Source: Aneurinibacillus terranovensis DSM 18919 (GTDB lineage Bacteria; Bacillota; Bacilli; Aneurinibacillales; Aneurinibacillaceae). Taken from it: a stretch of DNA of 64,000 nt. The position numbers and the translations under genes were made by a program. The stretch lies in assembly GCF_000430625.1 (NCBI RefSeq), contig NZ_KE387171.1:2562-66561 (forward strand). Direction: 5' to 3'. Shown in pieces: positions 1-64,000 of the stretch. The notes beneath the pieces are model-generated. The model was given only the letters and a program-made list of their open reading frames with translations, did no database searches and had not been told where the DNA came from. How positions within the stretch are numbered: position 1 is the stretch's first letter; every line of letters starts with the position of its first letter.

Positions 1-12
1 TGACCCATGGAG

Positions 13-56
13 GAAAGTATATGTTGCTTTAACACTGTAAAGCAACATATACTTTC
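13..56. repeat. Perfect 18-bp inverted repeat with 8-nt loop
   Basis: The arm gaaagtatatgttgcttt (13-30) is repeated exactly in reverse complement at 39-56 around the loop aacactgt. The structure is symmetrical. It is followed on the plus strand by tttaacg rather than a long T run, so it would be a poor to moderate terminator for a gene entering from the left. It lies ten bases beyond the yusG-like terminator. Confidence 0.75.
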
Positions 57-65
57 TTTAACGAT

Positions 66-92
66 AAAAAAAAAAGCGGTGCTTTTAGCACC
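66..92 (-). terminator. Rho-independent terminator behind the yusG-like gene
   Basis: Read on the minus strand the sequence is GGTGCT-AAA-AGCACC followed by GC and a run of nine or more T residues. It starts inside the last codons of the preceding minus-strand gene and is a textbook intrinsic terminator ending the gcvH-yusG transcript. Confidence 0.85.
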
Positions 93-318
93 ACCCCGAT
101 TCACAGTCTCCAACATAATTATCAACTTGAACCACATCAGCATTATCGACCCTGAAAATACGCTGTGCATCCATATGAAAACCGGCATTCATCGTGAAAT
201 TAGCACCCTCGAAAGGAATATGGCCGATTTCCTGCCCATTCAAGGTTAAGACAATACAATCATCGGTGAGTTCTCCGCGGACTTTGTTGGTAATATCAAT
301 TTTTGATACATCAGACAT
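85..318 (-). CDS. YusG-like small protein (DUF2553)
   Basis: A 77-residue protein of unknown biochemical role. The short beta-rich sequence opens SKIDITNKVRGEL, contains LTLNGQEIGHIPFEG and ends in DCESGWC. This resembles the YusG/DUF2553 family, whose members end in a similar GWC tail. The ATG at 318 is preferred over upstream GTG and ATG codons because GAGGTG lies six bases before it. It follows gcvH on the same strand by 33 bp, the order seen in B. subtilis (yusG beside gcvH). No catalytic motif is visible. The family assignment is from memory of the consensus and is moderate. Confidence 0.65.
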   Translation of the reverse strand: MSDVSKIDITNKVRGELTDDCIVLTLNGQEIGHIPFEGANFTMNAGFHMDAQRIFRVDNADVVQVDNYVGDCESGWC

Positions 319-351
319 GTTCATCACCTCATGGTAAGAAAGTTTATAGTA

Positions 352-735
352 CTATTCTTCCTTAACCATCGCTTCATATGCAGAGCTGTCCATTAATTTA
401 TCAAGTTCGCCTTGATTTGAGATCTCCACTACGATCATCCATGCTTTATCATATGGTGATTCGTTTACCAGTTCAGGTGAGTCTTCAAGGCTGGAATTAA
501 CTTCAACGACCTTACCGCTCACAGGGGCATATAATTCAGAAACCGTTTTTACCGACTCCACACTGCCAAAGGGATCGTTTTGTGTGATTTGGTCACCTGC
601 AGACGGCAGTTCAACGAACACAATATCGCCTAACTCGGATTGGGCAAAATCAGTAATTCCAATATAAGCTTTATTGCCTTCCACTCGCACCCATTCATGT
701 TCTTCACTATATTTCAGATTAGCCGGTACATTCAT
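352..735 (-). CDS. gcvH: Glycine cleavage system H protein
   Basis: This lipoyl carrier shuttles the aminomethyl group between the P, T and L proteins of glycine decarboxylase. The 127-residue product has the family length. It opens [13 protein letters not shown] and carries the lipoylation loop [15 protein letters not shown], where K in SVKTV is the expected lipoyl lysine. The ATG at 735 is chosen because AGGAGG sits nine bases upstream; an in-frame extension to 795 lacks support. It lies 37 bp behind the thiol-redox gene and is probably cotranscribed with it and the yusG-like gene. The P and T proteins are not in the window. In Bacillales GcvH also takes part in lipoate relay, so it need not sit with gcvTPA. 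Confidence 0.95.
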
Positions 736-772
736 CGTCCCTGTCCTCCTATTCGTGTCATTCAATAATCGT

Positions 773-1225
773 CTATTCCGCTTCTTCCGGTCCAAGTATG
801 CGATCCAACCGTTTTTCCAGCATCTTAAGTCCTTTTTCTCCCGCCTGATAATGGCGAAGTTTTAAGTCCTTATCAAACAAATAATAAGCGGGCACATATT
901 GATTTTCATACGCATCGACCAGCGCATGAGAATTATCAATAGCAACCGGATGAGTCAATTCGTAATGTTTTATCGCTTCTTTAACAGGCTCAATTTGCGT
1001 ATCTTTTTCCGAACGCGGCATATGAATACTAACGACCCGCAGTCCCTGGTCTTTATAATAATCCCGCCACTGGTTCAATTGCGGGAGCGTTTCTTTACAC
1101 GTATGGCAGCTGATCGACCAGTAATGAACAAGGGCTGGCTGTCCCTTTAATTCTTCCTTCGTTACTTCACCGTTTACCCATTCTGTTACACCGCTAAATT
1201 CAGGCATTTCATCACGTAATTTCAT
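773..1225 (-). CDS. Thioredoxin-like (TlpA/redoxin family) protein
   Basis: A 150-residue thioredoxin-fold protein of the TlpA/AhpC-TSA redoxin type. The motif [17 protein letters not shown] contains a CHTC active site at about residues 40-43, and VPAYYLFD supplies the cis-proline region. No signal peptide is visible, so it is probably cytoplasmic, unlike ResA or StoA. RBS AAGGAGG precedes ATG 1225. It heads the short minus-strand cluster with gcvH and the yusG-like gene. B. subtilis also has a thioredoxin-like gene (yusE) in its gcvH neighbourhood, so the context may be conserved. Its substrate cannot be told from sequence. Confidence 0.8.
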
Positions 1226-1283
1226 GACTGCTTAACCTCCTTGTAGGATGCTTGGTAAAACGTTATCGCCAATGCAAAGGTTA

Positions 1284-1320
1284 AAAGAAGGACCTAACGA
1301 AATAGGTTAGGTCCTTCTTT
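1284..1320. terminator. Terminator between ahpC-type gene and redoxin gene
   Basis: A perfect 15-bp inverted repeat: aaagaaggacctaac at 1284-1298 pairs with 1306-1320 around a 7-nt loop. On the minus strand it reads into CTTCTTTTAACC, consistent with termination behind the peroxiredoxin gene at 1355. Confidence 0.8.
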
Positions 1321-1354
1321 AATGAATAATACTGTGAAGCGTCAACGAATACAA

Positions 1355-1900
1355 TTAGCCTTTCAAAAGAGCCTGGCCTGGCTTCCAGTTCGCAGGGCAA
1401 AGGCCGCCGGATTGGAAAGCTTGCAGCACACGAAGCGTTTCATCTACGCTGCGACCGACATCAAGGTTATGAATAGCAGCGTACATAAGCGTACCTTCAG
1501 GATCAATAATGAACAGGCCGCGAAGCGCAACCCCTTGTTCTTCAATAAGTACGCCATAATCGCGAGATACTTTGTGTGTATTGTCAGAAGCAATTGGGAA
1601 GTTAATGTTGCCAAGTCCATTCTCGTCGCGGGGCGTTTTAATCCATGCACGGTGGGAGTACTTGCTGTCCGTGCTGACGGCAAGAAGTTCAGCATCGAGG
1701 TCTTTAAATTGCTCATAAGCATCGCTCATTGCAGTAATTTCAGTCGGGCATACGAATGTGAAATCCAGCGGGTAGAAAAACATAACTAACCATTTACCTT
1801 TGTAGTCAGACAGTTTCGCAGTACCGAAGTTTTCCCCGTCACCGAGGGCTGTTTCCATTTCAAAGTCAGGGGCTTGTAAACCTACTAAACGTTCTGCCAT
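1355..1900 (-). CDS. Typical 2-Cys peroxiredoxin (AhpC/TSA family)
   Basis: This thiol peroxidase reduces hydrogen peroxide and organic hydroperoxides in the cytoplasm. The 181-residue product has the peroxidatic cysteine in FYPLDFTFVCPTEI near residue 50. The resolving cysteine is in GGLCPANWKPG near the C terminus. RBS GGGAGG precedes ATG 1900. The gene is monocistronic, between its own sigma-A promoter and a strong terminator. No AhpF reductase is adjacent, so the electron donor is probably thioredoxin or an unlinked flavoprotein. The C terminus WKPGQ differs from E. coli AhpC and is more like the Prx1-type proteins of Bacillales. A PerR-like box upstream suggests peroxide control. Confidence 0.93.
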   Translation of the reverse strand: MAERLVGLQAPDFEMETALGDGENFGTAKLSDYKGKWLVMFFYPLDFTFVCPTEITAMSDAYEQFKDLDAELLAVSTDSKYSHRAWIKTPRDENGLGNINFPIASDNTHKVSRDYGVLIEEQGVALRGLFIIDPEGTLMYAAIHNLDVGRSVDETLRVLQAFQSGGLCPANWKPGQALLKG

Positions 1901-1980
1901 ATGTAATGACCTCCCATAAAAATATTTTCATTCCGGGAAACCCGGAAAAAATAACTAATTTGCTCATTTTCTTCATTCAG

Positions 1981-2010
1981 ATCATAACAAATCCTAGAGA
2001 TAATAGTCAA
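1981..2010 (-). promoter_or_regulatory. Sigma-A promoter of the peroxiredoxin gene
   Basis: On the minus strand TTGACT (2010-2005) and TATGAT (1986-1981) are separated by 18 bp. They lie about 80 bp before the ATG at 1900. Both hexamers differ from consensus by one base. Confidence 0.7.
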
Positions 2011-2017
2011 TACTTTC

Positions 2018-2032
2018 TAATAATAATTTTAA
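2018..2032 (-). promoter_or_regulatory. PerR-like box upstream of the peroxiredoxin promoter
   Basis: The minus strand reads TTAAAATTATTATTA. This agrees with the PerR consensus TTATAATNATTATAA at 12 of 14 defined positions. It sits just upstream of the -35 element. Fur-family boxes overlap in sequence, so the regulator is inferred from the peroxidase it precedes. Confidence 0.5.
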
Positions 2033-2076
2033 TTAAGCGTACAATGTTGCAACACACGCTAATTATTGTAGACCAT

Positions 2077-3294
2077 CTAACGAGAAATTATTCCCGATTT
2101 TTTTATGCGTTCGATCACTTCTTTTAATACATCAACCGGTTTTACAAGGGCGATGCGAACGTATCCTTCCCCTTCCTGGCCAAACGCATTACCGGGAATG
2201 ACCACAACGCCGGCCTTTTCAAGCAGCGTAAATGCAAAATTCTCCGATGTCCACCCATCCGGAATCGGCGCCCACACAAACATCGTCGCTTTCGGCTTAT
2301 CGATTTTCCATCCGATCGCTGCTAGACCGTCAAGCAGAACGTCACGCCGCTCCTGGTAAACTTGCGCAATCCGATTTTGACCCGGATGCAAAATATCATG
2401 CTCCATTGCGGCAATCGCAGCCTCTTGAATCGCAAGAAAAATACCGTAATCGATATTGGATTTGATGATTGCAAGCGGGCGGATGATCTGTGCATTCCCC
2501 ACAATATATCCAACACGGCACCCGGCCATATTAAAGCTTTTTGACAGCGAATTAAATTCCACGCCGACTTCTTTCGCCCCTGGTGTTTCGAGGAAACTTG
2601 GCGGACGATAACCGTCAAACGCCATTTCCGAATACGCCATATCATGGGCCACAAGAATATCATTTTCCCGCGCGAATCTCACCACTTTCTCAAAGAACCC
2701 TTCTTGAACCGTAGCGGAAACAGGGTTATTTGGATAATTCAACACCATTAACTTCGCCCGTTCCAGAATGTCAGCGGGTATATTCGTAAAGTCCGGTAAA
2801 AAACCGTTTTCCGCCCGAAGCGGAAGCGGATAAATCTCGCCGCCGGCCAGGTTTACACTGGCAAAATAAATAGGATAGCCCGGATCCGGTACGAGCACGA
2901 CATCTCCCGGGTCAATCCAACCCTGCGCCAGATGAGCCAGCCCATCCTGCGAACCCATTAATGATAAAACTTCGTGATCCGGGTCGACTTCAACATGAAA
3001 GCGGTGAAAATACCAACTGGCTACGGTTTCCCGGAAGCGCAGAGAGCCCTCCGAGGTCGGATATCCATAATTATCAGGGTTGCGAACCGCCTGAGTGAGC
3101 GCTTCCATAATAAAAGGCGAAGGAGGTTGATCAGGACTCCCAATGCCAAGATCAATCACCTCAAACGTGCCGCTTGCTTCCACCGCTCTCTTTCTCTGAT
3201 TCATCTCTGTAAAAATAGCCGACGATAACCCCGCCAGTCTTCTGGACGGTTGTACATGCAGTGATATTGTCAAGTTCGTTCCCTCTACTTCCAA
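2077..3294 (-). CDS. PLP-dependent class I/II aminotransferase, LL-diaminopimelate-aminotransferase-like
   Basis: A fold-type I aminotransferase of about 400 residues. PDPGYPIYFASVNLAGG, NYPNNPVSATV and the PLP-lysine motif SLSKSFNMAGCRVGY are all present. The sequence resembles the DapL2/YugH-PatA group, so an amino donor to an amino-acid or diaminopimelate precursor is likely; the substrate cannot be fixed. The longest start is TTG 3294, overlapping the ArsC-like gene by 10 bp behind GGAG. A second TTG at 3273 has GAGGG seven bases upstream, and both keep the RRLAGLSSAIF segment typical of the family. It follows the ArsC-like gene on the same strand. Confidence 0.85.
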   Translation of the reverse strand: MEVEGTNLTISLHVQPSRRLAGLSSAIFTEMNQRKRAVEASGTFEVIDLGIGSPDQPPSPFIMEALTQAVRNPDNYGYPTSEGSLRFRETVASWYFHRFHVEVDPDHEVLSLMGSQDGLAHLAQGWIDPGDVVLVPDPGYPIYFASVNLAGGEIYPLPLRAENGFLPDFTNIPADILERAKLMVLNYPNNPVSATVQEGFFEKVVRFARENDILVAHDMAYSEMAFDGYRPPSFLETPGAKEVGVEFNSLSKSFNMAGCRVGYIVGNAQIIRPLAIIKSNIDYGIFLAIQEAAIAAMEHDILHPGQNRIAQVYQERRDVLLDGLAAIGWKIDKPKATMFVWAPIPDGWTSENFAFTLLEKAGVVVIPGNAFGQEGEGYVRIALVKPVDVLKEVIERIKKSGIISR

Positions 3295-3644
3295 TTTTTC
3301 TCCATGTCTTCTTCCTTAAATCCGACGGTTACATGTTCGCTGCCTGCAATAAGCGGCCGTTTGATAAGCTTGCCATCAGAAGCCAACAGGGCAAGCATCT
3401 CCTCCTCCGACATCTTGCCCAGCTTATCTTTTAAGCCAAGTTCGCGGTACGACTGCCCGCTCGTATTAAAAAATTTCTTTAAGTCCAGTCCGCTTCGCTG
3501 CCAGTATGTACGCAATTCCTCTACTGTCGGCGGCCGGTCAACAATGGGAATTTCCTGATAAGGCACCCCATTTTCATCCAGCCATTTTTTTGCTTTCCGG
3601 CATGTGCCACATTTGTTATATACATACGCTTTTATTTCTGACAT
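3285..3644 (-). CDS. ArsC/Spx-family protein (YusI-like)
   Basis: A 119-residue thioredoxin-fold protein of the ArsC/Spx/YffB family. The N terminus YVYNKCGTCRKAKKWLDENG carries CGTC at the usual reductase position, and RPLIAG matches the family's RP(I/L) element. It lacks features that would identify it as Spx itself. B. subtilis yusI lies next to gcvH, and this gene is close to gcvH here, so YusI-like is the best label. Start ATG 3644 is chosen for GGGAGG nine bases upstream. Arsenate reductase activity is only a family possibility, because no ars genes are nearby. Confidence 0.85.
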   Translation of the reverse strand: MSEIKAYVYNKCGTCRKAKKWLDENGVPYQEIPIVDRPPTVEELRTYWQRSGLDLKKFFNTSGQSYRELGLKDKLGKMSEEEMLALLASDGKLIKRPLIAGSEHVTVGFKEEDMEKNWK

Positions 3645-3676
3645 AAGACGCCTCCCAAATTTTATCATAGCACAAT

Positions 3677-4468
3677 TTACGTTATAGTCGCACGTTGAAG
3701 CAGAATTTGCGGCACATTGAGGGTAGGGTGCTGCACGATCAGCGGTTCTGTCCCGTACACCTCTTGCAAAAGGGGGGCATTGATGATGTCATTCACACAT
3801 CCGCCGCGTGTAATTCTGCCCTGTTCTATCAGGAGAAGACGGTCACAGTACTGGGCGGCGAGATTTAAATCATGGAGAACAAGCAATATCGTTCCGCCAG
3901 TTTCTCTCTGCCAGCTCCGAACCAAATTGAGAATAGATACCTGATAACCAATATCCAGATACGTTGTCGGCTCATCCAGCAGGAGGATTTTCGCCTGCTG
4001 GGCAAACGAGGATGCAATGGCCACCCGCTGGCGTTCTCCACCGCTTAGTTCATCTAACTTTTTGTGTGCAATGGCCGCAATTCCGGTGCGTTCCATAGCC
4101 TCATATATCGCCTGCCTGTCGCGTTTCGACTCACGTTGCCAAAACCGCTGGTACGGGTAGCGCCCCATCGCCACCACCTCTTCTACTTCCACAGATGATG
4201 CGGCAATTCCCCCTTGATTGACAACCGCCAATTTACGGGCCAGAATTCGTGACGGATAATCGGCTAGTTTTTTTCCGTCGATATAAACCTCGCCTTGATC
4301 AGGCTTTAACACGCGGGAAAGAATTTTAACCAGGGTCGATTTACCGGAACCATTGGGTCCAATAATTCCAACGGTTTCTCCTTCATTCACCCGAAAATCA
4401 ATTTCTGTAAGAATCGGAATGTTTTCCGCGCGGTAGCTAATTTGTTGTACATCTATCACGATCTCCAC
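3677..4468 (-). CDS. btuD: ABC transporter ATPase for cobalamin/iron chelate (BtuD/FecE-like)
   Basis: The nucleotide-binding subunit of a class II importer. Walker A GPNGSGKSTL, signature LSGGERQRVAIA, Walker B ILLLDEPTTYLD and the switch histidine in LVLHDLNLA are all present in about 263 residues. It is last in a three-gene operon with permease and binding protein, all on the minus strand. The start is GTG 4468 or GTG 4459; the latter has GGAG at better spacing. Because the window is rich in cobalamin salvage genes, corrinoid is the likeliest cargo. FecE-type siderophore importers look the same, and no cobalamin riboswitch was found upstream. Confidence 0.85.
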   Translation of the reverse strand: MEIVIDVQQISYRAENIPILTEIDFRVNEGETVGIIGPNGSGKSTLVKILSRVLKPDQGEVYIDGKKLADYPSRILARKLAVVNQGGIAASSVEVEEVVAMGRYPYQRFWQRESKRDRQAIYEAMERTGIAAIAHKKLDELSGGERQRVAIASSFAQQAKILLLDEPTTYLDIGYQVSILNLVRSWQRETGGTILLVLHDLNLAAQYCDRLLLIEQGRITRGGCVNDIINAPLLQEVYGTEPLIVQHPTLNVPQILLQRATIT

Positions 4469-4513
4469 TCCAATTTTCTACATTTAAACATCCTTTTAGG
4501 GCGGGCGGCCGTG

Positions 4514-5587
4514 TTAAAAGAAGTTTTTTCTTGTTTGACGCAGAAGATACGCAAAAAAAGGAGCCCCAAGGAAGGCGGTAATGACTCCAATCGGCAGCTC
4601 CTGTGGCTGCATAATGATGCGTGCCAGTGTGTCTGCAATAACAAGCAAAACTGAGCCTGCTATAGCTGATACGGGGAAAAGCAAACGATGGTCGGAACCA
4701 ACCAGCATGCGCATGATGTGCGGAACAATTAAACCGACAAATCCAATGACACCGGATACCGATACCGCGGCGCCTGCTGTTAACGAAGCAGCAATAAGCA
4801 GTACGAGACGAACCCATCCGACATTCATCCCGAGATGGTGCGCATGTTCCTCGCCAAGTGCCATAATATTCAACTCACGCGCAAATCCATACATCACGAG
4901 GATACCGCCCGCAATATAAGGAAAAATTACTTCGCCGAAAGTCCAGTCGCTGAGTGTTAAACTCCCCATAAGCCAAAAGATAATCTGCTGAGCCTTTTCC
5001 TGTGACTGTGAAAGCACAAGAGAAAGCCCTGCACCGAGAAAAGCCTGCACAACGACACCGGACAGGATGAGAGACTCGATTCGAACTCTTCCGCGGGTGA
5101 AGGCGAGACGATACACAATGAACAACGTAGCAAGTCCGCAGATAAAAGAAACAAGAGGAAGCGTCCACTGCCCGGTTACGCTTATCTGCCAGCCAAACAT
5201 AATGACAAGAGCTGCCCCGAGCGAGGCGCCTGAAGACACTCCCAGAATATATGGATCTGCCAGTGGATTGCGAAGTACACCCTGGTAAACGACCCCGGAA
5301 GAAGCCAGTGCGGCACCAACAAGTACAGCAAGCAAAACACGCGGCATGCGGATTTCCCATACGATTGTCTCAGCAGCAGACGGCACCCCCTTCGCCGCTG
5401 ACAAACCAAACGGCAGATGGGACATAATGATTTGCCAAACCGTAAAATATGAAAGGTTCGCGCTCCCGAGCGATACACTGAACATGACAGCAAGGAACAA
5501 AAGAAATGAGAGCAAGAGCAGCCAGAACACCAGGCGCTTATACCAGGACCAGGAAGATGGCTTTCTTTGAACCTTAGTGCCAGCCAT
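4514..5587 (-). CDS. btuC: ABC importer permease, FecCD/BtuC family
   Basis: A polytopic membrane protein of 357 residues with a basic N-terminal extension and about nine to ten hydrophobic helices. Family motifs include RMPRVLLAVLVGAALASSG, QGVLRNPLADPYILGVSSGA and the coupling region VSVSGVIGFVGLIVPHI. It forms the membrane channel with the neighbouring ATPase. Its ATG directly follows the stop codon of the binding-protein gene (TAG then ATG), so the two are translationally coupled. Cargo is inferred as corrinoid from the binding protein and the cobalamin genes in the window. Confidence 0.9.
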   Translation of the reverse strand: MAGTKVQRKPSSWSWYKRLVFWLLLLSFLLFLAVMFSVSLGSANLSYFTVWQIIMSHLPFGLSAAKGVPSAAETIVWEIRMPRVLLAVLVGAALASSGVVYQGVLRNPLADPYILGVSSGASLGAALVIMFGWQISVTGQWTLPLVSFICGLATLFIVYRLAFTRGRVRIESLILSGVVVQAFLGAGLSLVLSQSQEKAQQIIFWLMGSLTLSDWTFGEVIFPYIAGGILVMYGFARELNIMALGEEHAHHLGMNVGWVRLVLLIAASLTAGAAVSVSGVIGFVGLIVPHIMRMLVGSDHRLLFPVSAIAGSVLLVIADTLARIIMQPQELPIGVITAFLGAPFFAYLLRQTRKNFF

Positions 5588-6541
5588 CTATTTAAAAAGG
5601 TCCGGGTGCAGGTCGGCTGCAATTTGTTTTAAACCGTCTGTTATACGCGGACCCGGCCTGTCCACTAGATTGGAATCAAGGTCAAAAACTTTGCCCTGCT
5701 GCACCGCATGAATGCCTTTCCACGTTGTTCGCTGCTTAATTTTTTCAGTTGCCCCTTTCTGGTAATAGCCATATGTATCCAGAATAATGTCAGGATTACG
5801 TTCGATGATTTTTTCTTCCGAAAGCTGTTTCCAGCCGGTAAGATCAGAGGCAATATTCACCCCACCAGCCATTTCAATCATGTCATTCATAAACGTACCT
5901 TTTCCGGTAGTGAATAGAGTCGGGTCTACTTCCACCCATACTTTCGGCTTTTTAGAAGCTGGAATATCCTTTACCTTGTCGGTAACCTGCTTCACATCCT
6001 TCCGCATTTTGGCAACAAGCTGTTCCGCTTTATCTTCTGTTCCCGTTGCCTTCCCTACCGTCTCGATAGACGCATAGATGTCGTCAAATGTCTTTGCATC
6101 CGATGCTAGAACCGGAATGCCCAGCTTGCGGAGGGCTGCAATCGCTTTGCCGTTACTCGAATCGGCGAGGACAAGATCAGGCTGCAGAGATACAACCTTT
6201 TCCGTATTAATATTCAAATCACCGACCCGCTGCTTTTTGGCTACTTCTTTCGGATAATCATCGTAGTTGGAAACGCCGACAATCTGTTGATCCAGCCCGA
6301 GCGCAAAGGCAATTTCCGTCATATTAGGGATGATAGACACGATGCGCTCCGGTTTTTTAGCTATCTTTACTTCTGTACCGGTACTGTCATGTATGGTAAC
6401 CGGAAATCCCGGACTTGAAGCGGCCGGTGGATTGGGCTTGTTTTGTGAGCTGACTTCCTGTTTCGTTCCACCACACCCTGCGATCGCAAAAAGAAGCAGA
6501 GCAAGGACGATGAAAGAAAGAGTTTTTCGCATGTTGTGCAT
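5588..6541 (-). CDS. btuF: Corrinoid/iron-chelate-binding lipoprotein (BtuF-like)
   Basis: The extracytoplasmic solute-binding lipoprotein of the importer, 317 residues. The signal peptide MRKTLSFIVLALLLFAIAG runs into the lipobox AIAGC, followed by a disordered linker and a TroA/PeripBP_2 domain. Motifs ERIVSIIPNMTEIAFALGLD and GVSNYDDYPKE are typical of BtuF and FhuD relatives. It is first in the btuFCD order. The start is ATG 6541 or the ATG three codons later, which begins the signal peptide proper. Substrate choice between vitamin B12 and siderophore cannot be settled from sequence. Confidence 0.85.
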   Translation of the reverse strand: MHNMRKTLSFIVLALLLFAIAGCGGTKQEVSSQNKPNPPAASSPGFPVTIHDSTGTEVKIAKKPERIVSIIPNMTEIAFALGLDQQIVGVSNYDDYPKEVAKKQRVGDLNINTEKVVSLQPDLVLADSSNGKAIAALRKLGIPVLASDAKTFDDIYASIETVGKATGTEDKAEQLVAKMRKDVKQVTDKVKDIPASKKPKVWVEVDPTLFTTGKGTFMNDMIEMAGGVNIASDLTGWKQLSEEKIIERNPDIILDTYGYYQKGATEKIKQRTTWKGIHAVQQGKVFDLDSNLVDRPGPRITDGLKQIAADLHPDLFK

Positions 6542-6599
6542 GTTGTTTCTCTCCCATGTTATTTTATATTTGAAGAAAGGTTATACTGACGACGTAAAA

Positions 6600-6627
6600 A
6601 CGCCTCTCCTCACGCGAGGACAGGCGT
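6600..6627 (-). terminator. Terminator overlapping the end of the DUF2797 gene
   Basis: On the minus strand ACGCCTGTCCTC-GCGT-GAGGAGAGGCGT is followed by TTTTT. The stop codon of the DUF2797 gene (TGA at 6612-6610) lies inside the hairpin. It separates that gene from btuF. Confidence 0.85.
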
Positions 6628-7413
6628 AGATAATTCAACCTGGTAGCCCGAATATTTTTTAACGTTGAGCACACCGTTTTTAAAAAGCAGATACTGGCCT
6701 TTTATCCCAATCAGCTCATCCTCTATAACAGGCTGCTTGTCCAGGTTGTATGTCTTCACTTTATCAATCTGCCCGGTAAGCGGATAGGTTACGTCCACCC
6801 ACTGGTCCTCTTTCAGAATGTACGGTTGAAATTCTTCCGGAAACTTTGCCTGAACCTCTTCTCGGAGTTCGAGCAAATCAACAAGTTCGACTTCCCCTTT
6901 TAACATCTTGCGCCAATCTGTTTTATCTGCCAGGAACTGCGAAAGGTACACTTCAAGCTCCCCCGCCAGCTTGCGCGTCGGGACTTCAGCGATGGGAATC
7001 GCCCGCATCGCCCCCTGGTCAATCCAGCGTTTCATCTCATTATTTTTCCGGGTAAGACCGACCTTCACGCCGCTGCTTACCGCCAGATATACATAATGCG
7101 GAATCATGCAGTGTGTTTTTCCAAACTCCGGATCCCGGCACGTGCCCCGATCGTAATGACACTCGTGGGGTTTAACGATACACAAATCATTTTCCGGCAG
7201 CTTTGTAAAGCAAGGATAGCAGTACCCGTTATTGTATGTTTTTTTAATCTTGCGTCCACAGCTTATGCATTCAATTTTCCCTTTAAATTCAAGGTGAAGC
7301 TGTCTCCCAATCCAATCATTCATGGTCACACGTTCGTCCGCCAGCTGTAAAACATAGTGTATTGGGCTCTCATATTGATGCTGAAAACCCTGTAGAAAAC
7401 CGATGTATTTCAC
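6610..7413 (-). CDS. DUF2797 family protein
   Basis: A 267-residue protein of the uncharacterised DUF2797 family. It has one clear C4 zinc-ribbon-like site, CISCGRKIKKTYNNGYC-YPC at about residues 48-68. A second cluster, HECHYDRGTCRDPEFGKTHC, begins near residue 83. The segment HYVYLAVSSGVKVGLTRK is typical of the family and looks like a GIY-YIG-related fold start (YLAVS...KVGLT). No role is established. It is monocistronic with its own terminator, and an RBS-like GAGAGGG precedes ATG 7413. Confidence 0.8.
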   Translation of the reverse strand: MKYIGFLQGFQHQYESPIHYVLQLADERVTMNDWIGRQLHLEFKGKIECISCGRKIKKTYNNGYCYPCFTKLPENDLCIVKPHECHYDRGTCRDPEFGKTHCMIPHYVYLAVSSGVKVGLTRKNNEMKRWIDQGAMRAIPIAEVPTRKLAGELEVYLSQFLADKTDWRKMLKGEVELVDLLELREEVQAKFPEEFQPYILKEDQWVDVTYPLTGQIDKVKTYNLDKQPVIEDELIGIKGQYLLFKNGVLNVKKYSGYQVELSTPVLA

Positions 7414-7528
7414 AAATTCCCTCTCCTAAACGACAGCCTGCTGTTTCTTGTATGCGGCTATTTTTTGCCTTTGCCCTTTTGCTAAAAGCTTTATTGACAC
7501 GCTTGTGCTTTTTCCAAACGCCCTTTCT

Positions 7529-8260
7529 TTAGGCGTGGATCACCTTGTGAAGGAATTCCTTCGTCCGTTCATTTTTTGGATTCGTAAATATATCTTCCGG
7601 ACGCCCTTCTTCCATAATAATACCCTGATCCATAAAAATCACCCGATCACACACATCGCGCGCAAAGCCCATTTCATGGGTGACTACAACCATGGTCATC
7701 CCTTCCTGAGCAAGATTTTTCATAACGGACAGAACCTCACCCACGAGTTCCGGATCAAGCGCCGAAGTTGGTTCGTCAAACAGCATAATTTTCGGATTCA
7801 TCGCAAGCGCACGCGCGATCGCCACACGCTGCATTTGCCCGCCGGAAAGCTTCTCCGGATAAACGTCAGCTTTATCGCGCAATCCAACCTTTTCAAGAAG
7901 TTCCAGCGCCCTTTTGTGTATCGTTTCTTTGCTCTCTTTTAACACTTTCACCGGAGCCAGCACGACGTTTTCCACAACCGTCTTATGCGGGAATAAATTA
8001 AAACGCTGGAACACCATGCCTACTTCGGTTCGAACCTGGTTTATATCGACCTTCGGATTGGAAAGATCATGTCCGTTAATGATGATCTGCCCGCTTGTTA
8101 ATTCTTCTAAACCATTCAAGCAGCGCAAGAACGTACTTTTGCCGGAACCGGAAGGACCGATGACGCTGACCACTTCTTTCTCATTAATAATGCAGTCGAT
8201 TCCCTTAAGAACTTCCAATTCACCAAAATACTTATGGAGATTTTTAACTTGAATGATCAA
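7529..8260 (-). CDS. Amino-acid ABC transporter ATPase (GlnQ type), orphan
   Basis: A 243-residue ATPase of the polar amino acid uptake class. Walker [20 protein letters not shown]-loop [10 protein letters not shown], signature [15 protein letters not shown], Walker [15 protein letters not shown] and the H-loop [10 protein letters not shown] are intact. The family normally sits with a permease and a binding protein, but neither gene is adjacent here, so it must work with an unlinked partner or have lost one. The likely start is TTG 8260, with AAGGGG about 11 bases upstream. The specific amino acid cannot be inferred. Confidence 0.9.
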
Positions 8261-8333
8261 GATTACAGACCCCTTCCGCGTACCAGCTATTTTTTTTCAA
8301 TTGTAAGGAAAAATCGCTAATTTGTAAAATGAA

Positions 8334-9500
8334 TTAATGCACCTTCTCGCTCGTCGAGGTTTCTCCGAAAGAAAAGGCCGCCACGGAGAATGCGAAGAAA
8401 ACAGCCCCAAGAAAATAAAACATAGTTGCCGGTGAAACAAACTGAATTCCAAATCCTCCGAGATTTGGCCCCACAATACTGCCGATGCTGAAATTAATCG
8501 ACGCAATGACGTTGGCGGCGGGCAAAATGGATTTCGGCAGCAGGTCTGCCGCATAAGCAAGGCCAAGCGAATAAAAGGAACCGACAAGGCCGCCCGCTGC
8601 CAGGAGCAGAACAAAGATTTTCCATACGTCATCCTCCATAAAAGGAACGGCAAGAAACGCGAGGGAACCGATAAAACCGGCGCCCATTAACACCGGCTTT
8701 CTCCCTTTTCGGTCACTCAGTATTCCAAGCGGCAGCTGCAGGATAAGACCTCCGATACCGATAGCCGGGAGAAGAAGCGAGATCGCTTCCTCACTCAGTC
8801 CCATCCGGAGACCATATACGGGAAAATTGCTGTTCATGGACGATTCCATGCAACCGTATAAAAAGGAAGGGATTAAAGCAAACCACGCGATTTTAAGAGT
8901 GCCGGAATACCGCTGTCCTCTTGACATCTCTTTTTGCTCACGGGCCGGAAACTCATTGGTAAGCCTGAGCAAAAATCCTAAGGCTGCGAGATAAAACAGA
9001 CAGATGGCCGCAAACGGAACCCAGTCTCCGAATCGAAGAAGATTGATGCCAACCGGACCAATACTGAAACCTATTCCATAGGACATGCCATACAGAGAAA
9101 TGTTGCGGCCTCTTTTATTAGGAGGACTGCTGGAAGTAATCCACAGCTGGGTCGCATAATGAAGCGAACTGTCGCCGATCCCTACCGCTAAGCGAAGGAT
9201 GAACCAGAAAATAAGATTATTCCACAGCGGAAAAAGCAGCGTCGCGATAGTTACCAGCAGCATTCCCGCCATAATCATTCGTTTGTACCCTAATTTTCGC
9301 ACAGGCTTTTCAATAAAAAGCATCGCAATGAATGTTCCCACATACAGCCCGGCAGCGTTCAATCCATTCATGCCGGACGGTATGCCCGACTTTTCCAGTA
9401 AGATGGTTAACAGCGGCAGAAGAAGCCCCTGGCTCATGCCCGCTACGATCACAACCATGATCACCATAAAAAATCGATACGTTAGCGATGTTGTTCTCAC
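8334..9500 (-). CDS. MFS transporter
   Basis: A 388-residue major facilitator with about twelve hydrophobic segments. The loop 2-3 region reads RKLGYKRMIMAGM, and the matching C-terminal half has LSDRKGRKPVLMGAG. The general architecture suits drug/proton antiporters of the YfkF or YttB type. The start is GTG 9500 behind GAGGGGG. It is monocistronic, with a 66-bp gap to the glnQ-type gene. Substrate unknown. Confidence 0.85.
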   Translation of the reverse strand: MRTTSLTYRFFMVIMVVIVAGMSQGLLLPLLTILLEKSGIPSGMNGLNAAGLYVGTFIAMLFIEKPVRKLGYKRMIMAGMLLVTIATLLFPLWNNLIFWFILRLAVGIGDSSLHYATQLWITSSSPPNKRGRNISLYGMSYGIGFSIGPVGINLLRFGDWVPFAAICLFYLAALGFLLRLTNEFPAREQKEMSRGQRYSGTLKIAWFALIPSFLYGCMESSMNSNFPVYGLRMGLSEEAISLLLPAIGIGGLILQLPLGILSDRKGRKPVLMGAGFIGSLAFLAVPFMEDDVWKIFVLLLAAGGLVGSFYSLGLAYAADLLPKSILPAANVIASINFSIGSIVGPNLGGFGIQFVSPATMFYFLGAVFFAFSVAAFSFGETSTSEKVH

Positions 9501-9621
9501 TATAAATCCCCCTCACATACCCTGTTTATTTTACTTGATTTGTGTGATGTTTACCATGGCGGATTCACCGGCAAAAAGAACCTATTCAATCCATAAGATT
9601 GTGCAATTTTTTTCATACTTA

Positions 9622-9650
9622 TTGACAAATGTGTAAAGGTTCATCATAAT
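9622..9650 (+). promoter_or_regulatory. Sigma-A promoter of the proline operon
   Basis: Consensus TTGACA (9622-9627), a 17-bp spacer and CATAAT (9645-9650) lie immediately upstream of the T-box leader. It is the strongest promoter match seen in the window. Confidence 0.85.
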
Positions 9651-9662
9651 AAAACAAAACGT

Positions 9663-9899
9663 TGATGGGGAATAGTAAGGTAAAAGCGTGCATCCAGAGA
9701 GCAAATCATTTGCTGAGAGATTTGCGGTACGATTTACCGGAACCCACCCCGGAGTGCCAGAGAACTGGCCGGGATGTTTCCTTACCTGTTATCAAAGGGA
9801 TCAAGCGGGCGTTTTTGTTCATGAGAGACGCCAATAAAGGTGGTACCGCGGAAGCAAAGCTTTTCGTCCTTTTTGTCATAAGGGATGGAAGGCTTTTTT
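9663..9899 (+). ncRNA. T-box leader (tRNA-sensing riboswitch) upstream of proB
   Basis: The leader contains the diagnostic T-box sequence AAAGGTGGTACCGCGGAAGC at 9836-9855. A 15-bp terminator stem at 9857-9895 with a T run follows, the expected antiterminator/terminator switch. Stem I is closed by aggtaa near 9680 and ttacct near 9784, with the AGAGAG element near 9692. The UGGU bulge would pair with ACCA, so the cognate tRNA should have discriminator A, as proline tRNA does. CCC in the segment ggaacccacc is the best specifier candidate. Proline tRNA sensing is inferred from that and from the downstream proBAC genes. Confidence 0.92.
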
Positions 9900-9906
9900 A
9901 CTTCAT

Positions 9907-11073
9907 ATGGAAAAGGTCGTGTTTATCTTGGAAAACGGTCGGAAGAATCGGATTGTCGTTAAAATCGGAAGCAGTTCTTTAACGAATTTAACCGAAGGAT
10001 TATCCCTTGAAAAGCTGGAAAATCACGTTGCCGCACTGGCAAATCTTCGCCACGCGGGGCATGAGGTCATTCTTGTGTCCTCGGGAGCGGTGGCCGCCGG
10101 CTTCACGGCGTTAGGCTATCCCACTCGACCTGTAACGCTGGAAGGAAAGCAAGCAGCAGCAGCCGTAGGGCAAGGGCTGCTTATCCAGGCGTACAATGAC
10201 TGCCTTCGCAGGCATGGGTTAACGGGTGCGCAAATTCTTCTCACCCGCAATGATTTTTCCAAGCGGCACCGCTACCATAATGCATACGGGGCGTTAAACG
10301 TCCTGCTCAAGCGCGGAATCGTCCCAATCATCAATGAGAATGATACGGTCTCGGTTGACGAATTAACGTTTGGGGATAACGACATGCTGTCCGCGCTCGT
10401 TGCGGCTCTGCTCCATGCAGACGGGCTGATCATTCTCACGGACACAGACGGCCTTTATACCGCCAACCCCCACCTGTATCCCGAAGCTAAAAAAATTGAA
10501 CGGGTGAATGAGATTACCCCTGAGATTGAAGAAATTGCCGGAGATTCCGGCACTGCTGTCGGCACAGGCGGAATGCGCTCGAAAATCAGTGCGGCTAAAC
10601 TGGCCCTCTCACTCGGAATTGACGTTTTTATCGGCACAGGAAGCGGGGATGATAAACTGCTTGCTATTTTGAACGGCAATGGAGCCGGAACGTATTTTTC
10701 CAATGATATTAAAGGAACATTAAAATCGAGAAAACAGTGGATTGCTTTTCATGCGGAAAGCAGCGGGAAAATAAAAATCGATGACGGAGCGGTTAAAGCC
10801 ATGCTGGAAGGCCATAAAAGCCTCCTTCCATCCGGCGTCGTTGAAATACAGGGCCATTTTAAACCCGGCCAGGTGATTGAAGTGTGGAATACACACGGTC
10901 ATCTGATCGGCAAAGGCGAAGTAAATTATTCAGCCGAACAGTTGGCCCTCGTGAAGGGAAAATCAACATCTGTCAGCAGGGAAATGCTTCGGATTGAACG
11001 GGCGGAAGTCATCCACCGCGATAACTGGGTGACACTCTACGTACAGGAAAACAAGGGGGAACCGGTAACATGA
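9907..11073 (+). CDS. proB: Glutamate 5-kinase
   Basis: Catalyses the first step of proline synthesis, phosphorylating glutamate on the gamma-carboxyl. The amino-acid-kinase domain shows [33 protein letters not shown] and [13 protein letters not shown]. The C-terminal hundred residues form a PUA domain ([12 protein letters not shown]...). The ATG at 9907 lies in the T-run of the leader terminator and has no clear RBS. A GTG five codons in and a TTG eight codons in, behind GGAAAAGG, are real alternatives. proA overlaps its stop by 4 bp. Expression is governed by the T-box. Confidence 0.95.
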
Positions 11074-12317
11074 GATTGCTTGAAAAAGCGAAGAAGGCAA
11101 AAGAAGCGGCTGTAACTATGGGGTTGTTATCGACGGAAGAAAAAAATGAAGCGCTCCTTCGCATGGCAGACGCGTTAGAGAGCAGCACCAGTAGGATTAT
11201 TCAGGCAAACGAAGTCGATGTGACCGCAGCGAAGGAAAGCGGGGCGCCATCCTCTATCGTTGATCGGCTTCTGTTAAATGAAAACCGGATCAAGGATATG
11301 GCGGAAGGATTGCGGCAGGTCGTGGCGCTTGCCGACCCGGTCGGTGAAATGCTGGCATCCTGGGAGCGGCCGAACGGACTGCAAATTACACAGGTTCGTG
11401 TTCCTTTAGGAGTGATCGGGATGATTTATGAAGCTCGCCCGAATGTGACCGTCGATGCAACAGGACTATGTTTAAAAACCGGCAACGCGGTTCTTCTTCG
11501 CGGCAGTTCATCCGCTCTTACCTCCAACCGTACGATCGTTTCCATTCTGCAGGAAGCCATCCGGGAAACAAAAGTACCCACCGATGCCGTTCAACTGCTC
11601 GAAGAGGGAACCCGCGATGAGGTCGGGCAGATGCTTAAAATGAACGACTATCTTGATGTTCTCATCCCACGGGGCAGCGCAGGTCTCATCCGTTTCGTCG
11701 TGGAAAATGCCTCTGTGCCTGTCCTTGAGACCGGAGCTGGAAACTGCCATGTGTATATTGATGAAACAGCCAAGCCTGATATGGCAGAGCAAATCATTAC
11801 CAACGCGAAAACCCAGCGTCCTGCTGTATGCAATGCCGCCGAGACATTGCTGGTGCATAGAAAATGGGCGGAGCGGTACCTTGCTTCCCTGCTTGCTTCC
11901 CTGAAAGAAAAAGGGGTGGAAATACACGGGTGTGAACAAACGCGAAAACTGGCGCCTGCGCATGAAATCATCCCTGCCACAGAAGAAGACTGGGAAACTG
12001 AATTTCTCGATTATATTCTGGCGGTTCGCGTAGTAGACAGTCTGGAGGAAGCGATGTCTCATATTGCCAGGTACGGAAGCAAGCACTCGGAATCCATTGT
12101 GACAGAAACAAAGACCAATGCGCAGAGATTTCTCCAGCAGGTCGATGCGGCTGCCGTGTACCACAACGCATCCACCCGCTTCACCGACGGATTTGAATTC
12201 GGGTTCGGTGCGGAAATCGGGATCAGTACTCAAAAGCTGCACGCACGCGGGCCGATGGGTCTTCCTGCTCTTACTTCCTCTAAGTATGTGATATATGGAA
12301 CGGGCCAGATTAGATAG
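11070..12317 (+). CDS. proA: Gamma-glutamyl phosphate reductase
   Basis: NADPH-dependent second enzyme of proline synthesis, aldehyde-dehydrogenase superfamily, 415 residues as expected. Motifs include [50 protein letters not shown] and the catalytic-cysteine region [17 protein letters not shown]. The C terminus GRGPMGL-type element is seen as [19 protein letters not shown] overlap with proB shows translational coupling. Confidence 0.97.
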
Positions 12318-12331
12318 GGAGGGATGTTATC

Positions 12332-13168
12332 ATGCTTCAAACTAAAAATATTTGTTTTCTCGGAGCCGGTTCAATGGCGGAAGCCCTCATCTCGGGTCTT
12401 CTTACAAAAAAGTTAATTGCGCCGCGTCAGCTCTGCGCGGTAAACCGCGGAAATAACGGCCATATTGAGAAACTTGTCGAACGGTACGGCATCGCGCATG
12501 TGGGGCGTGAGGAGGCTATCAAAAAAGCCGACATCATCGTGCTTGCGGTAAAACCAAAAGACATTGCTGCCGCTGTCGCCGGCATCCAGGCATGGACGCG
12601 CCCTGAGCAATTGTTTATTTCTGTACTGGCCGGCATTTCGACGGAGTATATCTCCCGATTGCTTAGACATAATGCGCCTGTCATTCGCACGATGCCGAAT
12701 ACGTCGGCTGCGGTCGGCCTCTCCGCCACCGCTATTTCACCAGGCAAATACGCCTCTGACGAAGATGTAAACATCGCACTTGCCATGTTTAACGCGGTAG
12801 GAATCGCGGAAATTGTAAAAGAAAATGAACTTCATGCTGTTACGGGACTTTCCGGAAGCGGCCCTGCTTATGTATACTATCTGGTAGAGGCAATGGAAGC
12901 CGCGGGAAGCGAAATCGGGCTGGATCCTGAAGTGGCCCGCCGCCTCATTTTGCAAACCATTATCGGGGCCGCCCATATGTTAAAAGAATCCGATGAAGAG
13001 CCGGCTGCCCTGCGCCGTAAAGTAACAAGCCCGAACGGTACAACCGATGCAGGGATTCGCGTGCTTGAGAAATATGATTTTCAGGAAGCGATGAAAGCAT
13101 GTATTAAACGCGCCGTCAAGCGCTCTGAGGAAATGGGGGCCATGCCTGTCTCCAGCTCCACTTCCTAA
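12332..13168 (+). CDS. proC: Pyrroline-5-carboxylate reductase
   Basis: Final enzyme of proline synthesis, 278 residues. It has an N-terminal Rossmann site FLGAGSMAEALISGLL. NAD(P)-binding and catalytic segments include VLAVKPKD, IRTMPNTSAAVG and LSGSGPAYVYYLVEAM. The C-terminal motif TSPNGTTDAGI is characteristic. RBS GGGAGGGATG lies seven bases before ATG 12332, 14 bp after proA. A complete proBAC operon under one T-box lets the cell make proline from glutamate when charged tRNA-Pro falls. Confidence 0.96.
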   Translation: MLQTKNICFLGAGSMAEALISGLLTKKLIAPRQLCAVNRGNNGHIEKLVERYGIAHVGREEAIKKADIIVLAVKPKDIAAAVAGIQAWTRPEQLFISVLAGISTEYISRLLRHNAPVIRTMPNTSAAVGLSATAISPGKYASDEDVNIALAMFNAVGIAEIVKENELHAVTGLSGSGPAYVYYLVEAMEAAGSEIGLDPEVARRLILQTIIGAAHMLKESDEEPAALRRKVTSPNGTTDAGIRVLEKYDFQEAMKACIKRAVKRSEEMGAMPVSSSTS

Positions 13169-13200
13169 TGTCCGAAACCCAGTCAAAGGAGAAGCAAACA

Positions 13201-14010
13201 ATGGAAGTATATGGCCTGTATGGACCGAGTGGTACCGGCAAAAGCACAAGCGCGCTCGCTGTTGCCCATAAATATAATATTCCCGCAATTATTGACGATG
13301 GGTTGCTTATCTATAAAGGAAGAAAAATTTCCGGCACCTCTGCCAAATATGAAAAAACGACGATTCAAGCCGTCAAGCGGGCTATTTTCTTTTACGAAGA
13401 CCATGCCAGAGAGGTAAAAAACTCCATACACGCCCACGCAATTTCCAGGATTCTTTTGATTGGAACATCGAAAAAAATGGTCGATCGCATTGCCGAGGCG
13501 CTTGATGTAGGCCCGATACTCCGCTATGTTTCCATCGATGAAATTCGTTCGTCGAGCGAAATTCGGGCGGCTCTTTATACCCGGCGAACGCAGGGAAAGC
13601 ATGTTATTCCCATTCCGTATATTCAGGTGGAACAACACTTCTTCAAGCGTCTTGTTGAACAGGGGAAAAAGCTTTTTTCAGCTAAAAGGGAAATAATCGG
13701 AGAAACTACGATTGTTCAGCCGGATTTTCAGGCCGGGCGGATTCACGTAAGCGAAAACGTTCTGCGTAAACTTGTCCTGTTAAGCTGTCGTGCGATGGAG
13801 GGTGTACATTTCGCAAAAATCCAAACGACACTTAACGATTTACCTAGCGTATCCCTTGACCTTCATCTTACGTTATCGGAACAAACTTCCCTGCTCGAAA
13901 TCGGTCAGACAATCAAACAGCGCGTCTACGACACATACATTTCTCATTTAAATATCGAACTCGATACGATCAACGTGAGAATCAGTAAACTCACCTGGCT
14001 CGGGGCCTGA
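13201..14010 (+). CDS. P-loop ATPase/GTPase with C-terminal Asp23/Gls24-like domain
   Basis: A 269-residue protein of unknown role. Residues 1-160 form a P-loop domain with Walker A LYGPSGTGKST at the extreme N terminus and a possible switch or Walker B segment RILLIGTSKKMVD. The last hundred residues, from GRIHVSENVLRKLV through SVSLDLHLTLSE to LDTINVRISKL, resemble an Asp23/Gls24 (DUF322) fold. ATG 13201 is chosen because AAGGAG lies nine bases upstream; an earlier ATG at 13168 overlaps the proC stop but has no RBS. It ends the proline operon ahead of a terminator. A link to proline or envelope stress is not shown. Confidence 0.75.
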   Translation: MEVYGLYGPSGTGKSTSALAVAHKYNIPAIIDDGLLIYKGRKISGTSAKYEKTTIQAVKRAIFFYEDHAREVKNSIHAHAISRILLIGTSKKMVDRIAEALDVGPILRYVSIDEIRSSSEIRAALYTRRTQGKHVIPIPYIQVEQHFFKRLVEQGKKLFSAKREIIGETTIVQPDFQAGRIHVSENVLRKLVLLSCRAMEGVHFAKIQTTLNDLPSVSLDLHLTLSEQTSLLEIGQTIKQRVYDTYISHLNIELDTINVRISKLTWLGA

Positions 14011-14028
14011 ATGCCCCGGGTTTTTTTT
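14001..14028 (+). terminator. Terminator of the proline operon
   Basis: CGGGGC-CTGAAT-GCCCCG followed by eight T residues. The stop codon of the preceding gene lies in the loop. Confidence 0.9.
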
Positions 14029-14074
14029 GCGTACACTAACCGTGTAAGACTACATGTGAAAGGAGTTTTTCCTT

Positions 14075-14362
14075 ATGCAACAGCAAACAATGGAACAAAA
14101 TACCCAGCAACCATTGATGATGAACCCCCCTGCCGTGATCACGACAAAAGATCTGTATTATTTAAAAGACCAAATGTCCTGGCTTCTTCTTGCGATGAAA
14201 AAGTGTGCTCACTTCGCCGCTGAATGTTCAGACCCTAAGATCAAACAGGCTATTGACCGGGCCGGACTGATGCATCAGCGCCATTACAATATGCTTTTAA
14301 AACACTGCCAGCACAACAATAACCAGGCAATGGCCAATCTTCCGCAACAACCCCAACAGTAA
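14075..14362 (+). CDS. Spore coat protein, CotF-related small subunit
   Basis: A 95-residue Gln-rich protein. Its core, TKDLYYLKDQMSWLLLAMKKCAHFA, matches the start of the CotF/YhcQ-type helical coat domain. The ends are low-complexity (MQQQTMEQNTQQ and LPQQPQQ). RBS AAAGGAG lies ten bases upstream. It is followed after 14 bp by a second gene of the same class, a pairing common in Bacillales. Deposition in the spore coat, made in the mother cell, is inferred from the family. Confidence 0.75.
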   Translation: MQQQTMEQNTQQPLMMNPPAVITTKDLYYLKDQMSWLLLAMKKCAHFAAECSDPKIKQAIDRAGLMHQRHYNMLLKHCQHNNNQAMANLPQQPQQ

Positions 14363-14376
14363 GGAGGAATGAAAAA

Positions 14377-14721
14377 ATGCAGCAGCAGAGTAAAATCAAA
14401 AACCCAAAGCCTTCGTATGAACCGAAAGTCAAAGGACCTGAACTAAACGACCGCGACCGCATTAACGATATTTTAGCGACAGAAAAATACTTAACAGACA
14501 GTTTGAATGTTGCCGTAAGAGAGGCCAGCCATGCTGAGCTGCACCGGGATATCATGACCATCCTCACAGAAACCCACCAGTGCGCCCGGGATATATACAA
14601 CGTGATGTTCCAAAATGGATGGTATTCATTGGAAGCCGAAGAACAGCAAAAACTCGACCAGGCTTATCAGCAATTCAGCGGCTATTCATCGCAATTTCCT
14701 TATACCTCAACCGTTCAGTAA
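14377..14721 (+). CDS. Spore coat protein, CotF family
   Basis: A 114-residue protein with the Coat F domain: LNDRDRINDILATEKYLTDSLNVAVREASHAELHRDIMTIL is the ferritin-like helical pair typical of CotF, followed by CARDIYNVMFQNGWYSLEA. RBS AAGGAGG is eight bases upstream. It is cotranscribed with the preceding coat gene and ended by a hairpin at 14756-14797. Both probably belong to a late sporulation regulon, but no convincing sigma-K or sigma-G promoter could be read. Confidence 0.82.
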   Translation: MQQQSKIKNPKPSYEPKVKGPELNDRDRINDILATEKYLTDSLNVAVREASHAELHRDIMTILTETHQCARDIYNVMFQNGWYSLEAEEQQKLDQAYQQFSGYSSQFPYTSTVQ

Positions 14722-14755
14722 AGAAACTTTCTTGCATATCATGTTAAAATGATTA

Positions 14756-14797
14756 GAGGATAGATAGTTTAACATAAGACTATTTATCCTCATTTTT
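14756..14797 (+). terminator. Terminator behind the coat protein genes
   Basis: gaggatagatagt pairs with actatttatcctc (one mismatch) around a ten-base loop, followed by ATTTTTATTTG. Confidence 0.65.
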
Positions 14798-14825
14798 ATT
14801 TGCCAAGCCGTGTTAAGGAGATAGT

Positions 14826-15968
14826 ATGATGCAGAAACCTCATTTCACAAAAGAAACTAAACCCGTTCGATTTTTGGTAACTCTTATCGCTGCCTTTCTT
14901 GGAGGTTTACTCTTTGTTGCACTTCACATACCGATCCCCTGGCTGCTCGGATCGATGGCGTCTGTTTTCATTGGTTCTAAATGGAGCAAACTTGAATTCT
15001 ACTGGCCGGGGTATATCAGGGATACCGGGATGATCATTGTTGGATACTCGATTGGACTATCGTTTACATACAGTGCGCTCATTCAAATCGTTCATCAACT
15101 GCCTTCGATGATGTTTATGACTCTTATTCTTGTATCTTTTTGCGCCGTCATCGCTTTGTTCGTTTCCAAACTATCAGGGGTTGATTATCCTACCGTTCTG
15201 ACTGGCAGTATCCCTGGCGGACTCTCTCAAATGATTACACTGGCGGAAGAAATAAAGGATATTGATTTAACGACTGTAACATTTCTCCAGGTTGCCCGAT
15301 TAATGATGATTATTTTCTTTGTACCCCTCCTTATTTTCAGCCCCCTATTTGGCGGGGGGAAATCAGGACCATCCTCAGGTTTGGTGCAGACCGTGTCGAC
15401 ACAATGGGACGCTTTATTTCCATCTATCATCATATTTGCCATCGTTTCTGTCGTTTGTGCAATCATTGGGAAAAAGGTTAAGCTGCCGACCGCTTATTTG
15501 TTAGGTCCAATTATCGGAACGTCTGCCCTCACAATTTCAGGATTTCATGGTCCTGTACTCCCATCATTGCTATTAGATATTTCTCAATTCATGATCGGTG
15601 GTTACATTGGGTTATTGTTGAAGCCTGAGAAACTTAACAACAAGGTAAAAATTATCTCTCTTGCTGTTATAAGCGGCATGGTGATGATTATCGGGTCTTG
15701 GGGCTTGAGCGTACTGCTTATCAAAATGCACGGAATCTCGTCTTCGACAAGTTTTTTAAGCGTAGCCCCCGGGGGAATGGATCAAATGGGGATTATTGCA
15801 CATGAGGTGCATGCAGATTTATCGATGGTTAGCGCGTATCAATTGTTTCGTATCTTTTTTATCTACTTTGTTGTTCCCGCGATGTTAAAATGGCTTTTTA
15901 AACACCATACAAGAAAAAGGGCAGAATCATTTGGAGTGGAATGGCATCGGGCAAGAGGGGGAGACTAA
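14826..15968 (+). CDS. AbrB-family (PF05145, 'ammonia monooxygenase') membrane protein
   Basis: A 380-residue integral membrane protein built of two similar halves, each with a GGLSQM or GGMDQMG element (SIPGGLSQMITLAEE and SVAPGGMDQMGIIAHE) and an IPIPWLLG or LPTAYLLG element. About ten hydrophobic segments are visible. This duplicated pattern is the AbrB/YnaI-like family once mislabelled ammonia monooxygenase; the function is unknown and a transporter role is assumed. RBS AAGGAG is seven bases upstream. It overlaps the 3' end of the convergent DUF2573 gene by four bases. Confidence 0.8.
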   Translation: MMQKPHFTKETKPVRFLVTLIAAFLGGLLFVALHIPIPWLLGSMASVFIGSKWSKLEFYWPGYIRDTGMIIVGYSIGLSFTYSALIQIVHQLPSMMFMTLILVSFCAVIALFVSKLSGVDYPTVLTGSIPGGLSQMITLAEEIKDIDLTTVTFLQVARLMMIIFFVPLLIFSPLFGGGKSGPSSGLVQTVSTQWDALFPSIIIFAIVSVVCAIIGKKVKLPTAYLLGPIIGTSALTISGFHGPVLPSLLLDISQFMIGGYIGLLLKPEKLNNKVKIISLAVISGMVMIIGSWGLSVLLIKMHGISSSTSFLSVAPGGMDQMGIIAHEVHADLSMVSAYQLFRIFFIYFVVPAMLKWLFKHHTRKRAESFGVEWHRARGGD

Positions 15969-16270
15969 CCCCCGGTCCCTTCATTTTTTTGTAACGTGTT
16001 AAATTTATTTTGCTGCTCCCGGATTTTCCCTTTGTTTTCCTGGTTCCACTCCTGAATTTGTTCAAAAATTTTGCGCATTTCCTGCTTTTCCTGCGGATGT
16101 TCGGACGTCCAGTGCTGAACAACAGGAGGCATGACTTTAAGCAAATGGCTGTAGAGGGCCCATGTCTTTACCAGCTCTACACGTTCTTCATTGGCATCTC
16201 CCGTCAGCAATTCAGTAAATTTATAGAGTAAACTGTCTATGTCAGGGACAGTCGATTTTGGATGGCTCAT
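15965..16270 (-). CDS. YusU-like protein (DUF2573)
   Basis: A 101-residue soluble helical protein. DSLLYKFTELLTGDANEERVELVKTWALYSHLLKVMPPVVQHW resembles the DUF2573/YusU family. The C terminus is charged and Gln-rich (EWNQENKGKIREQQNKF). No cysteine or catalytic motif is present. RBS GGGGGATT precedes ATG 16270. It is monocistronic and converges on the AbrB-family gene. Function unknown; family call moderate. Confidence 0.65.
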   Translation of the reverse strand: MSHPKSTVPDIDSLLYKFTELLTGDANEERVELVKTWALYSHLLKVMPPVVQHWTSEHPQEKQEMRKIFEQIQEWNQENKGKIREQQNKFNTLQKNEGTGG

Positions 16271-16408
16271 TTAATGAATCCCCCTATCTTCTTTATAACT
16301 TAATTTTAAACATATACACAGTGATTATCAATTTAAAGTGTGCAAAAAGAATGATAGAAAAAATATGCTATAATATGCTGTATGTACATTATGGGGGGGA
16401 TTCAAACA

Positions 16409-16759
16409 ATGAAACGCTATAGCGATATGACGCATGATGAAATCCAGTCCGAAATGCAGAAATTGCGTGCTGAAGGCATGCGCAAATATCAGGCCGGCTA
16501 CATCTCGGAGGCGGCCATGCTTGAAACAAAATTTTTTATGGCCCGCTCCTACCTTCGTAAATCAGATGACTTTATGAGCGGCCAGTCCTACACGGTGATC
16601 GGCTATGATGAACCGTTTTATATCCGTTATATGAACGGCGTCATGGCGTGGGGACACTTTGCATCTTCTGAGGAAGAAAGAGCCTTTCCGATTGGTCGGT
16701 TAGAGGATGATTCCCCTTCCTGCTCCATCGGCGGATGCGGCTGCGGGTGTGCGAACTAA
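16409..16759 (+). CDS. YfhH-like protein (DUF1811) with Cys-rich tail
   Basis: A 116-residue protein whose core (MKRYSDMTHDEIQSEMQKL, then MARSYLRKSDDFMSGQSYTVIGYDEPFYIRYMNGVMAWGHF) matches the DUF1811/YfhH family. The C terminus adds SCSIGGCGCGCAN, with four cysteines in the last twelve residues, which could bind metal and which I do not recall from the family. ATG 16409 is used, about seven bases after GGGGGGGA. It converges on the acetyltransferase gene with a 4-bp overlap. Confidence 0.8.
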   Translation: MKRYSDMTHDEIQSEMQKLRAEGMRKYQAGYISEAAMLETKFFMARSYLRKSDDFMSGQSYTVIGYDEPFYIRYMNGVMAWGHFASSEEERAFPIGRLEDDSPSCSIGGCGCGCAN

Positions 16760-17295
16760 CGGTTCCACTCCCTTTTTAAAAGTCCGTAAACGTGGTGGTC
16801 AACATAACGATCGGACAACCACTCCGCCTCACGAATTCTTCCTTCCCATTTAAATCCGAGGCGAATCGCAATCGCCTGACTCCTTCGGTTTACTGTGGCA
16901 CAACGTATTTCCACACGATTTAACCCGAGCACATTAAATGCATATTCGATGAGCGCATGCACAGAGGAGGTCATGATGCCTTTCCCCTGTGCATGTTTTA
17001 CCAACCAATAGCCAATACTTGTCCGGTGGTTTATCCAATCTATCTGATTAAAGCTCACCATTCCTGCGATCTCGCCTCTGTATCGGATAAGATAATTCCC
17101 CCCGTTGTTCAGTTCGGCCATTTTTTGGCTGGCAGCGATAAAATCCTGTATATCTTCCACACAATTGCTAAAATCAATCCATCCGAGAAACTGCCGCAAG
17201 TATTTCCGGTTCCGTTCAATGATGGCAAAAATATTAGCGGCGTCGCTTTCTTTTATGTCCATTATGGTTGTCCATTCATCCACTTCTATCTCCAT
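16756..17295 (-). CDS. GNAT acetyltransferase, RimJ/RimL type
   Basis: A 179-residue GCN5-related N-acetyltransferase. The pattern SIGYWLVKHAQGKGIMTSSVHALIEYAF supplies the acetyl-CoA pyrophosphate-binding turn. NRVEIRCATVNRRSQAIAIRLGFKWEGRIREAEW is typical of ribosomal-protein alanine/serine acetyltransferases of the YdaF/RimL group. RBS GGAGGAG precedes ATG 17295. The substrate, a ribosomal protein N terminus or a small molecule, is not determinable. Confidence 0.88.
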   Translation of the reverse strand: MEIEVDEWTTIMDIKESDAANIFAIIERNRKYLRQFLGWIDFSNCVEDIQDFIAASQKMAELNNGGNYLIRYRGEIAGMVSFNQIDWINHRTSIGYWLVKHAQGKGIMTSSVHALIEYAFNVLGLNRVEIRCATVNRRSQAIAIRLGFKWEGRIREAEWLSDRYVDHHVYGLLKREWNR

Positions 17296-17432
17296 GGAAC
17301 GTCTCCTCCTGCCTTCACTGGATGGTAAAAATTATACAATGATTTTACCATTTTTTATATAGAACAAATTTCTGGAATTCTTCCCATACTATCTGTGAGC
17401 ACAGCTATTTACATGAATAAGGAGGAAAGTAT

Positions 17433-18074
17433 ATGCGTTGTTTTACAGTCGTTGCTGTATGCATATTAACCGCCCTGCTGCTTGCCCAGATTTTTCTCGA
17501 TATTCCTAAAGCGCAGGCACAGAGACAGCCAACCATTGATGAAACCCCTTATCCCGCTAATATCCGCGTAGCGGTACGCGAAAGCAGGCCGGGAGGGGAA
17601 CCGAATCCCCGCGGTAGAATTTTATACGTGGAAGTGATCCCTTTCGAAACGTATATTCGTAACGTTCTGCCGAATGAATGGTTTCCTACCTGGGACCCGG
17701 AAGCGTTAAAAGCAGGCGCGATGGCCATTAAGATGTTCTCCTGGTACCACCAGCTCAATCCTGTAACGATTGACAACCAAACGTTTAATGTCGACAACAC
17801 AACCAATTTCCAGGTATTCCGCGAAGGAACAGATATGCCGCGTACGAATGCCGCTTTTGATCAAGTTCAAAGGCTTGCTTATGTCAAGAACGATGACACA
17901 ATCATTGAATTAAATTATCGGGCCGGATACCCGAATGACCCGAACTACCAGTATCGTAACGCTCAGAAAATGGCGCAGCACGGCAGCCAGTACCTCGCGT
18001 CGAGACTAAATAGAAACATGCTGCAAATTCTTCAATTCTATTATCAAGGGCGAAAGCTGGTGAGAATCCGATGA
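17433..18074 (+). CDS. Secreted SpoIID/LytB-like protein
   Basis: A 213-residue exported protein with signal peptide (hydrophobic residues 5-24, likely cleavage after AQA). It carries a compact SpoIID/LytB-like domain: VEVIPFETYIRNVLPNEWFPTWDPEALKAGAMAIKMFSWYH. SpoIID is a lytic transglycosylase acting on denuded glycan. Here the segment EALKAGAMAIKMF replaces the usual EALKAQAVAARTY, and only the N-terminal part of the domain is conserved, so activity is uncertain. It is first of three genes, overlapping the next by 4 bp. RBS AAGGAGG. Confidence 0.75.
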   Translation: MRCFTVVAVCILTALLLAQIFLDIPKAQAQRQPTIDETPYPANIRVAVRESRPGGEPNPRGRILYVEVIPFETYIRNVLPNEWFPTWDPEALKAGAMAIKMFSWYHQLNPVTIDNQTFNVDNTTNFQVFREGTDMPRTNAAFDQVQRLAYVKNDDTIIELNYRAGYPNDPNYQYRNAQKMAQHGSQYLASRLNRNMLQILQFYYQGRKLVRIR

Positions 18075-18709
18075 TAGGTAAATATACAAAAATAGGTTCA
18101 CTGCTTATTCTGCCGCTGGTAGGTTTACTTGCTTTCCAGATGGATACATCAACCGCCAGCGGGAAAAAAGCTGCCCTGCCGGCTCAACCATACGAAGCAC
18201 CAAAATATGATGCAAGCAGCCCTTTCACGAAGCTCCAGGACGTCAAGCCGGGAAGCAATATTCCTGGTGCAAACAAGTGGGATTTGTGGGCATTGCTGCA
18301 AGTTAGAGTTTTGGATGACGATACTAGAAAACCACTGCCGAATACAGAAGTGGTTCTGGCTGAGAACGGATACCGTGTAACAACGGACAAGAACGGAATG
18401 ACACCCGCTTTTCCCGCACCTGTTATCCGCGATCCACGCTTCGAACCGACGATTGCGAGGCTGCATGGACAGCTAACGCTAATCGCTTACCAAGAAGGGT
18501 ACCGGGACGAAATTTACTTCAACGTGCGAATGAATCCGGGAATGCTTACTAAAACCGATATGTATATGCACCGCATTACGCCGCAGGACCGTCGACTTGA
18601 ACCCCATGCGTATTTTTATCCTACACATCGGCTTTTCACGATTGACCTGGCTGCCAAATACCGCAGTAAAACACAGCCTGGCGCGGGTCCGGAAAGTCCG
18701 GACAGGTAA
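18071..18709 (+). CDS. Secreted protein with carboxypeptidase-regulatory-like domain
   Basis: A 212-residue protein with an N-terminal hydrophobic signal (residues 8-22). The middle, LLQVRVLDDDTRKPLPNTEVVLAENGYRVTTDKNG, fits a CarboxypepD_reg-like beta-sandwich used in cell-surface proteins. The rest, ending ATR-less and Pro-rich, matches nothing I recognise. ATGA overlap links it to the SpoIID-like gene. A cell-wall or spore-surface location is inferred from the signal and the neighbours. Confidence 0.6.
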   Translation: MIGKYTKIGSLLILPLVGLLAFQMDTSTASGKKAALPAQPYEAPKYDASSPFTKLQDVKPGSNIPGANKWDLWALLQVRVLDDDTRKPLPNTEVVLAENGYRVTTDKNGMTPAFPAPVIRDPRFEPTIARLHGQLTLIAYQEGYRDEIYFNVRMNPGMLTKTDMYMHRITPQDRRLEPHAYFYPTHRLFTIDLAAKYRSKTQPGAGPESPDR

Positions 18710-18715
18710 TCGTTT

Positions 18716-19084
18716 GTGAAGATTAGGGTTGTACTCCCTATCATTCTCCTACTGCTTAATGCTGCATACTACGTATACAACCACCATGGCTCTTCTCATG
18801 TGGAAGCCCGTTCTCCCCAGAAGATCATGATTACGAACCAGGGATTTTTACCCAACAGACTTACGTACAAGGTAGGCGACACCATTTCGATTTCCATCCA
18901 TAACATCGACATAAAAACACATAACTTTGTTTTGAAGGATTTTTACATTTTTACTCCTGACTTAACTAGGGGAGGAATGAGTACCGTCACGTTTCAAGCG
19001 ACGAAAAAAGGTCATTTCCCTTTTATCTCGGATGCGAACGGTATACCCGAACCCGGTTATAAAGGGGAACTTGTGATCAACTGA
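18716..19084 (+). CDS. Secreted cupredoxin-like protein lacking the copper site
   Basis: A 122-residue protein with an N-terminal signal or anchor (residues 5-20) and a cupredoxin_1-like fold: QGFLPNRLTYKVGDTISISIHNIDIKTHNFVLKDF and ATKKGHFPFISDANGIPEPGYKGELVI. The first ligand histidine (THNF) is present. The usual C-x-x-H-x-x-x-M loop is replaced by ISDANGIPEPGY, so type 1 copper binding is unlikely. The start is GTG 18716, six bases after the previous stop, with a weak RBS. It is third in the secreted-protein operon and precedes a good terminator. Confidence 0.7.
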   Translation: MKIRVVLPIILLLLNAAYYVYNHHGSSHVEARSPQKIMITNQGFLPNRLTYKVGDTISISIHNIDIKTHNFVLKDFYIFTPDLTRGGMSTVTFQATKKGHFPFISDANGIPEPGYKGELVIN

Positions 19085-19129
19085 AGAAGCCACCCCAAAG
19101 CCAAGTTTAGTAAATTCAATTCATGAAAA

Positions 19130-19164
19130 AATAGCCCGTATCACTTTTGTGACGGGTTATTTTT
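19130..19164 (+). terminator. Terminator of the secreted-protein operon
   Basis: AATAGCCCGT-ATCAC-TTTT-GTG-ACGGGTTATT hairpin followed by TTTT. It lies 46 bp after the cupredoxin-like gene. Confidence 0.85.
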
Positions 19165-19210
19165 GCGTTATCGGTTTCTCAAATTGAGTTTGACTGAACG
19201 TAAGATCCCA

Positions 19211-19320
19211 CGGGTGCGCGGGCAATGGAATGGTCCGTTTTATTTTTTGCGGGGTCTTTCCTTGCAAGGAAGTATAAATTGTCCGTGTTAGAACAAAAAG
19301 GGAAGCTCTGCCCGAAACAT
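19211..19320 (-). repeat. Dispersed intergenic repeat, copy E
   Basis: The minus strand reads ATGTTTCGGGCAGAGC, a variable stretch, then ACGGACAA and the palindromic core CTTCCTTGCAAGGAA, then GACCCCGCAAAAAATAAAA and CATTCCATTGC. The same block order recurs at 19514, 46689 and 51393. The open reading frame through this stretch is repeat-derived and not a gene. Confidence 0.6.
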
Positions 19321-19513
19321 CTGCGGCCGTCGAAAAAAGCAAGAAAGAAAAATCGATTCATTCTATTGGAATCTACTAAAAGTTTACATTTTCAGTTGAA
19401 GAAGCAAAAAAAAAGTCCGACAATGTTTATTTTTGCTTTTTTCCCGCAACCTAGTGGCACAAACGGAGGGAGACGTCTTTCTGCCCGACTGTCTCCCTCT
19501 TCGAGTTACCCGG

Positions 19514-19607
19514 ATGTTTCGGGCAGGTCTCCCTTCGTTCGTACCACGGCCAGATCCGCTTCCTAGCAAGGGAAAACTTCGCAATACAACGGATTCAATG
19601 CATGATC
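19514..19607 (+). repeat. Dispersed intergenic repeat, copy A
   Basis: The plus strand runs ATGTTTCGGGCAGG, a variable stretch, CAGATCCGCTTCC, TAGCAAGGGAAAACT, then GCAATACAACGGATTCAATG. It matches copy B (51393-51510) closely over the last 50 bases. It ends two bases from the stop codon of the minus-strand gene at 19609. Copy E lies inverted about 190 bp to the left. The sequence between them is AT-rich and contains one possible further degenerate copy. Confidence 0.65.
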
Positions 19608-19608
19608 C

Positions 19609-19968
19609 TTAAGGGTTTAGCAGCGTTACCCGCTCTACCGCCCAAATGCCGCGGCGTCCCTGCCGGACAGGCTGGCGCAATTCAATTAAAAACAGGCATA
19701 TGCCGTGGGTGGCATGGACAAGCGCGTGGTTTAATCCTGAGTCGTAAGAAATATAATAGCCCGATAACGTAAACGTATCATTCGGATAAAACCCCAGTTT
19801 GGCAACGCCTACTCTCCGAGCTGTTTCAACCGGATCAAGCCGCCACGGATTACCGCCTTTATCCACAAATTCTTGAATGGCCAGAAAATCTTCTTCGATG
19901 GCAACATGCCCCTGCTTGACTTCCTCACACTGCTCTCTCCACATCCTGTACAAAGCAAATCGTCCCAT
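19609..19968 (-). CDS. Hypothetical protein
   Basis: A 119-residue soluble protein that I do not recognise. It opens MGRFALYRMWREQCEEVKQGH and contains PVETARRVGVAKLGFYPNDTFTLSGYYISYDSGLNHALVHATHGICLFLIEL. The middle looks like a small alpha/beta domain. RBS AAGGAGGG lies seven bases before ATG 19968, so it is a credible gene. Its 3' end abuts repeat copy A. Confidence 0.6.
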   Translation of the reverse strand: MGRFALYRMWREQCEEVKQGHVAIEEDFLAIQEFVDKGGNPWRLDPVETARRVGVAKLGFYPNDTFTLSGYYISYDSGLNHALVHATHGICLFLIELRQPVRQGRRGIWAVERVTLLNP

Positions 19969-20060
19969 CCCGCACCCTCCTTTTTAATTACAGTATGCAG
20001 GATAGGGCAAACGTGCAACGAAAAGTAAGACACCAAACAGCTACAATCAAACGCCTACAA

Positions 20061-20261
20061 CTAGATAGCTACAGAATCGATGTCTAAAGAAGAGATAATA
20101 CGACCGCGCTGCAGTTGGCGGTGAAACGCATCTTTTTCGATGACAAATCCTTCATTAGACTCTTCATAGCGGCAGGCAAAAAAATGATGATCCGCCTCTT
20201 CTACACGAAATGATTTCTGTTCACGCGATAAACGATAGGAGCTTCCAATATACTGTTTCAT
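20061..20261 (-). CDS. Hypothetical small protein
   Basis: A 66-residue basic/acidic protein with no recognisable domain. ATG 20261 is supported by GGAGGG about nine bases upstream. The sequence includes EADHHFFACRYEESNEGFVIEKDAFHRQLQRG. No signal peptide or membrane segment. It is monocistronic, between the hypothetical gene at 19609 and a truncated MFS remnant. Confidence 0.5.
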   Translation of the reverse strand: MKQYIGSSYRLSREQKSFRVEEADHHFFACRYEESNEGFVIEKDAFHRQLQRGRIISSLDIDSVAI

Positions 20262-20344
20262 AACAGAATCCCTCCAAACCCGATTTCTTTCTTGTTTGTA
20301 GTATAACACACCCTGTAATAGAACAGCAATATGTTTTTAGAAAA

Positions 20345-20755
20345 TTAATATAAAACAGTTGTTTTTGAATTTTTGGGGATGAACCACGTGACAAGGACAA
20401 GCGGAATAATTCCTAGGGCTATAAGTGCCCCGAAAAAAGTATACGTCAATAAAATTCCGTGGCTGTCAAAAATGATTCCACCCAGTAAACTGCTGGCCAT
20501 GAATCCCAGTCCAAGACCCATGGAAGAGTAAATAGACAGAGCCGTCACCCGTAAGGAATCAGGAGTGACAAGCCGCCCCAAACCCTTATACACATTTGGA
20601 GAAGCCATTCCGCTTTGAAAAAATTGAAGCAGTCCGTAGATAAGAATAAAAGCTACAAAACTTTTTCCAACCAGAAGAACCAGACAAACTCCAAATGTAA
20701 CTAGAAATATAGCAGATAATATTTGCTTGGAGATTTGAAAGTTTCTTTCCTTCCC
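20345..20755 (-). pseudogene. 5'-truncated MFS transporter remnant
   Basis: About 130 residues corresponding to the last five or so helices of a major facilitator: LVLLVGKSFVAFILIYGLLQFFQSGMASP, then DSLRVTALSIYSSMGLGLGFMASSLLGGIIFD and TYTFFGALIALGIIPLVLVTWF. The reading frame runs upstream into the ispH terminator without a credible start or RBS. The N-terminal two-thirds of a normal 400-residue transporter are missing. It is best read as a gene remnant behind ispH. Confidence 0.75.
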
Positions 20756-20763
20756 CTGACGTA

Positions 20764-20797
20764 AAATAAAAAAGGACAAGCCCTGTGAAGGCTTGCC
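20764..20797 (-). terminator. Terminator behind ispH
   Basis: The minus strand reads GGCAAGCC-TTCACAG-GGCTTGTCC followed by TTTTTTATTTT. It lies 43 bp after the ispH stop and directly before the MFS remnant. Confidence 0.85.
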
Positions 20798-20839
20798 AAC
20801 ATCCCTTATCATTTATCCCTTATCTTTTCCCTTTTGTGC

Positions 20840-21778
20840 TTATCCTTTATATGACGGTAATATTTTATCAGGATTCACCGTACGCACAATCCGCCATGTA
20901 TCCTCATTATGTTCATCAAACTGTTCAAGATAGTGGATAACTTCGCGTGTAATTGGCGTTGGAGTGGAAGCGCCCGATGTAACAGCCACCTTTTTCTTGC
21001 CTTTCAGCCATACGGGGTCAATCTCTTCGACAGAAGCCACACGATAGGCTTTCACCCCTGCTATTTCTTCAGCTACCTGGGCGAGCCGATTAGAATTATT
21101 GCTGCGCGGGTCCCCGACTACAATCAAAAGATCCGCCTGGCCGGCCTGCTCTGCGACCGCTTCCTGCCGAACCTGGGTTGCCAGGCAAATTTCATTATGG
21201 ATTTCGGCCTGCGGGTACTTTTTAATGACCGCATTCATAATATGTTTTATATCCCACTGGCTCATCGTTGTTTGATTCGTGACGATGATTTTGTCCGCAT
21301 TAAGAGATAATGTATGAACATCTTCCTCATTTTGAATGAGGTGAACGGCCTGTGGCGCCACCCCCAACGCCCCCTCCGGCTCGGGGTGTCCCTTTTTACC
21401 AATATAAATCACCTGATACCCGTCTGCCACCTTTTCCCGAATCAACGTATGGGTTTTTGTCACATCAGGGCAGGTCGCATCGACGACGGTCAGACCTTTT
21501 GCCCGCGCCCTTTCCTTCACTTCAGGAGAAACACCGTGCGCAGTGAAAATAACTGTTCCCTTGTCAACCTGTTCCAACAATTCGAGCCGATTGGCGCCAT
21601 CGAGAGTGATAACCCCCTGTTCCTCAAACGCTTTAACAACATGGCCGTTGTGTACAATCATGCCTAATATATAAATCGGACGCGGCAAGTCAAAATTCTT
21701 GACGGTCTGCTGTGCAAGAACCATAGCATCAACCACGCCATAACAGTATCCGCGGGGTGAAATTTTAATGACTTCCAT
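20840..21778 (-). CDS. ispH: 4-hydroxy-3-methylbut-2-enyl diphosphate reductase
   Basis: Last enzyme of the MEP isoprenoid pathway, a [4Fe-4S] protein making IPP and DMAPP. At 312 residues it has family length. The three cluster cysteines appear in [14 protein letters not shown] and [13 protein letters not shown]; substrate-binding histidines are in [15 protein letters not shown] and [26 protein letters not shown] precedes ATG 21778. It is monocistronic with its own terminator. Confidence 0.96.
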
Positions 21779-21820
21779 AATACGTACCTCCCCACTTATG
21801 GTCTGGATGTTTCATAAATT

Positions 21821-22090
21821 TTAATCCAGGGGCAACGACAACGGATTCCACTCGCGCAATTCGAGTGTACGGGCACCTTCCACAATAACAGGGTCATTTT
21901 TTGCAAGTTCGAGAGCTTCTTCGTAACTGACCGCATTGTAAATGACGAGGCCGGCTTTACCGTCTGTAAACGGCCCGGCAGCGAAAACTTTCCCTTCTTT
22001 ATAAAGAGCATTTATATAGTCAAGGTGAGCCGGGCGGTGCAGTTTATTTTTTTCCTGATCAATAATCGGCAAAAATGCAACATATTTCAT
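21821..22090 (-). CDS. YciI family protein
   Basis: An 89-residue YciI-like dimeric alpha/beta barrel protein. The family pattern is visible in HRPAHLDYINALYKEGKVFAAGPFTDGKAGLVIYNAVSYEEALELAKNDP, including the His-Asp pair HLDY and the GPF...G loop. Related proteins include chlorohydrolase-like enzymes, but most members have no known function. RBS AAAGGGG is about nine bases upstream of ATG 22090. It sits 42 bp upstream of ispH. Confidence 0.85.
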   Translation of the reverse strand: MKYVAFLPIIDQEKNKLHRPAHLDYINALYKEGKVFAAGPFTDGKAGLVIYNAVSYEEALELAKNDPVIVEGARTLELREWNPLSLPLD

Positions 22091-22114
22091 AGATGTGTCC
22101 CCTTTGCGTAAAGT

Positions 22115-22143
22115 AAAAAAGGGGTGCCGTAAGCAAACCCCTT
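22115..22143 (-). terminator. Terminator between the DUF2759-like and YciI-like genes
   Basis: The minus strand reads AAGGGGT-TTGCTTACGGC-ACCCCTT followed by TTTT. It separates the small membrane protein gene from the YciI-like gene. Confidence 0.75.
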
Positions 22144-22175
22144 CTTCTTGTGGTAAGTAATTAAAAAATGCACAA

Positions 22176-22346
22176 TTATGATGGTGTTTTAAACCCTGTA
22201 ATCACAATAAAAATATCCGCCAGCACGCATACCAGCAAAGAAATTCCAACAAAGACTGTAGCAAACTTATCTCTGAATTTCCGTACTCGTACAAAACCCA
22301 TTAGAACCAAAGCTGTGAAAATGAACATAAAAATATTCATTACCAT
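22176..22346 (-). CDS. Small two-helix membrane protein, DUF2759-like
   Basis: A 56-residue protein on the minus strand. Helix 1 is MNIFMFIFTALVLMGFV, followed by a basic loop RVRKFRDKF and helix 2 FVGISLLVCVLADIFIVI. RBS AGGAGTAGGAG lies just before ATG 22346, which supports a real gene. Size and two-helix hairpin resemble DUF2759/YqgW. A plus-strand reading of the same stretch is a shadow. Confidence 0.6.
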   Translation of the reverse strand: MVMNIFMFIFTALVLMGFVRVRKFRDKFATVFVGISLLVCVLADIFIVITGFKTPS

Positions 22347-22452
22347 AACTCCTACTCCTCCCCCTGAGCAACTATAAATAAATCCAAAACAACTCTTATT
22401 TTACCAAACACGCGTCTTTTGTTGCAATTAAACTTTATGTCATTTTCTTCAC

Positions 22453-23127
22453 TTATTTGAGGGGAATCTCCGGATCCGCGTCATCTTCTATCGTTCCCGC
22501 CTGTTTTTCGATATATACGACATCTCCCGGTCTCCATTCGGCCTGTCCGTTCGTCAAATTGCTTAGCAGCTGCTTGAGCGGCTCTTCTTTTCCTTCCTCT
22601 TCTCCTACTGTAACCGTGACCCTATCAAGATACTGGATTCCTACAATCTGATAATCCTGCTCCTTCAGCTCATTTTCAACCTTTCCAAGAAAGGTATAGT
22701 CAAATGAAAAGTGATGCTCGCGGGTAAGAATGCGCTCTACCATTCCGGTCGCTCTGAGGCCGGCGCTGGCCGACTTTCCATAGGCGCGAATCAATCCGCC
22801 TGCGCCCAACTTAATCCCGCCAAAATAACGCGTGACAACAATGGCGGTATCCTTGATGTGATTACGCTTGATAACTTCCAGAATAGGTTTGCCTGCGGTC
22901 CCGCTCGGTTCGCCGTCATCATCCATTTTTTGATACTGGTCATTCTCCCCGCATATGTATGCGGAGCAATTATGGGTCGCGTCCCAATGTTTTTTCTTAA
23001 TTTGCTGGATGAAAAGCACGGCTTCTTCCGGCGATTCCACGCGCTTTACGTAACAAATAAACCGGGAACGGTTGATGACCAACTCAGCCTCCCCCTCGTC
23101 CCGCACGGTCAAATAACGCTGCAGCAT
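22453..23127 (-). CDS. YigZ/YvyE family (IMPACT) protein
   Basis: A 224-residue protein of the UPF0029/IMPACT family. Signature stretches are NRSRFICYVKRVESPEEA, KHWDATHNCSAYICG, DDGEPSGTAGKPIL and TRYFGGIKLGAGGLIRAYG, followed by a C-terminal DUF1949 domain. Family members are linked to translation or proline peptidase-like folds, but the biochemical role is unsettled. ATG 23127 is supported by GAAAGGAAG nine bases upstream. Confidence 0.9.
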   Translation of the reverse strand: MLQRYLTVRDEGEAELVINRSRFICYVKRVESPEEAVLFIQQIKKKHWDATHNCSAYICGENDQYQKMDDDGEPSGTAGKPILEVIKRNHIKDTAIVVTRYFGGIKLGAGGLIRAYGKSASAGLRATGMVERILTREHHFSFDYTFLGKVENELKEQDYQIVGIQYLDRVTVTVGEEEGKEEPLKQLLSNLTNGQAEWRPGDVVYIEKQAGTIEDDADPEIPLK

Positions 23128-23282
23128 ACTGTTACTTCCTTTCTCACTAATACGGATATACATATTTTATAAGTTTTAAACCTGGCTGTACAAGGAAATG
23201 TACAGTAGAGAACAAAAATAGCCCATTCTATTCCATTAAGGATATAATATAGATAGATATTCCCATGTAAAGTTGGTGTGTA

Positions 23283-24815
23283 ATGATCGAAAATTTATTA
23301 CATTTATTTCTTTTTATTCATTCTCCACTTCCTCATGTTGTGATAAACAACCCTGAGGCAAATTCGGTATGGAAGGCGATCCAACCCTCCGTAACCTTTC
23401 TTTTTTCACTCTCTGTATTTCTTATCGCTTTCCTGATTGTGCTGGAGAACCGCAACCCCTCCCGGACGGTTGCCTGGCTTATTATCTTAAACTTTTTGCC
23501 TATTGTAGGCTTTATTTTTTATTTAATGCTCGGGCGCAATGTCCGCAAACGCAAATTATTCCGCCATAAATTTATCAATAATACGGAGGTATTAAAAAAA
23601 CTCGGGAAACGGCAGGCCTGGCTGTGGGAAAAGACCGATCTTTCCAGGTACCCGCACCTCGCCTTGAAGCGCAGGCTGATGAAGTTAATGATCAATGTTT
23701 CGCAATCACCCTTTACGCTCAATAATAAAACAAAAGTTCTAATGAACGGCGGCGAGACATTTTCGAAAATGATTGAGGATTTATCACAGGCTAAAGACCA
23801 TATTCATTTTCAATTTTACATCATCCGCCACGATTCAACGGGCCAGCAATTCAAGCAGATATTAATTGATAAGGCGCGTGAAGGGGTTAAGGTTCGCGTT
23901 ATATATGATTGGGTTGGAAGTTTGATGCTCGACAAGCGCTACATTGCCGAATTGGAAGAGGCGGGCGTGGAAGTGGTGAGTTTCTTCCCGGTTATCCTCC
24001 CTTTTTTAAATAATAAGCTAAACTACCGGAACCACCGAAAAATTATTGTCATTGATGGCAAAATCGGATTTGTCGGCGGGTTAAATATCGGGGATGAATA
24101 CTTGGGCAAAGATTCCCGCTACGGTTTCTGGCGGGATTCACACCTGCGAATTGAAGGGGATGCGGTGTACCTGCTGCAAAATATATTTCTTAAGGACTGG
24201 TTTTTCGTAACGAACCAGAATATTGAGGGCGACCAATACTTTCCAGTATTTGAAGGGGAAGCGGGGAACGAGCTTATCCAGATTGCCTCAAGCGGTCCTG
24301 ATTCAGACTGGGAATCAATCTGGCAGATGTACTTTACGATTATCGCGACGGCACAGGAAAAAATATATATTACGTCCCCTTATTTTATTCCTGACGATTC
24401 CATCAGCATGGCTTTGAAAACCGCGGCACTTAGCGGGCTCGACGTGCGAATTATCCTTCCGAGCCGGGCCGATCATTACACGGTCTTCTGGGCATCCCGT
24501 TCATACATTCAGGAGCTTCTGGAAGCAGGCGTTCGTTTTTTCCTATACCAGCACGGCTTTGTCCATGCAAAAATTCTTCTGGTGGACGGCACCGTCGCCT
24601 CTATCGGAACGGCCAACATGGATATTCGCAGCTTTCAGCATAATTTCGAAGTCAATGCGATTTTATACAACAGTCATTCGGTAGCCGAACTGGAGCAAGA
24701 TTTCGAGCAAGATTTAATGGACAGTCGGGAGTTAACGCTTGAGGAGTTCAGAAACCGGCCGTGGCACCATCGGGTCATTGAATCCATCGCCCGCCTGCTG
24801 TCTCCGCTTTTGTAA
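23283..24815 (+). CDS. cls: Cardiolipin synthase
   Basis: A 510-residue phospholipase-D superfamily enzyme that joins two phosphatidylglycerols. Two N-terminal helices (about residues 33-50 and 60-80) form the PLDc_N domain. Two HKD motifs follow, NHRKIIVIDGKIGFVGGLNIGD and VHAKILLVDGTVASIGTANMD. The C-terminal end VIESIARLLSPLL is typical. ATG 23283 has only a weak RBS. It is monocistronic and converges on the DUF4230 gene, with repeat-like sequence at 24838-24875 between and within their ends. Confidence 0.93.
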   Translation: MIENLLHLFLFIHSPLPHVVINNPEANSVWKAIQPSVTFLFSLSVFLIAFLIVLENRNPSRTVAWLIILNFLPIVGFIFYLMLGRNVRKRKLFRHKFINNTEVLKKLGKRQAWLWEKTDLSRYPHLALKRRLMKLMINVSQSPFTLNNKTKVLMNGGETFSKMIEDLSQAKDHIHFQFYIIRHDSTGQQFKQILIDKAREGVKVRVIYDWVGSLMLDKRYIAELEEAGVEVVSFFPVILPFLNNKLNYRNHRKIIVIDGKIGFVGGLNIGDEYLGKDSRYGFWRDSHLRIEGDAVYLLQNIFLKDWFFVTNQNIEGDQYFPVFEGEAGNELIQIASSGPDSDWESIWQMYFTIIATAQEKIYITSPYFIPDDSISMALKTAALSGLDVRIILPSRADHYTVFWASRSYIQELLEAGVRFFLYQHGFVHAKILLVDGTVASIGTANMDIRSFQHNFEVNAILYNSHSVAELEQDFEQDLMDSRELTLEEFRNRPWHHRVIESIARLLSPLL

Positions 24816-24861
24816 ACTTGGCCAACCGTCAACTAAGAGGCGATGCAATGGAATGGAGCAT

Positions 24862-25608
24862 TCAACGAAATGCAATGTTTACGTGATAGCCGGCCGGCTT
24901 ATAAATTTGCTGCAGGACCTTAACCGCACGGTCCTCCGCCGTTGCAAGTATGCCATTGGCTGCTGCCTGCTGGCGCAGCTTTTCTCTTGCCTGAGCAAGA
25001 AATTGCTTTTCTTCGGCAAACGTCATTTTAGGGCGAAAGATTCCTTGATTGGTATAACTCTTTACTTTGTCAATATCGATATTGGGCTGTTCCAGGAAAT
25101 CAGCATGAGGCAGCATGAGCGTAATCTGCTTGTTATCTTTATCAATACTGACGTCTTGTAGTTGAAGCTTTGTCAAATCCACGCCGGCGAGAATCGTGGC
25201 CGGGACATCAAAGTGAAAGAAGCGGTCTGTTCCGGGCAGCTTTACATTAAACCATTTATACGCGTCCTCACCTTCGAGAGTCGTCGTCATAATAGCCTGG
25301 ACCGTCGTCAAATATGAAAGCTCTCGGACATCCTGAACAACCGCCTGACCTGTAACCGGGGGCTGCGAAAAAAACGCCTTGTCTGCTAAAGCACCGGATA
25401 GCATAAGCACAACAGCGAGCAAAGCCATCCATCCAACACGGCGAACCTTCTCCCCCCATTTACCGCCCGGCAGCCAATCGCGAAAGGTTTTCTTTCGCTT
25501 CATCTCTTTATAAGGCAAATGGTACACAACCGCACCGGAAGTTTCCCTTTTGTTTGACTGTACGCGTTTATCTGACCGTATAAGGCGTACCTTATCTTTG
25601 TTGTCCAC
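24862..25608 (-). CDS. Membrane-anchored DUF4230 family protein
   Basis: A 248-residue protein with a basic cytoplasmic N terminus, one membrane helix near residues 58-75 (VGWMALLAVVLMLSGALA) and an extracellular DUF4230 domain. The domain shows VRELSYLTTVQAIMTTTLEGE, VPATILAGVDLTKLQLQDVSIDKDNKQITLMLPHADFLE and a helical C terminus ending GYHVNIAFR. Function unknown; an envelope role is likely. GTG 25608 is chosen because AGGAGG lies nine bases upstream. Confidence 0.75.
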   Translation of the reverse strand: MDNKDKVRLIRSDKRVQSNKRETSGAVVYHLPYKEMKRKKTFRDWLPGGKWGEKVRRVGWMALLAVVLMLSGALADKAFFSQPPVTGQAVVQDVRELSYLTTVQAIMTTTLEGEDAYKWFNVKLPGTDRFFHFDVPATILAGVDLTKLQLQDVSIDKDNKQITLMLPHADFLEQPNIDIDKVKSYTNQGIFRPKMTFAEEKQFLAQAREKLRQQAAANGILATAEDRAVKVLQQIYKPAGYHVNIAFR

Positions 25609-25735
25609 CCTGCTTCTCCTCCTGTACGTCATCCTAACTCATTGCATGAACACAACCTTTTACCCAATTATTTGACGCACAGCCACCAGAAAAGTCGCTC
25701 AGTTCTTAGAAAGTTTCCAAGCATCCGGCATCCGG

Positions 25736-26308
25736 TTACTTTGCAAGAGCCGCGATGATTTCATCGCTTGTGCGCACACGCCCGATACGGGGAAAAACAT
25801 TCGTCCGTGTAAATTCGTGCGCTTCCTCGGACAAAGCGGTCATCGCATCAATCGCAAAAATTTGCTGATAGTTACGCTGATAGGCCTCACGGGCCGTCGT
25901 ATCCACGCCAATATTGGTAGCGATGCCGCAGAGTACGATCGTATCAATCCCGCGGCGGCGGAGCTGCAAATCGAGATCTGTCCCGTAAAAAGCTCCCCAC
26001 TGCCGTTTCGTCACGATATAATCCGTGGCCTGTGGATTCAGCTCAGGAACAAGTTCAGACCAACCACTTGGCCGCTCAACTGCTGGGGCCGGATTATCTG
26101 TAATCGGGCGCAGCGCATCGTGTCCATGAAAGTCTACCCGGACGAACACGACAAAACCTCCCGCTTCCCGAAACGCGTCAACCATCTTCACCGTATTCCG
26201 GACAACGGCAGGGCCATCATAGGGTGCTCCTTTTAAACCGACAATTCCTTTTTGCAGGTCGATGACAACGAGTGCTGTCTTTTCAGGTGTGATTTGTAAA
26301 GTCTGCAT
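25736..26308 (-). CDS. Isochorismatase-family hydrolase
   Basis: A 190-residue cysteine-hydrolase-fold protein. TALVVIDLQKGIVGL holds the catalytic Asp, the central KRQWGAFYGTDLDLQLRRRGIDTIVLCG holds the catalytic lysine region, and ATNIGVDTTAREAYQRNY follows. The canonical nucleophilic Cys position (after GxxT) is occupied by Gly, as in YecD-type and true isochorismatases, so an amidase mechanism is doubtful. RBS AGAAGGG precedes ATG 26308. It follows cbiB on the same strand after about 100 bp, but no role in cobalamin metabolism is evident. Confidence 0.85.
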   Translation of the reverse strand: MQTLQITPEKTALVVIDLQKGIVGLKGAPYDGPAVVRNTVKMVDAFREAGGFVVFVRVDFHGHDALRPITDNPAPAVERPSGWSELVPELNPQATDYIVTKRQWGAFYGTDLDLQLRRRGIDTIVLCGIATNIGVDTTAREAYQRNYQQIFAIDAMTALSEEAHEFTRTNVFPRIGRVRTSDEIIAALAK

Positions 26309-26409
26309 GTTTACCCTTCTTTCTTAATAAGGTGAACTCCGATTAAATTGTTATTACTCTTTCTTCCTGTCCCATTTTAAACGATATCATATCGCTCACC
26401 TGCTAGATT

Positions 26410-27378
26410 CTAAATAAATGAAAAAACGAGCAGCCCAGCCACAATGCCGAGCAAACAAAGAAACAGAAAAAAAACGGATACCAGCCGCATAATTGTAACG
26501 GTTTCCCTGATGTCTTCCATACGTATAGGCCGGGTGACATCGCCCAGCTTGGCCCGGTGCGAAGCAACTCCACGGTAGTAGTTGAGGCCGCCCAGTTGAA
26601 TGCCAAGCGCTCCTGCAACTCCGGCTTCCGTAAAACCGCTATTCGGGCTTGGATGCAATCTGGCATCCCGCAAAATCACATACAGGCAGCGCTTCCAGTC
26701 AAGGCGGAGTACCCCGCTCACTAAAACAACCATAACAGCCGACAGGCGGGCCGGAATATAATTAACGACATCGTCAAACCGCGCGGAAGCCCACCCCAGA
26801 TTGATAAACCGTTCATCTTTATAGCCAACAATCGAATCCAGCGTGTTAGCGGCACGGTACGCCATGGCCAGCGGCGCACCGCCAATCGCGGCATAGAATA
26901 GTGGAGATACAATGGCATCGACAATATTTTCGGCTACCGTTTCTATAGTCGCTCTCGCAATTTCAGGTTCGGGTAAAAATTCGGTGTCCCGCCCTACAAC
27001 CATGGAAAGCGACTTTCTCGCCTCTTCTATTTTCTCTTCTTTTAGCAGGCGGTAAATCTCAAGCCCGGCATCCGCAAGGCTTTTCGTTGCGATTGTAGTT
27101 GAAATCAGCCAGACTGCGGCCAGCCATGCCAACCACGGGTGGATGAGCATGAGCCCTTTAAGCAGCAAAGCTGTCAATGCATAGCTTCCGCCGACAAGTA
27201 AAACAGGCAGCAGGATTCCCGCCGTCTTTCGCGCCGGCTCATTTACCGATTTGCGAATGAGTTTTTCCAGAAACGAAATACACTTGCCCATATAGACAAC
27301 AGGATGCGGAATTGAACGCGGATCACCGACTATCCAATCCGTGATGAAGGCCGCAAGTAAAATAAAGAAATGAACCAT
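26410..27378 (-). CDS. cbiB: Adenosylcobinamide-phosphate synthase
   Basis: An integral membrane enzyme (also called CobD in aerobic organisms) that attaches aminopropanol phosphate to adenosylcobyric acid. The 322-residue product has about six helices. Family motifs are DWIVGDPRSIPHPVVYMGK, RDTEFLPEPEIARATIETVAENIVDAIVSPLFY and RAANTLDSIVGYKDERFINLG. RBS AAAGAGGAA lies before ATG 27378, two bases after the cbiZ stop. It is last in the riboswitch-led cobalamin operon. Confidence 0.94.
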   Translation of the reverse strand: MVHFFILLAAFITDWIVGDPRSIPHPVVYMGKCISFLEKLIRKSVNEPARKTAGILLPVLLVGGSYALTALLLKGLMLIHPWLAWLAAVWLISTTIATKSLADAGLEIYRLLKEEKIEEARKSLSMVVGRDTEFLPEPEIARATIETVAENIVDAIVSPLFYAAIGGAPLAMAYRAANTLDSIVGYKDERFINLGWASARFDDVVNYIPARLSAVMVVLVSGVLRLDWKRCLYVILRDARLHPSPNSGFTEAGVAGALGIQLGGLNYYRGVASHRAKLGDVTRPIRMEDIRETVTIMRLVSVFFLFLCLLGIVAGLLVFSFI

Positions 27379-27380
27379 TT

Positions 27381-28085
27381 TTATTCCTCTTTCTCAACGG
27401 CTGCCGCTTCGCACACCGCTTCATAGACAAGCCGGCCGATAGAATTTCCAACCGTCGTGGCGACGCCGGCGAACAGGTGGGAAGCATACTCAGGATTCTG
27501 GCTACAGCCAATCACAATGGAATCCGTCGTCGTTCCTGTCGCTATCTCACCGTGTTCGTCACGGATTCCCAGGTCTTGAAGTGCCGCCGCCTTCGCCTCG
27601 GTAGCGGTGATAATTCCGTTAACCATGGCGGCAGGAGTCAACCGTGCATCAAGTAGCACAAAAATGTTAATGGTTCCACATTGATAGGCGGAGAACGTCT
27701 GACGGAGACGCCCGGCACGCGCACTGTTACCGGTTCCGGCAGTAGCCATACAAATGATGCGAAACTGATCGCCATTTTCTTCATGAACCGACCCGCTCGT
27801 AAGGGATGCTGCCGTCTGCAATCCGACCGTTTGCGAGACAGGGTATCCCCAGCCAGTCAGATGGCCCCTCATTTGTTCCACGGGGTTTTCGGCGCTATAA
27901 TCTAACGGAACATGCCAGTTGACAAAATGAGTCGCCTGTGAAATCCCACCGCCCCAGAGTGCACTGCTTACGACTGTAAGCGGCTGCTGTGTCTGAAGCA
28001 GCAGATGGTTATCTTTATGGGTCATTGTCACTTCCGGCCAGATGAGAGAATGGTATGTGCTCATCGTACGAAATAGTTGTGTCAT
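27381..28085 (-). CDS. cbiZ: Adenosylcobinamide amidohydrolase
   Basis: CbiZ cleaves the aminopropanol side chain of adenosylcobinamide to give adenosylcobyric acid, a salvage route that lets a cell remodel scavenged corrinoids. The sequence has PLTVVSSALWGGGISQATHFVNWHV, GLQTAASLTSGS, ATAGTGNSARAG and TGTTTDSIVIG, typical of CbiZ. The longest start, ATG 28085 behind AAAGGA, overlaps pduX by 71 bp. ATG 28025 gives an 11-bp overlap and a length nearer to relatives. Its presence beside cbiB gives a complete cobinamide-to-cobyric-acid-to-cobinamide-phosphate path. Confidence 0.9.
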   Translation of the reverse strand: MTQLFRTMSTYHSLIWPEVTMTHKDNHLLLQTQQPLTVVSSALWGGGISQATHFVNWHVPLDYSAENPVEQMRGHLTGWGYPVSQTVGLQTAASLTSGSVHEENGDQFRIICMATAGTGNSARAGRLRQTFSAYQCGTINIFVLLDARLTPAAMVNGIITATEAKAAALQDLGIRDEHGEIATGTTTDSIVIGCSQNPEYASHLFAGVATTVGNSIGRLVYEAVCEAAAVEKEE

Positions 28086-28953
28086 ATGTTAGATTCCTTT
28101 CTGCCAACCTGCGAACCGTAAAACGATACGTTTTCCGCTTGACGGAAGCCATTTTTCCGGCTATGTAATCGGCCTGTTCCCGAATCGCTTCCGAAGCGGC
28201 ATCGAGAAGAATTCCAGCAAGCGTCCCGCTGTGTGCGACCACCACTCCCAGCCCCTGTACTTCTTCCGATAAAGCCACTAATTCCGAAAAAAAAGGATGG
28301 GGCAAATGGATTTGATGCATTTCGGCGCTGCGGGTCGCAATTTGTCCAATCGTTGGAGCATCGCCCTCTTTTACAGCTCTTTTTAGCCTTTTAAGCAAAC
28401 ACGCGTACTCCTTTTCCTGTTCGAATGAGTACGTTATGATCTGGTTATTAAAGGAAACCGTATCTATTTTGCCACCCCGGTCTATACCGATAATTTTCAT
28501 TGGCGGTAAATGGCCGATTCGGTCGAGCAGTCTACCCCGTCGATGATAGTACGCGACAATTTCATCGTACATGATCCCGTCTGTTGGTTCCAATCGGGCA
28601 AGCAATCGGGACAGATAAGCAGGTGGGAGCGTTACCCCGTATGCGTTTGCTACTGCGCGGCACGCGGCAAGCATATCGGCGGTACTTGTCGCAAATCCTT
28701 TCCCTTCAGGCAGCGGCTGTTCGATATCCAGCCTGCCACGAACAGGCAGACCATTCTCTTCGAGCATGCGTCTGATGATATGTCGGACTTTTGCTTTCCC
28801 CGGCGGTGTCAGTAATTCTTCTGCCAAATCGGGATAAAAAGCAGCTTTCACATAGCTCTCTATCGGAAGGGATATGAGAAAAGGAACGCGATTTACCTGC
28901 CCTTGTACCAGTTCGCCAAATGTATGACACGCCATTCCTGTTCCTATTCTCAT
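28015..28953 (-). CDS. pduX: L-threonine kinase (PduX-like GHMP kinase)
   Basis: A GHMP-family kinase of 312 residues that makes L-threonine phosphate for CobD. N-terminal GTGMACHTFGELVQGQ, the ATP loop PLPEGKGFATSTADMLAA and C-terminal VVAHSGTLAGILLD fit PduX. ATG 28953 is selected for GGGGGAG just upstream; a TTG seven codons earlier lacks one. It lies 31 bp after cobC, and its 3' end overlaps the start region of cbiZ. Together with cobD it supplies the aminopropanol phosphate used by CbiB. Confidence 0.88.
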   Translation of the reverse strand: MRIGTGMACHTFGELVQGQVNRVPFLISLPIESYVKAAFYPDLAEELLTPPGKAKVRHIIRRMLEENGLPVRGRLDIEQPLPEGKGFATSTADMLAACRAVANAYGVTLPPAYLSRLLARLEPTDGIMYDEIVAYYHRRGRLLDRIGHLPPMKIIGIDRGGKIDTVSFNNQIITYSFEQEKEYACLLKRLKRAVKEGDAPTIGQIATRSAEMHQIHLPHPFFSELVALSEEVQGLGVVVAHSGTLAGILLDAASEAIREQADYIAGKMASVKRKTYRFTVRRLAERNLTYDTTISYDEHIPFSHLAGSDNDP

Positions 28954-28984
28954 TTCCTCTCCCCCGTTGTCCAACGATTCTCTT

Positions 28985-29569
28985 TTAATCGCCCGCTACC
29001 CACCGGTTTCCATCCCATTCCACTATCAAAATTTCCCCGTGGCGCAAGCCGGAGACCTCCCAAAAAGAATAAGGTTTCCTGCTAAGCCACTGCGATTGAA
29101 ACCAGCGGATCGGCCCCCCATGGCTGACCAGAACCGCCGTTTCACCATGGGACGTCAAATCCATCACGCTTTTCAACCACAAATCAATGCGCCGGCCCAT
29201 ATCCATCAGGGATTCACCCCCCGGTGTGCACACATCGTACGGATGGTTATACCATTCCATCAGGCGGGTGCCATCCGTCTCCATCACTTCGTTGTAGGTC
29301 CGGCCATCCCATTCTCCAAAATGTAATTCGCGCAGAGCGGGCACAGGAACCGGATTCAGTCCGTGATGCTCTCCAATCATCGAGGCGGTTTGCATACACC
29401 GCGCTAAATCACTGGCATAGATACAATCAATCTTTACACCAAGAAGCCGATTAGCTGCAGCCTGTGCCTGTCTGTTTCCTTCCTCATTCAGTGGGGGATT
29501 CAAATGCCCAAGGTAACACCCCCGCACATTTCTATCCGTTTGTCCATGCCGGACCCAGATCCATCTCAT
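28985..29569 (-). CDS. cobC: Alpha-ribazole phosphatase, histidine phosphatase family
   Basis: A 194-residue phosphoglycerate-mutase-fold phosphatase. Catalytic RHG is in WVRHGQTDRN near the N terminus, with LHFGEWDGRTYNEV and VSHGGPIR completing the site. In the cobalamin pathway it removes phosphate from alpha-ribazole phosphate or adenosylcobalamin phosphate. ATG 29569 with AAGGTGG upstream overlaps the cobS stop by 4 bp, so the long in-frame extension through cobS is rejected. The operon position supports CobC over a generic phosphatase. Confidence 0.9.
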   Translation of the reverse strand: MRWIWVRHGQTDRNVRGCYLGHLNPPLNEEGNRQAQAAANRLLGVKIDCIYASDLARCMQTASMIGEHHGLNPVPVPALRELHFGEWDGRTYNEVMETDGTRLMEWYNHPYDVCTPGGESLMDMGRRIDLWLKSVMDLTSHGETAVLVSHGGPIRWFQSQWLSRKPYSFWEVSGLRHGEILIVEWDGNRWVAGD

Positions 29570-30309
29570 CCTATCCACCTTTTCATCAGCAGGAGCAGCA
29601 CGAGGGCAGCCATTTCTGTCCATTCCACGACAGCCCCGTAGCAGTCCCCTGTTAATCCGCCGAGTTTTTTTACAATCATCCGGATGAAAAAAACCGCCCC
29701 GGCAATGGTCATAATAAAAACCGCAAGACCGGATATTCGGCCAATCCAATAGACGATACATCCCGTGAACAGAAAACCCACACCCACATTGATGGCAGTA
29801 AGGCCATTGCGCAGGCCTGTTCCAATCCCTTTTTCCGTTATATACGGCCAGAACCATATAGCCATGATAAGGCAGAAGCGCGCAATAAACGGCGAAATAA
29901 TCAGCCACTCCATCCGGTGCAGGGAAACCGCTTCATAGAGGGTCGTTCCTTTCACCATAAAAAGAAGGAGGGCCGCGATGACGCCCATCGCACCGACGCG
30001 GCTGTCCTTCATAATTTCAAACACTTTTTCCTTCGGCCGATTACTTCCCAAGCCGTCGGCAAGGTCCATCCACCCGTCTACATGAAGTCCTCCGGTGATA
30101 AATACCCAGAAAGCCATCGTCAGAACGGCCGCGACCGGCAGGGGAAAAAGATAAGCCAGCAGCATCCCCGCCCCCCACAGAAGAACGCCAATCAGCAAGC
30201 CGACAAACGGGTAATAGGCCACACTTTTTTCCCAGTCCTTTGTTGAATGGCTTACATAAGGAACCGGAATGCGGGTGAGAAAAGCAATCGCATGAAGTAA
30301 TGGATTCAT
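29566..30309 (-). CDS. cobS: Adenosylcobinamide-GDP ribazoletransferase (cobalamin synthase)
   Basis: A polytopic membrane enzyme of 247 residues that joins adenosylcobinamide-GDP and alpha-ribazole phosphate. Key motifs: AIAFLTRIPVP, YYPFVGLLIG, GGLHVDGWMDLADGLGS, RVGAMGVIAA and GGLTGDCYGAVVEWTEM. ATG 30309 follows AGGGGAAAAGC and overlaps the cobU stop by 4 bp. It is part of the tightly coupled cobD-cobU-cobS-cobC run. Confidence 0.95.
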   Translation of the reverse strand: MNPLLHAIAFLTRIPVPYVSHSTKDWEKSVAYYPFVGLLIGVLLWGAGMLLAYLFPLPVAAVLTMAFWVFITGGLHVDGWMDLADGLGSNRPKEKVFEIMKDSRVGAMGVIAALLLFMVKGTTLYEAVSLHRMEWLIISPFIARFCLIMAIWFWPYITEKGIGTGLRNGLTAINVGVGFLFTGCIVYWIGRISGLAVFIMTIAGAVFFIRMIVKKLGGLTGDCYGAVVEWTEMAALVLLLLMKRWIG

Positions 30310-30851
30310 CGCTTTTCCCCTTTGATTTGCCATGGTATACCCGAGATTACGGCGTACACTTCGTCAGCGGCACGGGCGATTTGCTGATTGGCCTCTCCCA
30401 AAACATCTTGGAACCACCGGCCAAGGCGGGACATCGCAACGCCCCCGAGACCTGCTTCGGTGGATACGAGAATGACGGTACCTGCGAATGTTTGAATCAA
30501 CGAGATCCAATCGGCTGTATCATTAAGAATGCGCTTCGTGACACCTGAATCACGTATGCTGTCTTCCGGCACCGTTAACAACGCATTGCTAATCCACGTG
30601 CTCAGGCAATCAATTAAAATGACATCGAATCCATCGTACACTTCTGCCGAACCAAGGCTATCGGAGCTTTCAAGCAATCCCCAGCTAACCGGGCGCCGTT
30701 TTTGATGATATTCAATTCGCTGCTCCATCTCAGAATCCGTACATACACCCGTTGCAACATAGAGTACGGAATCGGATGTTTCCCGGGCGATTCGTTCGGC
30801 AAATGCACTTTTCCCCGAACGTACGCCCCCTGTGACCAGAATAAGACTCAT
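30306..30851 (-). CDS. cobU: Adenosylcobinamide kinase / adenosylcobinamide-phosphate guanylyltransferase
   Basis: A bifunctional P-loop enzyme of 181 residues. Walker A is LVTGGVRSGKSAFAER, followed by VLYVATGVCTDSEMEQRIEYHQKRRP with the guanylylated-histidine helix, and LIDCLSTWISN. ATG 30851 has AGGAGGG seven bases upstream and overlaps the cobD stop by 4 bp. It activates cobinamide for the CobS reaction. Confidence 0.95.
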   Translation of the reverse strand: MSLILVTGGVRSGKSAFAERIARETSDSVLYVATGVCTDSEMEQRIEYHQKRRPVSWGLLESSDSLGSAEVYDGFDVILIDCLSTWISNALLTVPEDSIRDSGVTKRILNDTADWISLIQTFAGTVILVSTEAGLGGVAMSRLGRWFQDVLGEANQQIARAADEVYAVISGIPWQIKGEKR

Positions 30852-31960
30852 CGGTCTCCCTCCTCTGTCCATTCATCTATCACGCCGGACAGAACCGAAA
30901 GAAAGCGGTTATTCTCCTCACGACTACGTACGGCAATGCGGAAATCATGTTCGGTAAGGCCCGGGTACATGCTGCAATTCCGGATTAATATTCCTTTCGC
31001 ACCCATCCTTTGCTGCAACTCATCCGCTCTCCTGTCATAGGGTAAACGAACCAGGAGAAAATTGGCTTTGCCAGGCCATACCTTCCAGCCGAATCGTCCA
31101 CAGAGGTTCTCAAATAAATAAGTACGTTCCCGCGCAATCAGTTCACGTGATCTCTCTTCATAATCGACGGCTGTAAGAGCGGCTTCCCCCGCAGCCAGTG
31201 CCAGGCTGTTTACACTCCAGGTCACCTGTCTGGACTTCATCTTCTTGATGGCCGTAGGGTTTGCTATGCTAAATCCAAGGCGTAAGCCGGGAATCGCATA
31301 AAATTTGGTCATTGAACGAATTAGAATGACTCTTGAAAACATATGCAGGGATGGCAGAAGCGTCGACTGGTCACCGGGAGAAAGAAAATCAAGAAACGCT
31401 TCGTCGATAACAAGCCACGTGTCCGTTTCTTCCGCCCATTCGGCCAGTACCTCCAGGTCACCGCGGGTATACATTAATCCGGTCGGATTATTAGGGTGGC
31501 CAATGAAAACCAAATCGCACTCCCTGAACAATGGATAAATCCCGTCTAGAGGCGGTAGCGAACCTGCCGAATGGGAGACGCTGCAGCGACTCACACTCGC
31601 CCCGAATTGTTCAGCAAGATGCCTGTATTCGGAAAAGCACGGGTCGATAACTCCCACCTGGCGGGGAGCGAACGCAAGAATGGTAAGAGCGATGCATTCT
31701 GCAGCCCCGTTGCCGACCAGCAGCATCTCTTCGTCAATCGCATATTTTCGGGCAAGCTGCCTCACAAAAGAACGGTGGGCCGGATCCGGATAATGAATAA
31801 TTCCTTTCATTTCTCTATGTAACCGTTCGACAACTTCCACAGGGGGACCAAGAGGATTAATATTGGCACTAAAGTCGAACCACTCGTCCTTTCTTACACC
31901 AAAAAGGTCGGAAGCGGTCGTCAAATCGCCACCATGCCCAAATTTTTCAACCGTACTCAT
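30848..31960 (-). CDS. cobD: Threonine-phosphate decarboxylase
   Basis: A PLP enzyme of 370 residues converting L-threonine phosphate to (R)-1-amino-2-propanol phosphate. Aminotransferase-like motifs NINPLGPP, FIGHPNNPTGLMYTR, VIDEAFLDF and the PLP lysine in RSMTKFYAIPGLRLGF are present. It resembles HisC, but its place between cobA and cobU decides the call. Its ATG shares one base with the cobA stop. Confidence 0.92.
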   Translation of the reverse strand: MSTVEKFGHGGDLTTASDLFGVRKDEWFDFSANINPLGPPVEVVERLHREMKGIIHYPDPAHRSFVRQLARKYAIDEEMLLVGNGAAECIALTILAFAPRQVGVIDPCFSEYRHLAEQFGASVSRCSVSHSAGSLPPLDGIYPLFRECDLVFIGHPNNPTGLMYTRGDLEVLAEWAEETDTWLVIDEAFLDFLSPGDQSTLLPSLHMFSRVILIRSMTKFYAIPGLRLGFSIANPTAIKKMKSRQVTWSVNSLALAAGEAALTAVDYEERSRELIARERTYLFENLCGRFGWKVWPGKANFLLVRLPYDRRADELQQRMGAKGILIRNCSMYPGLTEHDFRIAVRSREENNRFLSVLSGVIDEWTEEGDR

Positions 31961-32538
31961 CAGAATTCTATCCCCAGTACAGCCGGTATGCCTTCATCAT
32001 AGTAATGCTTAACCGGTTTCATCTCCGTCACAAGGTCCGCAATCTCAATGATTTCTTGTTTGGCACTGCGTCCGGTAAGGACAAGATGCATACCATGCGG
32101 ACGGCTGCGGATGAGGTCAAGCACTTCCGCAAGCGGCAATACATCATCAATGGGAAATTTCTCAATGGCGAGGGCATTGTTAATTTCATCGAGAATGACT
32201 ACGTCATAATCGCCATGTAGCACTTTTTCCTTTGTAAACTGCCAGGCGCTTTGCAGGGCCACCCTGTGCTCTTCCGGTGTTTTAAGCCAGGTAAAGCCGA
32301 TACCTTTCTGGCAGATTTCAATTCCAAGTTTATCGAAGACAATTTTCTCACCATAGGTCCGTTCGGGTGATTTAATGAATTGTATAAACAAGACCCTTTT
32401 TCCGCGCCCCGCTGCCCGTACAGCCAGGCCAAGTGCGGCCGTTGTTTTCCCTTTTCCATCTCCAGTGTATACAAGGGTAAGTCCACGATTTTTATCCGGT
32501 TGATTTGTATCCCGTTGATTTGTATCCGTTTGGCCCAT
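31960..32538 (-). CDS. cobA: Cob(I)alamin adenosyltransferase, CobA/CobO type
   Basis: A 192-residue RecA-fold enzyme that adds the adenosyl ligand to corrinoids. Walker A is VYTGDGKGKTTAALGLAVRAAGRGKRV; IDDVLPLAEV, VVILDEINNALA and LVLTGRSAKQEI follow. ATG 32538 is chosen; the upstream in-frame stretch overlaps the previous gene out of frame and is not coding. The N terminus carries the duplicated DTNQR/DTNQP segment made by a 15-bp tandem repeat, so its length may vary between strains. Confidence 0.93.
   Translation of the reverse strand: MGQTDTNQRDTNQPDKNRGLTLVYTGDGKGKTTAALGLAVRAAGRGKRVLFIQFIKSPERTYGEKIVFDKLGIEICQKGIGFTWLKTPEEHRVALQSAWQFTKEKVLHGDYDVVILDEINNALAIEKFPIDDVLPLAEVLDLIRSRPHGMHLVLTGRSAKQEIIEIADLVTEMKPVKHYYDEGIPAVLGIEF
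32496..32525 (-). repeat. 15-bp tandem repeat in the 5' end of cobA
   Basis: Two units, ccggttgatttgtat (32496-32510) and cccgttgatttgtat (32511-32525), with a partial third. They encode DTNQR-DTNQP on the minus strand. The unit length is a multiple of three, so copy changes keep the frame. Confidence 0.8.
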
Positions 32539-32593
32539 ATTCGTTGGTTCCCCCACTTCCTCTATCTGTGTTGTCTCCAGCCAAGTGCTATTT

Positions 32594-33253
32594 TTATTGG
32601 TCCGATTCTTTTCCGGTGACTTCAATGATGAGCTGGTTAAACAGTTCTCCAAGCCGCTTATCATCCTGTTCTTTGATACATGTAAAGAAGTCGTTATCCA
32701 GCAGACGTTTGAAAATGGCACGCCGCTGCGATTCCTCCGCAACCGTGGCAAGTACAGTTGAGCGGCTCCGTGCAAGAAAGTCAATATAGTTTCCATACAC
32801 CTCACCATACTGTTCCTTGAGCTCCCCGCTGATTTTACGCGCCAGCCCCGGGCTTGCCCCACCGGTAGAAACGGAAATCGTAAGCTGTCCGCTCCTGAAA
32901 TGAGAAGGAACCGTGAATGTGCTTAAATCCGGCCGGTCCGCTATATTAATCCATTGTCCGGGAGCGAGCGCCTCATATACGGACCGGTTCACCTCCGGAT
33001 GGTTCGTCGCTGCAAACACGAGCACCGCCCGTTCGATGTCATCCGGTGAGAAAACTTTCTGCTTCCAGACGATTTGCCGCTGTTTAGACCAATGTATGAT
33101 TTCACTGGCTGCCTCAGGACTGACGACCGTGATTCTGTCGGCTCCTGACGCCAGCAATGACTTAATTTTTCGTACGGCAACCGTTCCGCCGCCAATTACC
33201 ACACACAATCGCCCTGTCAGCGTAAGCATAAGTGGATATGAAGGCTTACCCAT
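32594..33253 (-). CDS. Precorrin-2 dehydrogenase / sirohydrochlorin ferrochelatase-like (Met8p/SirC type)
   Basis: A 219-residue NAD-dependent dehydrogenase with Rossmann motif VVIGGGTVAVRKIKSLLASGA, NIADRPDLSTFTVPSHFRSGQLTISVSTGGASPGLARKI and a short helical C terminus. Relatives oxidise precorrin-2 to sirohydrochlorin, feeding siroheme or cobalamin. ATG 33253 with GGGGAGGGG is the true start. The longer frame runs through the leader terminator. It is the first gene after the cobalamin riboswitch, although no other ring-forming gene is present here. Confidence 0.9.
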   Translation of the reverse strand: MGKPSYPLMLTLTGRLCVVIGGGTVAVRKIKSLLASGADRITVVSPEAASEIIHWSKQRQIVWKQKVFSPDDIERAVLVFAATNHPEVNRSVYEALAPGQWINIADRPDLSTFTVPSHFRSGQLTISVSTGGASPGLARKISGELKEQYGEVYGNYIDFLARSRSTVLATVAEESQRRAIFKRLLDNDFFTCIKEQDDKRLGELFNQLIIEVTGKESDQ

Positions 33254-33275
33254 GAGCACCCCTCCCCTATCATAA

Positions 33276-33314
33276 GAAAAAAGAAAACGCCTCTTCCCCG
33301 TTGAGAAGAGACGT
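33276..33314 (-). terminator. Riboswitch-associated terminator before the SirC-type gene
   Basis: The minus strand reads ACGTCTCTTC-TCAACGG-GGAAGAGGCGT then TTTTC and TTTTTT. It sits between the cobalamin aptamer and the first gene of the operon, as an expression platform would. Confidence 0.85.
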
Positions 33315-33394
33315 CCTGTTTCTACGTTAATTGAAAACATTTATACGTAAGTAAGAGAACACTCCCTATATCCGCGTAGGGGGTCTTATGTTTG

Positions 33395-33517
33395 CACAGC
33401 AGGCAGGTATTCTGGCTTGAGATACTTGTCTCTTACAGTGGCGGGACCGCAACGGACTTACACCGTTCTTCCCCTGCAGGAATGGGCATTCAATGGACAT
33501 TCATTCGACTGCTGTGG
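33395..33517 (-). promoter_or_regulatory. Cobalamin riboswitch upstream of the cobalamin operon
   Basis: On the minus strand the core GGTGTAAGTCCG, GCGGTCCCGCCACTGTAAG and GCCAGAATACCTGCCTGCTG match the B12-box elements. The outer stem CACAGCAG at the 5' end pairs with CTGCTGTG at the 3' end. It is followed by a terminator and then the nine-gene operon. Adenosylcobalamin binding should shut the operon down. Confidence 0.93.
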
Positions 33518-33591
33518 TGTATTCGGTTAGTAAATCTGTAGATAATGATATGTTATCTGCTCGTAATTGTCCACTATTCTCCGCAATCTAA

Positions 33592-34665
33592 CTACAGTCC
33601 TAAATCATCAAACGTCGCCATCCCATACAGCATACCAAGTGAGGCATCCAACAACGGATAGAGGAGAACCGCTCCCGATCCTTCACCCAGCCGCATTCCT
33701 AAATGCAAGCACGGGCGGAGCCCGATATGAGAAAGGGCGGCGAGGTGAGCCGGTTCTTCCGATAAGTGAGAAGCGAAAAGATAGTCTTTCACTTGCGGGC
33801 ATATCTCGTATGCTGCGAGAGCAGCCGCACCTGCGATAACCCCGTCGACCACCACAGCCATTTTGTTAGCGGCAGCGCCAATGACAACTCCGGTAAGCCC
33901 GGCGATTTCCAGCCCGCCTACTCTCGCCAGCACATCCATTCCATCCCATTTCGTACGCCAATCGTCGGTTATCCCGTTTACCTGTAAGCACCGGTCAATA
34001 ATTTGTACCTTTGCGCGCCGTTTTTCTTCGTTAAGACCTGTCCCTTTCCCTGTCAGTTCTTCCGTTGGACGGCCCGTTACGGCTGCGATGATAGCAGCGC
34101 TCGGCGTCGTATTTCCGATCCCCATATCTCCTAAGGCGACCGCCCTGTGCCCCCGCGCCGCAAGTTCATCCACAATCCGAATGCCTGCCTGTATGGCTGC
34201 CGCTGCTTCCTCCCGGCTCATAGCGGGCCCGTGCGCCATATTATTCGTTCCACTTTTGACTTTCGCCGCTCGCACACCGTCCGGCAGTTCGCTAAGCTTG
34301 CTGCCCACGTCCACAACAACGACGTCCGCCTTCATCAGGCGGGAAAAAACATTAATCGCCGCTCCGCCCCGTGAGAAATTCCCCATCATTAATCCAGTCA
34401 CTTCAGAAGGGAAAGCGCTGACTCCCTCCTCGACCACCCCGTGGTCCCCGCACATGACAACAACGGCACGTTTATCAAGCACAGGCGTCTCCGTTCCCTG
34501 AATACCTGCCAGGCGAATGACCATCTCTTCCAGCACACCCAAACTTCCTGGCGGCTTGGTCAAATTGTTCACGCGCTCCCCAACTTTCTTCATACAATCG
34601 TCATCCAATGGCTTGATACGTGCAAAGATTTCTTCCAATGTACGGCTTTGACTGATTTGGCTCAT
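33592..34665 (-). CDS. cobT: Nicotinate-nucleotide--dimethylbenzimidazole phosphoribosyltransferase
   Basis: Makes alpha-ribazole phosphate, activating the lower ligand. The 357-residue product has TKPPGSLGVLEEMVIRLAG, VMCGDHGVVEEGVSAFP, GDMGIGNTTPSAAI and a C-terminal RLGEGSGAVLLYPLLDAS, with the catalytic Glu region near the end. RBS GGAGGAG precedes ATG 34665. It has its own cobalamin riboswitch and ends 75 bp before the second one. Confidence 0.96.
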   Translation of the reverse strand: MSQISQSRTLEEIFARIKPLDDDCMKKVGERVNNLTKPPGSLGVLEEMVIRLAGIQGTETPVLDKRAVVVMCGDHGVVEEGVSAFPSEVTGLMMGNFSRGGAAINVFSRLMKADVVVVDVGSKLSELPDGVRAAKVKSGTNNMAHGPAMSREEAAAAIQAGIRIVDELAARGHRAVALGDMGIGNTTPSAAIIAAVTGRPTEELTGKGTGLNEEKRRAKVQIIDRCLQVNGITDDWRTKWDGMDVLARVGGLEIAGLTGVVIGAAANKMAVVVDGVIAGAAALAAYEICPQVKDYLFASHLSEEPAHLAALSHIGLRPCLHLGMRLGEGSGAVLLYPLLDASLGMLYGMATFDDLGL

Positions 34666-34721
34666 TTTTTCTCCTCCGATAAATATAATGGTTGTAAAAT
34701 GAACGACGACGCTAAGGATGC

Positions 34722-34753
34722 AAAAAAGTCCAGATCAAATAAGACCTGGACTT
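34722..34753 (-). terminator. Riboswitch-associated terminator before cobT
   Basis: The minus strand reads AAGTCCAGGTC-TTATTT-GATCTGGACTT followed by TTTT. It lies between the aptamer and the cobT start and forms the likely expression platform. Confidence 0.88.
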
Positions 34754-34805
34754 GCCATTACCAGAATATAAGCGCATTTCTTGTCCTCGCAAAAAATGTC
34801 TCCCA

Positions 34806-34957
34806 CAATAGGCAGGTCTCCTGGCTGTCGGATCGTTGCCTTCGGCTGACAGCCTTCCCGGTACGGTTCCAGTGACTGCCAGTAGCTCCCCGATTACAGT
34901 GGCGGGCCCGCGTGTTTTCTTCCCTATTCTCCCCCCTAAGGGGGCACCTATTGCGCC
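34806..34957 (-). promoter_or_regulatory. Cobalamin riboswitch upstream of cobT
   Basis: On the minus strand the sequence contains GGGCCCGCCACTGTAATC and AGCCAGGAGACCTGCCTATTG, the classic B12-box and 3' elements. Its outer stem CAATAGG pairs with CCTATTG. A long GC-rich hairpin (CCCCCTTAGGGGG) lies near the 5' end. It is larger than the riboswitch at 33395 and differs from it in the peripheral stems. Confidence 0.93.
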
Positions 34958-34998
34958 GTATATCATTTTTATTAGCGTACAATGTCCGCGTTATTTTT

Positions 34999-36210
34999 TC
35001 AAGTCTGAGATACTTCTGCCTTATCAAGCACTTGCTTAATCCGCTCAATCGCCCAGTCCAATTCTTCTTTCTTAATAACGAGCGGCGGTGCAAAACGAAT
35101 CGTGTTCTCATGTGTTTCTTTACACAGCAAACCAAGTTCCTTCAGCTGTTCACAATACGGCCGAGCCGCTGTCGTAAGTTCCACGCCGATGAACAGACCG
35201 CGTCCGCGCACCTCGGAGATTAAAGAATTTTTTATTTCCTTAATCTTTTCAATAAAGTAAGCGCCAAGCTCTAGTGAACGGTCCACAAGACCCTCTTCCT
35301 CGATGACTTCAAGGGCCGCAATAGCAACAGCACAGCCGAGCGGATTGCCGCCAAATGTTGAGCCGTGTGAGCCGGGTTCGAATACGCCGAGAATTTCTTT
35401 GTCCGCAGCAACCGCTGAAATCGGGAACACGCCGCCGCCAAGAGCTTTCCCCATAATATACATGTCCGGTACAACATCTTCCCATTCACTGGCAAATAGG
35501 CGCCCTGTACGGCCGAATCCCGTCTGGATTTCATCCGCAATAAACACGACATTATTTACTTTACACAACGTGTATGCTTCTTTCAGGAATCCTTCCCGCG
35601 GAATGATAATTCCAGCTTCCCCCTGGATAGGCTCTACCAAAAAGGCCGCCGTATTCGGTGTAATCGCCTGTTTTAACGCTTCAATATCGCCATAGGGGAT
35701 GATTTTAAATCCAGGTGTAAATGGTCCGAATCCACATTTGTACTCATCGCTTGAAGAGAAAGAAGTGATGGTTGTCGTTCTGCCGTGGAAGTTTCCTTCA
35801 CACACGATGATATCCGCCTGATTTTCCGGTACTTTCTTTACATCATAGGCCCAGCGGCGAACCGCTTTTACTGCTGTTTCTACCGCTTCCGCACCTGTAT
35901 TCATCGGCAGAACCATATTTTTTCCCGTTACTTTCGCTACTTTTTCATAAAACTCGCCGAGCGGCTCGCTAAAGAAAGCGCGGGAAGTGAGCGTTACTTT
36001 GTCTGCCTGGTCCTTGAGCGCCTGGATAATTTTCGGGTGGCGGTGTCCCTGGTTTAAAGCAGAATAAGCGCTGAGCATATCCATGTATTTGTGGCCTTCC
36101 GGACTTTCCACCCACACTCCTTCTGCCTTTGATATCACGATCGGCAGAGGATGGTAGTTATGCGCTCCGTATTTCTCGGTTTTTTCTATAATTGATGTAG
36201 ATTGACTCAT
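34999..36210 (-). CDS. rocD: Ornithine aminotransferase
   Basis: A PLP enzyme of 403 residues that converts ornithine and 2-oxoglutarate to glutamate semialdehyde and glutamate in arginine catabolism. Motifs: [54 protein letters not shown] and the lysine in [19 protein letters not shown] 36210 has GGAGG seven bases upstream. It is monocistronic here, with no rocE or rocF adjacent. A sigma-54 promoter and two RocR-type sites lie upstream. Confidence 0.95.
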
Positions 36211-36256
36211 CCTCATTCCTCCACATTTCAAATTTCACCGTGTACCCCTATCATAA

Positions 36257-36273
36257 AGCAAAAATCATGCCAA
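36257..36273 (-). promoter_or_regulatory. Sigma-54 promoter of rocD
   Basis: The minus strand reads TTGGCATGATTTTTGCT. GG and GC are separated by exactly ten bases, as in the -24/-12 consensus TTGGCACNNNNNTTGCW. The start codon at 36210 lies about 47 bp further on. Confidence 0.85.
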
Positions 36274-36311
36274 TATAAGAAAAGAAAAAAGCAGAGTGAC
36301 TTTATGTTTAT

Positions 36312-36330
36312 ATGCAATATAATTTTGCAT
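36312..36330 (-). promoter_or_regulatory. RocR-like activator site, proximal
   Basis: The minus strand reads ATGCAAAATTATATTGCAT, a near-perfect inverted repeat. It resembles the B. subtilis RocR site TATGCAAAAGAATTTTGCAT. It lies about 40-55 bp upstream of the sigma-54 element. Confidence 0.75.
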
Positions 36331-36352
36331 CCATAAACAATTTGGCACTTAC

Positions 36353-36370
36353 TGCAAACTTATTTTGCAT
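36353..36370 (-). promoter_or_regulatory. RocR-like activator site, distal
   Basis: The minus strand reads ATGCAAAATAAGTTTGCA, the same inverted repeat as the proximal site. The two centres are about 40 bp apart, close to four helical turns, so both would lie on one face of the DNA. Confidence 0.72.
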
Positions 36371-36383
36371 ATATTCGTGAAAA

Positions 36384-36421
36384 AAAGCAGGGCCGGTTCA
36401 ACTGTACGATCTCCTGCTTTT
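36384..36421 (-). terminator. Terminator of the acidic hypothetical gene
   Basis: The minus strand reads AAAAAGCAGG, a 20-odd-base loop, CCTGCTTTTTTT. It directly follows the stop codon at 36427. Confidence 0.75.
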
Positions 36422-36426
36422 TCCGC

Positions 36427-36846
36427 TTAGTCTATATCATCTTTTCTTCCCGTTAAATCTTTAACATTTTCCATCAATTCTTTCACTTTTTCCGAACTTT
36501 CAGTCATGCCCTGCTTTATTGTTTGTATGTTTTCCTCGATTGCCTGCAGCCGCTCATCTATCGTTTGATTCTCTTCACCGTCATTGGGGTTACCACGCCC
36601 ATTATCATCTTCAGCGATATACAATCCGGGCATCGGTGCCCCGCGTCCAAGGCGGCGCTGCGCACTAATAGAATTCGCGATTTGCGGGGTATCCAGCGGG
36701 TTCCACTGTCTGTCTTCCGGCGTGTCGCCTGTTTCATTTTCATCGTCATAATCTGCCATCCCGGCCATCTGTGGAATATCCAACGGATCGATCTGTCCGT
36801 TTTTCGCGGCCGCCTCTGCATGTTTCGGTTTTTTATTATCAGCCAT
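36427..36846 (-). CDS. Acidic hypothetical protein with duplicated PLD-PQ motif
   Basis: A 139-residue hydrophilic, largely disordered protein. It contains two similar motifs, IDPLDIPQMAGMADYD and WNPLDTPQIANSIS, at about residues 19 and 49. The C-terminal part, TIDERLQAIEENIQTIKQGMTESSEKVKELMENVKDL, looks like a coiled coil. ATG 36846 is supported by GGAGGCACGC. No family is recognised. Its terminator separates it from rocD control sites. Confidence 0.6.
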   Translation of the reverse strand: MADNKKPKHAEAAAKNGQIDPLDIPQMAGMADYDDENETGDTPEDRQWNPLDTPQIANSISAQRRLGRGAPMPGLYIAEDDNGRGNPNDGEENQTIDERLQAIEENIQTIKQGMTESSEKVKELMENVKDLTGRKDDID

Positions 36847-36916
36847 ATGCGTGCCTCCTATCATTCCGTTACCTTTTTTATACCACCTGCCAAAGCAAGG
36901 TGAAACGTGCCGGAAT

Positions 36917-37264
36917 TTATTGAATGGCCTGCTTAAATTCATCCAGCGCGTGGCGGACAAGCGTCACCTGTGAAAAAGCCGAACCTCCCCGGAGAGCCGC
37001 CGCGACCTGGAGAGTTTCATATACTTCCCGGTCACTCGCCCCCTGGTGCAGCGCTTCCATCGTATGATACAAAATGCAGTACTCATCCTGAGAAGCCAGA
37101 CTTACTCCCAGGGCAATTAAATGTTTATTTTTTTCAGAAATACTTCCAGCAGAGAAACAAACCCCCGTAAAATCATTGTACGCTTTTGTGAAATCCGGGC
37201 TAATTTCCTGAAAGGCCCCTACGTTTTCCTTATAGTTCTGAATCGCCTCTTGATACTGGTTCAT
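36917..37264 (-). CDS. Carboxymuconolactone decarboxylase (AhpD-like) family protein
   Basis: A 115-residue all-helical protein of the CMD family. YNDFTGVCFSAGSISEKNKHLIALGVSLASQDEYCILYHTMEALHQGAS has a Cys and His in the order Cys-x(3)-Tyr-His rather than the Cys-x-x-Cys-x(3)-His of AhpD. ATG 37264 is chosen for GAGGTG upstream. Peroxidase-type or decarboxylase activity is only a family possibility. Confidence 0.8.
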   Translation of the reverse strand: MNQYQEAIQNYKENVGAFQEISPDFTKAYNDFTGVCFSAGSISEKNKHLIALGVSLASQDEYCILYHTMEALHQGASDREVYETLQVAAALRGGSAFSQVTLVRHALDEFKQAIQ

Positions 37265-37395
37265 CACATTCACCTCTTCTGCACATGTTAAAATATACAG
37301 AATTAGTATGTAACACAAAACGTTTTCTCACTCGGAAAAACCAGATGTATCCTTCATTATTTTTACGCGAGCATTTACAAAAAACAGCAAATCCC

Positions 37396-38064
37396 CTATA
37401 TATCTTTGTTAATGTATTCAATTCCCCACTTATTTTCAAAAAGGAGATGTTTCAATTCATGACGTCTTTCCCAGTCATGAATTTCAAGCAAAGGACGTTC
37501 GGGATAATGATCTGTATAACCTATGGAAATTAAAGCGACAGGATCAATATGTAGAGGGATGTTAAGAATTCTTCTTACATCAGATTTCTTATAAAAACTC
37601 ACCCATCCCATAGCCAATCCTTCAGCATAGGCAGCTAACCACATATTTTGTATCGCACAACTTACCGACATGATATCCGTTTCAGGAATGGAATTTCTGC
37701 CCAGTACATGATCCCCGCCTCTGGAAGGATCGCATGTAACACAAATGGTAATCGGGGCTTCTTTAATGCCTGCTATTTTTAAATCTAAGAATGTAAGTTC
37801 ACGATCCGTGTTTTCGTAATGTATGGCTAAAGCCCGGCGCTCTTTGTCTACGATGGCAGCCAGCTGGTTTTTTATTTCTTGAGCCTGTACAATAATAAAG
37901 TTCCACGGTTGCATAAAGCCTACAGACGGAGCGTGATGGGCTGCCTCCAACAGTTTATATAATTTCGTATGAGGAATAGGTGTATTAAGAAATGCTCGGA
38001 TATCTCTTCGATTAAATATAGCTTTGTATACCCCGTTTTTTTCTTCTTCAGTTAAGCGTTCCAT
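37396..38064 (-). CDS. bluB: 5,6-dimethylbenzimidazole synthase
   Basis: BluB fragments reduced FMN with oxygen to form the lower ligand of vitamin B12. The 222-residue nitroreductase-fold protein has FNRRDIRAFLNTPIP, LLEAAHHAPSVGFMQPWNFIIV, GRNSIPETDIMSVSCAIQNMWLAAYAEGLAMGWVSFY and IGYTDHYPERPLLE, all typical of BluB rather than other nitroreductases. ATG 38064 has GGAGGGG upstream. It is transcribed alone, 3 kb from cobT, and no cobalamin riboswitch was found before it. It should supply dimethylbenzimidazole to CobT. Confidence 0.92.
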   Translation of the reverse strand: MERLTEEEKNGVYKAIFNRRDIRAFLNTPIPHTKLYKLLEAAHHAPSVGFMQPWNFIIVQAQEIKNQLAAIVDKERRALAIHYENTDRELTFLDLKIAGIKEAPITICVTCDPSRGGDHVLGRNSIPETDIMSVSCAIQNMWLAAYAEGLAMGWVSFYKKSDVRRILNIPLHIDPVALISIGYTDHYPERPLLEIHDWERRHELKHLLFENKWGIEYINKDI

Positions 38065-38190
38065 CACTACATCCCCTCCCATAAAAGTGTATAAAAATAA
38101 AAAACCTCTGCCAAGAATATACCATAACAGCGAGTATGTCGAGAAAGGACTTTTGCCTAGACCCGGCTTATAACTATTCCACCACCAAAT

Positions 38191-38219
38191 AAGCCGTTCC
38201 CATATACTAGGAACGGCTT
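38191..38219. repeat. Hairpin direct repeat, copy 1
   Basis: AAGCCGTTCC pairs with GGAACGGCTT around CATATACTA. The hairpin and about 15 flanking bases are repeated at 38589-38618. Confidence 0.65.
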
Positions 38220-38222
38220 CCG

Positions 38223-38393
38223 TTATTCACTATGATGACCAAACGAAGCTTTTAAAACTTTACCAAACTCTAGCTTGTCAGTTTCTCTTATTCCTAATAA
38301 GTAATCCTCCGAACTATCGTTTAAAAATAGAGATTTATGGGAGTTTAGGTATAATCCTGCTGAACCTAGGAAGAATACGATAAAGAATTGAGT
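38223..38393 (-). pseudogene. 5'-truncated gene remnant, unrecognised
   Basis: The minus strand has about 56 codons with a protein-like sequence, FFIVFFLGSAGLYLNSHKSL then EDYLLGIRETDKLEFGKVLK, ending in a stop at 38225. It begins directly after an in-frame stop and has no ATG, GTG or RBS, so it is the 3' end of a lost gene. It starts with one hydrophobic segment. I cannot name the family. It lies between two copies of a hairpin repeat, suggesting deletion of the rest. Confidence 0.45.
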
Positions 38394-38588
38394 TTATCTT
38401 TTACATTTAGTAAATCGTATTTTCTAAGGATATTTATCCTCTCCCTTATTTTTTGCCTGTTCTACCAAATCCACTCACGACCCACTAGGTGGAAAAACCG
38501 ACATCTCATGGCGGGTGAAGTTTTGAAGACTACCATAAGATGTCACAGTATAGAACAGAGCCTGCTATAACAGTTCTACCAACTAAAT

Positions 38589-38618
38589 AAGCCGTCCCCA
38601 ATATACTAGGAACGGCTT
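38589..38618. repeat. Hairpin direct repeat, copy 2
   Basis: AAGCCGTCCCC, AATATACTA, GGAACGGCTTT. It matches copy 1 with a few changes and lies 37 bp behind the lutC stop, where it may serve as terminator for the lut operon despite a poor T run. Between the copies, GACATCTCATGG and CCATAAGATGTC also form an imperfect inverted repeat near 38500-38550. Confidence 0.6.
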
Positions 38619-38654
38619 TCCTTATTAACATCGATACCCAACCACAACCAAAAC

Positions 38655-39377
38655 TCAACCGACCACAAGCGCATACACGATGCCGGGGCCGTGAACGCCA
38701 ATGGTCAGGTCATTTTCGATGTCGGAGGAACGGCTGGGGCCGGTGATAAAATGAATACCTGCCGGAAGGTTGGTACCGAATCTGGCCTGCAGGTCTTTCA
38801 CGACCTCACCCATGCGCGTTTTTATATCTTCGGCCCGTACAATGGCGATAAACACCGTCGGCAGCAGGCTGACCGATCTCCCCTTGGTGTTGCCGGACAT
38901 GGCGACGACAGTGCCCGTGTGGGCGATGGCATAGTCAACCATGGCAATTCCGATGTCGGCTCCGGCGGCTTTGGATATGAGATGTTCGTTCACTTGCTCG
39001 TTCCAAACGGTAATCTCCGTATCGGGATGATTCTCATCAAAGTGGCCCTTTTCAAATTCCGGATCGTCCCAGCGGATGATATATTTTGCCTGCATTGTTT
39101 TCACCACATCTGTTATGTAGCGAAAAGCACCGGCCATGGTAGAGAATCTCTCAGCCATCCCGCCGATTCCCGTCCAATTCTCCATAAATAAGCGGACTCG
39201 CTTGTCAAGCGGGAGTTCATATGCGTTCCAAAAATCAGGGGCTCCGCGAAACGGGTGTTGAGGTTTTTCGGTAATGCGTGAACGCTGGAGGCGGCTGGCA
39301 ATATGGTTCATAAAATCGGCTTCTTTTTTCGCCGCCTGTTCGTCCAGTTCACGAATCATATCTTTGGAATTACTCAT
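38655..39377 (-). CDS. lutC: Lactate utilization protein C
   Basis: A 240-residue LUD-domain protein, one of three subunits of the iron-sulfur lactate oxidase LutABC that converts L-lactate to pyruvate. It shows ISKAAGADIGIAMVDYAIAHTGTVVAMSG, RSVSLLPTVFIAIV and TGPSRSSDIENDLTIGVHGPG, the typical LUD core. RBS GGGGGAAAA precedes ATG 39377, which overlaps the lutB stop by 8 bp. Confidence 0.94.
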   Translation of the reverse strand: MSNSKDMIRELDEQAAKKEADFMNHIASRLQRSRITEKPQHPFRGAPDFWNAYELPLDKRVRLFMENWTGIGGMAERFSTMAGAFRYITDVVKTMQAKYIIRWDDPEFEKGHFDENHPDTEITVWNEQVNEHLISKAAGADIGIAMVDYAIAHTGTVVAMSGNTKGRSVSLLPTVFIAIVRAEDIKTRMGEVVKDLQARFGTNLPAGIHFITGPSRSSDIENDLTIGVHGPGIVYALVVG

Positions 39378-40875
39378 GGTCTGTTTTCCCCCGTTTCGCC
39401 AGAATTTCTTTCATGCGTTTCATAATGTCCGGGTCCATTCCGGCCATTTCCCGGTGAAGGTCATTGTCAAGTGCTTCCCAGGAGTCGCGGAACGATTGAT
39501 TAGCTACCGTTGGTGCGTGGCGATACGTGTTCCATCCTTTTAAAGGACCGATTTTAGACGTTATCACGCCATCCTCGGCTATGAATTTTTGCCCGAATTT
39601 ACCAAGCTTTATCGAACGTTTAAATCGTTTATAATCTGACATGACATACTTAAATCCTTTAAAAGCCATTTTTTCCGCGGCAGGGGTATATCCTTGTTCT
39701 ACTTTTTGCCGCCGGATATAGACGAGCATATCGTGCAGCGGGATTTTCACCGGACAAGCTTCATAGCACGCTCCGCACAGACTGGAGGCGTACGCGACTT
39801 CGCCCCATTTTTCCATATCCTGATTCAATCGCGGCGTGAGGACGGCACCTATCGGGCCGCTGTAAACCCAGCCATATGCATGGCCGCCCACATGACGATA
39901 AACGGGACACGCGTTTAAACAGGCACCGCAGCGAATGCAGTTCAGCACTTCCTGGAACTCAGGGTCGCCAAGCTGCTGAGACCGTCCGTTATCAATGATG
40001 ATGATATGCATTTCTTCCGGCCCGTCGGCATCCTCTGTTCGGCGCGGTCCGGTTATCGCGGACATATACACCGTCAACTTCTGGCCTGTCGCCGAACGAG
40101 GTAGCATCGTGGCCATCACTTCCAGGTCATCCAGTGAAGGAATGATCCTCTCCATCCCCATATAGGTGATTTGCGTTTTGGGAACAGTGCTTACCATGCG
40201 GGCATTTCCCTCATTCGAGAACAGAACCATGGAGCCTGTTTCCGCGATTGCAAAATTACAGCCCGTCATTCCAACGTCCGCCTGCAGGAATTTCTCGCGC
40301 AGCTTCGCCCGTGCAAATCCGGCAAGCACTTTCGTATCCGGCGGGAGCGTTTCTCCTCCGGCCTCCGAGAAAAGGTCGGCCACCTGCTGCTTGTTTTTAT
40401 GGATGGCCGGGATAATGATATGGGAAGGCGTTTCACCCGCCAATTGAATAATATATTCGCCGAGGTCGGTTTCAATCGTTTCAATCCCTTCTTCTTCAAG
40501 CGCATGGTTAATATGAAGTTCTTCTGAAACCATAGACTTTGATTTCACGACCGACTTCGCTTCTTTGGCAGCCATAATTTTCATCGTAATCTCTACGGCT
40601 TCCTGCGCGGTGGCGGCAAAATGAACGTGCGTCCCCTTTGCCCGCGCGTTCTTCACAAACTCAGATAAATAATAATCAAGGTTCGCGATGGTGTGCAGGC
40701 GGATTGCCCGCGCGCGCTCGCGCCATTCTTCCCAATTACCAAGTTCACTAGAGGCGTTTTTCTTGCCGAAGCGAAGCTTTTCCGTGGTAAACTTCACTGC
40801 GTTTCGCAAAAAATCATCATTGAGTGCAACCTGAGCCCGTTCCTTCATGTTTAAGGTCGGATTGAAACCGCTCAT
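39370..40875 (-). CDS. lutB: Lactate utilization iron-sulfur protein B
   Basis: A 501-residue fusion of an N-terminal LUD domain and a C-terminal ferredoxin-like domain. Two 4Fe-4S motifs are CIRCGACLNACPVY and CGACYEACPVKIPL. The LUD domain includes GCNFAIAETGSMVLFSNEGNARMVSTVPK. It sits one base after the lutA stop and overlaps lutC. It probably carries electrons from lactate to the respiratory chain. Confidence 0.95.
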   Translation of the reverse strand: MSGFNPTLNMKERAQVALNDDFLRNAVKFTTEKLRFGKKNASSELGNWEEWRERARAIRLHTIANLDYYLSEFVKNARAKGTHVHFAATAQEAVEITMKIMAAKEAKSVVKSKSMVSEELHINHALEEEGIETIETDLGEYIIQLAGETPSHIIIPAIHKNKQQVADLFSEAGGETLPPDTKVLAGFARAKLREKFLQADVGMTGCNFAIAETGSMVLFSNEGNARMVSTVPKTQITYMGMERIIPSLDDLEVMATMLPRSATGQKLTVYMSAITGPRRTEDADGPEEMHIIIIDNGRSQQLGDPEFQEVLNCIRCGACLNACPVYRHVGGHAYGWVYSGPIGAVLTPRLNQDMEKWGEVAYASSLCGACYEACPVKIPLHDMLVYIRRQKVEQGYTPAAEKMAFKGFKYVMSDYKRFKRSIKLGKFGQKFIAEDGVITSKIGPLKGWNTYRHAPTVANQSFRDSWEALDNDLHREMAGMDPDIMKRMKEILAKRGKTDHE

Positions 40876-40876
40876 T

Positions 40877-41602
40877 CTACTTCACCCCTTCATACAGCAA
40901 TTCTGAGATATGCATGACACGAACCGGCTTTCCTTCATAATGGAGGCGTCCGGAAATATTCATGAGGCAACCCATATCCATACCGACCAGCACTTCAGCC
41001 TCGGTTTCCAGTATGTGATCTACCTTTTCCCCCACCATCGCCCCCGAGATATCGGACATTTTCACGGCAAAAGTCCCGCCGAATCCGCAGCAATCTTCCG
41101 CAAACGGCAAATCGATGACCTCTATCCCTTTTACATTGGAAAGCAACACCCGCGGTTCATCTTTAATTCCCAGCAGCCGTGTTCCATGGCAGGATGGGTG
41201 GTATGTGACTTTATGCGGGAAGGTAGCCCCTACATCTTTGACTCCTAATACGTTGACGAGAAATTGGGTGAATTCATACGTTTTATCGATTAAACGGCGG
41301 GTCTTTTCCAGTAACACTGGATCATCTTTAAAAAGAGCCGGGTAATAATGGTGAATCATCCCCGTACATGAACCGGACGGCGACACAACGAAATCGCTGT
41401 CATCGAAGGCTTCCAAGAGGGTTTTCGCACTGGCGCGCGCCTCATCCCAGTATCCGCTGTTGAACGCAGGCTGCCCGCAGCATGTCTGAGCCTCGGGAAA
41501 ATGCAGCTTCACCCCGTAGCGGCTGAGAATCCTCGCCATGGCTTCCCCGACACGCGGATAGATTGCATCGGATAAACAGGTGATAAATAATGATACCTTC
41601 AT
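40877..41602 (-). CDS. lutA: Lactate utilization protein A
   Basis: A 241-residue protein with two CCG domains, EAQTCCGQPAFNSGYWDEA and FAEDCCGFGGTFAVKM, which bind an iron-sulfur cluster or heterodisulfide-like centre. It resembles GlpC/GlcF/HdrB proteins. RBS AAAGGAGAG precedes ATG 41602. First of lutABC. Confidence 0.95.
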   Translation of the reverse strand: MKVSLFITCLSDAIYPRVGEAMARILSRYGVKLHFPEAQTCCGQPAFNSGYWDEARASAKTLLEAFDDSDFVVSPSGSCTGMIHHYYPALFKDDPVLLEKTRRLIDKTYEFTQFLVNVLGVKDVGATFPHKVTYHPSCHGTRLLGIKDEPRVLLSNVKGIEVIDLPFAEDCCGFGGTFAVKMSDISGAMVGEKVDHILETEAEVLVGMDMGCLMNISGRLHYEGKPVRVMHISELLYEGVK

Positions 41603-41686
41603 TTTGTTCTCTCCTTTATCAACAGCATAGGAAATGCCAAGAGGGAGGATGGTTCCCTAAATGGGTGTCATCTCTCCCTTACATTG

Positions 41687-41717
41687 GTAGATAAGAAAGT
41701 ATAACTTTCTTATCTAC
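41687..41717. repeat. Perfect 14-bp palindrome between lutP and lutA
   Basis: gtagataagaaagt (41687-41700), a 3-nt loop, and the exact reverse complement (41704-41717). It is AT-rich with no T run on either side. It lies in the 197-bp gap between lutP and lutA. Confidence 0.75.
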
Positions 41718-41738
41718 ATAAGTGCAACTAAGGCCATC

Positions 41739-41764
41739 GCCAGCGCCTGCGGCTTGGCGCTGGC
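41739..41764. repeat. GC-rich hairpin between lutP and lutA
   Basis: GCCAGCGCC (41739-41747) and GGCGCTGGC (41756-41764) are exact inverted repeats around TGCGGCTT, flanked by outer GGCC pairs. On the plus strand a TTTTCTTT run follows. On the lut-coding strand none does, so it may be a processing or stability element rather than a terminator. Confidence 0.65.
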
Positions 41765-41799
41765 CAAGTTTTCTTTATAAAACGAAATTCAATTAACCG

Positions 41800-43467
41800 C
41801 TATGGTATTAAAAACGGCAAATAGTACGCTTCAACATATGTGATAAGTCCTACTACAACCGCGAATAACAAACTGTGCTTCACGGTAAAACGAAACAAGT
41901 TTGATTCGTTACCCACAAGACCTACCGCCGCACACGCGACCGCGATCGATTGTGGAGAAATCATTTTACCCGTTACCCCTCCCGTTGTATTAGCAGCAAC
42001 AAGCAGCGTTTGCTTCACCCCGATTTGCGCAGCGGTAACGTTTTGCAAATTGGAGAAAAGCGCGTTGCTTGATGTATCCGATCCCGTAAGGAATACACCC
42101 AGCCAGCCAAGGAACGGGGAAAAGAACGGGAATAAGCTTCCGGTTGCGGCAAGCGCCAGACCAAGCGTCGACGATATCCCGGAATAGTTAGCGATAAAAG
42201 CAAAAGCCAACACCATGCCGATAGAAAAAATCGGTTTTGCCAGTTCCTTTAACGTTTCTCCGAATATGTTGATTCCGGTTCTCATATTTACCCTAAGTAT
42301 CAGCATGGACAGTATCGCTGCGATTAAAATCGCAGTTCCTGTGGCTGACAGCAGGTCTAATTTGAATACCGCAGCATATGGCGTTGGCTTATTGACAATC
42401 GGCTGTGTTTGAATGATCAATTTGTCCAATCCTGCAACATGGAAATTCATTACCCAGCTTTTGAGCGCACCTTTATCGAATAAGTCTTTAAACGGTTTCA
42501 AACTCCAGATGGTAACTATGATGGTAAGCACGATAAATGGAGACCATGCTTTGAAAATCTGCCCGCTTGTAAAATAAGGCGCCTCCCCGGCAGCCGCTAC
42601 TTCCCGATTTGAAGAACCCCGGATACTTTTTTCACTAAAGCGGAAAATTCGTTTTGGCTGCCACACTTTTAAGAATAAAGACAGACAGATAAGGCTGACA
42701 ATGGCCGATGTAATATCCGGCAGCTCAGGTCCGATAAAATTAGCTGTGAAGAATTGTGTAATGGCAAACGAAGCGCCAGCCACCAGCACACCCGGCCACG
42801 TTTCACGCACACCCCGAATTCCGTCCATAACAAACACCAGCCAGAGAGGAACAAGCAGCGACAAAAGCGGCAGCTGCCGGCCCGCCATTTGACCGATATG
42901 TAACGGATCAATACCGGTTATTTTACCCGCGACAGTGATGGGAATTCCCATGGCGCCGAATGCTACCGGCGCGGTATTTGCGATTAAGCAGAGCCCGGCA
43001 GCATATAAAGGATTAAAGCCTAATCCGACAAGCAGGGCTGCTGTAATCGCTACAGGCGCACCAAATCCCGCCGCCCCTTCGAGAAACGCTCCAAAGGAGA
43101 ATCCGACTAGAATTAACTGAAGGCGCTGGTCCTCCGTAATAGATACAATGGAAGAACGAATAATATCGAATTGGCCGCTTTTCACCGTGATTTTATACAA
43201 AAAGACAGCGGTTACAATAATCCATGCAATCGGCCATAAACCATAGGCAAATCCATAACCGGCCGAAGCAAAGGCCATTTTTACCGGCATTTTATAGACA
43301 ATAATAGCAACAGCAAGAGTAATAAAAACAGTTATTAATCCGGCGACATGGCCTTTCATACGAAAAACAGTAAGCGCCAGAAAAAAGAAAGCGATTGGAA
43401 TAAGAGCAACAATGGCGGATAATCCAAGGCTCCCCATCGGCTGATACACCTGTGTCCAAGTTTGCAT
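41800..43467 (-). CDS. lutP: L-lactate permease (LctP/LldP family)
   Basis: A 555-residue polytopic transporter with about 12-14 helices. Family segments include [53 protein letters not shown] and [21 protein letters not shown]. It imports lactate with protons. RBS AAGAGG precedes ATG 43467. The upstream 215 bp hold a palindromic operator candidate; lutABC follow downstream. Confidence 0.95.
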
Positions 43468-43537
43468 CGCTACACCTCTTTTACTTTAAATGTTTACATT
43501 AGCTTTACAGGCTAACATCCCTGGGTATTAGATTTCT

Positions 43538-43549
43538 GATCATCTGATC
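43538..43549 (-). promoter_or_regulatory. Candidate LutR operator upstream of lutP
   Basis: GATCA-TC-TGATC is a perfect palindrome in the lutP leader. The related sequence GGTTATCTGATC occurs before lutR at 44408. FadR-type GntR proteins bind short palindromes, so this is a plausible LutR site. The match is by eye and by symmetry only. Confidence 0.45.
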
Positions 43550-43682
43550 TATTTATCTGTCTTTCTCTCCCTACTCTTTGAACTGCGTGATTTGCTTCTT
43601 CCTATTCTTCTACTTCGTTCATTCTGCTTTTTTTTTTCGTCCGCTCCTCAGGTCATCCGATGAATTTGCTTGAAAAAAAACA

Positions 43683-44384
43683 CTAACTGAGCATTTTTTT
43701 CTCGACACCCAGCAAGTGATAAAGCATGGCTTCTTCCGCTTTATTACTATTTTTCAAACAAATCGCCTCGCAAATATCTAGATGTTCACGGTAAAGCTGC
43801 TGCGGGTTTTTCCGGGATTCGTACAGTTTTACTCTGCTTGCGCGCAAAGAGCGTTCCATGGTCTCCGAAATCGACTGCATGACTGACTTCAGGATTTCGT
43901 TATGGGAGGCATCTGCAATGGCGTAATGGAAATTCCAATCCGCTTTATCTCCCAATTCTCCCTGATTCAGGGCTTCTTCCATTTCATCCAGAGCCTGTTT
44001 TATCTTCGCTAGTTCCTCTTCTGTTCTGCGCTCAGCCGCCAGCCGCACCGTCCCTGTTTCAATAATTTTGCGAACCTCCAGCAGTTCAATAATATCCTGT
44101 TTTGTGACCGGGCGAATCGCTTCAAAAGCTGCTATCAGCTCTTCAGGTTTCAAGCGGGTAACAAAAGTCCCTTCCCCCTGTCTCAATGTAACCAGACCCA
44201 TTGTTTTCAATGAACTGATGGCTTCACGAACGGTAGACTGCCCGACCCCCAATAATTCCCCCAATTCCCTTAAAGAAGGCAATCGTTCTCCGGGCGGATA
44301 CACGCCGGATATAATTTGCTCTTTCAGATAATCGGCAACTTCCTCGTATGTTTTCCGGACTCTTAAACCTGGTAGCGTTTTCAT
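43683..44384 (-). CDS. lutR: GntR/FadR-type repressor of lactate genes
   Basis: A 233-residue FadR-subfamily regulator. N-terminal winged helix: YEEVADYLKEQIISGVYPPGERLPSLRELGELLGVGQSTVREAISSLKTMGLVTLRQGEGTFV. C-terminal FCD ligand domain has ELLEVRKIIETGTVRLAAERRTEEEL and FHYAIADASHNEIL, with metal-binding Asp/His positions. ATG 44384 is preceded by a GTG in frame. It stands directly upstream of lutP and lutABC, so lactate-responsive repression is the expected role. Confidence 0.88.
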   Translation of the reverse strand: MKTLPGLRVRKTYEEVADYLKEQIISGVYPPGERLPSLRELGELLGVGQSTVREAISSLKTMGLVTLRQGEGTFVTRLKPEELIAAFEAIRPVTKQDIIELLEVRKIIETGTVRLAAERRTEEELAKIKQALDEMEEALNQGELGDKADWNFHYAIADASHNEILKSVMQSISETMERSLRASRVKLYESRKNPQQLYREHLDICEAICLKNSNKAEEAMLYHLLGVEKKMLS

Positions 44385-44407
44385 CACCTGCTTTACAATG
44401 CCTATCA

Positions 44408-44419
44408 GGTTATCTGATC
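44408..44419 (-). promoter_or_regulatory. Second candidate LutR operator, upstream of lutR
   Basis: GGTTA-TC-TGATC shares the right half and spacer of the perfect palindrome at 43538. Its left half matches 3 of 5. Its location 24 bp before lutR would permit autoregulation. Confidence 0.35.
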
Positions 44420-44515
44420 TCTATAAATTAACAATCAGTAACCAGTAAATTAATCTTACTTTATTTTTCAGTCTTTTGTCAATATTCTCTTTAGCAATTT
44501 ATTTGGAATAAAAAT

Positions 44516-44550
44516 AAAACCGGGATTTGATTTTACCAAACCCCGGTTTT
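44516..44550 (-). terminator. Terminator behind pduL
   Basis: The minus strand reads AAAACCGGGGTTTGG-TAAAA-TCAAATCCCGGTTTT followed by ATTTTT. It ends the ackA-pduL transcript. Confidence 0.88.
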
Positions 44551-44584
44551 ACAGCTTCGCTATTCTATTCAAAAAACACACGAT

Positions 44585-45184
44585 TTAAACAGCCAGCAGT
44601 TCACGCTGCTTAATGTGCACTAATTCAATCATGTCTCCGGTTTTTAAACCGGCTGCATTAGCCTCATCCGTATCAATATGGAAGTCAAGCGCATATTTTT
44701 CGCTAACGCGAACGACGACATGGTCAAAGATTAAACCGCGGTCTCCATCTGTTTTTACCTGCACAATCTCTTTATCCTTGACGCCAAACTCCCTGGCATC
44801 GTTCGAGTTCATATGAATATGCCGCATCGCAATAATAACGCCTTTGTCCAAAGCAACTCTTCCTTTCGGACCAATAATCACAAGGCCAGGGGTCCCGTTA
44901 ATGTCGCCTGACATTCGAATCGGAGCATTCACACCCAACACGTAGGAATCGCTTTTCGAAATTTCAACCTGAGTAATGTTGCGAATTGGTCCAAGAATCC
45001 GCACACGATTCATCTGGCCTTTGGGACCAACAATCGTAACGGTTTCGTCCGCAGCAAACTCGCCTGGCTGTGTGAGATTTTTCACATTCGTTAACTGGTA
45101 GCCTTCGCCAAATAAGGTACACAGGTCTTTTTCGCTTAAATGGATGTGACGATTGGATACACCTATTGGAATTAAACGTTTCAT
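44585..45184 (-). CDS. pduL: Phosphate propanoyltransferase, PduL type
   Basis: A 199-residue acyl-CoA:phosphate acyltransferase unrelated to Pta. Two metal-binding domains each have an RHIH motif: [11 protein letters not shown] and [13 protein letters not shown], with [12 protein letters not shown] and the C-terminal [14 protein letters not shown] supplying further His/Asp ligands. No N-terminal encapsulation peptide is seen and no microcompartment genes are near, so it is probably a free cytoplasmic enzyme. It overlaps ackA by 4 bp and should replace Pta in acetyl-CoA/acetyl phosphate exchange. Confidence 0.93.
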
Positions 45185-46395
45185 GATAGTACTCCCTCTC
45201 TTATGTTGGCTGCTTTCATTGTGTCGCGCGCAATCATGACCTCTTCATTTGTTGGTATGACTAAAGCTTTCGTTGGCGAATAAGGGAAAGTAAGTTCCAC
45301 TTCATTACCTCTCGAGAGATTCTTCCACGGATCGACATAAATGCCCATCCACTCCAGCTTTTCTAATACAAGCGAGCGAATCAATGGACTGTTCTCACCG
45401 ATTCCCGCTGTAAAAATGATGGCATCAACGCCATTCATCTGCATGACATAACTTCCGATATACTTGCGGATTCTTTCCACAAATACATCGATGGCGAGCT
45501 TTGCTTGTTTATTCCCGCGTTTTGCTGCCTCTTCAATATCCCGCAAATCATTGGAAAGACCTGAAATGCCTAATAAACCGCTTTTTTTATTTAAAATACT
45601 CATGAATTCATCCAGCGTTTTTCCCGCCTTCTCCATTAAAAAAGGAATAACGGCAGCGTCTATATCTCCCGCGCGTGTTCCCATCGTGACACCGGCAAGC
45701 GGCGTAAACCCCATAGAAGTATCGATCGATTTTCCGCCTTGAACCGCGGTAATACTGGCGCCATTACCAAGATGGCAGCTGATTAACCTGAGTTCTTCAA
45801 TCGGACGATGCAGTACCTCTGCCGCACGTCTTGTAACATATTGATGAGAAGTTCCATGAGCACCGTATTTACGAACGGCGTATTTCTTATAGAATTCATA
45901 CGGCAAACTGTATAAAAATGTTTTTTCCGGCATCGTCTGATGAAAAGCAGTATCAAATACAACAACGGCTGGCACACCCGGCAACCGCTTGCGAAACGCT
46001 TTAATACCCATAAGGTTGGCCGGGTTATGCAGCGGCGCTAAGTCTATACATTCTTCCAACTGATCGATTACTTCATCTGTAACCAAAACAGATGAAACGA
46101 ATTTTTCTCCCCCGTGAACAACTCGATGCCCGATCCCTTTTATATCGTCAAGACTGTCAATCAGCCCGTAATCCGGATTCAGCAGCGTCTCCAGTAATGC
46201 AGACACAGCCTGTTCATGATTTTCAAGATGTAAATCTTCTTGAAATTCATTCTCATCAACCTGGAAGGTATGGCAGGATTCCCCCATCCCGATCCTGTCC
46301 ATCAATCCTCTAGCCAACACTTTCTCTGAAGGCATATCGATAAGCTGGTATTTGAAGGATGAACTGCCGCTATTCACCGATAATATAATAGGCAT
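45181..46395 (-). CDS. ackA: Acetate kinase
   Basis: A 404-residue kinase interconverting acetyl phosphate and ADP with acetate and ATP. Motifs: [68 protein letters not shown] and [13 protein letters not shown] 46395 with GGGGGAG upstream is the start. It leads the ackA-pduL operon, upstream of the lactate genes on the same strand. Confidence 0.96.
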
Positions 46396-46688
46396 AACAA
46401 CCACTCCCCCGTTTCTTCTGTATAGAATTCTGTGTTAATCAATCTTCAAAAAAAATAGTAACACAAAAGGGAAAATATTTTGTGAAAAAAATCACATGAA
46501 ATCGCGTTTTATTTGCCCATAATGCAAAATGTTAAAAAAATCGTCACATACTCTCGTCGTCACATACTCTCGTGAAAATAAACGGAAACTCTTTCAAAAG
46601 GAAAGGGGGCTTTCTGTAAGAATAAAATAAATGAGGGGAAGAAAAATATGGAACAGAGGCAGCGCGGGATAAGAACACACCTTCACTA

Positions 46689-46782
46689 GCAACGAAATCC
46701 GGGTCATTTTTGTGCGTTTTCCCTTGCCAGGCAATAAGAACTGTCCGTGCTCCTCTTCCGCTTGGAGGCGGCCTGAAACATG
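46689..46782 (-). repeat. Dispersed intergenic repeat, copy D
   Basis: The minus strand reads ATGTTTCAGGCCGCCTCC, AAGCGGAAGAGGAGC, ACGGACAG, TTGCCTGGCAAGGGAAAAC, ACAAAAATGACCCGGATTTC. It is closely similar to copy B over the GGCCGCCTCCAAG-GGAAGAGGAGC block and the core. Copy C follows head to head. Confidence 0.65.
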
Positions 46783-46789
46783 CGAACCG

Positions 46790-46840
46790 GTGTCGAATGG
46801 AATGGGTCATTTTCTGCTTCCTCGCAAGGGAAGACCCTGG
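46790..46840 (+). repeat. Dispersed intergenic repeat, copy C (partial)
   Basis: GTCGAATGGAATGGGTCATT, then GCTTCCTCGCAAGGGAAGACCC and AAAAAATAAAA. It shares the palindromic core and the tail with copy E. With copy D it makes an inverted pair, as E and A do. The 577-bp gap 46396-46973 otherwise holds AT-rich sequence with no credible gene. Confidence 0.55.
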
Positions 46841-46924
46841 AAAAAATAAAAATTAATCTACTTCTCCATTGCTCACCACCGCTTAGGATTTACGTTTTGT
46901 CATATCCAACGTCGCTGGTTCAAT

Positions 46925-46963
46925 CAAAAAATAGCCCGCAACACTATAAAAGTGCTACGGACT
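46925..46963 (-). terminator. Terminator behind ccdC
   Basis: The minus strand reads AGTCCGTAGCACT-TTTAT-AGTGTTGCGGGCT followed by ATTTTTT. Confidence 0.85.
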
Positions 46964-46973
46964 ATAGATATCG

Positions 46974-47456
46974 TTACGTTAGAATGGTTTCATCATCCAA
47001 CTGGCGCTGAACTCTCAAATAACCGAAATACATCGCGATACGCCACGGTAAAATCATGCCGTACGCAAGAACAAAAAACAGGCCGGCTGTTTCCGAATAA
47101 TTAATGTACATTCCGATGTACGTTTTTAAAATCATGCGCAGCAGGACAAGTCCCAGCAGGATAAAGACAAAAGCTTTAGAACGCTTCAAATATATATCAT
47201 TATCCACGATTTCAAATCGTGAAGTTGCGATCAATGGATAAGAAAGCAGCATCCCTACGAAAAAAGCGATAATCGCATATTCGACGGGAACATGAAATGG
47301 CGGCAGCAGAAACATCACGAAACCAGTGCTCATAAAAACAGGAGGTAAAATAATTTTCTTCACGGATGCCGGTTTTTTTGACGCGCGCATGCGAACGGCA
47401 AACACCATCAATGCCATGCATAATGCAACAATCGTACTCACAATTGTCATATTCAA
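46974..47456 (-). CDS. ccdC: CcdC-like membrane protein
   Basis: A 160-residue protein with about four to five hydrophobic helices, a family associated with cytochrome c biogenesis operons. Typical segments are RMRASKKPASVKKIILPPVFMSTGFVMFL, LLSYPLIATSRFEIVDNDIYLKRSKAFVFILLGLVLLR and ETAGLFFVLAYGMILPWRIAMYFGYL. TTG 47456 or ATG 47450 is the start; GGAGG fits the TTG better. It is monocistronic, without ccdA beside it, so its role is uncertain. Confidence 0.8.
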   Translation of the reverse strand: MNMTIVSTIVALCMALMVFAVRMRASKKPASVKKIILPPVFMSTGFVMFLLPPFHVPVEYAIIAFFVGMLLSYPLIATSRFEIVDNDIYLKRSKAFVFILLGLVLLRMILKTYIGMYINYSETAGLFFVLAYGMILPWRIAMYFGYLRVQRQLDDETILT

Positions 47457-47642
47457 AACCAGTTCCTCCCTTCAAAGAACTCTAACTATAAACAACTTCT
47501 TATTATATAATATAGCAGTCAACGCTTTTGTGTACAATCTGCATATATTATTATACATAATACTGTGCTAAAGTTAAATATGTAAATGAATGAACGCCGG
47601 GGCAAACCCCGGCTTTGTCATCGTTTGTTCATCATTTCGATT

Positions 47643-47828
47643 TTATTCTGAACGCTTAGAGATTTCATCAATTTCCACGTCAACAAGGCTGTTGCGAAAT
47701 ACCGGAGCGCCGACTGGCTTAACCTGGTTGACCACACCGCCCCCGTCATTAACCATCCGGCTTATCCCCTCGTCCTGGTCTTCCGCTGATACCGCATTTT
47801 CCGGACGAGTGTTCGGATCTTCTGCCAT
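47643..47828 (-). CDS. Small acidic hypothetical protein
   Basis: A 61-residue acidic protein with no recognised domain: MAEDPNTRPENAVSAEDQDE, then VGAPVFRNSLVDVEIDEISKR. RBS AGAGGG lies about nine bases before ATG 47828, which supports translation. A GC-rich hairpin GCCGGGG-TTTG-CCCCGGC lies 30 bp behind its stop. It is divergent from aconitase. Confidence 0.55.
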   Translation of the reverse strand: MAEDPNTRPENAVSAEDQDEGISRMVNDGGGVVNQVKPVGAPVFRNSLVDVEIDEISKRSE

Positions 47829-47953
47829 ACTAAAACACCCTCTCTTATATAAAATGTACGCTTCGTTTGTAGTATGCCCAATTATTAACTCATAACCAAA
47901 GATGAATCGTACATACTACTTATGAAAATACCGGATAAAGGAGACGTGTTTAT

Positions 47954-50704
47954 ATGCCAAACAATGGAACGTTGCAGGAGTTGGCTCGAACCAAATTAAC
48001 GATTAACGGAGAAAACAAGTATTATTACCGCTTGCAAACACTTGAAGAACAAGGAATAGGCAATGTTTCGAAGCTTCCCTTTTCTATTAAAATTTTGCTG
48101 GAAGCCGTTCTCCGGAAAACGGACGGCCGGGTCATTACCGATGAATATGTACAGAGGCTGGCAAATTGGAAACCAAACCCAAAACCCGATGAGATTCACG
48201 AAGTTCCTTTTATGCCTGCCCGCGTTCTTCTGCAGGATTTCACAGGAGTTCCGTCTGTCGTTGATCTGGCGTCCATGCGACAGGCCGTAGCTGAGCTCCA
48301 TGGCAATCCGCGGAAAATCAACCCGCTGATTCCAGTGGACCTGGTTATCGACCATTCCGTGCAGGTTGACCAATTTGGTTCCGAAGAGGCTCTTGCCAAC
48401 AATATGACCATCGAATTTCAACGAAATACGGAACGCTACAAATTTCTTCGCTGGGCTACAAAAGCGTTTACCAATTTTCGCGTCGTTCCCCCATCTGTTG
48501 GAATCATCCACCAGGTGAATCTGGAATATTTGGCGGCTGTTGTGGGCGAGAAAAAAACAAACGACGGTATGGAGGTCTTCCCCGATTCGCTTGTGGGCAC
48601 CGATTCTCACACAACGATGATTAACGGCACGGGCGTATTAGGTTGGGGAGTTGGCGGAATTGAAGCGGAAGCCGCCATGCTTGGACAGCCACTCTATTTT
48701 CTCGTGCCCCGCGTCGTTGGATTTAAATTAACGGGCGAATTGCCCGAAGGTTCAACCGCTACAGACCTGGCTCTAACCGTAACGAACATTTTACGCAAAA
48801 AAGGTGTCGTTGGGCAATTTGTCGAGTATTTCGGCCCCGGCCTTAATTCGATGACGCTTGAGGACCGCGCCACCGTAGCTAATATGGCACCGGAATACGG
48901 TGCGACTGTAGGTTTTTTCCCAATTGATGAACGGACGCTTGCCTACCTGCGAACAACGGGCCGGAGCGATAACCATGTTGCTCTAGTGGAAGCATACGCT
49001 AAGGAACAAGGGCTATTTCGGACCAATGAAATGCCTGATCCTGTTTATTCAGATGTCATTACGCTGAATCTTTCTACGGTTGTCCCTAGTCTTGCCGGTC
49101 CAAAACGGCCGCAGGATCGCATCAGCCTGGCGAATATGAAAGAAGATTTCCGTCGCGTTCTTCGCATGCCTCTCAGTGAAGGCGGATTCGACCTTTCTGA
49201 TGAACAAATTGAAAAAAGCGTGCCGGTTCATTACGCAAAAGGCAAAGACTCCACACTGACAACAGGGTCTGTCGTGATAGCAGCCATTACAAGCTGTACG
49301 AACACGTCCAATCCATCCGTTATGCTGGGAGCGGGTCTTGTAGCTAAGAAAGCAGTTGAGAAGGGGCTGCACTGCAATCCGAACGTTAAAGTGAGCCTTG
49401 CACCCGGTTCACGCGTCGTAACACAATACCTGGAAGATGCCGGTTTACTCCATTACCTGAACCAGCTTGGCTTTAACGTCGTTGGGTACGGTTGTACCAC
49501 ATGCATTGGGAACAGCGGACCTCTAATCCCGGAAGTCACAGAAGCTTTGCGGAATAATGATTTGACCGTAGCTGCCGTGCTAAGCGGAAACCGCAATTTT
49601 GAAGGCAGGATCCATCCGCTTGTTAAAGCGAATTATCTCGCTTCTCCGCCGCTTGTTGTCGTGTACGCACTGGCCGGAACCGTCGACATCGACCTGTACA
49701 GCGAACCAATCGGCCGCGGTAAGGACAGACAACCGGTCTACTTGAAAGACATCTGGCCTTCTACAGAAGAAGTGGAGAAAGCGATCTCGCAGGCGGTTAC
49801 CGCGAACATATTTAAAAAGAATTATGAGCATGTATTGGAGTCTAATAAGCAATGGAATGCACTGCCGGTTCCTACCGGAGAACTGTATGAGTGGGATAAG
49901 GATTCTACCTATATTCAGTCACCACCGTTCTTCGAAGATTTTTCTCCAAATACCCGACACATTGGAGAAATTAAAGGGGCTCGCGTGCTTGCCTATCTCG
50001 GTGATTCCGTCACAACAGACCATATCTCCCCTGCAGGTGCGATATCTCCTAAAGGTCCCGCGGGTATTTATTTACAAAGCAAAGGGGTGGACGTACGAGA
50101 CTTTAACTCCTATGGTTCCCGCCGCGGAAACCACGAGGTCATGATGCGCGGAACGTTCGCCAATATCCGGATTCGCAACAAGCTGCTGCCCGGAACAGAA
50201 GGAGGAGTCACCAAATACCTGGCAACAGGGGAGGAAATGTCGATTTATGATGCGGCCATGAAGTATATTGATTCTGAAACACCGACCATTGTAATTGCCG
50301 GAAAAGAGTACGGTACCGGAAGTTCCCGCGATTGGGCGGCTAAAGGGACGGTTCTCCTCGGGGTTAAAGCAGTGCTGGCTGTTAGCTTTGAGCGGATTCA
50401 CCGCAGCAATCTTGTCGGGATGGGCGTCCTCCCCCTCCAATTCCAGGAAGGAATCACCGCCGATGTACTTGGTATTACAGGGGAAGAAACGTTTGATTTT
50501 CTCGGCCTCAACGACGACATTTCTCCGCGCGAGACAATAACCGTTAAAGCAACACGGCCGGACCAAACAACCTTTGAGTTTAAATGTATCGTGCGGCTCG
50601 ACAGCCAAATAGAAATCGATTATTACAAAAACGAAGGAATCCTGCAAATGGTACTGCGAAACCTGATCACGGAAGATGAAAGCGCCGCTGCACCGATGAT
50701 GTAG
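47954..50704 (+). CDS. acnA: Aconitate hydratase
   Basis: A 916-residue monomeric AcnA-type aconitase of the citric acid cycle that binds a [4Fe-4S] cluster. SCTNTSNP supplies the first cluster cysteine, and [12 protein letters not shown] supplies the other two. Other motifs are [50 protein letters not shown]-like (here [19 protein letters not shown]) and [23 protein letters not shown] precedes ATG 47954. The apo-enzyme of this class doubles as an iron-responsive RNA binder. It is monocistronic; a broken MFS gene follows. Confidence 0.97.
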
Positions 50705-51189
50705 GATACATTCAGTGTCAGCTTTTTAGGTGTATCCCTCTGGGAACTTGATAAAAGTTACATGGCGATTTTTGATTTATCGAAGAATGAACACCGGGAC
50801 CGTTTTTTGCATATGGAGCTTTTCTCGGCGTAGGGGCAGCACTTTCACTCCAACCAACCGTTGCCATGCTTATTATTTTTGGGGCAGCGTATCACATTGC
50901 TAAAAACATGATGTCGACGAACCTGGATGCCTGGACATATGCTTCCATTGAATTAGATAAGCATTTTCAAGAGCGCAGATTGGACTATATTATCGTTCGG
51001 GAAATACCTCTGGGCATTGGCCGGAAGATCGGGGTGGGGGTGTTTTTTCTCATCAGAGCCATGTTTCCCATCCACTCTCTTCTCACCTACTCCTTTTTCT
51101 TCTTTCCTTTTGTATATGTGATTATGGCGCCATATTTAACTAAAATATGGAAGAAGGAGCGCGTTGAAAAGGCTTTTCACGCAGCGTAA
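50705..51189 (+). pseudogene. MFS transporter remnant with frameshift
   Basis: Right behind the acnA stop, one frame encodes FLGVSLWELDKSYMAIFDLSKNEHRDRFL; near 50810-50820 it shifts to a frame encoding YGAFLGVGAALSLQPTVAMLIIFGAAYHIAKNMM. This then runs to REIPLGIGRKIGVGVFFLIRAMFP and a stop at 51189. Four hydrophobic segments remain. The N-terminal part of a transporter is missing, and there is no start codon or RBS. The continuity of meaning across frames shows a decayed gene. Confidence 0.7.
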
Positions 51190-51195
51190 GTGATA

Positions 51196-51240
51196 AGCCC
51201 TGGCTTTGGAATGTATCCAATAACCAGGGCTAATTTTTAT
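51196..51240 (+). terminator. Terminator behind the MFS remnant
   Basis: AGCCCTGG-cttTGGA-ATGTA-TCCAataa-CCAGGGCT followed by AATTTTTATT. A strong stem retained behind a dead gene; it may now end the acnA transcript. Confidence 0.85.
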
Positions 51241-51392
51241 TGCCTGTCCATTTCGTTTCATCACTTCTTACTGGCAACTAAAGCGTCACGGTCTACGTTG
51301 TAGGCGGATTTTTCTTATGCGCTACTGCGTTCCCATATTTTACAGTAATGCTTGCATCCGGAAATCGCGAATGTATTTACCGGTGGTATGAT

Positions 51393-51510
51393 CATTTTTC
51401 GGGCCGCCTCCAAGTGGAAGAGGAGCATTAGACAGATCCCGCTTCCCCGCAAGGGAAAACTCGGCAAAAATACAACGAATTCGATGCATCTCACGGATTG
51501 GATGCATCTC
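51393..51510 (+). repeat. Dispersed intergenic repeat, copy B
   Basis: Blocks in order: TTTCGGGCCGCCTCC, AAGTGGAAGAGGAGC, GACAGATCCCGCTTCC, CCGCAAGGGAAAACTCG, GCAAAAATACAACGAATTC, then GATGCATCTC repeated twice. It ends two bases from the mnmA stop codon, just as copy A ends two bases from the stop at 19609. Frames through it are not genes. Confidence 0.65.
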
Positions 51511-51512
51511 GC

Positions 51513-52622
<1,110 letters not shown>

Positions 52623-52829
52623 CTACTTCCTTGCCATTAATCTATGGCTAAACAATTGCCATAACGATTATTATAGCAAATAAAACGCTCGATAAACAAT
52701 TAAAAATCGTCTGTTTAAAATTTTTTTAATCCTTAGGATTGGTGTATAAACTCAGACGTATCAGGGATTTGGTTGCTTTTTTCTCCGGTTTTCAATCATG
52801 AACAAACAATGAAATTTTCTGAAAATAAG

Positions 52830-52857
52830 TGACTCACTTACTAACTTATGCTATACT
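52830..52857 (+). promoter_or_regulatory. Candidate promoter of the 3D-domain gene
   Basis: TGACTC (52830-52835) and TATACT (52852-52857) are separated by 16 bp, with TG one base before the -10 (extended -10). It lies about 48 bp before ATG 52905. The rest of the 288-bp gap behind mnmA shows nothing else of note. Confidence 0.4.
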
Positions 52858-52904
52858 CGTAAAGACTTAACGTCCAACTCACCTTACTTCCAAAGGAGGT
52901 TGTC

Positions 52905-53528
52905 ATGTCAAGGGGTAAAAAGAATATTTTTAACACACGAGAAAACGGTTTCAAGATTAATCTCTGGTCAATTGGCATAGGTACAAGTATCGCATCGGTT
53001 TTCCTGATTGGGCATTTCATTAGTTCTCTTGCTGAAACTTCTCACAGCTCAGCAAACAGATACGCTCTTCAAACTGTCAGCAATGAGGGCACCATCCCCC
53101 AGTTTAACGGAGAAGTCTCAGCAAAAGAACTAGCACCTCTTGGGTTAGCTTCGGCACAAAATCACCCGGCTTTTTTAGAGATTTCTTACAAGAAAAAACA
53201 AAAATCTACCCATCGTAAAAAAACATCCCGTTCAGAATCACGTCCAGTGATTCGAGAGGGAAGCACTTTTACCGCTCGTGCAACTGCTTATGCAGGTCCG
53301 GGAAAAACGTATACCGGCAAGAGCGTGCGCCACGGGGTAGTAGCCGTTGATCCTGATGTTATTCCTATTGGAACCACACTTTGGGTTGAAGGGTACGGCA
53401 CCTGCCGCGCGGAGGATATCGGGAGCGCAATTACCGGAGTTCGCCTCGATTTGGGTTTCTCAAGTGAAGACGAGGCAAACGACTGGGGCGTCCGTGACGT
53501 TTCCGTTAAAGTTCTGAAAATGCCATAA
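52905..53528 (+). CDS. Secreted 3D-domain protein
   Basis: A 207-residue protein with an N-terminal membrane anchor or signal (about residues 20-38), a basic linker KKKQKSTHRKKTSRS and a C-terminal 3D domain. The domain reads FTARATAYAGPGKTYTGKSVRHGVVAVDPDVIPIGTTLWVEGYGTCRAEDIGSAITGVRLDLGFSS, with the three conserved aspartates in VAVDPDVIP, AEDIG and RLDL. 3D (MltA-like) domains occur in YabE, YuiC and YocH and are linked to lytic transglycosylase action on peptidoglycan. RBS AAAGGAGG. No LysM or G5 domain is attached. Confidence 0.9.
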   Translation: MSRGKKNIFNTRENGFKINLWSIGIGTSIASVFLIGHFISSLAETSHSSANRYALQTVSNEGTIPQFNGEVSAKELAPLGLASAQNHPAFLEISYKKKQKSTHRKKTSRSESRPVIREGSTFTARATAYAGPGKTYTGKSVRHGVVAVDPDVIPIGTTLWVEGYGTCRAEDIGSAITGVRLDLGFSSEDEANDWGVRDVSVKVLKMP

Positions 53529-53542
53529 AATGAATTTTATAA

Positions 53543-53590
53543 TAAAAATAAAAAGGAGTAGTCGACACCGACTGCCCCTTTTTATTTTTC
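53543..53590. terminator. Bidirectional terminator between the 3D gene and deacetylase gene
   Basis: AAAAATAAAAAGG-AGTAGTCG-ACAC-CGACT-GCCCCTTTTTATTTTT. Long stem with A and T runs on both sides, serving both convergent genes. Confidence 0.88.
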
Positions 53591-53628
53591 TAAAAATCTT
53601 TTCGTGTTGATAAAGACCGCAAATCTAT

Positions 53629-54579
53629 CTATTTCATTTCCACTTTCGGTTCAGGAGAAGCGGGAAGCGCTGCAAAATGGTAGCCTTTGCTTCGTAAATA
53701 TTCAATGACCTTTGGCAGCATTTCAACCGTTTGCTTACGCTCATGCATCAGGATAATCGATCCGGGTTTTACCCCGCCATTCTCGATATTAGTCAGAATT
53801 TTTTCCGGGTTATGCGCCAAACTCCAGTCTAAACTATCAACCTGCCAGAATATAATATACTGGTGGATTTCTTTCGATACCTGTCTTGTAGCCTTGTTAA
53901 CCGATCCGTAAGGCGGACGGAAGTACACAATTTTATCACCAATTTTGTTTTCGATGTAGCTGGCTGTTTCGGTTAAATCCTTTTCCTGTTGCGCGACACT
54001 TTCTTTACCCAGCGCATCATGATGCATCGTATGCGATCCGATAACGTCCCCTTGCTCTATCATCTGGTGGCCAAACTGGCCCAGATCGTCCGTCACCTGA
54101 TCCCCGATCCAAAAGTAAGACCCGTTAATTCCATTTTTTCGCATGATGGAGGCGATATCTTTCGTATACGCTCCTGGGCCATCGTCAAACGTCAAATATA
54201 CCGTTTTATTGTCTTTCGTCGGTATATTATCAATTAATTTACCAAACGGTAAAGCAATATTCTCCTTTTGAGACGGTGGAGCCTGCGGTTGAGTCGTTTC
54301 CTCCTGCGTTTGCTGTTGGGTTTGTTGCTGAATCTGCTGCTGATGTGTGTTCGTGTCGCCTTTTAATGAATCCGGATTCTGTGGTTTTGTATTCGTTTGG
54401 ACCGTTGAATCGTTAGATGTGTCCGCCTGTTTACTCTGATCCGTACTCTTCTGGCTCTGTGCGTTATCGTGCGCTAAAGACTTGGTCAACGGATGAAAAA
54501 TAAGATTCACAAGAATAATGATTCCCAAACATGCGATCCCAGACCAGACTAGGACCGCTCCTCTTCTTGGTTGTTTCAC
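53629..54579 (-). CDS. Membrane-anchored polysaccharide deacetylase
   Basis: A 316-residue NodB-homology protein. It has one N-terminal membrane helix (residues 9-27), a low-complexity Gln/Thr/Ser linker of about 75 residues and a catalytic domain. Motifs: TVYLTFDDGPG, SHTMHHDAL with the metal-binding histidines, VYFRPPYGSVN, VDSLDW and ILMHE. It probably removes acetyl groups from peptidoglycan or a related cell-wall glycan outside the membrane. The start is GTG 54579. Confidence 0.92.
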   Translation of the reverse strand: MKQPRRGAVLVWSGIACLGIIILVNLIFHPLTKSLAHDNAQSQKSTDQSKQADTSNDSTVQTNTKPQNPDSLKGDTNTHQQQIQQQTQQQTQEETTQPQAPPSQKENIALPFGKLIDNIPTKDNKTVYLTFDDGPGAYTKDIASIMRKNGINGSYFWIGDQVTDDLGQFGHQMIEQGDVIGSHTMHHDALGKESVAQQEKDLTETASYIENKIGDKIVYFRPPYGSVNKATRQVSKEIHQYIIFWQVDSLDWSLAHNPEKILTNIENGGVKPGSIILMHERKQTVEMLPKVIEYLRSKGYHFAALPASPEPKVEMK

Positions 54580-54699
54580 CTATGCTTCCCACTTTCTATT
54601 AATTTTATCTACCTTCTATATTAAACTAGTTTTCTTAAAGAGGGTGGGAAAAAGATTTGAAACACTTAAAAATGGAATTCTTTATACTCTCTGCCATGT

Positions 54700-55612
54700 A
54701 AAGCAAGTGAAACTTTCACAAAAATAGCGGCTTTGTTTTTAGACAAATTAATTGGGCATGAAGAAATGAAAAACTATCGACCTGCCGAAAACGTATCAAT
54801 CGTTACAAGCGGTTCAACAGACACTTCTGGAAAAACGACGAGATGGGTAAGTCTTTCCATCAACTACCTACAAGCGATTCATAATATACCGGTATTAAAC
54901 AGCGGTTTTACCGTACATGTGAATGAAACAGGGCACGTTACCGACTTTTACCGGATGGGCGATAAGTTGGATAACGCAATCTTCCCGGATCCATCCAAGA
55001 GTATTTCGCGGGAAACCGCCGAAAAATCGTTCCTCGCGAACTTAAAAATGGAGCTTCAATACAATGAACACCAGCCAACAAAAATCCAGTCATTCCCTCC
55101 GGAAATAGCAGAAACAAAACCTGTGCTGATGTATGGACCTGCTTTTTATACGAGCGTTTTACCGATTGATGCGATAACAGGAAAGACGACCGTCATCTGG
55201 CCGGGGTTAAATCAACAGCCGCAAATCGTTAAACTCGCTCCTCTGGGAAAACAATTAGTCGGGCATTCGAAAGAAAAGGTTGCCGGCATTCTAAAGAATG
55301 AATTTGATTTTGATACGTCAACCATGGAAGCGTCGGCCACTACGCAGGATAGTATAGGAGTTGATGACCACTCTCACCCATTCATCACTTATTCATGGAT
55401 CGAAAACACCCATAGTAATAAACAACCCCGTATGGCAATATATCGCCACAGACGACGAGAGTTTTATTCCTGCATGGGTTGACCGTAGTAAATTAAAAAG
55501 GGACTCTCATCAGCCAAACGAGATAAGTTTCTTTTTCACCGAAATGTATCAGGGAGTACCAATGATCAACCGTGGCTATTCGGTTTCGCTTGACGCGAAT
55601 TATTTTGCATAA
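54700..55612 (+). pseudogene. YcdB/YcdC-repeat protein remnant, truncated and frameshifted
   Basis: The first 720 bases encode AALFLDKLIGHEEMKNYRPAE, LQAIHNIPVLNSGFTVHVNETGHVTDFYR and YTSVLPIDAITGKTT, typical of the PepSY-like YcdB/YcdC repeated domain. Near 55415-55425 the coding signal moves to another frame, giving PVWQYIATDDESFIPAWVDRSKLK and MYQGVPMINRGYSVSLDANYFA up to a stop at 55612. The signal peptide and start are missing, no RBS is seen, and the C terminus is short. A decayed surface protein gene. Confidence 0.65.
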
Positions 55613-55633
55613 AAGATTTTGTATAAAGGGTAT

Positions 55634-55666
55634 AGTAAAAGGAGAGCTGATTGCCCTCCTTTTACT
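55634..55666. terminator. Terminator between the remnant and the NamZ-type gene
   Basis: AGTAAAAGGAG and CTCCTTTTACT pair exactly around an 11-base loop. It overlaps the last base of the NamZ-type gene on the minus strand and can serve either direction. Confidence 0.75.
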
Positions 55667-56877
55667 CAGCGGAAATTTCCATACAGGAGATATTTCTGCC
55701 GCTCTTGTTTAAACTTCTGAAGGCCGGCGGCATACTTTGCTTCTATTTGCTGGGGTGTCAGTCCCTGTTGCAGGTACTGTCCCATTTTATTTGTGCCCAT
55801 GATTTTATCGAACATTACAATGCTGCTGCTCGTTTTTCCGCTTTTCGGCACCTTGAAATGGCTGAGAGAATGGGCATATACGAGCGCATAAATCCCCGTT
55901 TTTGCGGGATTAAACGTATGAAAGTTGGTTATGTTTATCCGGACTCCACCTGCTGACCCGCGAGATTTTGGAATAAAGGTAACCCCCGGCAATTTTGCAT
56001 GGTTGAGAAGTGCGGCATATTTATTCGAGTTAATCCCTTTACCGCCAATCCATGTAAATGTATCCTCCTGGTAAATTCCAGTTCCTTCTCCGAGACCTGT
56101 CGCCGAGTATCCAAAAACAGCGTTCAAATCAGGGATAAACGGAGAACTCTGAATCCATTTTAACCCGGTATCCTGCCATACCATATCCCTTGTATACCCC
56201 TCCATCGGAACAACGGTAAGCTTAGCTCCGATATTCCGGTTAAAGAACCGGGCAAGTTCACCTGCCGTCATCCCATGCGTCATCGGTAAATTATCGACAC
56301 CGACAAACGATTTGTAAGTATCTTCGAGAACCGGGCCATCCACCGTATTGCCCCCGAGCGGATTCGGGCGGTCAAGCACAATCATCGGCTTGCTATAGTT
56401 TTTCGCAGCTTTCATGCAGTAGTTCAGCGTGGACATATATGTATACGAACGCGCCCCAATATCCTGAATATCAAAAACAAGCACATCCACATTGCGCAGC
56501 ATATCAGCGGTTGGCATTCTTGTGTCCCCGTACAGGCTATATACCGGAATGCCCAGCGTGGGATGCGTATACGATTTAACATAGGTTCCGGCGCTTGCTT
56601 TTCCGTCAATTCCATGTTCCGGTCCATACAGTGCAGTAAGTGTAGTTTCTTTATAATCGGCCAGCACATCAATCGTGCTTTTTCCTTCGCTGTTCACCCC
56701 GGTTTGATTTGTAATCAGGCCGATTTTTTTTCCGTTTATTAACTGGCTGTACTTACTTAGCAGCAAATCATCCCCAAGCTTAATCTTCGGACCATTCGTT
56801 TCCGCCAGCGCTGCCAGACTTGTCCCGATTGCCATCAGCATCACCACAATCAGCAAGGCAAGCTTTCTCCCTATCAT
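55666..56877 (-). CDS. Exo-beta-N-acetylmuramidase NamZ-like (DUF1343)
   Basis: A 403-residue exported protein with signal peptide (residues 5-25, cleavage near ALA-ETN). The DUF1343 domain shows KIGLITNQTGVNSEGKSTIDVL, ALYGPEHGIDGKASAG, VLVFDIQDIGARSYTYMSTLNYCMKAA, LDRPNPLGGNTVDGPVLE and PMTHGMTAGELARFF. NamZ of B. subtilis removes N-acetylmuramic acid from glycan ends during muropeptide recycling. ATG 56877 has GGGAG upstream. No other muropeptide-recycling genes (namZ, nagZ, amiE cluster) are adjacent. Confidence 0.9.
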   Translation of the reverse strand: MIGRKLALLIVVMLMAIGTSLAALAETNGPKIKLGDDLLLSKYSQLINGKKIGLITNQTGVNSEGKSTIDVLADYKETTLTALYGPEHGIDGKASAGTYVKSYTHPTLGIPVYSLYGDTRMPTADMLRNVDVLVFDIQDIGARSYTYMSTLNYCMKAAKNYSKPMIVLDRPNPLGGNTVDGPVLEDTYKSFVGVDNLPMTHGMTAGELARFFNRNIGAKLTVVPMEGYTRDMVWQDTGLKWIQSSPFIPDLNAVFGYSATGLGEGTGIYQEDTFTWIGGKGINSNKYAALLNHAKLPGVTFIPKSRGSAGGVRINITNFHTFNPAKTGIYALVYAHSLSHFKVPKSGKTSSSIVMFDKIMGTNKMGQYLQQGLTPQQIEAKYAAGLQKFKQERQKYLLYGNFR

Positions 56878-56965
56878 TTTCTCTCTCCCTTCTAAATTGA
56901 AAAATGGTAGAATCCTTCCCCTACCTTCCATAGTTATTGGACGCATGGCCTTGCCATTAGTTACC

Positions 56966-57301
56966 TCAGGTAATAAAAAACCATACATCCGAAACTTCCG
57001 ACAGCTTTAATAAATAATAACACTCTTCTCTAAACATATGGTCGTGAAACAGCGGAGATAATATGCCCAGCAGTTGATCCGTAAGCTTCATTTCCTCCTG
57101 CGTTAACGTTGCAAGTTCGGCTCCCTGGATCGAGCGACGTGATTGTGTCAATAGCTGGTCGAATTCCTGAATAAAAGCGCCTGCCCGAAAAAATTTCTTC
57201 CTGTTCTCCAGGAGCAAGTGTTGTATAAATAAACCGGCTGTGATCCCCTAAAATCGGCAGAACCGATGTTCAAACAGAACTGTGTTCACGTAATTGCTCA
57301 T
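56966..57301 (-). pseudogene. DUF2935 protein remnant with two frameshifts
   Basis: An RBS GGAGGG and ATG 57301 start MSNYVNTVLFEHRF, which breaks at TTC TGC CGA TTT TAG. The sense continues one frame over as ILGDHSRFIYTTLAPGEQEEIF. It then continues in a third frame as RAGAFIQEFDQLLTQSRRS, through LSPLFHDHMFREECYYLLKL, before ending. Intact DUF2935 proteins have a duplicated helical domain of about 250 residues; only the first half remains. Two frameshifts plus truncation mark a dead gene. Confidence 0.72.
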
Positions 57302-57508
57302 TTGTTTCCCTCCTCTACGCACATTACAACGTATGCGAGGTGCCCAAAAGTGACACGTGTTGTAAAAAATCATTTGCAAGAAACATAAAGTTCCTACATT
57401 GCTGGTAAATAAATCATTAACTTTAAATACCAGTCATAACTCGAAGGGATTTAGAAAAAATAATATCACAAGGTTGAAAACCTTGAATAAAAAATAGGAG
57501 GTAACACA

Positions 57509-57712
57509 ATGGCTCAAGGCGGAAACAGAAACCAACTTCTTGTATCTCAAGCGAACCAGGCAATCGATCAACTTAAGTATGAAATTGCCAGCGAATTCGG
57601 TGTGAATCTGGGAGCTGACACTACCTCTCGTGCAAACGGTTCTGTCGGAGGAGAAATTACGAAGCGCCTGGTTCAATTCGGTGAGCAAGCATTAGCCGGA
57701 CGCGTTCAGTAA
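57509..57712 (+). CDS. Small acid-soluble spore protein, alpha/beta type
   Basis: A 67-residue DNA-binding spore protein. [49 protein letters not shown] is the SASP alpha/beta signature, with the GPR protease site at [19 protein letters not shown] single gene with its own terminator, expected to be made in the forespore under sigma-G. No exact sigma-G promoter could be assigned in the 207-bp gap upstream. Confidence 0.96.
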
Positions 57713-57733
57713 CAAACGAATATCATGGATAAG

Positions 57734-57762
57734 AAAAGGGTGCGTCAGCACCCTTTTCCCTT
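57734..57762 (+). terminator. Terminator of the SASP gene
   Basis: AAAAGGGTGC-GTCA-GCACCCTTTT followed by CCCTT. Exact ten-base stem. Confidence 0.88.
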
Positions 57763-57804
57763 ATGAAAAGTTGCGACAAGTTTCTTCCTATACATATGTC
57801 ATTC

Positions 57805-58923
57805 CTATATATAAGTCATTCCATTCCAACGGAATGCTTCCATCATGTCCAAATCTATATCCACTCCCAGACCGACGCCGGAAGGTACTTTTACCTGTCC
57901 GTTGGAAGGCCTGATCGAGATGATATTCGTAAAAGGATTTTCCATGACATCCCATTCAACCGGCTCTATCGGTTCCCCTTCCATTTTGCTCCACGGTACT
58001 AGACAGGCCTGAGCAAACAAAGCATACAATCGGGTTAATCCACCGTCAAAGGCGTGAGGTGAGACCCGCAGACCAAATTGGCGGGCTAACTGCAGAGATT
58101 CACGGTATCCATCAATTCCGTCTTGATGCATGGTGTCCGGCTGAACAATATCAATGGCGTTTTCCATGAACATGGGCAGAAATTGCTCTGCGCTGCTTAG
58201 ATTCTCCCCACCGGCAATCGGGACCGACAGCGTTTGTCGTAAAAACTTATATTCCTCCGTTCGACTCATCGGCATCGGTTCCTCAAACCACGCAAGATTG
58301 TCCCACTCAGCAAACAGCGGCTGCCACTGCCGTGCAGCTGCCACGTCATAACTTTGATTCGCATCCAATGCCATTGAGATTTTCCCCTGGAAGTATGCCT
58401 GGACGGTATTAATATGCTGCTGGTCTTCCTGAATCGTCTTTCCGCCGATTTTTAATTTCACCTGTGAAAAACCTTCAGAAATAAATTTTTCAATCAGGCG
58501 CAAGGAGTTCTCCTGCCAGTTCACCTCGTCAGAGTACGATTGGAAAGAAGCATAGACCGGAATGGTATCATGCCACTTCCCACCCCATAAGTCACAAATG
58601 GATAACCTGGCTTTTTTGGCTACGATTTCTGTTAACGCCATACTGACTCCCGCAGCTGCCCGCTGATGCCACTTTTTTATAATTTTAACGAGCTTCGTTC
58701 TATCGGTCGCCTGTTTTCCAATAAGAAAGGGGATAATCCTGTCGTGAAATCCTTTATCCAACGTGGGCAGCCAGTCGATACACTCTCCCCACCCTTCTAT
58801 GCCCGACTTCGTGGTAATACGAAGCAGAAAACAAGTTCGATATTTTTTAAATCCATTTGCGTCTCCATACGGTTTGCTCAGCTTATACAATAAAGGGAAA
58901 GTTTCGACCTTTTCGATTTGCAC
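57805..58923 (-). CDS. Mandelate racemase/muconate lactonizing enzyme family protein
   Basis: A 372-residue enolase-superfamily enzyme. KxK base motif QVKLKIGG, metal ligands in ALDANQSY, WFEEPMP and AGGENLS, then IVQPDTMHQDGI and SPHAFDGG giving the Asp-His dyad of the MR subgroup. This set fits acid-sugar dehydratases or racemases more than MenC. GTG 58923 is chosen because AAGGAG lies eight bases before it, and relatives start at the same point. It is monocistronic; the substrate is unknown. Confidence 0.85.
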   Translation of the reverse strand: MQIEKVETFPLLYKLSKPYGDANGFKKYRTCFLLRITTKSGIEGWGECIDWLPTLDKGFHDRIIPFLIGKQATDRTKLVKIIKKWHQRAAAGVSMALTEIVAKKARLSICDLWGGKWHDTIPVYASFQSYSDEVNWQENSLRLIEKFISEGFSQVKLKIGGKTIQEDQQHINTVQAYFQGKISMALDANQSYDVAAARQWQPLFAEWDNLAWFEEPMPMSRTEEYKFLRQTLSVPIAGGENLSSAEQFLPMFMENAIDIVQPDTMHQDGIDGYRESLQLARQFGLRVSPHAFDGGLTRLYALFAQACLVPWSKMEGEPIEPVEWDVMENPFTNIISIRPSNGQVKVPSGVGLGVDIDLDMMEAFRWNGMTYI

Positions 58924-59062
58924 ATCCATCTCTCCTTGCTGTAATTTCAACGTGAAGCACGTCACTTAGCTTGCTCTATCTAAACCAAATTTATAAACAC
59001 GCAGTCTGTAGAGAATATGCGGTAGAATTAAAAAATTAGCGGCTGCAAATAATGGACGTTAG

Positions 59063-59236
59063 GTGCGGTCCTGCCAGTCCCAATTGTTGGCGGAGATGGT
59101 CGGCAATCCGATTCCGATTGATGAACACCATGCAGCGAAAACACGCGATCAGGTTGGAGCCCATACGATCGGCTGGTTTCATTTTCAACCGTTATATCAT
59201 CGCATCGTTAGAGAACATCCTGATTTTCTCGATTAA
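59063..59236 (+). pseudogene. Possible 3' remnant of an unrecognised gene
   Basis: A 57-codon frame from GTG 59063 encodes QLLAEMVGNPIPIDEHHAAK and VGAHTIGWFHFQPLYHRIVR, ending FLD. The composition is strongly protein-like, with aromatic and His residues, while other frames are not. No RBS is present and the frame opens directly after a stop, so a truncated gene end is more likely than a functional short protein. Family not recognised. Confidence 0.4.
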
Positions 59237-59247
59237 CAAGCAGCACT

Positions 59248-59285
59248 AAAAAAGGAACATCCCCATCACTTGGGATGTTCCTTTT
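59248..59285. terminator. Terminator between the remnant and the lipoprotein gene
   Basis: AAAAAGGAACATCCC-CATCACTT-GGGATGTTCCTTTT. Bidirectional hairpin with A and T runs. Confidence 0.9.
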
Positions 59286-59296
59286 ACTGTTTGTAT

Positions 59297-59503
59297 TTAT
59301 TTTCCTGACTGGCCGGACTGACCCCGGTTGGACTGATTTCCTTGATTGCCCTGAGTCGATTGGCCTTGCTTTCCCCGGCCGCCTTTGCCACCTTGAGTGG
59401 ATTGTGTTTTCGTATTGTTGCCACCCTTATTCATATTCCCACATCCAGTAAAAACTGAGAAAGCCATAATTGCTGTCATTATATAAATTGTCCATTTCTT
59501 CAT
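59297..59503 (-). CDS. Small Gly/Gln/Ser-rich lipoprotein
   Basis: A 68-residue protein with signal peptide MKKWTIYIMTAIMAFSVFTG and lipobox FTGC. The mature part is a hydrophilic, unordered Gly-Gln-Asn-Ser tail containing GKQGQSTQGNQGNQSNRGQSGQSGK-like repeats. ATG 59503 is supported by AAAGGAG. It is likely to be anchored on the outside of the membrane. No family identified. Confidence 0.65.
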   Translation of the reverse strand: MKKWTIYIMTAIMAFSVFTGCGNMNKGGNNTKTQSTQGGKGGRGKQGQSTQGNQGNQSNRGQSGQSGK

Positions 59504-59660
59504 ACTTATCTCAACTCCTTTCCATGTACCCAATCTTAGTCATCCCCTCGAAGAAGTTTTTTAAACATGATTAACAACGAAGGACGAGAGTGTTCCCGCA
59601 TAAAAAATACAACCCGGGAAAATCTATAAATGTTTAAATTGGGCAGGAAAGGACGATGCG

Positions 59661-60020
59661 TTGATGAAACATGGGACCCCATTATTAATTAAGTTTGTCA
59701 TGACTATGGCTATTCTGTATATTATCCTTGGACTTTTTTATACCGTTACTTTTGGAACTGTTTTTACAATGAGCGTAGCTGTAACTGTACTTGCTTATTT
59801 ACTGGGCGATCTGTTTATTCTGCCTACCACCGGTAATCCCATCGCCTCTGCGGCCGATATGGGGCTTACTTTTTTGATTATATGGTTTCTCTCGTATTTG
59901 CTTGCCGTTTTTATCCCGATGACCGCTATCCTTATTTCTACGATTGTAATTGGAATTGGAGAATGGTTTTTCCACGTCTATCTGCAAAACAGAGGGACAA
60001 GGGCCAAAACGACAGCATGA
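59661..60020 (+). CDS. DUF2512 (YndM-like) membrane protein
   Basis: A 119-residue protein with four hydrophobic helices. Typical DUF2512 sequence: LLIKFVMTMAILYIILGLF, VLAYLLGDLFILPTTGNPIASAADMGLTFLIIWFLSYL and a C-terminal EWFFHVYL. The start is TTG 59661 or ATG 59664, behind AAAGGAC. Function unknown. It converges on the psiE-like gene. Confidence 0.85.
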   Translation: MMKHGTPLLIKFVMTMAILYIILGLFYTVTFGTVFTMSVAVTVLAYLLGDLFILPTTGNPIASAADMGLTFLIIWFLSYLLAVFIPMTAILISTIVIGIGEWFFHVYLQNRGTRAKTTA

Positions 60021-60034
60021 CATGTCATTTTCCT

Positions 60035-60418
60035 TCATTTTCTCGGCGAACGAATTTTTAAGGAATAACTAATCATCAACACTAAAATCACGATGGATAA
60101 AATTAAATTTCCAGTTGGATTATCACGATTAACAATGATAAAGCGAATGGTAGCTGTAATTCCGATATATAGCAGATACCGGATGGGGAAATGATAATTT
60201 TCTTTAAAGTACGTTACAATCGTTGAAAGAAAGGCAAAAAACAAGAAAAACATCAAAATATCCTGTAATATATTTCGAACATCTAAAGTAGGCTCAATAG
60301 AGTATTGAAGGATAATCCAAATTTCACGAACCATAAAAATAGCCAGTACAATCCCCAGTACGATTAAGGAAAAATTTAAAATCCATTGAAAAAACTTGGT
60401 CATTGATTCTTTCAACAT
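60035..60418 (-). CDS. PsiE-like phosphate-starvation-inducible membrane protein
   Basis: A 127-residue protein with four helices. FFQWILNFSLIVLGIVLAIFMVREIW, DILMFFLFFAFLSTIVTYFKENYHFPIRYLLYIGITATIRFIIV fits the PsiE family. ATG 60418 follows GGAGG. Base usage is visibly more AT-rich than in genes to the left, like the two genes that precede it on this strand. No Pho box was sought beyond the sequence at hand. Confidence 0.8.
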   Translation of the reverse strand: MLKESMTKFFQWILNFSLIVLGIVLAIFMVREIWIILQYSIEPTLDVRNILQDILMFFLFFAFLSTIVTYFKENYHFPIRYLLYIGITATIRFIIVNRDNPTGNLILSIVILVLMISYSLKIRSPRK

Positions 60419-60471
60419 ATGTTCCTCCAAATAGGAGAAGGCAGGTTAAAACCCACCTTCTGACTAACAGA

Positions 60472-60945
60472 TTATTCTTTTAGGCCTTTCCCAAGTCCTC
60501 TTAGAAAACGAAGACCAAAACCTATTGCCCGATTCATATCCGGGTCTTTTAGCGCTTTAATTAAGTCAAACATCCTAACTTTTTCATCTTGCTTTTGTTT
60601 CGCTTCTTCAAGTCCACTTGTTACAGACGTTAACAATTTTTTTGTTTGTTCCGGGTCAATTGCAGTGAGAATACCCGCTGCAGCCATGAGATTATTGATC
60701 ATGGATGTGACTTCTTTTCGTTCAACCTGGCCTAGAATTATTTCTAAGATACTTACCTTTGCTTTCAACATGGACTCAGCCGCATCAAGAATTCCACTTT
60801 CATGCAGTTCCCGAACGATAGCTATAGTCTTCTGAATCGCTTCTTCATTTTCAGCCAATCCGTTTGTTAGATGAGTTAAAGAATACTGCTTTTTTTCTTC
60901 TTCATTCCATTCACGATTTTTAATCATACTGATAGGTTTTGCCAT
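60472..60945 (-). CDS. DUF1641 protein, formate-dehydrogenase-associated (YrhD-like)
   Basis: A 157-residue mostly helical protein. LTNGLAENEEAIQKTIAIVRELHESGILDAAESMLKAK and the C-terminal DPDMNRAIGFGLRFLRGLGKGL are the DUF1641 signature. In Bacillus it is found directly downstream of the FDH alpha gene, as here (12 bp after fdhA), and is thought to serve formate dehydrogenase assembly. RBS TAGGAGATG precedes ATG 60945. Confidence 0.88.
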   Translation of the reverse strand: MAKPISMIKNREWNEEEKKQYSLTHLTNGLAENEEAIQKTIAIVRELHESGILDAAESMLKAKVSILEIILGQVERKEVTSMINNLMAAAGILTAIDPEQTKKLLTSVTSGLEEAKQKQDEKVRMFDLIKALKDPDMNRAIGFGLRFLRGLGKGLKE

Positions 60946-60957
60946 AACTCACATCTC

Positions 60958-63903
60958 CTATTCCTGATCCACGAGAGATACATAACCTGGACGGTTCCAC
61001 TTACGGTGAACTTCTACTCCATTTTGAGCAATTCGCTTTTTAAAACGCGGATTCGTACTTGGTAACGGAGTTTCTCCTTCAATACTCAATACTTCCATCC
61101 GAACTTTTGTTTGTTTATACGCCGGAGTATTTGTGCGTTGATCAACGGCAGTTCCTGTAAGGAAATTAACAGCACTTTCATAATCGGTTGAATTCATTGG
61201 CAGATACAATTCATTTGCTTTTACACGATCCGTCACAAGCACAGGCAGTTTAACCGCACCATAAGGAGAAACGAGGCGTACCAGAGAACCATCCTTAATT
61301 CCGCGTTCCACTGCAAGATCTGGTGAAACTTCAACAAAGACACCAGGTACTTTTAATTGAATACCTGCTGATTTACTGGTCAAATTCCCTTCATGGAAAT
61401 GTTCAAGAAGACGGCCATTGTTAATATGCAGATCATACTCTTCTGGGAATTTCGCTGGCTCAACCCAATCTGACAGAGCAAAACGAGCTTTTTTATCAGG
61501 GAAATTAAAACCATCCACATAGAGAAGTGGCGTACTTTTTCCTTCGTTGCTCCCCCAAAGAAAACTGTTCCAACCTTCAATTGCTTCATAAGAAACGCCT
61601 GCAAATAACGGAGATAAACTTGCCATTTCACCCATAATTTCACTTGGATGTTGATAGTTCCAGTTTGCACCTAAGCGGTTAGCAATTGCTTGAATAATTT
61701 CCCAGTCAGGTTTGGAATCCCCTAGTGGTTCTAAGGCTTGATACAATCTTTGCACACGGCGTTCTGTATTTGTAAAGGTTCCATCTTTTTCAAGACTTGG
61801 TGTGGCTGGTAAAATCACATCCGCATACTGAGCTGTTTTTGATAAAAAGATATCTTGGACAACAAAGAAATCTAGTTTTGAGAGAACGTCATGGACATGA
61901 TTGGAATTGGCATCTACAAGCACCATATCTTCTCCCATTAAATACATTCCTTTAATTTCACCCTGTTCAATCGCATGAAGCATTTGAATGTTATCTTTTC
62001 CTGGTTTTCCGTCAATATTAATTCCATATGCTTTTTCGAACTTAGCCCGTGCCGCGTCATCTGTAATATGTTGATAGCCTGGAAGCCAGCCAGGTAGTGT
62101 ACCCATATCACACGCACCTTGTACGTTGTTGTGTCCGCGAAGAGGGTATGCGCCTGCTCCAGGGCGACGATAGTTACCTGTCGCAAGAAGAAGATTTGAA
62201 ATCGCAGCAGATGTATCGCTACCTCCCGTATTTTGGGTGACGCCCATGCCCCAAAGAATGCACGTTCCATCTGCTTCGTGAATCATTTTTGCGATGTTAA
62301 TTAATTGTTCTTTTGAAATTCCTGTTACTTCTTGTGCATACTCTAAGGTGTATTTTTCTAAAACCGTTTTAAACTCATCAAAGAAGTGAACATTTTCATC
62401 AATAAATTTTTGATCATGCCAGCCTTGGTCAATGATGTATTTGGTAACTGCCATGAGCCATACTTGGTCTGTCCCTTGTTTTGGACTGATAAAGATATCA
62501 GAGCGTTCGGCCATTTCGTTTTTCCGAAGGTCGGCTACGATTAATTTCTGTCCATGAAGTTTATGTGCCCGTTTTACACGGGTCGCTAAAACAGGATGCC
62601 CTTCTGCTGGATTTGCTCCAACAATAATCACAAGACCTGCCGCCGCAATATCCTTAATCGTTCCAGCATCTCCGCCCATACCAACCGTTCGGAATAAACC
62701 ATCTGTAGCAGGGGATTGGCAATAACGAGAACAGTTATCGATGTTATTTGTTTCAAATACTTGTCTTGCTAACTTCTGCATCAAGTAGTTTTCTTCGTTT
62801 GTTGTTTTAGAAGAGGAAATAAATCCAAGAGCATTTCCACCATGCTGTTCTTTAATGGTACCTAATTTATTTGCAACAAGAGTTAATGCTTCATCCCAAG
62901 TGGACTCAACAAATTCATCACCTTTGCGAATGAGAGGTTTTGTAATACGTTTTTCACTGTTCACAAAATCCCAGCCGAACTTACCTTTTACACAAGTCGA
63001 AATAGCGTTTACGGGAGCATCAGATTTCGGTTGAACCTTAAGAATTTTACGGCCTTTTGTCCATACTTCAAAGGAACATCCTACGCCACAAAACGTACAA
63101 ACCGTTTTGGTTTTCTTTATTCTTGTCTCACGCATCGCAGCTTCCACTTCGGAGACAGCTAAGATGCCGCTGTAACCCGGTTCGACTTCTTTTACCAAAT
63201 TGATCATAGGATCCAGGACATTTTTTTCCATTTTGGTCATAAATCCAGCTTCCCCAACCATGGACTTTTCCATTAAAGCATTACATGGACATACAGTAAC
63301 ACATTGTCCGCAACTCACACAGGAGGAATCGTTGATAGAGGTTCCATTATCCCACAGGACCCGGGGACGATCCGCCTCCCAATCGATAGATAAAGTTTCA
63401 TTTACTTGAAGGTTCTGACAAACCTCTACACATTGACCACAGGCAAGGCATTGGTTCGGATCATAACGGTAAAACGGGTGTGACATATCTACTTCGGTTG
63501 GATCTACCTTGGGCTGATAGGGATATTTTTGATGTTCAATTCCCATCATTTTGACCGTATTGTGTAAGGTACAATTTCCATTATTGTTATCACAGACCGT
63601 ACAATATAGCATGTGATTTTCTAACAATCGATCCATGGCTTCTGTCTGTGCCGATTTTGCACGATCTGATGATAAGGTCACGTTCATTCCATCCATTGCA
63701 ATGGTGGAACAAGCTCGCATTAGCTTACCATCCACTTCAACGATACACGTATCGCAGGTCTGAATAGGGTCTACTTCAGGAACATAACAAATTTGAGGAA
63801 GTTCAAGACCTGCCTGATTAATTGATTCTAAAAGGGGCGTGCCGGGCTTGACTTCATACTCTTTTCCATTCAACGAGATTTTTATAGTTTCTTGGTTCAT
63901 CAT
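60958..63903 (-). CDS. fdhA: Formate dehydrogenase alpha subunit (molybdopterin oxidoreductase)
   Basis: A 981-residue enzyme. N-terminal 2Fe-2S ferredoxin domain (ELPQICYVPEVDPIQTCDTCIVEVDG) and His-Cys motif HMLYCTVCDNNNGNCTLHNTV precede two 4Fe-4S sites, CLACGQCVEVCQNLQ and CVSCGQCVTVCPCNALM. A fourth cluster, CTFCGVGCSFEVW, leads the Mo-bisMGD domain. The active-site residue is Cys in RYCQSPATDGLF, with Gln following where E. coli FdhF has Sec-His. RBS AGGAG before ATG 63903. The layout matches B. subtilis YrhE/YjgC. A hairpin precedes the gene. Confidence 0.95.
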   Translation of the reverse strand: MMNQETIKISLNGKEYEVKPGTPLLESINQAGLELPQICYVPEVDPIQTCDTCIVEVDGKLMRACSTIAMDGMNVTLSSDRAKSAQTEAMDRLLENHMLYCTVCDNNNGNCTLHNTVKMMGIEHQKYPYQPKVDPTEVDMSHPFYRYDPNQCLACGQCVEVCQNLQVNETLSIDWEADRPRVLWDNGTSINDSSCVSCGQCVTVCPCNALMEKSMVGEAGFMTKMEKNVLDPMINLVKEVEPGYSGILAVSEVEAAMRETRIKKTKTVCTFCGVGCSFEVWTKGRKILKVQPKSDAPVNAISTCVKGKFGWDFVNSEKRITKPLIRKGDEFVESTWDEALTLVANKLGTIKEQHGGNALGFISSSKTTNEENYLMQKLARQVFETNNIDNCSRYCQSPATDGLFRTVGMGGDAGTIKDIAAAGLVIIVGANPAEGHPVLATRVKRAHKLHGQKLIVADLRKNEMAERSDIFISPKQGTDQVWLMAVTKYIIDQGWHDQKFIDENVHFFDEFKTVLEKYTLEYAQEVTGISKEQLINIAKMIHEADGTCILWGMGVTQNTGGSDTSAAISNLLLATGNYRRPGAGAYPLRGHNNVQGACDMGTLPGWLPGYQHITDDAARAKFEKAYGINIDGKPGKDNIQMLHAIEQGEIKGMYLMGEDMVLVDANSNHVHDVLSKLDFFVVQDIFLSKTAQYADVILPATPSLEKDGTFTNTERRVQRLYQALEPLGDSKPDWEIIQAIANRLGANWNYQHPSEIMGEMASLSPLFAGVSYEAIEGWNSFLWGSNEGKSTPLLYVDGFNFPDKKARFALSDWVEPAKFPEEYDLHINNGRLLEHFHEGNLTSKSAGIQLKVPGVFVEVSPDLAVERGIKDGSLVRLVSPYGAVKLPVLVTDRVKANELYLPMNSTDYESAVNFLTGTAVDQRTNTPAYKQTKVRMEVLSIEGETPLPSTNPRFKKRIAQNGVEVHRKWNRPGYVSLVDQE

Positions 63904-63931
63904 GATTTCTCCTTTTTGTCTCGGAATAAAA

Positions 63932-63978
63932 AATCCACCACAACAGAAACACCCTTGAGGTGTTGATTGTGGTGGATT
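63932..63978 (-). terminator. Terminator-like hairpin in the fdhA upstream region
   Basis: The minus strand reads AATCCACCACAA, an inner hairpin ACACC-TCAAGG-GTGTT, TTGTGGTGGATT, then TTTTATTCC. It lies 29 bp before the fdhA ATG. It either ends an upstream gene beyond the window or works as a leader attenuator. Confidence 0.7.
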
Positions 63979-64000
63979 AATCCATTAGCATAGGCCTACT

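Follow-up and report, generated by a model that had tools for sequence, protein, structure and literature searches.

Two structurally divergent corrinoid riboswitches in one cobamide gene cluster of Aneurinibacillus terranovensis, possibly opposite in regulatory sign

Why should two neighbouring transcripts of one cobamide gene cluster each begin with a corrinoid riboswitch, and do the two switches act alike? The window (the whole 64,000-nt stretch of DNA analysed here) carries both on its minus strand, and the initial annotation had placed the aptamers at 34806-34957 and 33395-33517, 1.3 kb apart, with unlike peripheral stems. Both fit matches to RF00174 (Table 1; E 1.2e-20 before cobT and 4.1e-8 before the sirC operon) that exceed the model's cut-off of 31.5 bits, and the whole genome gives five such matches at E<=0.1. 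The peripheries do differ: the cobT aptamer has no P4/L4 and a long P6 extension, whereas the sirC aptamer retains P4/L4 and has a P6 hairpin of only 14 nt. Each switch has its own terminator-like site, at 34726-34753 for cobT and at 33284-33317 for the sirC operon. This anatomy (loss of P4/L4 and a hairpin overlapping the terminator on one side, a P6 deletion and a conventional layout on the other) supports a functional difference between the two. The different ligand range proposed at the outset is plausible; what comparison with relatives points to more strongly than to a difference in ligand or sensitivity is a possible difference in regulatory sign.

Table 1. Features of the two riboswitch-controlled transcripts, in window coordinates
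Feature	Position	Strand	Evidence or remark
cobT corrinoid aptamer, P4/L4-less	34794..34966	-	RF00174 88.9 bits; alignment with 12 relatives
8-nt linker GAAAACAC replacing the P4/L4 hairpin	34912..34919	-	cmscan alignment gap
P5/L5 of cobT switch, loop GCCCG	34902..34911	-	L5 letters are those reported for A. halodurans cobT (PMC10653944)
B12 box of cobT switch	34811..34826	-	6 nt Watson-Crick complement to terminator 5' arm (7 with first loop base)
Hairpin A, CAUUUUUUG-(CGAGGA)-CAAGAAAUG, canonical-type L13 loop	34775..34798	-	stems vary yet pair among relatives
Hairpin B, UCUGG-(UAAUGGCAAGU)-CCAGG, loop with UGGC	34745..34765	-	3' strand is part of terminator 5' arm
cobT-leader intrinsic terminator with U tract	34721..34753	-	
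cobT	33592..34665	-	TIGR03160 412.8 bits, cut-off 319.3
Promoter-like site before second switch, 10/12	33545..33573	-	scan near chance: 3 found versus 1.9 in shuffles
sirC-operon corrinoid aptamer, P6 very short	33385..33527	-	RF00174 45.2 bits, RF01689 36.5
P4/L4 of sirC switch, present	33451..33468	-	
P5/L5 of sirC switch, UCCCG	33441..33450	-	
Truncated P6 hairpin of sirC switch, GAGA-(CAAGUA)-UCUC	33419..33432	-	
B12 box of sirC switch	33402..33417	-	
P13/L13 (CGCGGAUA) of sirC switch, apart from terminator	33362..33383	-	
Terminator of sirC switch	33276..33317	-	
Nine-gene operon: sirC-type dehydrogenase, cobO, cobD-type aminotransferase, cobU, cobS, cobC, pduX-type kinase, cbiZ, cbiB	26410..33256	-	

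As annotated, one switch precedes a nine-gene operon and the other precedes cobT. The claim that the latter controls cobT alone is too strict: the stretch from the cobT stop (33592) to the second aptamer (33527) has no listed minus-strand terminator-like site, so cobT transcription may read through into the operon. Describing the transcripts as salvage is likewise too narrow, since CbiC is present in the genome (267 bits) and the late steps can thus serve de novo synthesis as well. Pfam and NCBIfam support eight of the nine operon genes at family level, the aminotransferase and histidine-phosphatase matches being general and the CbiS and PRK06718 matches lying under their own cut-offs; the kinase, whose sole NCBIfam match is a weak one to shikimate kinase, is presumably of the PduX type. 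The listed start of the sirC reading frame (33340) precedes the terminator, and a start near 33254 looks likely by eye.

In corrinoid aptamers, L4 is normally a T-loop that docks on L6. In the Rfam alignment of the cobT aptamer the hairpin cccGGUGcaAauCCggg is mostly gapped, and the aptamer there reads GGGAAG-AAAACAC-GCGGGCCCGCC. The missing hairpin is P4/L4, because L5 is the UCCCG/GCCCG loop (PMC10653944); P5 was considered and dropped, the same report putting L5 in the GGUCCCGCC loop. An assembly error was dropped as well, the same gap being found in a second genome of the genus (L008, L035). Because P4/L4 is absent, the cobT switch is filed as a variant of RF00174 and not as a standard member. 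Class assignment, suggested with the initial annotation, gave the cobT aptamer no match to RF01482 or RF01689 at E<=1. The P4-less form precedes cobT in all 11 searched genomes of the host family, with rocD just upstream in 10 (the remaining stretch either stops short of it or has no rocD), and in one of the 11 it also precedes bluB. An alignment of 13 sequences has 43 predicted pairs, 20 of them with two-sided changes.

Downstream of the B12 box, the cobT leader contains, in order, hairpin A, hairpin B and the terminator. The loop of hairpin A is of the L13 type (CGnGGA/CGCGGU) in 11/11 family leaders; six representative stems differ yet pair, the native pairing being the best of 720 permutations (with the stem of G007 one base out of register, so that 2/5 of its pairs were counted). 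Hairpin B carries UGGC in its loop in 10/11 family leaders and is bulged or mismatched in 8/11; in the window its isolated energy is -4.0 kcal/mol, whereas the terminator reaches -16.6 kcal/mol. Across the family the 5' arm of the terminator never varies, while both of its possible hairpin partners do. L5 (GCCCG) is complementary to the UGGC loop of hairpin B and also to the loop of hairpin A.

This layout resembles that of Alkalihalobacillus halodurans cobT, whose leader was the first corrinoid riboswitch reported to activate its gene, cobinamide giving about eightfold induction (Procknow et al. 2023, PMC10653944). In that leader L5 is GCCCG, L13 is UGGC and the 3' strand of P13 is common to the terminator, and mutations support a UGGC L13 hairpin sharing the terminator strand (pairs 168-181 and 181-200). 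When the published letters are compared, the window leader has the same gene, the same L5, the UGGC loop and a hairpin 3' strand that is the terminator 5' arm; the spacing of the terminator pair is the same (19), that of the hairpin is, by count, 12 here versus 13 there, and L5 and UGGC lie about 150 nt apart versus 118. Unlike A. halodurans, the window leader has an extra, canonical-type L13 hairpin, and sign and ligand here are taken by analogy.

Is the overlap between hairpin and terminator tied to the gene that follows? Across 80 leaders, it was scored in 35/39 leaders of lower-ligand genes (cobT, bluB, ThiC-like/BzaB-like, ECF-type CblT-like) and in 1/41 others (Fisher 5.7e-17), under a rule (score of at least 5.8, gap <65, loop <=13) set after the leaders had been seen and in a sample whose retrieval favoured such leaders. 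With a single cobT representative of the family, the counts are 25/29 versus 1/41. The window cobT leader scores 5.8, exactly the threshold. Sixteen of the 41 others have a Pfam match (CbiM, NicO, FecCD, periplasmic binding protein, ribonucleotide reductase, DUF4430), the rest being unassigned or named by eye. Lower-ligand genes were named by tblastn with the window proteins and by Pfam/NCBIfam; the names CblT and CblS are presumptive, backed by a match to ECF and weak ones to ThiL, and one ThiC-like protein has BzaB as its best NCBIfam match, below cut-off and on a 330-residue piece. Leaders in which no terminator was found and the unparsed L195, L198, L221 and L227 lie outside the set. Also dropped from it were the second switches of L003 and L193, as well as L197 and L224, which have no assigned gene. 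The window sirC switch is the dropped second row of L003, cut by the end of the locus; with a gap of 79 and a score of 5.8, it would fail the gap rule.

The overlap was also assessed by swapping strands. In a set of 28 leaders, deduplicated though still related, the upstream strand pairs better with the terminator arm of its own leader than with arms exchanged between leaders (mean 6.18 versus 4.67, permutation p 0.0002). Shuffling the sequence upstream of the terminator gave p<0.05 in only 6/31 lower-ligand leaders (p 0.143 for the window cobT leader); these per-leader tests are weak, and the cross-gene comparison and the swap test carry the case for the overlap. The L5 letters vary with the hairpin loop: UGGC, counted as a motif anywhere within 115 nt in related leaders, accompanies an L5 starting GCCC in 19/22 leaders and an L5 UCCCG in 7/68. 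The bluB leaders show a joint change of L5 and L13, L5 UGUC being paired with a GACA loop in 3/3. Simpler leaders before cobT (L186, L188, L200, L202) and bluB (L187, L206, L238) have hairpin B alone.

We lean towards activation, putting at about even the chance that the cobT switch is activating and belongs to a lineage guarding lower-ligand genes, with hairpin B serving as both L13 and antiterminator. With corrinoid absent, the terminator (34726-34753) would form and cobT would be off; with corrinoid bound, L5 would kiss the UGGC loop of hairpin B, and the kissed hairpin would hold the terminator 5' arm and let RNA polymerase pass. The inducer may, as in A. halodurans, be an incomplete corrinoid, e.g. 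cobinamide, and cobT would then rise when a ring precursor awaits its lower ligand. The sirC-cbiB operon would be governed by a conventional-looking OFF switch, apparently recruited from the genome's cbi-operon switch family. We suppose hairpin A to be a spacer or a competitor. The P4 loss, its conservation, the overlap geometry, the association with gene type in the sampled leaders and the failure to find a second switch at this place in six relatives are read directly; the sign of both switches, the ligand and the role of hairpin A are what we infer from sequence.

Activation of cobT is favoured by the conservation of the P4-less form in 11/11 family genomes, the overlap, the swap test, the tracking of UGGC with L5 and the UGUC/GACA pairing of the bluB leaders. 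Against it stand the imperfect hairpin B, with its weak energy, the invariant terminator arm beside its varying partners, the small number of leaders that pass the shuffle test, the OFF-type look of 6/9 switches in a sample anchored on cobT (below), and two features that suit an OFF switch and are both kept by the window family, namely hairpin A and a B12 box complementary to the terminator arm. If the switch were repressing, which we regard as possible though somewhat doubtful, hairpin A would be the real P13 and would kiss L5 in the presence of ligand, whereas without ligand the B12 box (AGACCUG) would antiterminate through CAGGUCU, i.e. the terminator 5' arm and the first loop base. Repression would fit the stems of hairpin A, which vary yet pair around a conserved loop, the invariant terminator arm, and the 6-7 nt B12-box complement found in 11/11 family leaders versus 1/71 other leaders. 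However, none of the 11 family leaders differs in this arm, so the complement counts as a single inheritance (shuffle p 0.007-0.04). Hardly any other leader has the complement, even where the aptamer is similar, and repression leaves the UGGC loop and the initial G of L5 unexplained.

L5 might instead pick between two L13 loops, hairpin A with a complete cobamide (OFF) and hairpin B with an incomplete corrinoid (ON). We hold this to be improbable: the family conserves both loops, and other lineages (e.g. L198, L211, L228) also show double-hairpin layouts, but hairpin A may be a plain spacer, and we know of no precedent for one L5 choosing between two L13 loops. That such a two-way cobT switch would sit within a widespread feed-forward corrinoid class for lower-ligand supply (cobT, bluB, bza, alpha-ribazole salvage) we likewise think unlikely. 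Finally, the missing of a normally present hairpin could mean a degenerate aptamer that has lost corrinoid sensing, which is very improbable given its conservation, with covariation, throughout the family and the occurrence of the same form before cobT in other Bacilli families.

These other occurrences come from searches with a model, R1, built from P4-less cobT aptamers and thus favouring such forms, run over 15 genomes at order level and 398 at class level. In further Bacilli families, aptamers with no P4 or a stub of it precede cobT (L186, L188, L191-L195, L200, L202), bluB (L206) and a CblS-like kinase (L198); L197 is of the same kind and has no assigned adjacent gene. In Bacilli a T-loop P4 is missing from 22/24 lower-ligand switches versus 2/42 others, a count in which L167 is misparsed (other readings show it to be P4-less) and L243 has been reassigned (originally 22/23 versus 2/43), since it was first counted among the others and actually precedes the second cobT of G026, keeping its P4. 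In the phylum-search set, a T-loop P4 is missing from 5/16 lower-ligand and 5/7 other switches, with no tie to gene type. In a pattern scan of genome contigs, which yields no prevalence for P4 loss, L167 (Brevibacillus dissolubilis) was the only P4-less case among the matches listed (at least 120), the rest being chance or canonical. The two other Bacilli switches counted as lacking a T-loop P4 (L024, L241) seem to be errors of parsing or pattern matching.

Because retrieval with R1 favours P4-less cobT forms, we added a scan anchored on cobT itself, covering 60 sources (23/30 loci and 37/40 fetched stretches). A switch was found in 9/60 stretches, which is not a prevalence, the stretches having been chosen by hand and mostly omitting genomes with a known switch. 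By eye, three are of the ON type (L303, L305, L329) and six of the OFF type (L265, L266, L273, L290, L292, L322), and the ON layout is therefore not always the one over cobT. A T-loop P4 is kept, by eye, in 7/9. P4 loss does not equal activation: P4 is retained in the ON-type L303 and L329, and L265, whose P4 has no T-loop, looks like an OFF switch.

The RF00174 class and the ON mechanism are already known. In the open-licence literature we found no description of P4-less corrinoid aptamers, of an ON class over lower-ligand genes or of a double L13, which is weak evidence of absence as P4 is not searchable. The activating layout, reported for a single B12 switch in A. halodurans (PMC10653944), recurs before genes for making or salvaging the lower ligand, among Bacilli as well as in further genomes of the phylum. 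What was a single case thus becomes a class that can be tested, with a putative logic in which a waiting ring calls for its lower ligand. A P4-less aptamer further raises the question of how the B12 pocket works when the arm believed to support it is gone, and in the window a possible ON switch can be compared directly with a possible OFF switch of the same gene cluster.

The sirC switch, for its part, looks like a conventional OFF type, with P4/L4, L5 UCCCG, P13 with CGCGGAUA and a distant terminator arranged as in repressing switches. Its aptamer core, P13 (CCUACGnGGAUAUAGG) and terminator (GGACGUCUCUUC) can be aligned with those of the C12 switch of the same genome, with about 50 nt of the P6 arm missing. 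The C12 switch lies about 4 kb from CbiC, before an ORF that we take, from its sequence, to be CbiH-like, and the sirC switch is probably a P6-arm-deleted relative of this cbi-operon switch. With the repressing switch of the Priestia megaterium metE type (PMC10653944) it shares P4/L4, L5 UCCCG, a P13 with CGCGGA and a separate terminator; it differs in its deleted P6 extension and in an RF01689 score equal to that model's cut-off (36.5). Its RF01482 score is 44.3, for a cut-off of 50, and the aptamer is class-II-like but not cleanly assigned. Class IIb is described as lacking the P8-P12 extension and having GGAA at J3/4 and UCU at J6/3 (PMC11260477); by reading, the sirC switch shows the first two features, and no UCU was seen by eye in its J6/3 (AAGCCAGAAUACCUGCC). 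In lacking P8-P12 and having GGAA before P4 it resembles the short-P6 switches of M. tuberculosis ppe2, which has no UCU either (PMC11260477), and of B. subtilis btuF (PMC9600662); a difference is its alignment with a long-arm switch found in its own genome.

The second switch was not found at its place in six relatives (G001, G002, G004, G005, G006, G008; motif scan and RF00174 places), in which cobT and the sirC...cbiB cluster are present and the sole switch found there precedes cobT. Since all six show only the cobT switch, the second is most probably a gain of the window lineage, where it would decouple the operon from cobT, the alternative being its loss in the relatives. In G009, the stretch examined has no sirC...cbiB cluster. 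In G001, which belongs to the same genus, the cluster is without a cobO or bluB match, and sirC follows about 120 nt after cobT.

As judged by eye, three P4-less cobT leaders from other genomes (L191, L192 and L167) carry hairpins A and B followed by a more distal terminator that shares no strand with hairpin B. At L224, an ORF recognized by eye as UbiX-like lies downstream of a corrinoid-type leader that contains a hairpin-B-like stretch.

The Rfam scan of the window gave no cobalamin match upstream of bluB. Switches detected with RF00174 (the Rfam cobalamin model) or R1 (the model built from P4-less cobT aptamers) precede bluB in the compared genomes G009, G284 and G063, and in five relatives bluB is located within the sirC operon.

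bluB and a further RNA element in the window
Feature	Position	Strand	Match
T-box leader	9653-9874	+	106.9 bits
bluB	37396-38082	-	TIGR02476, 228.5 bits

NCS1/CytX-like permease genes, recognized by an NCBIfam match at locus L197 and by eye at L198, lie downstream of P4-stub switches, with a CblS-like kinase gene intervening between switch and permease gene at L198. Both permeases are candidate lower-ligand importers.
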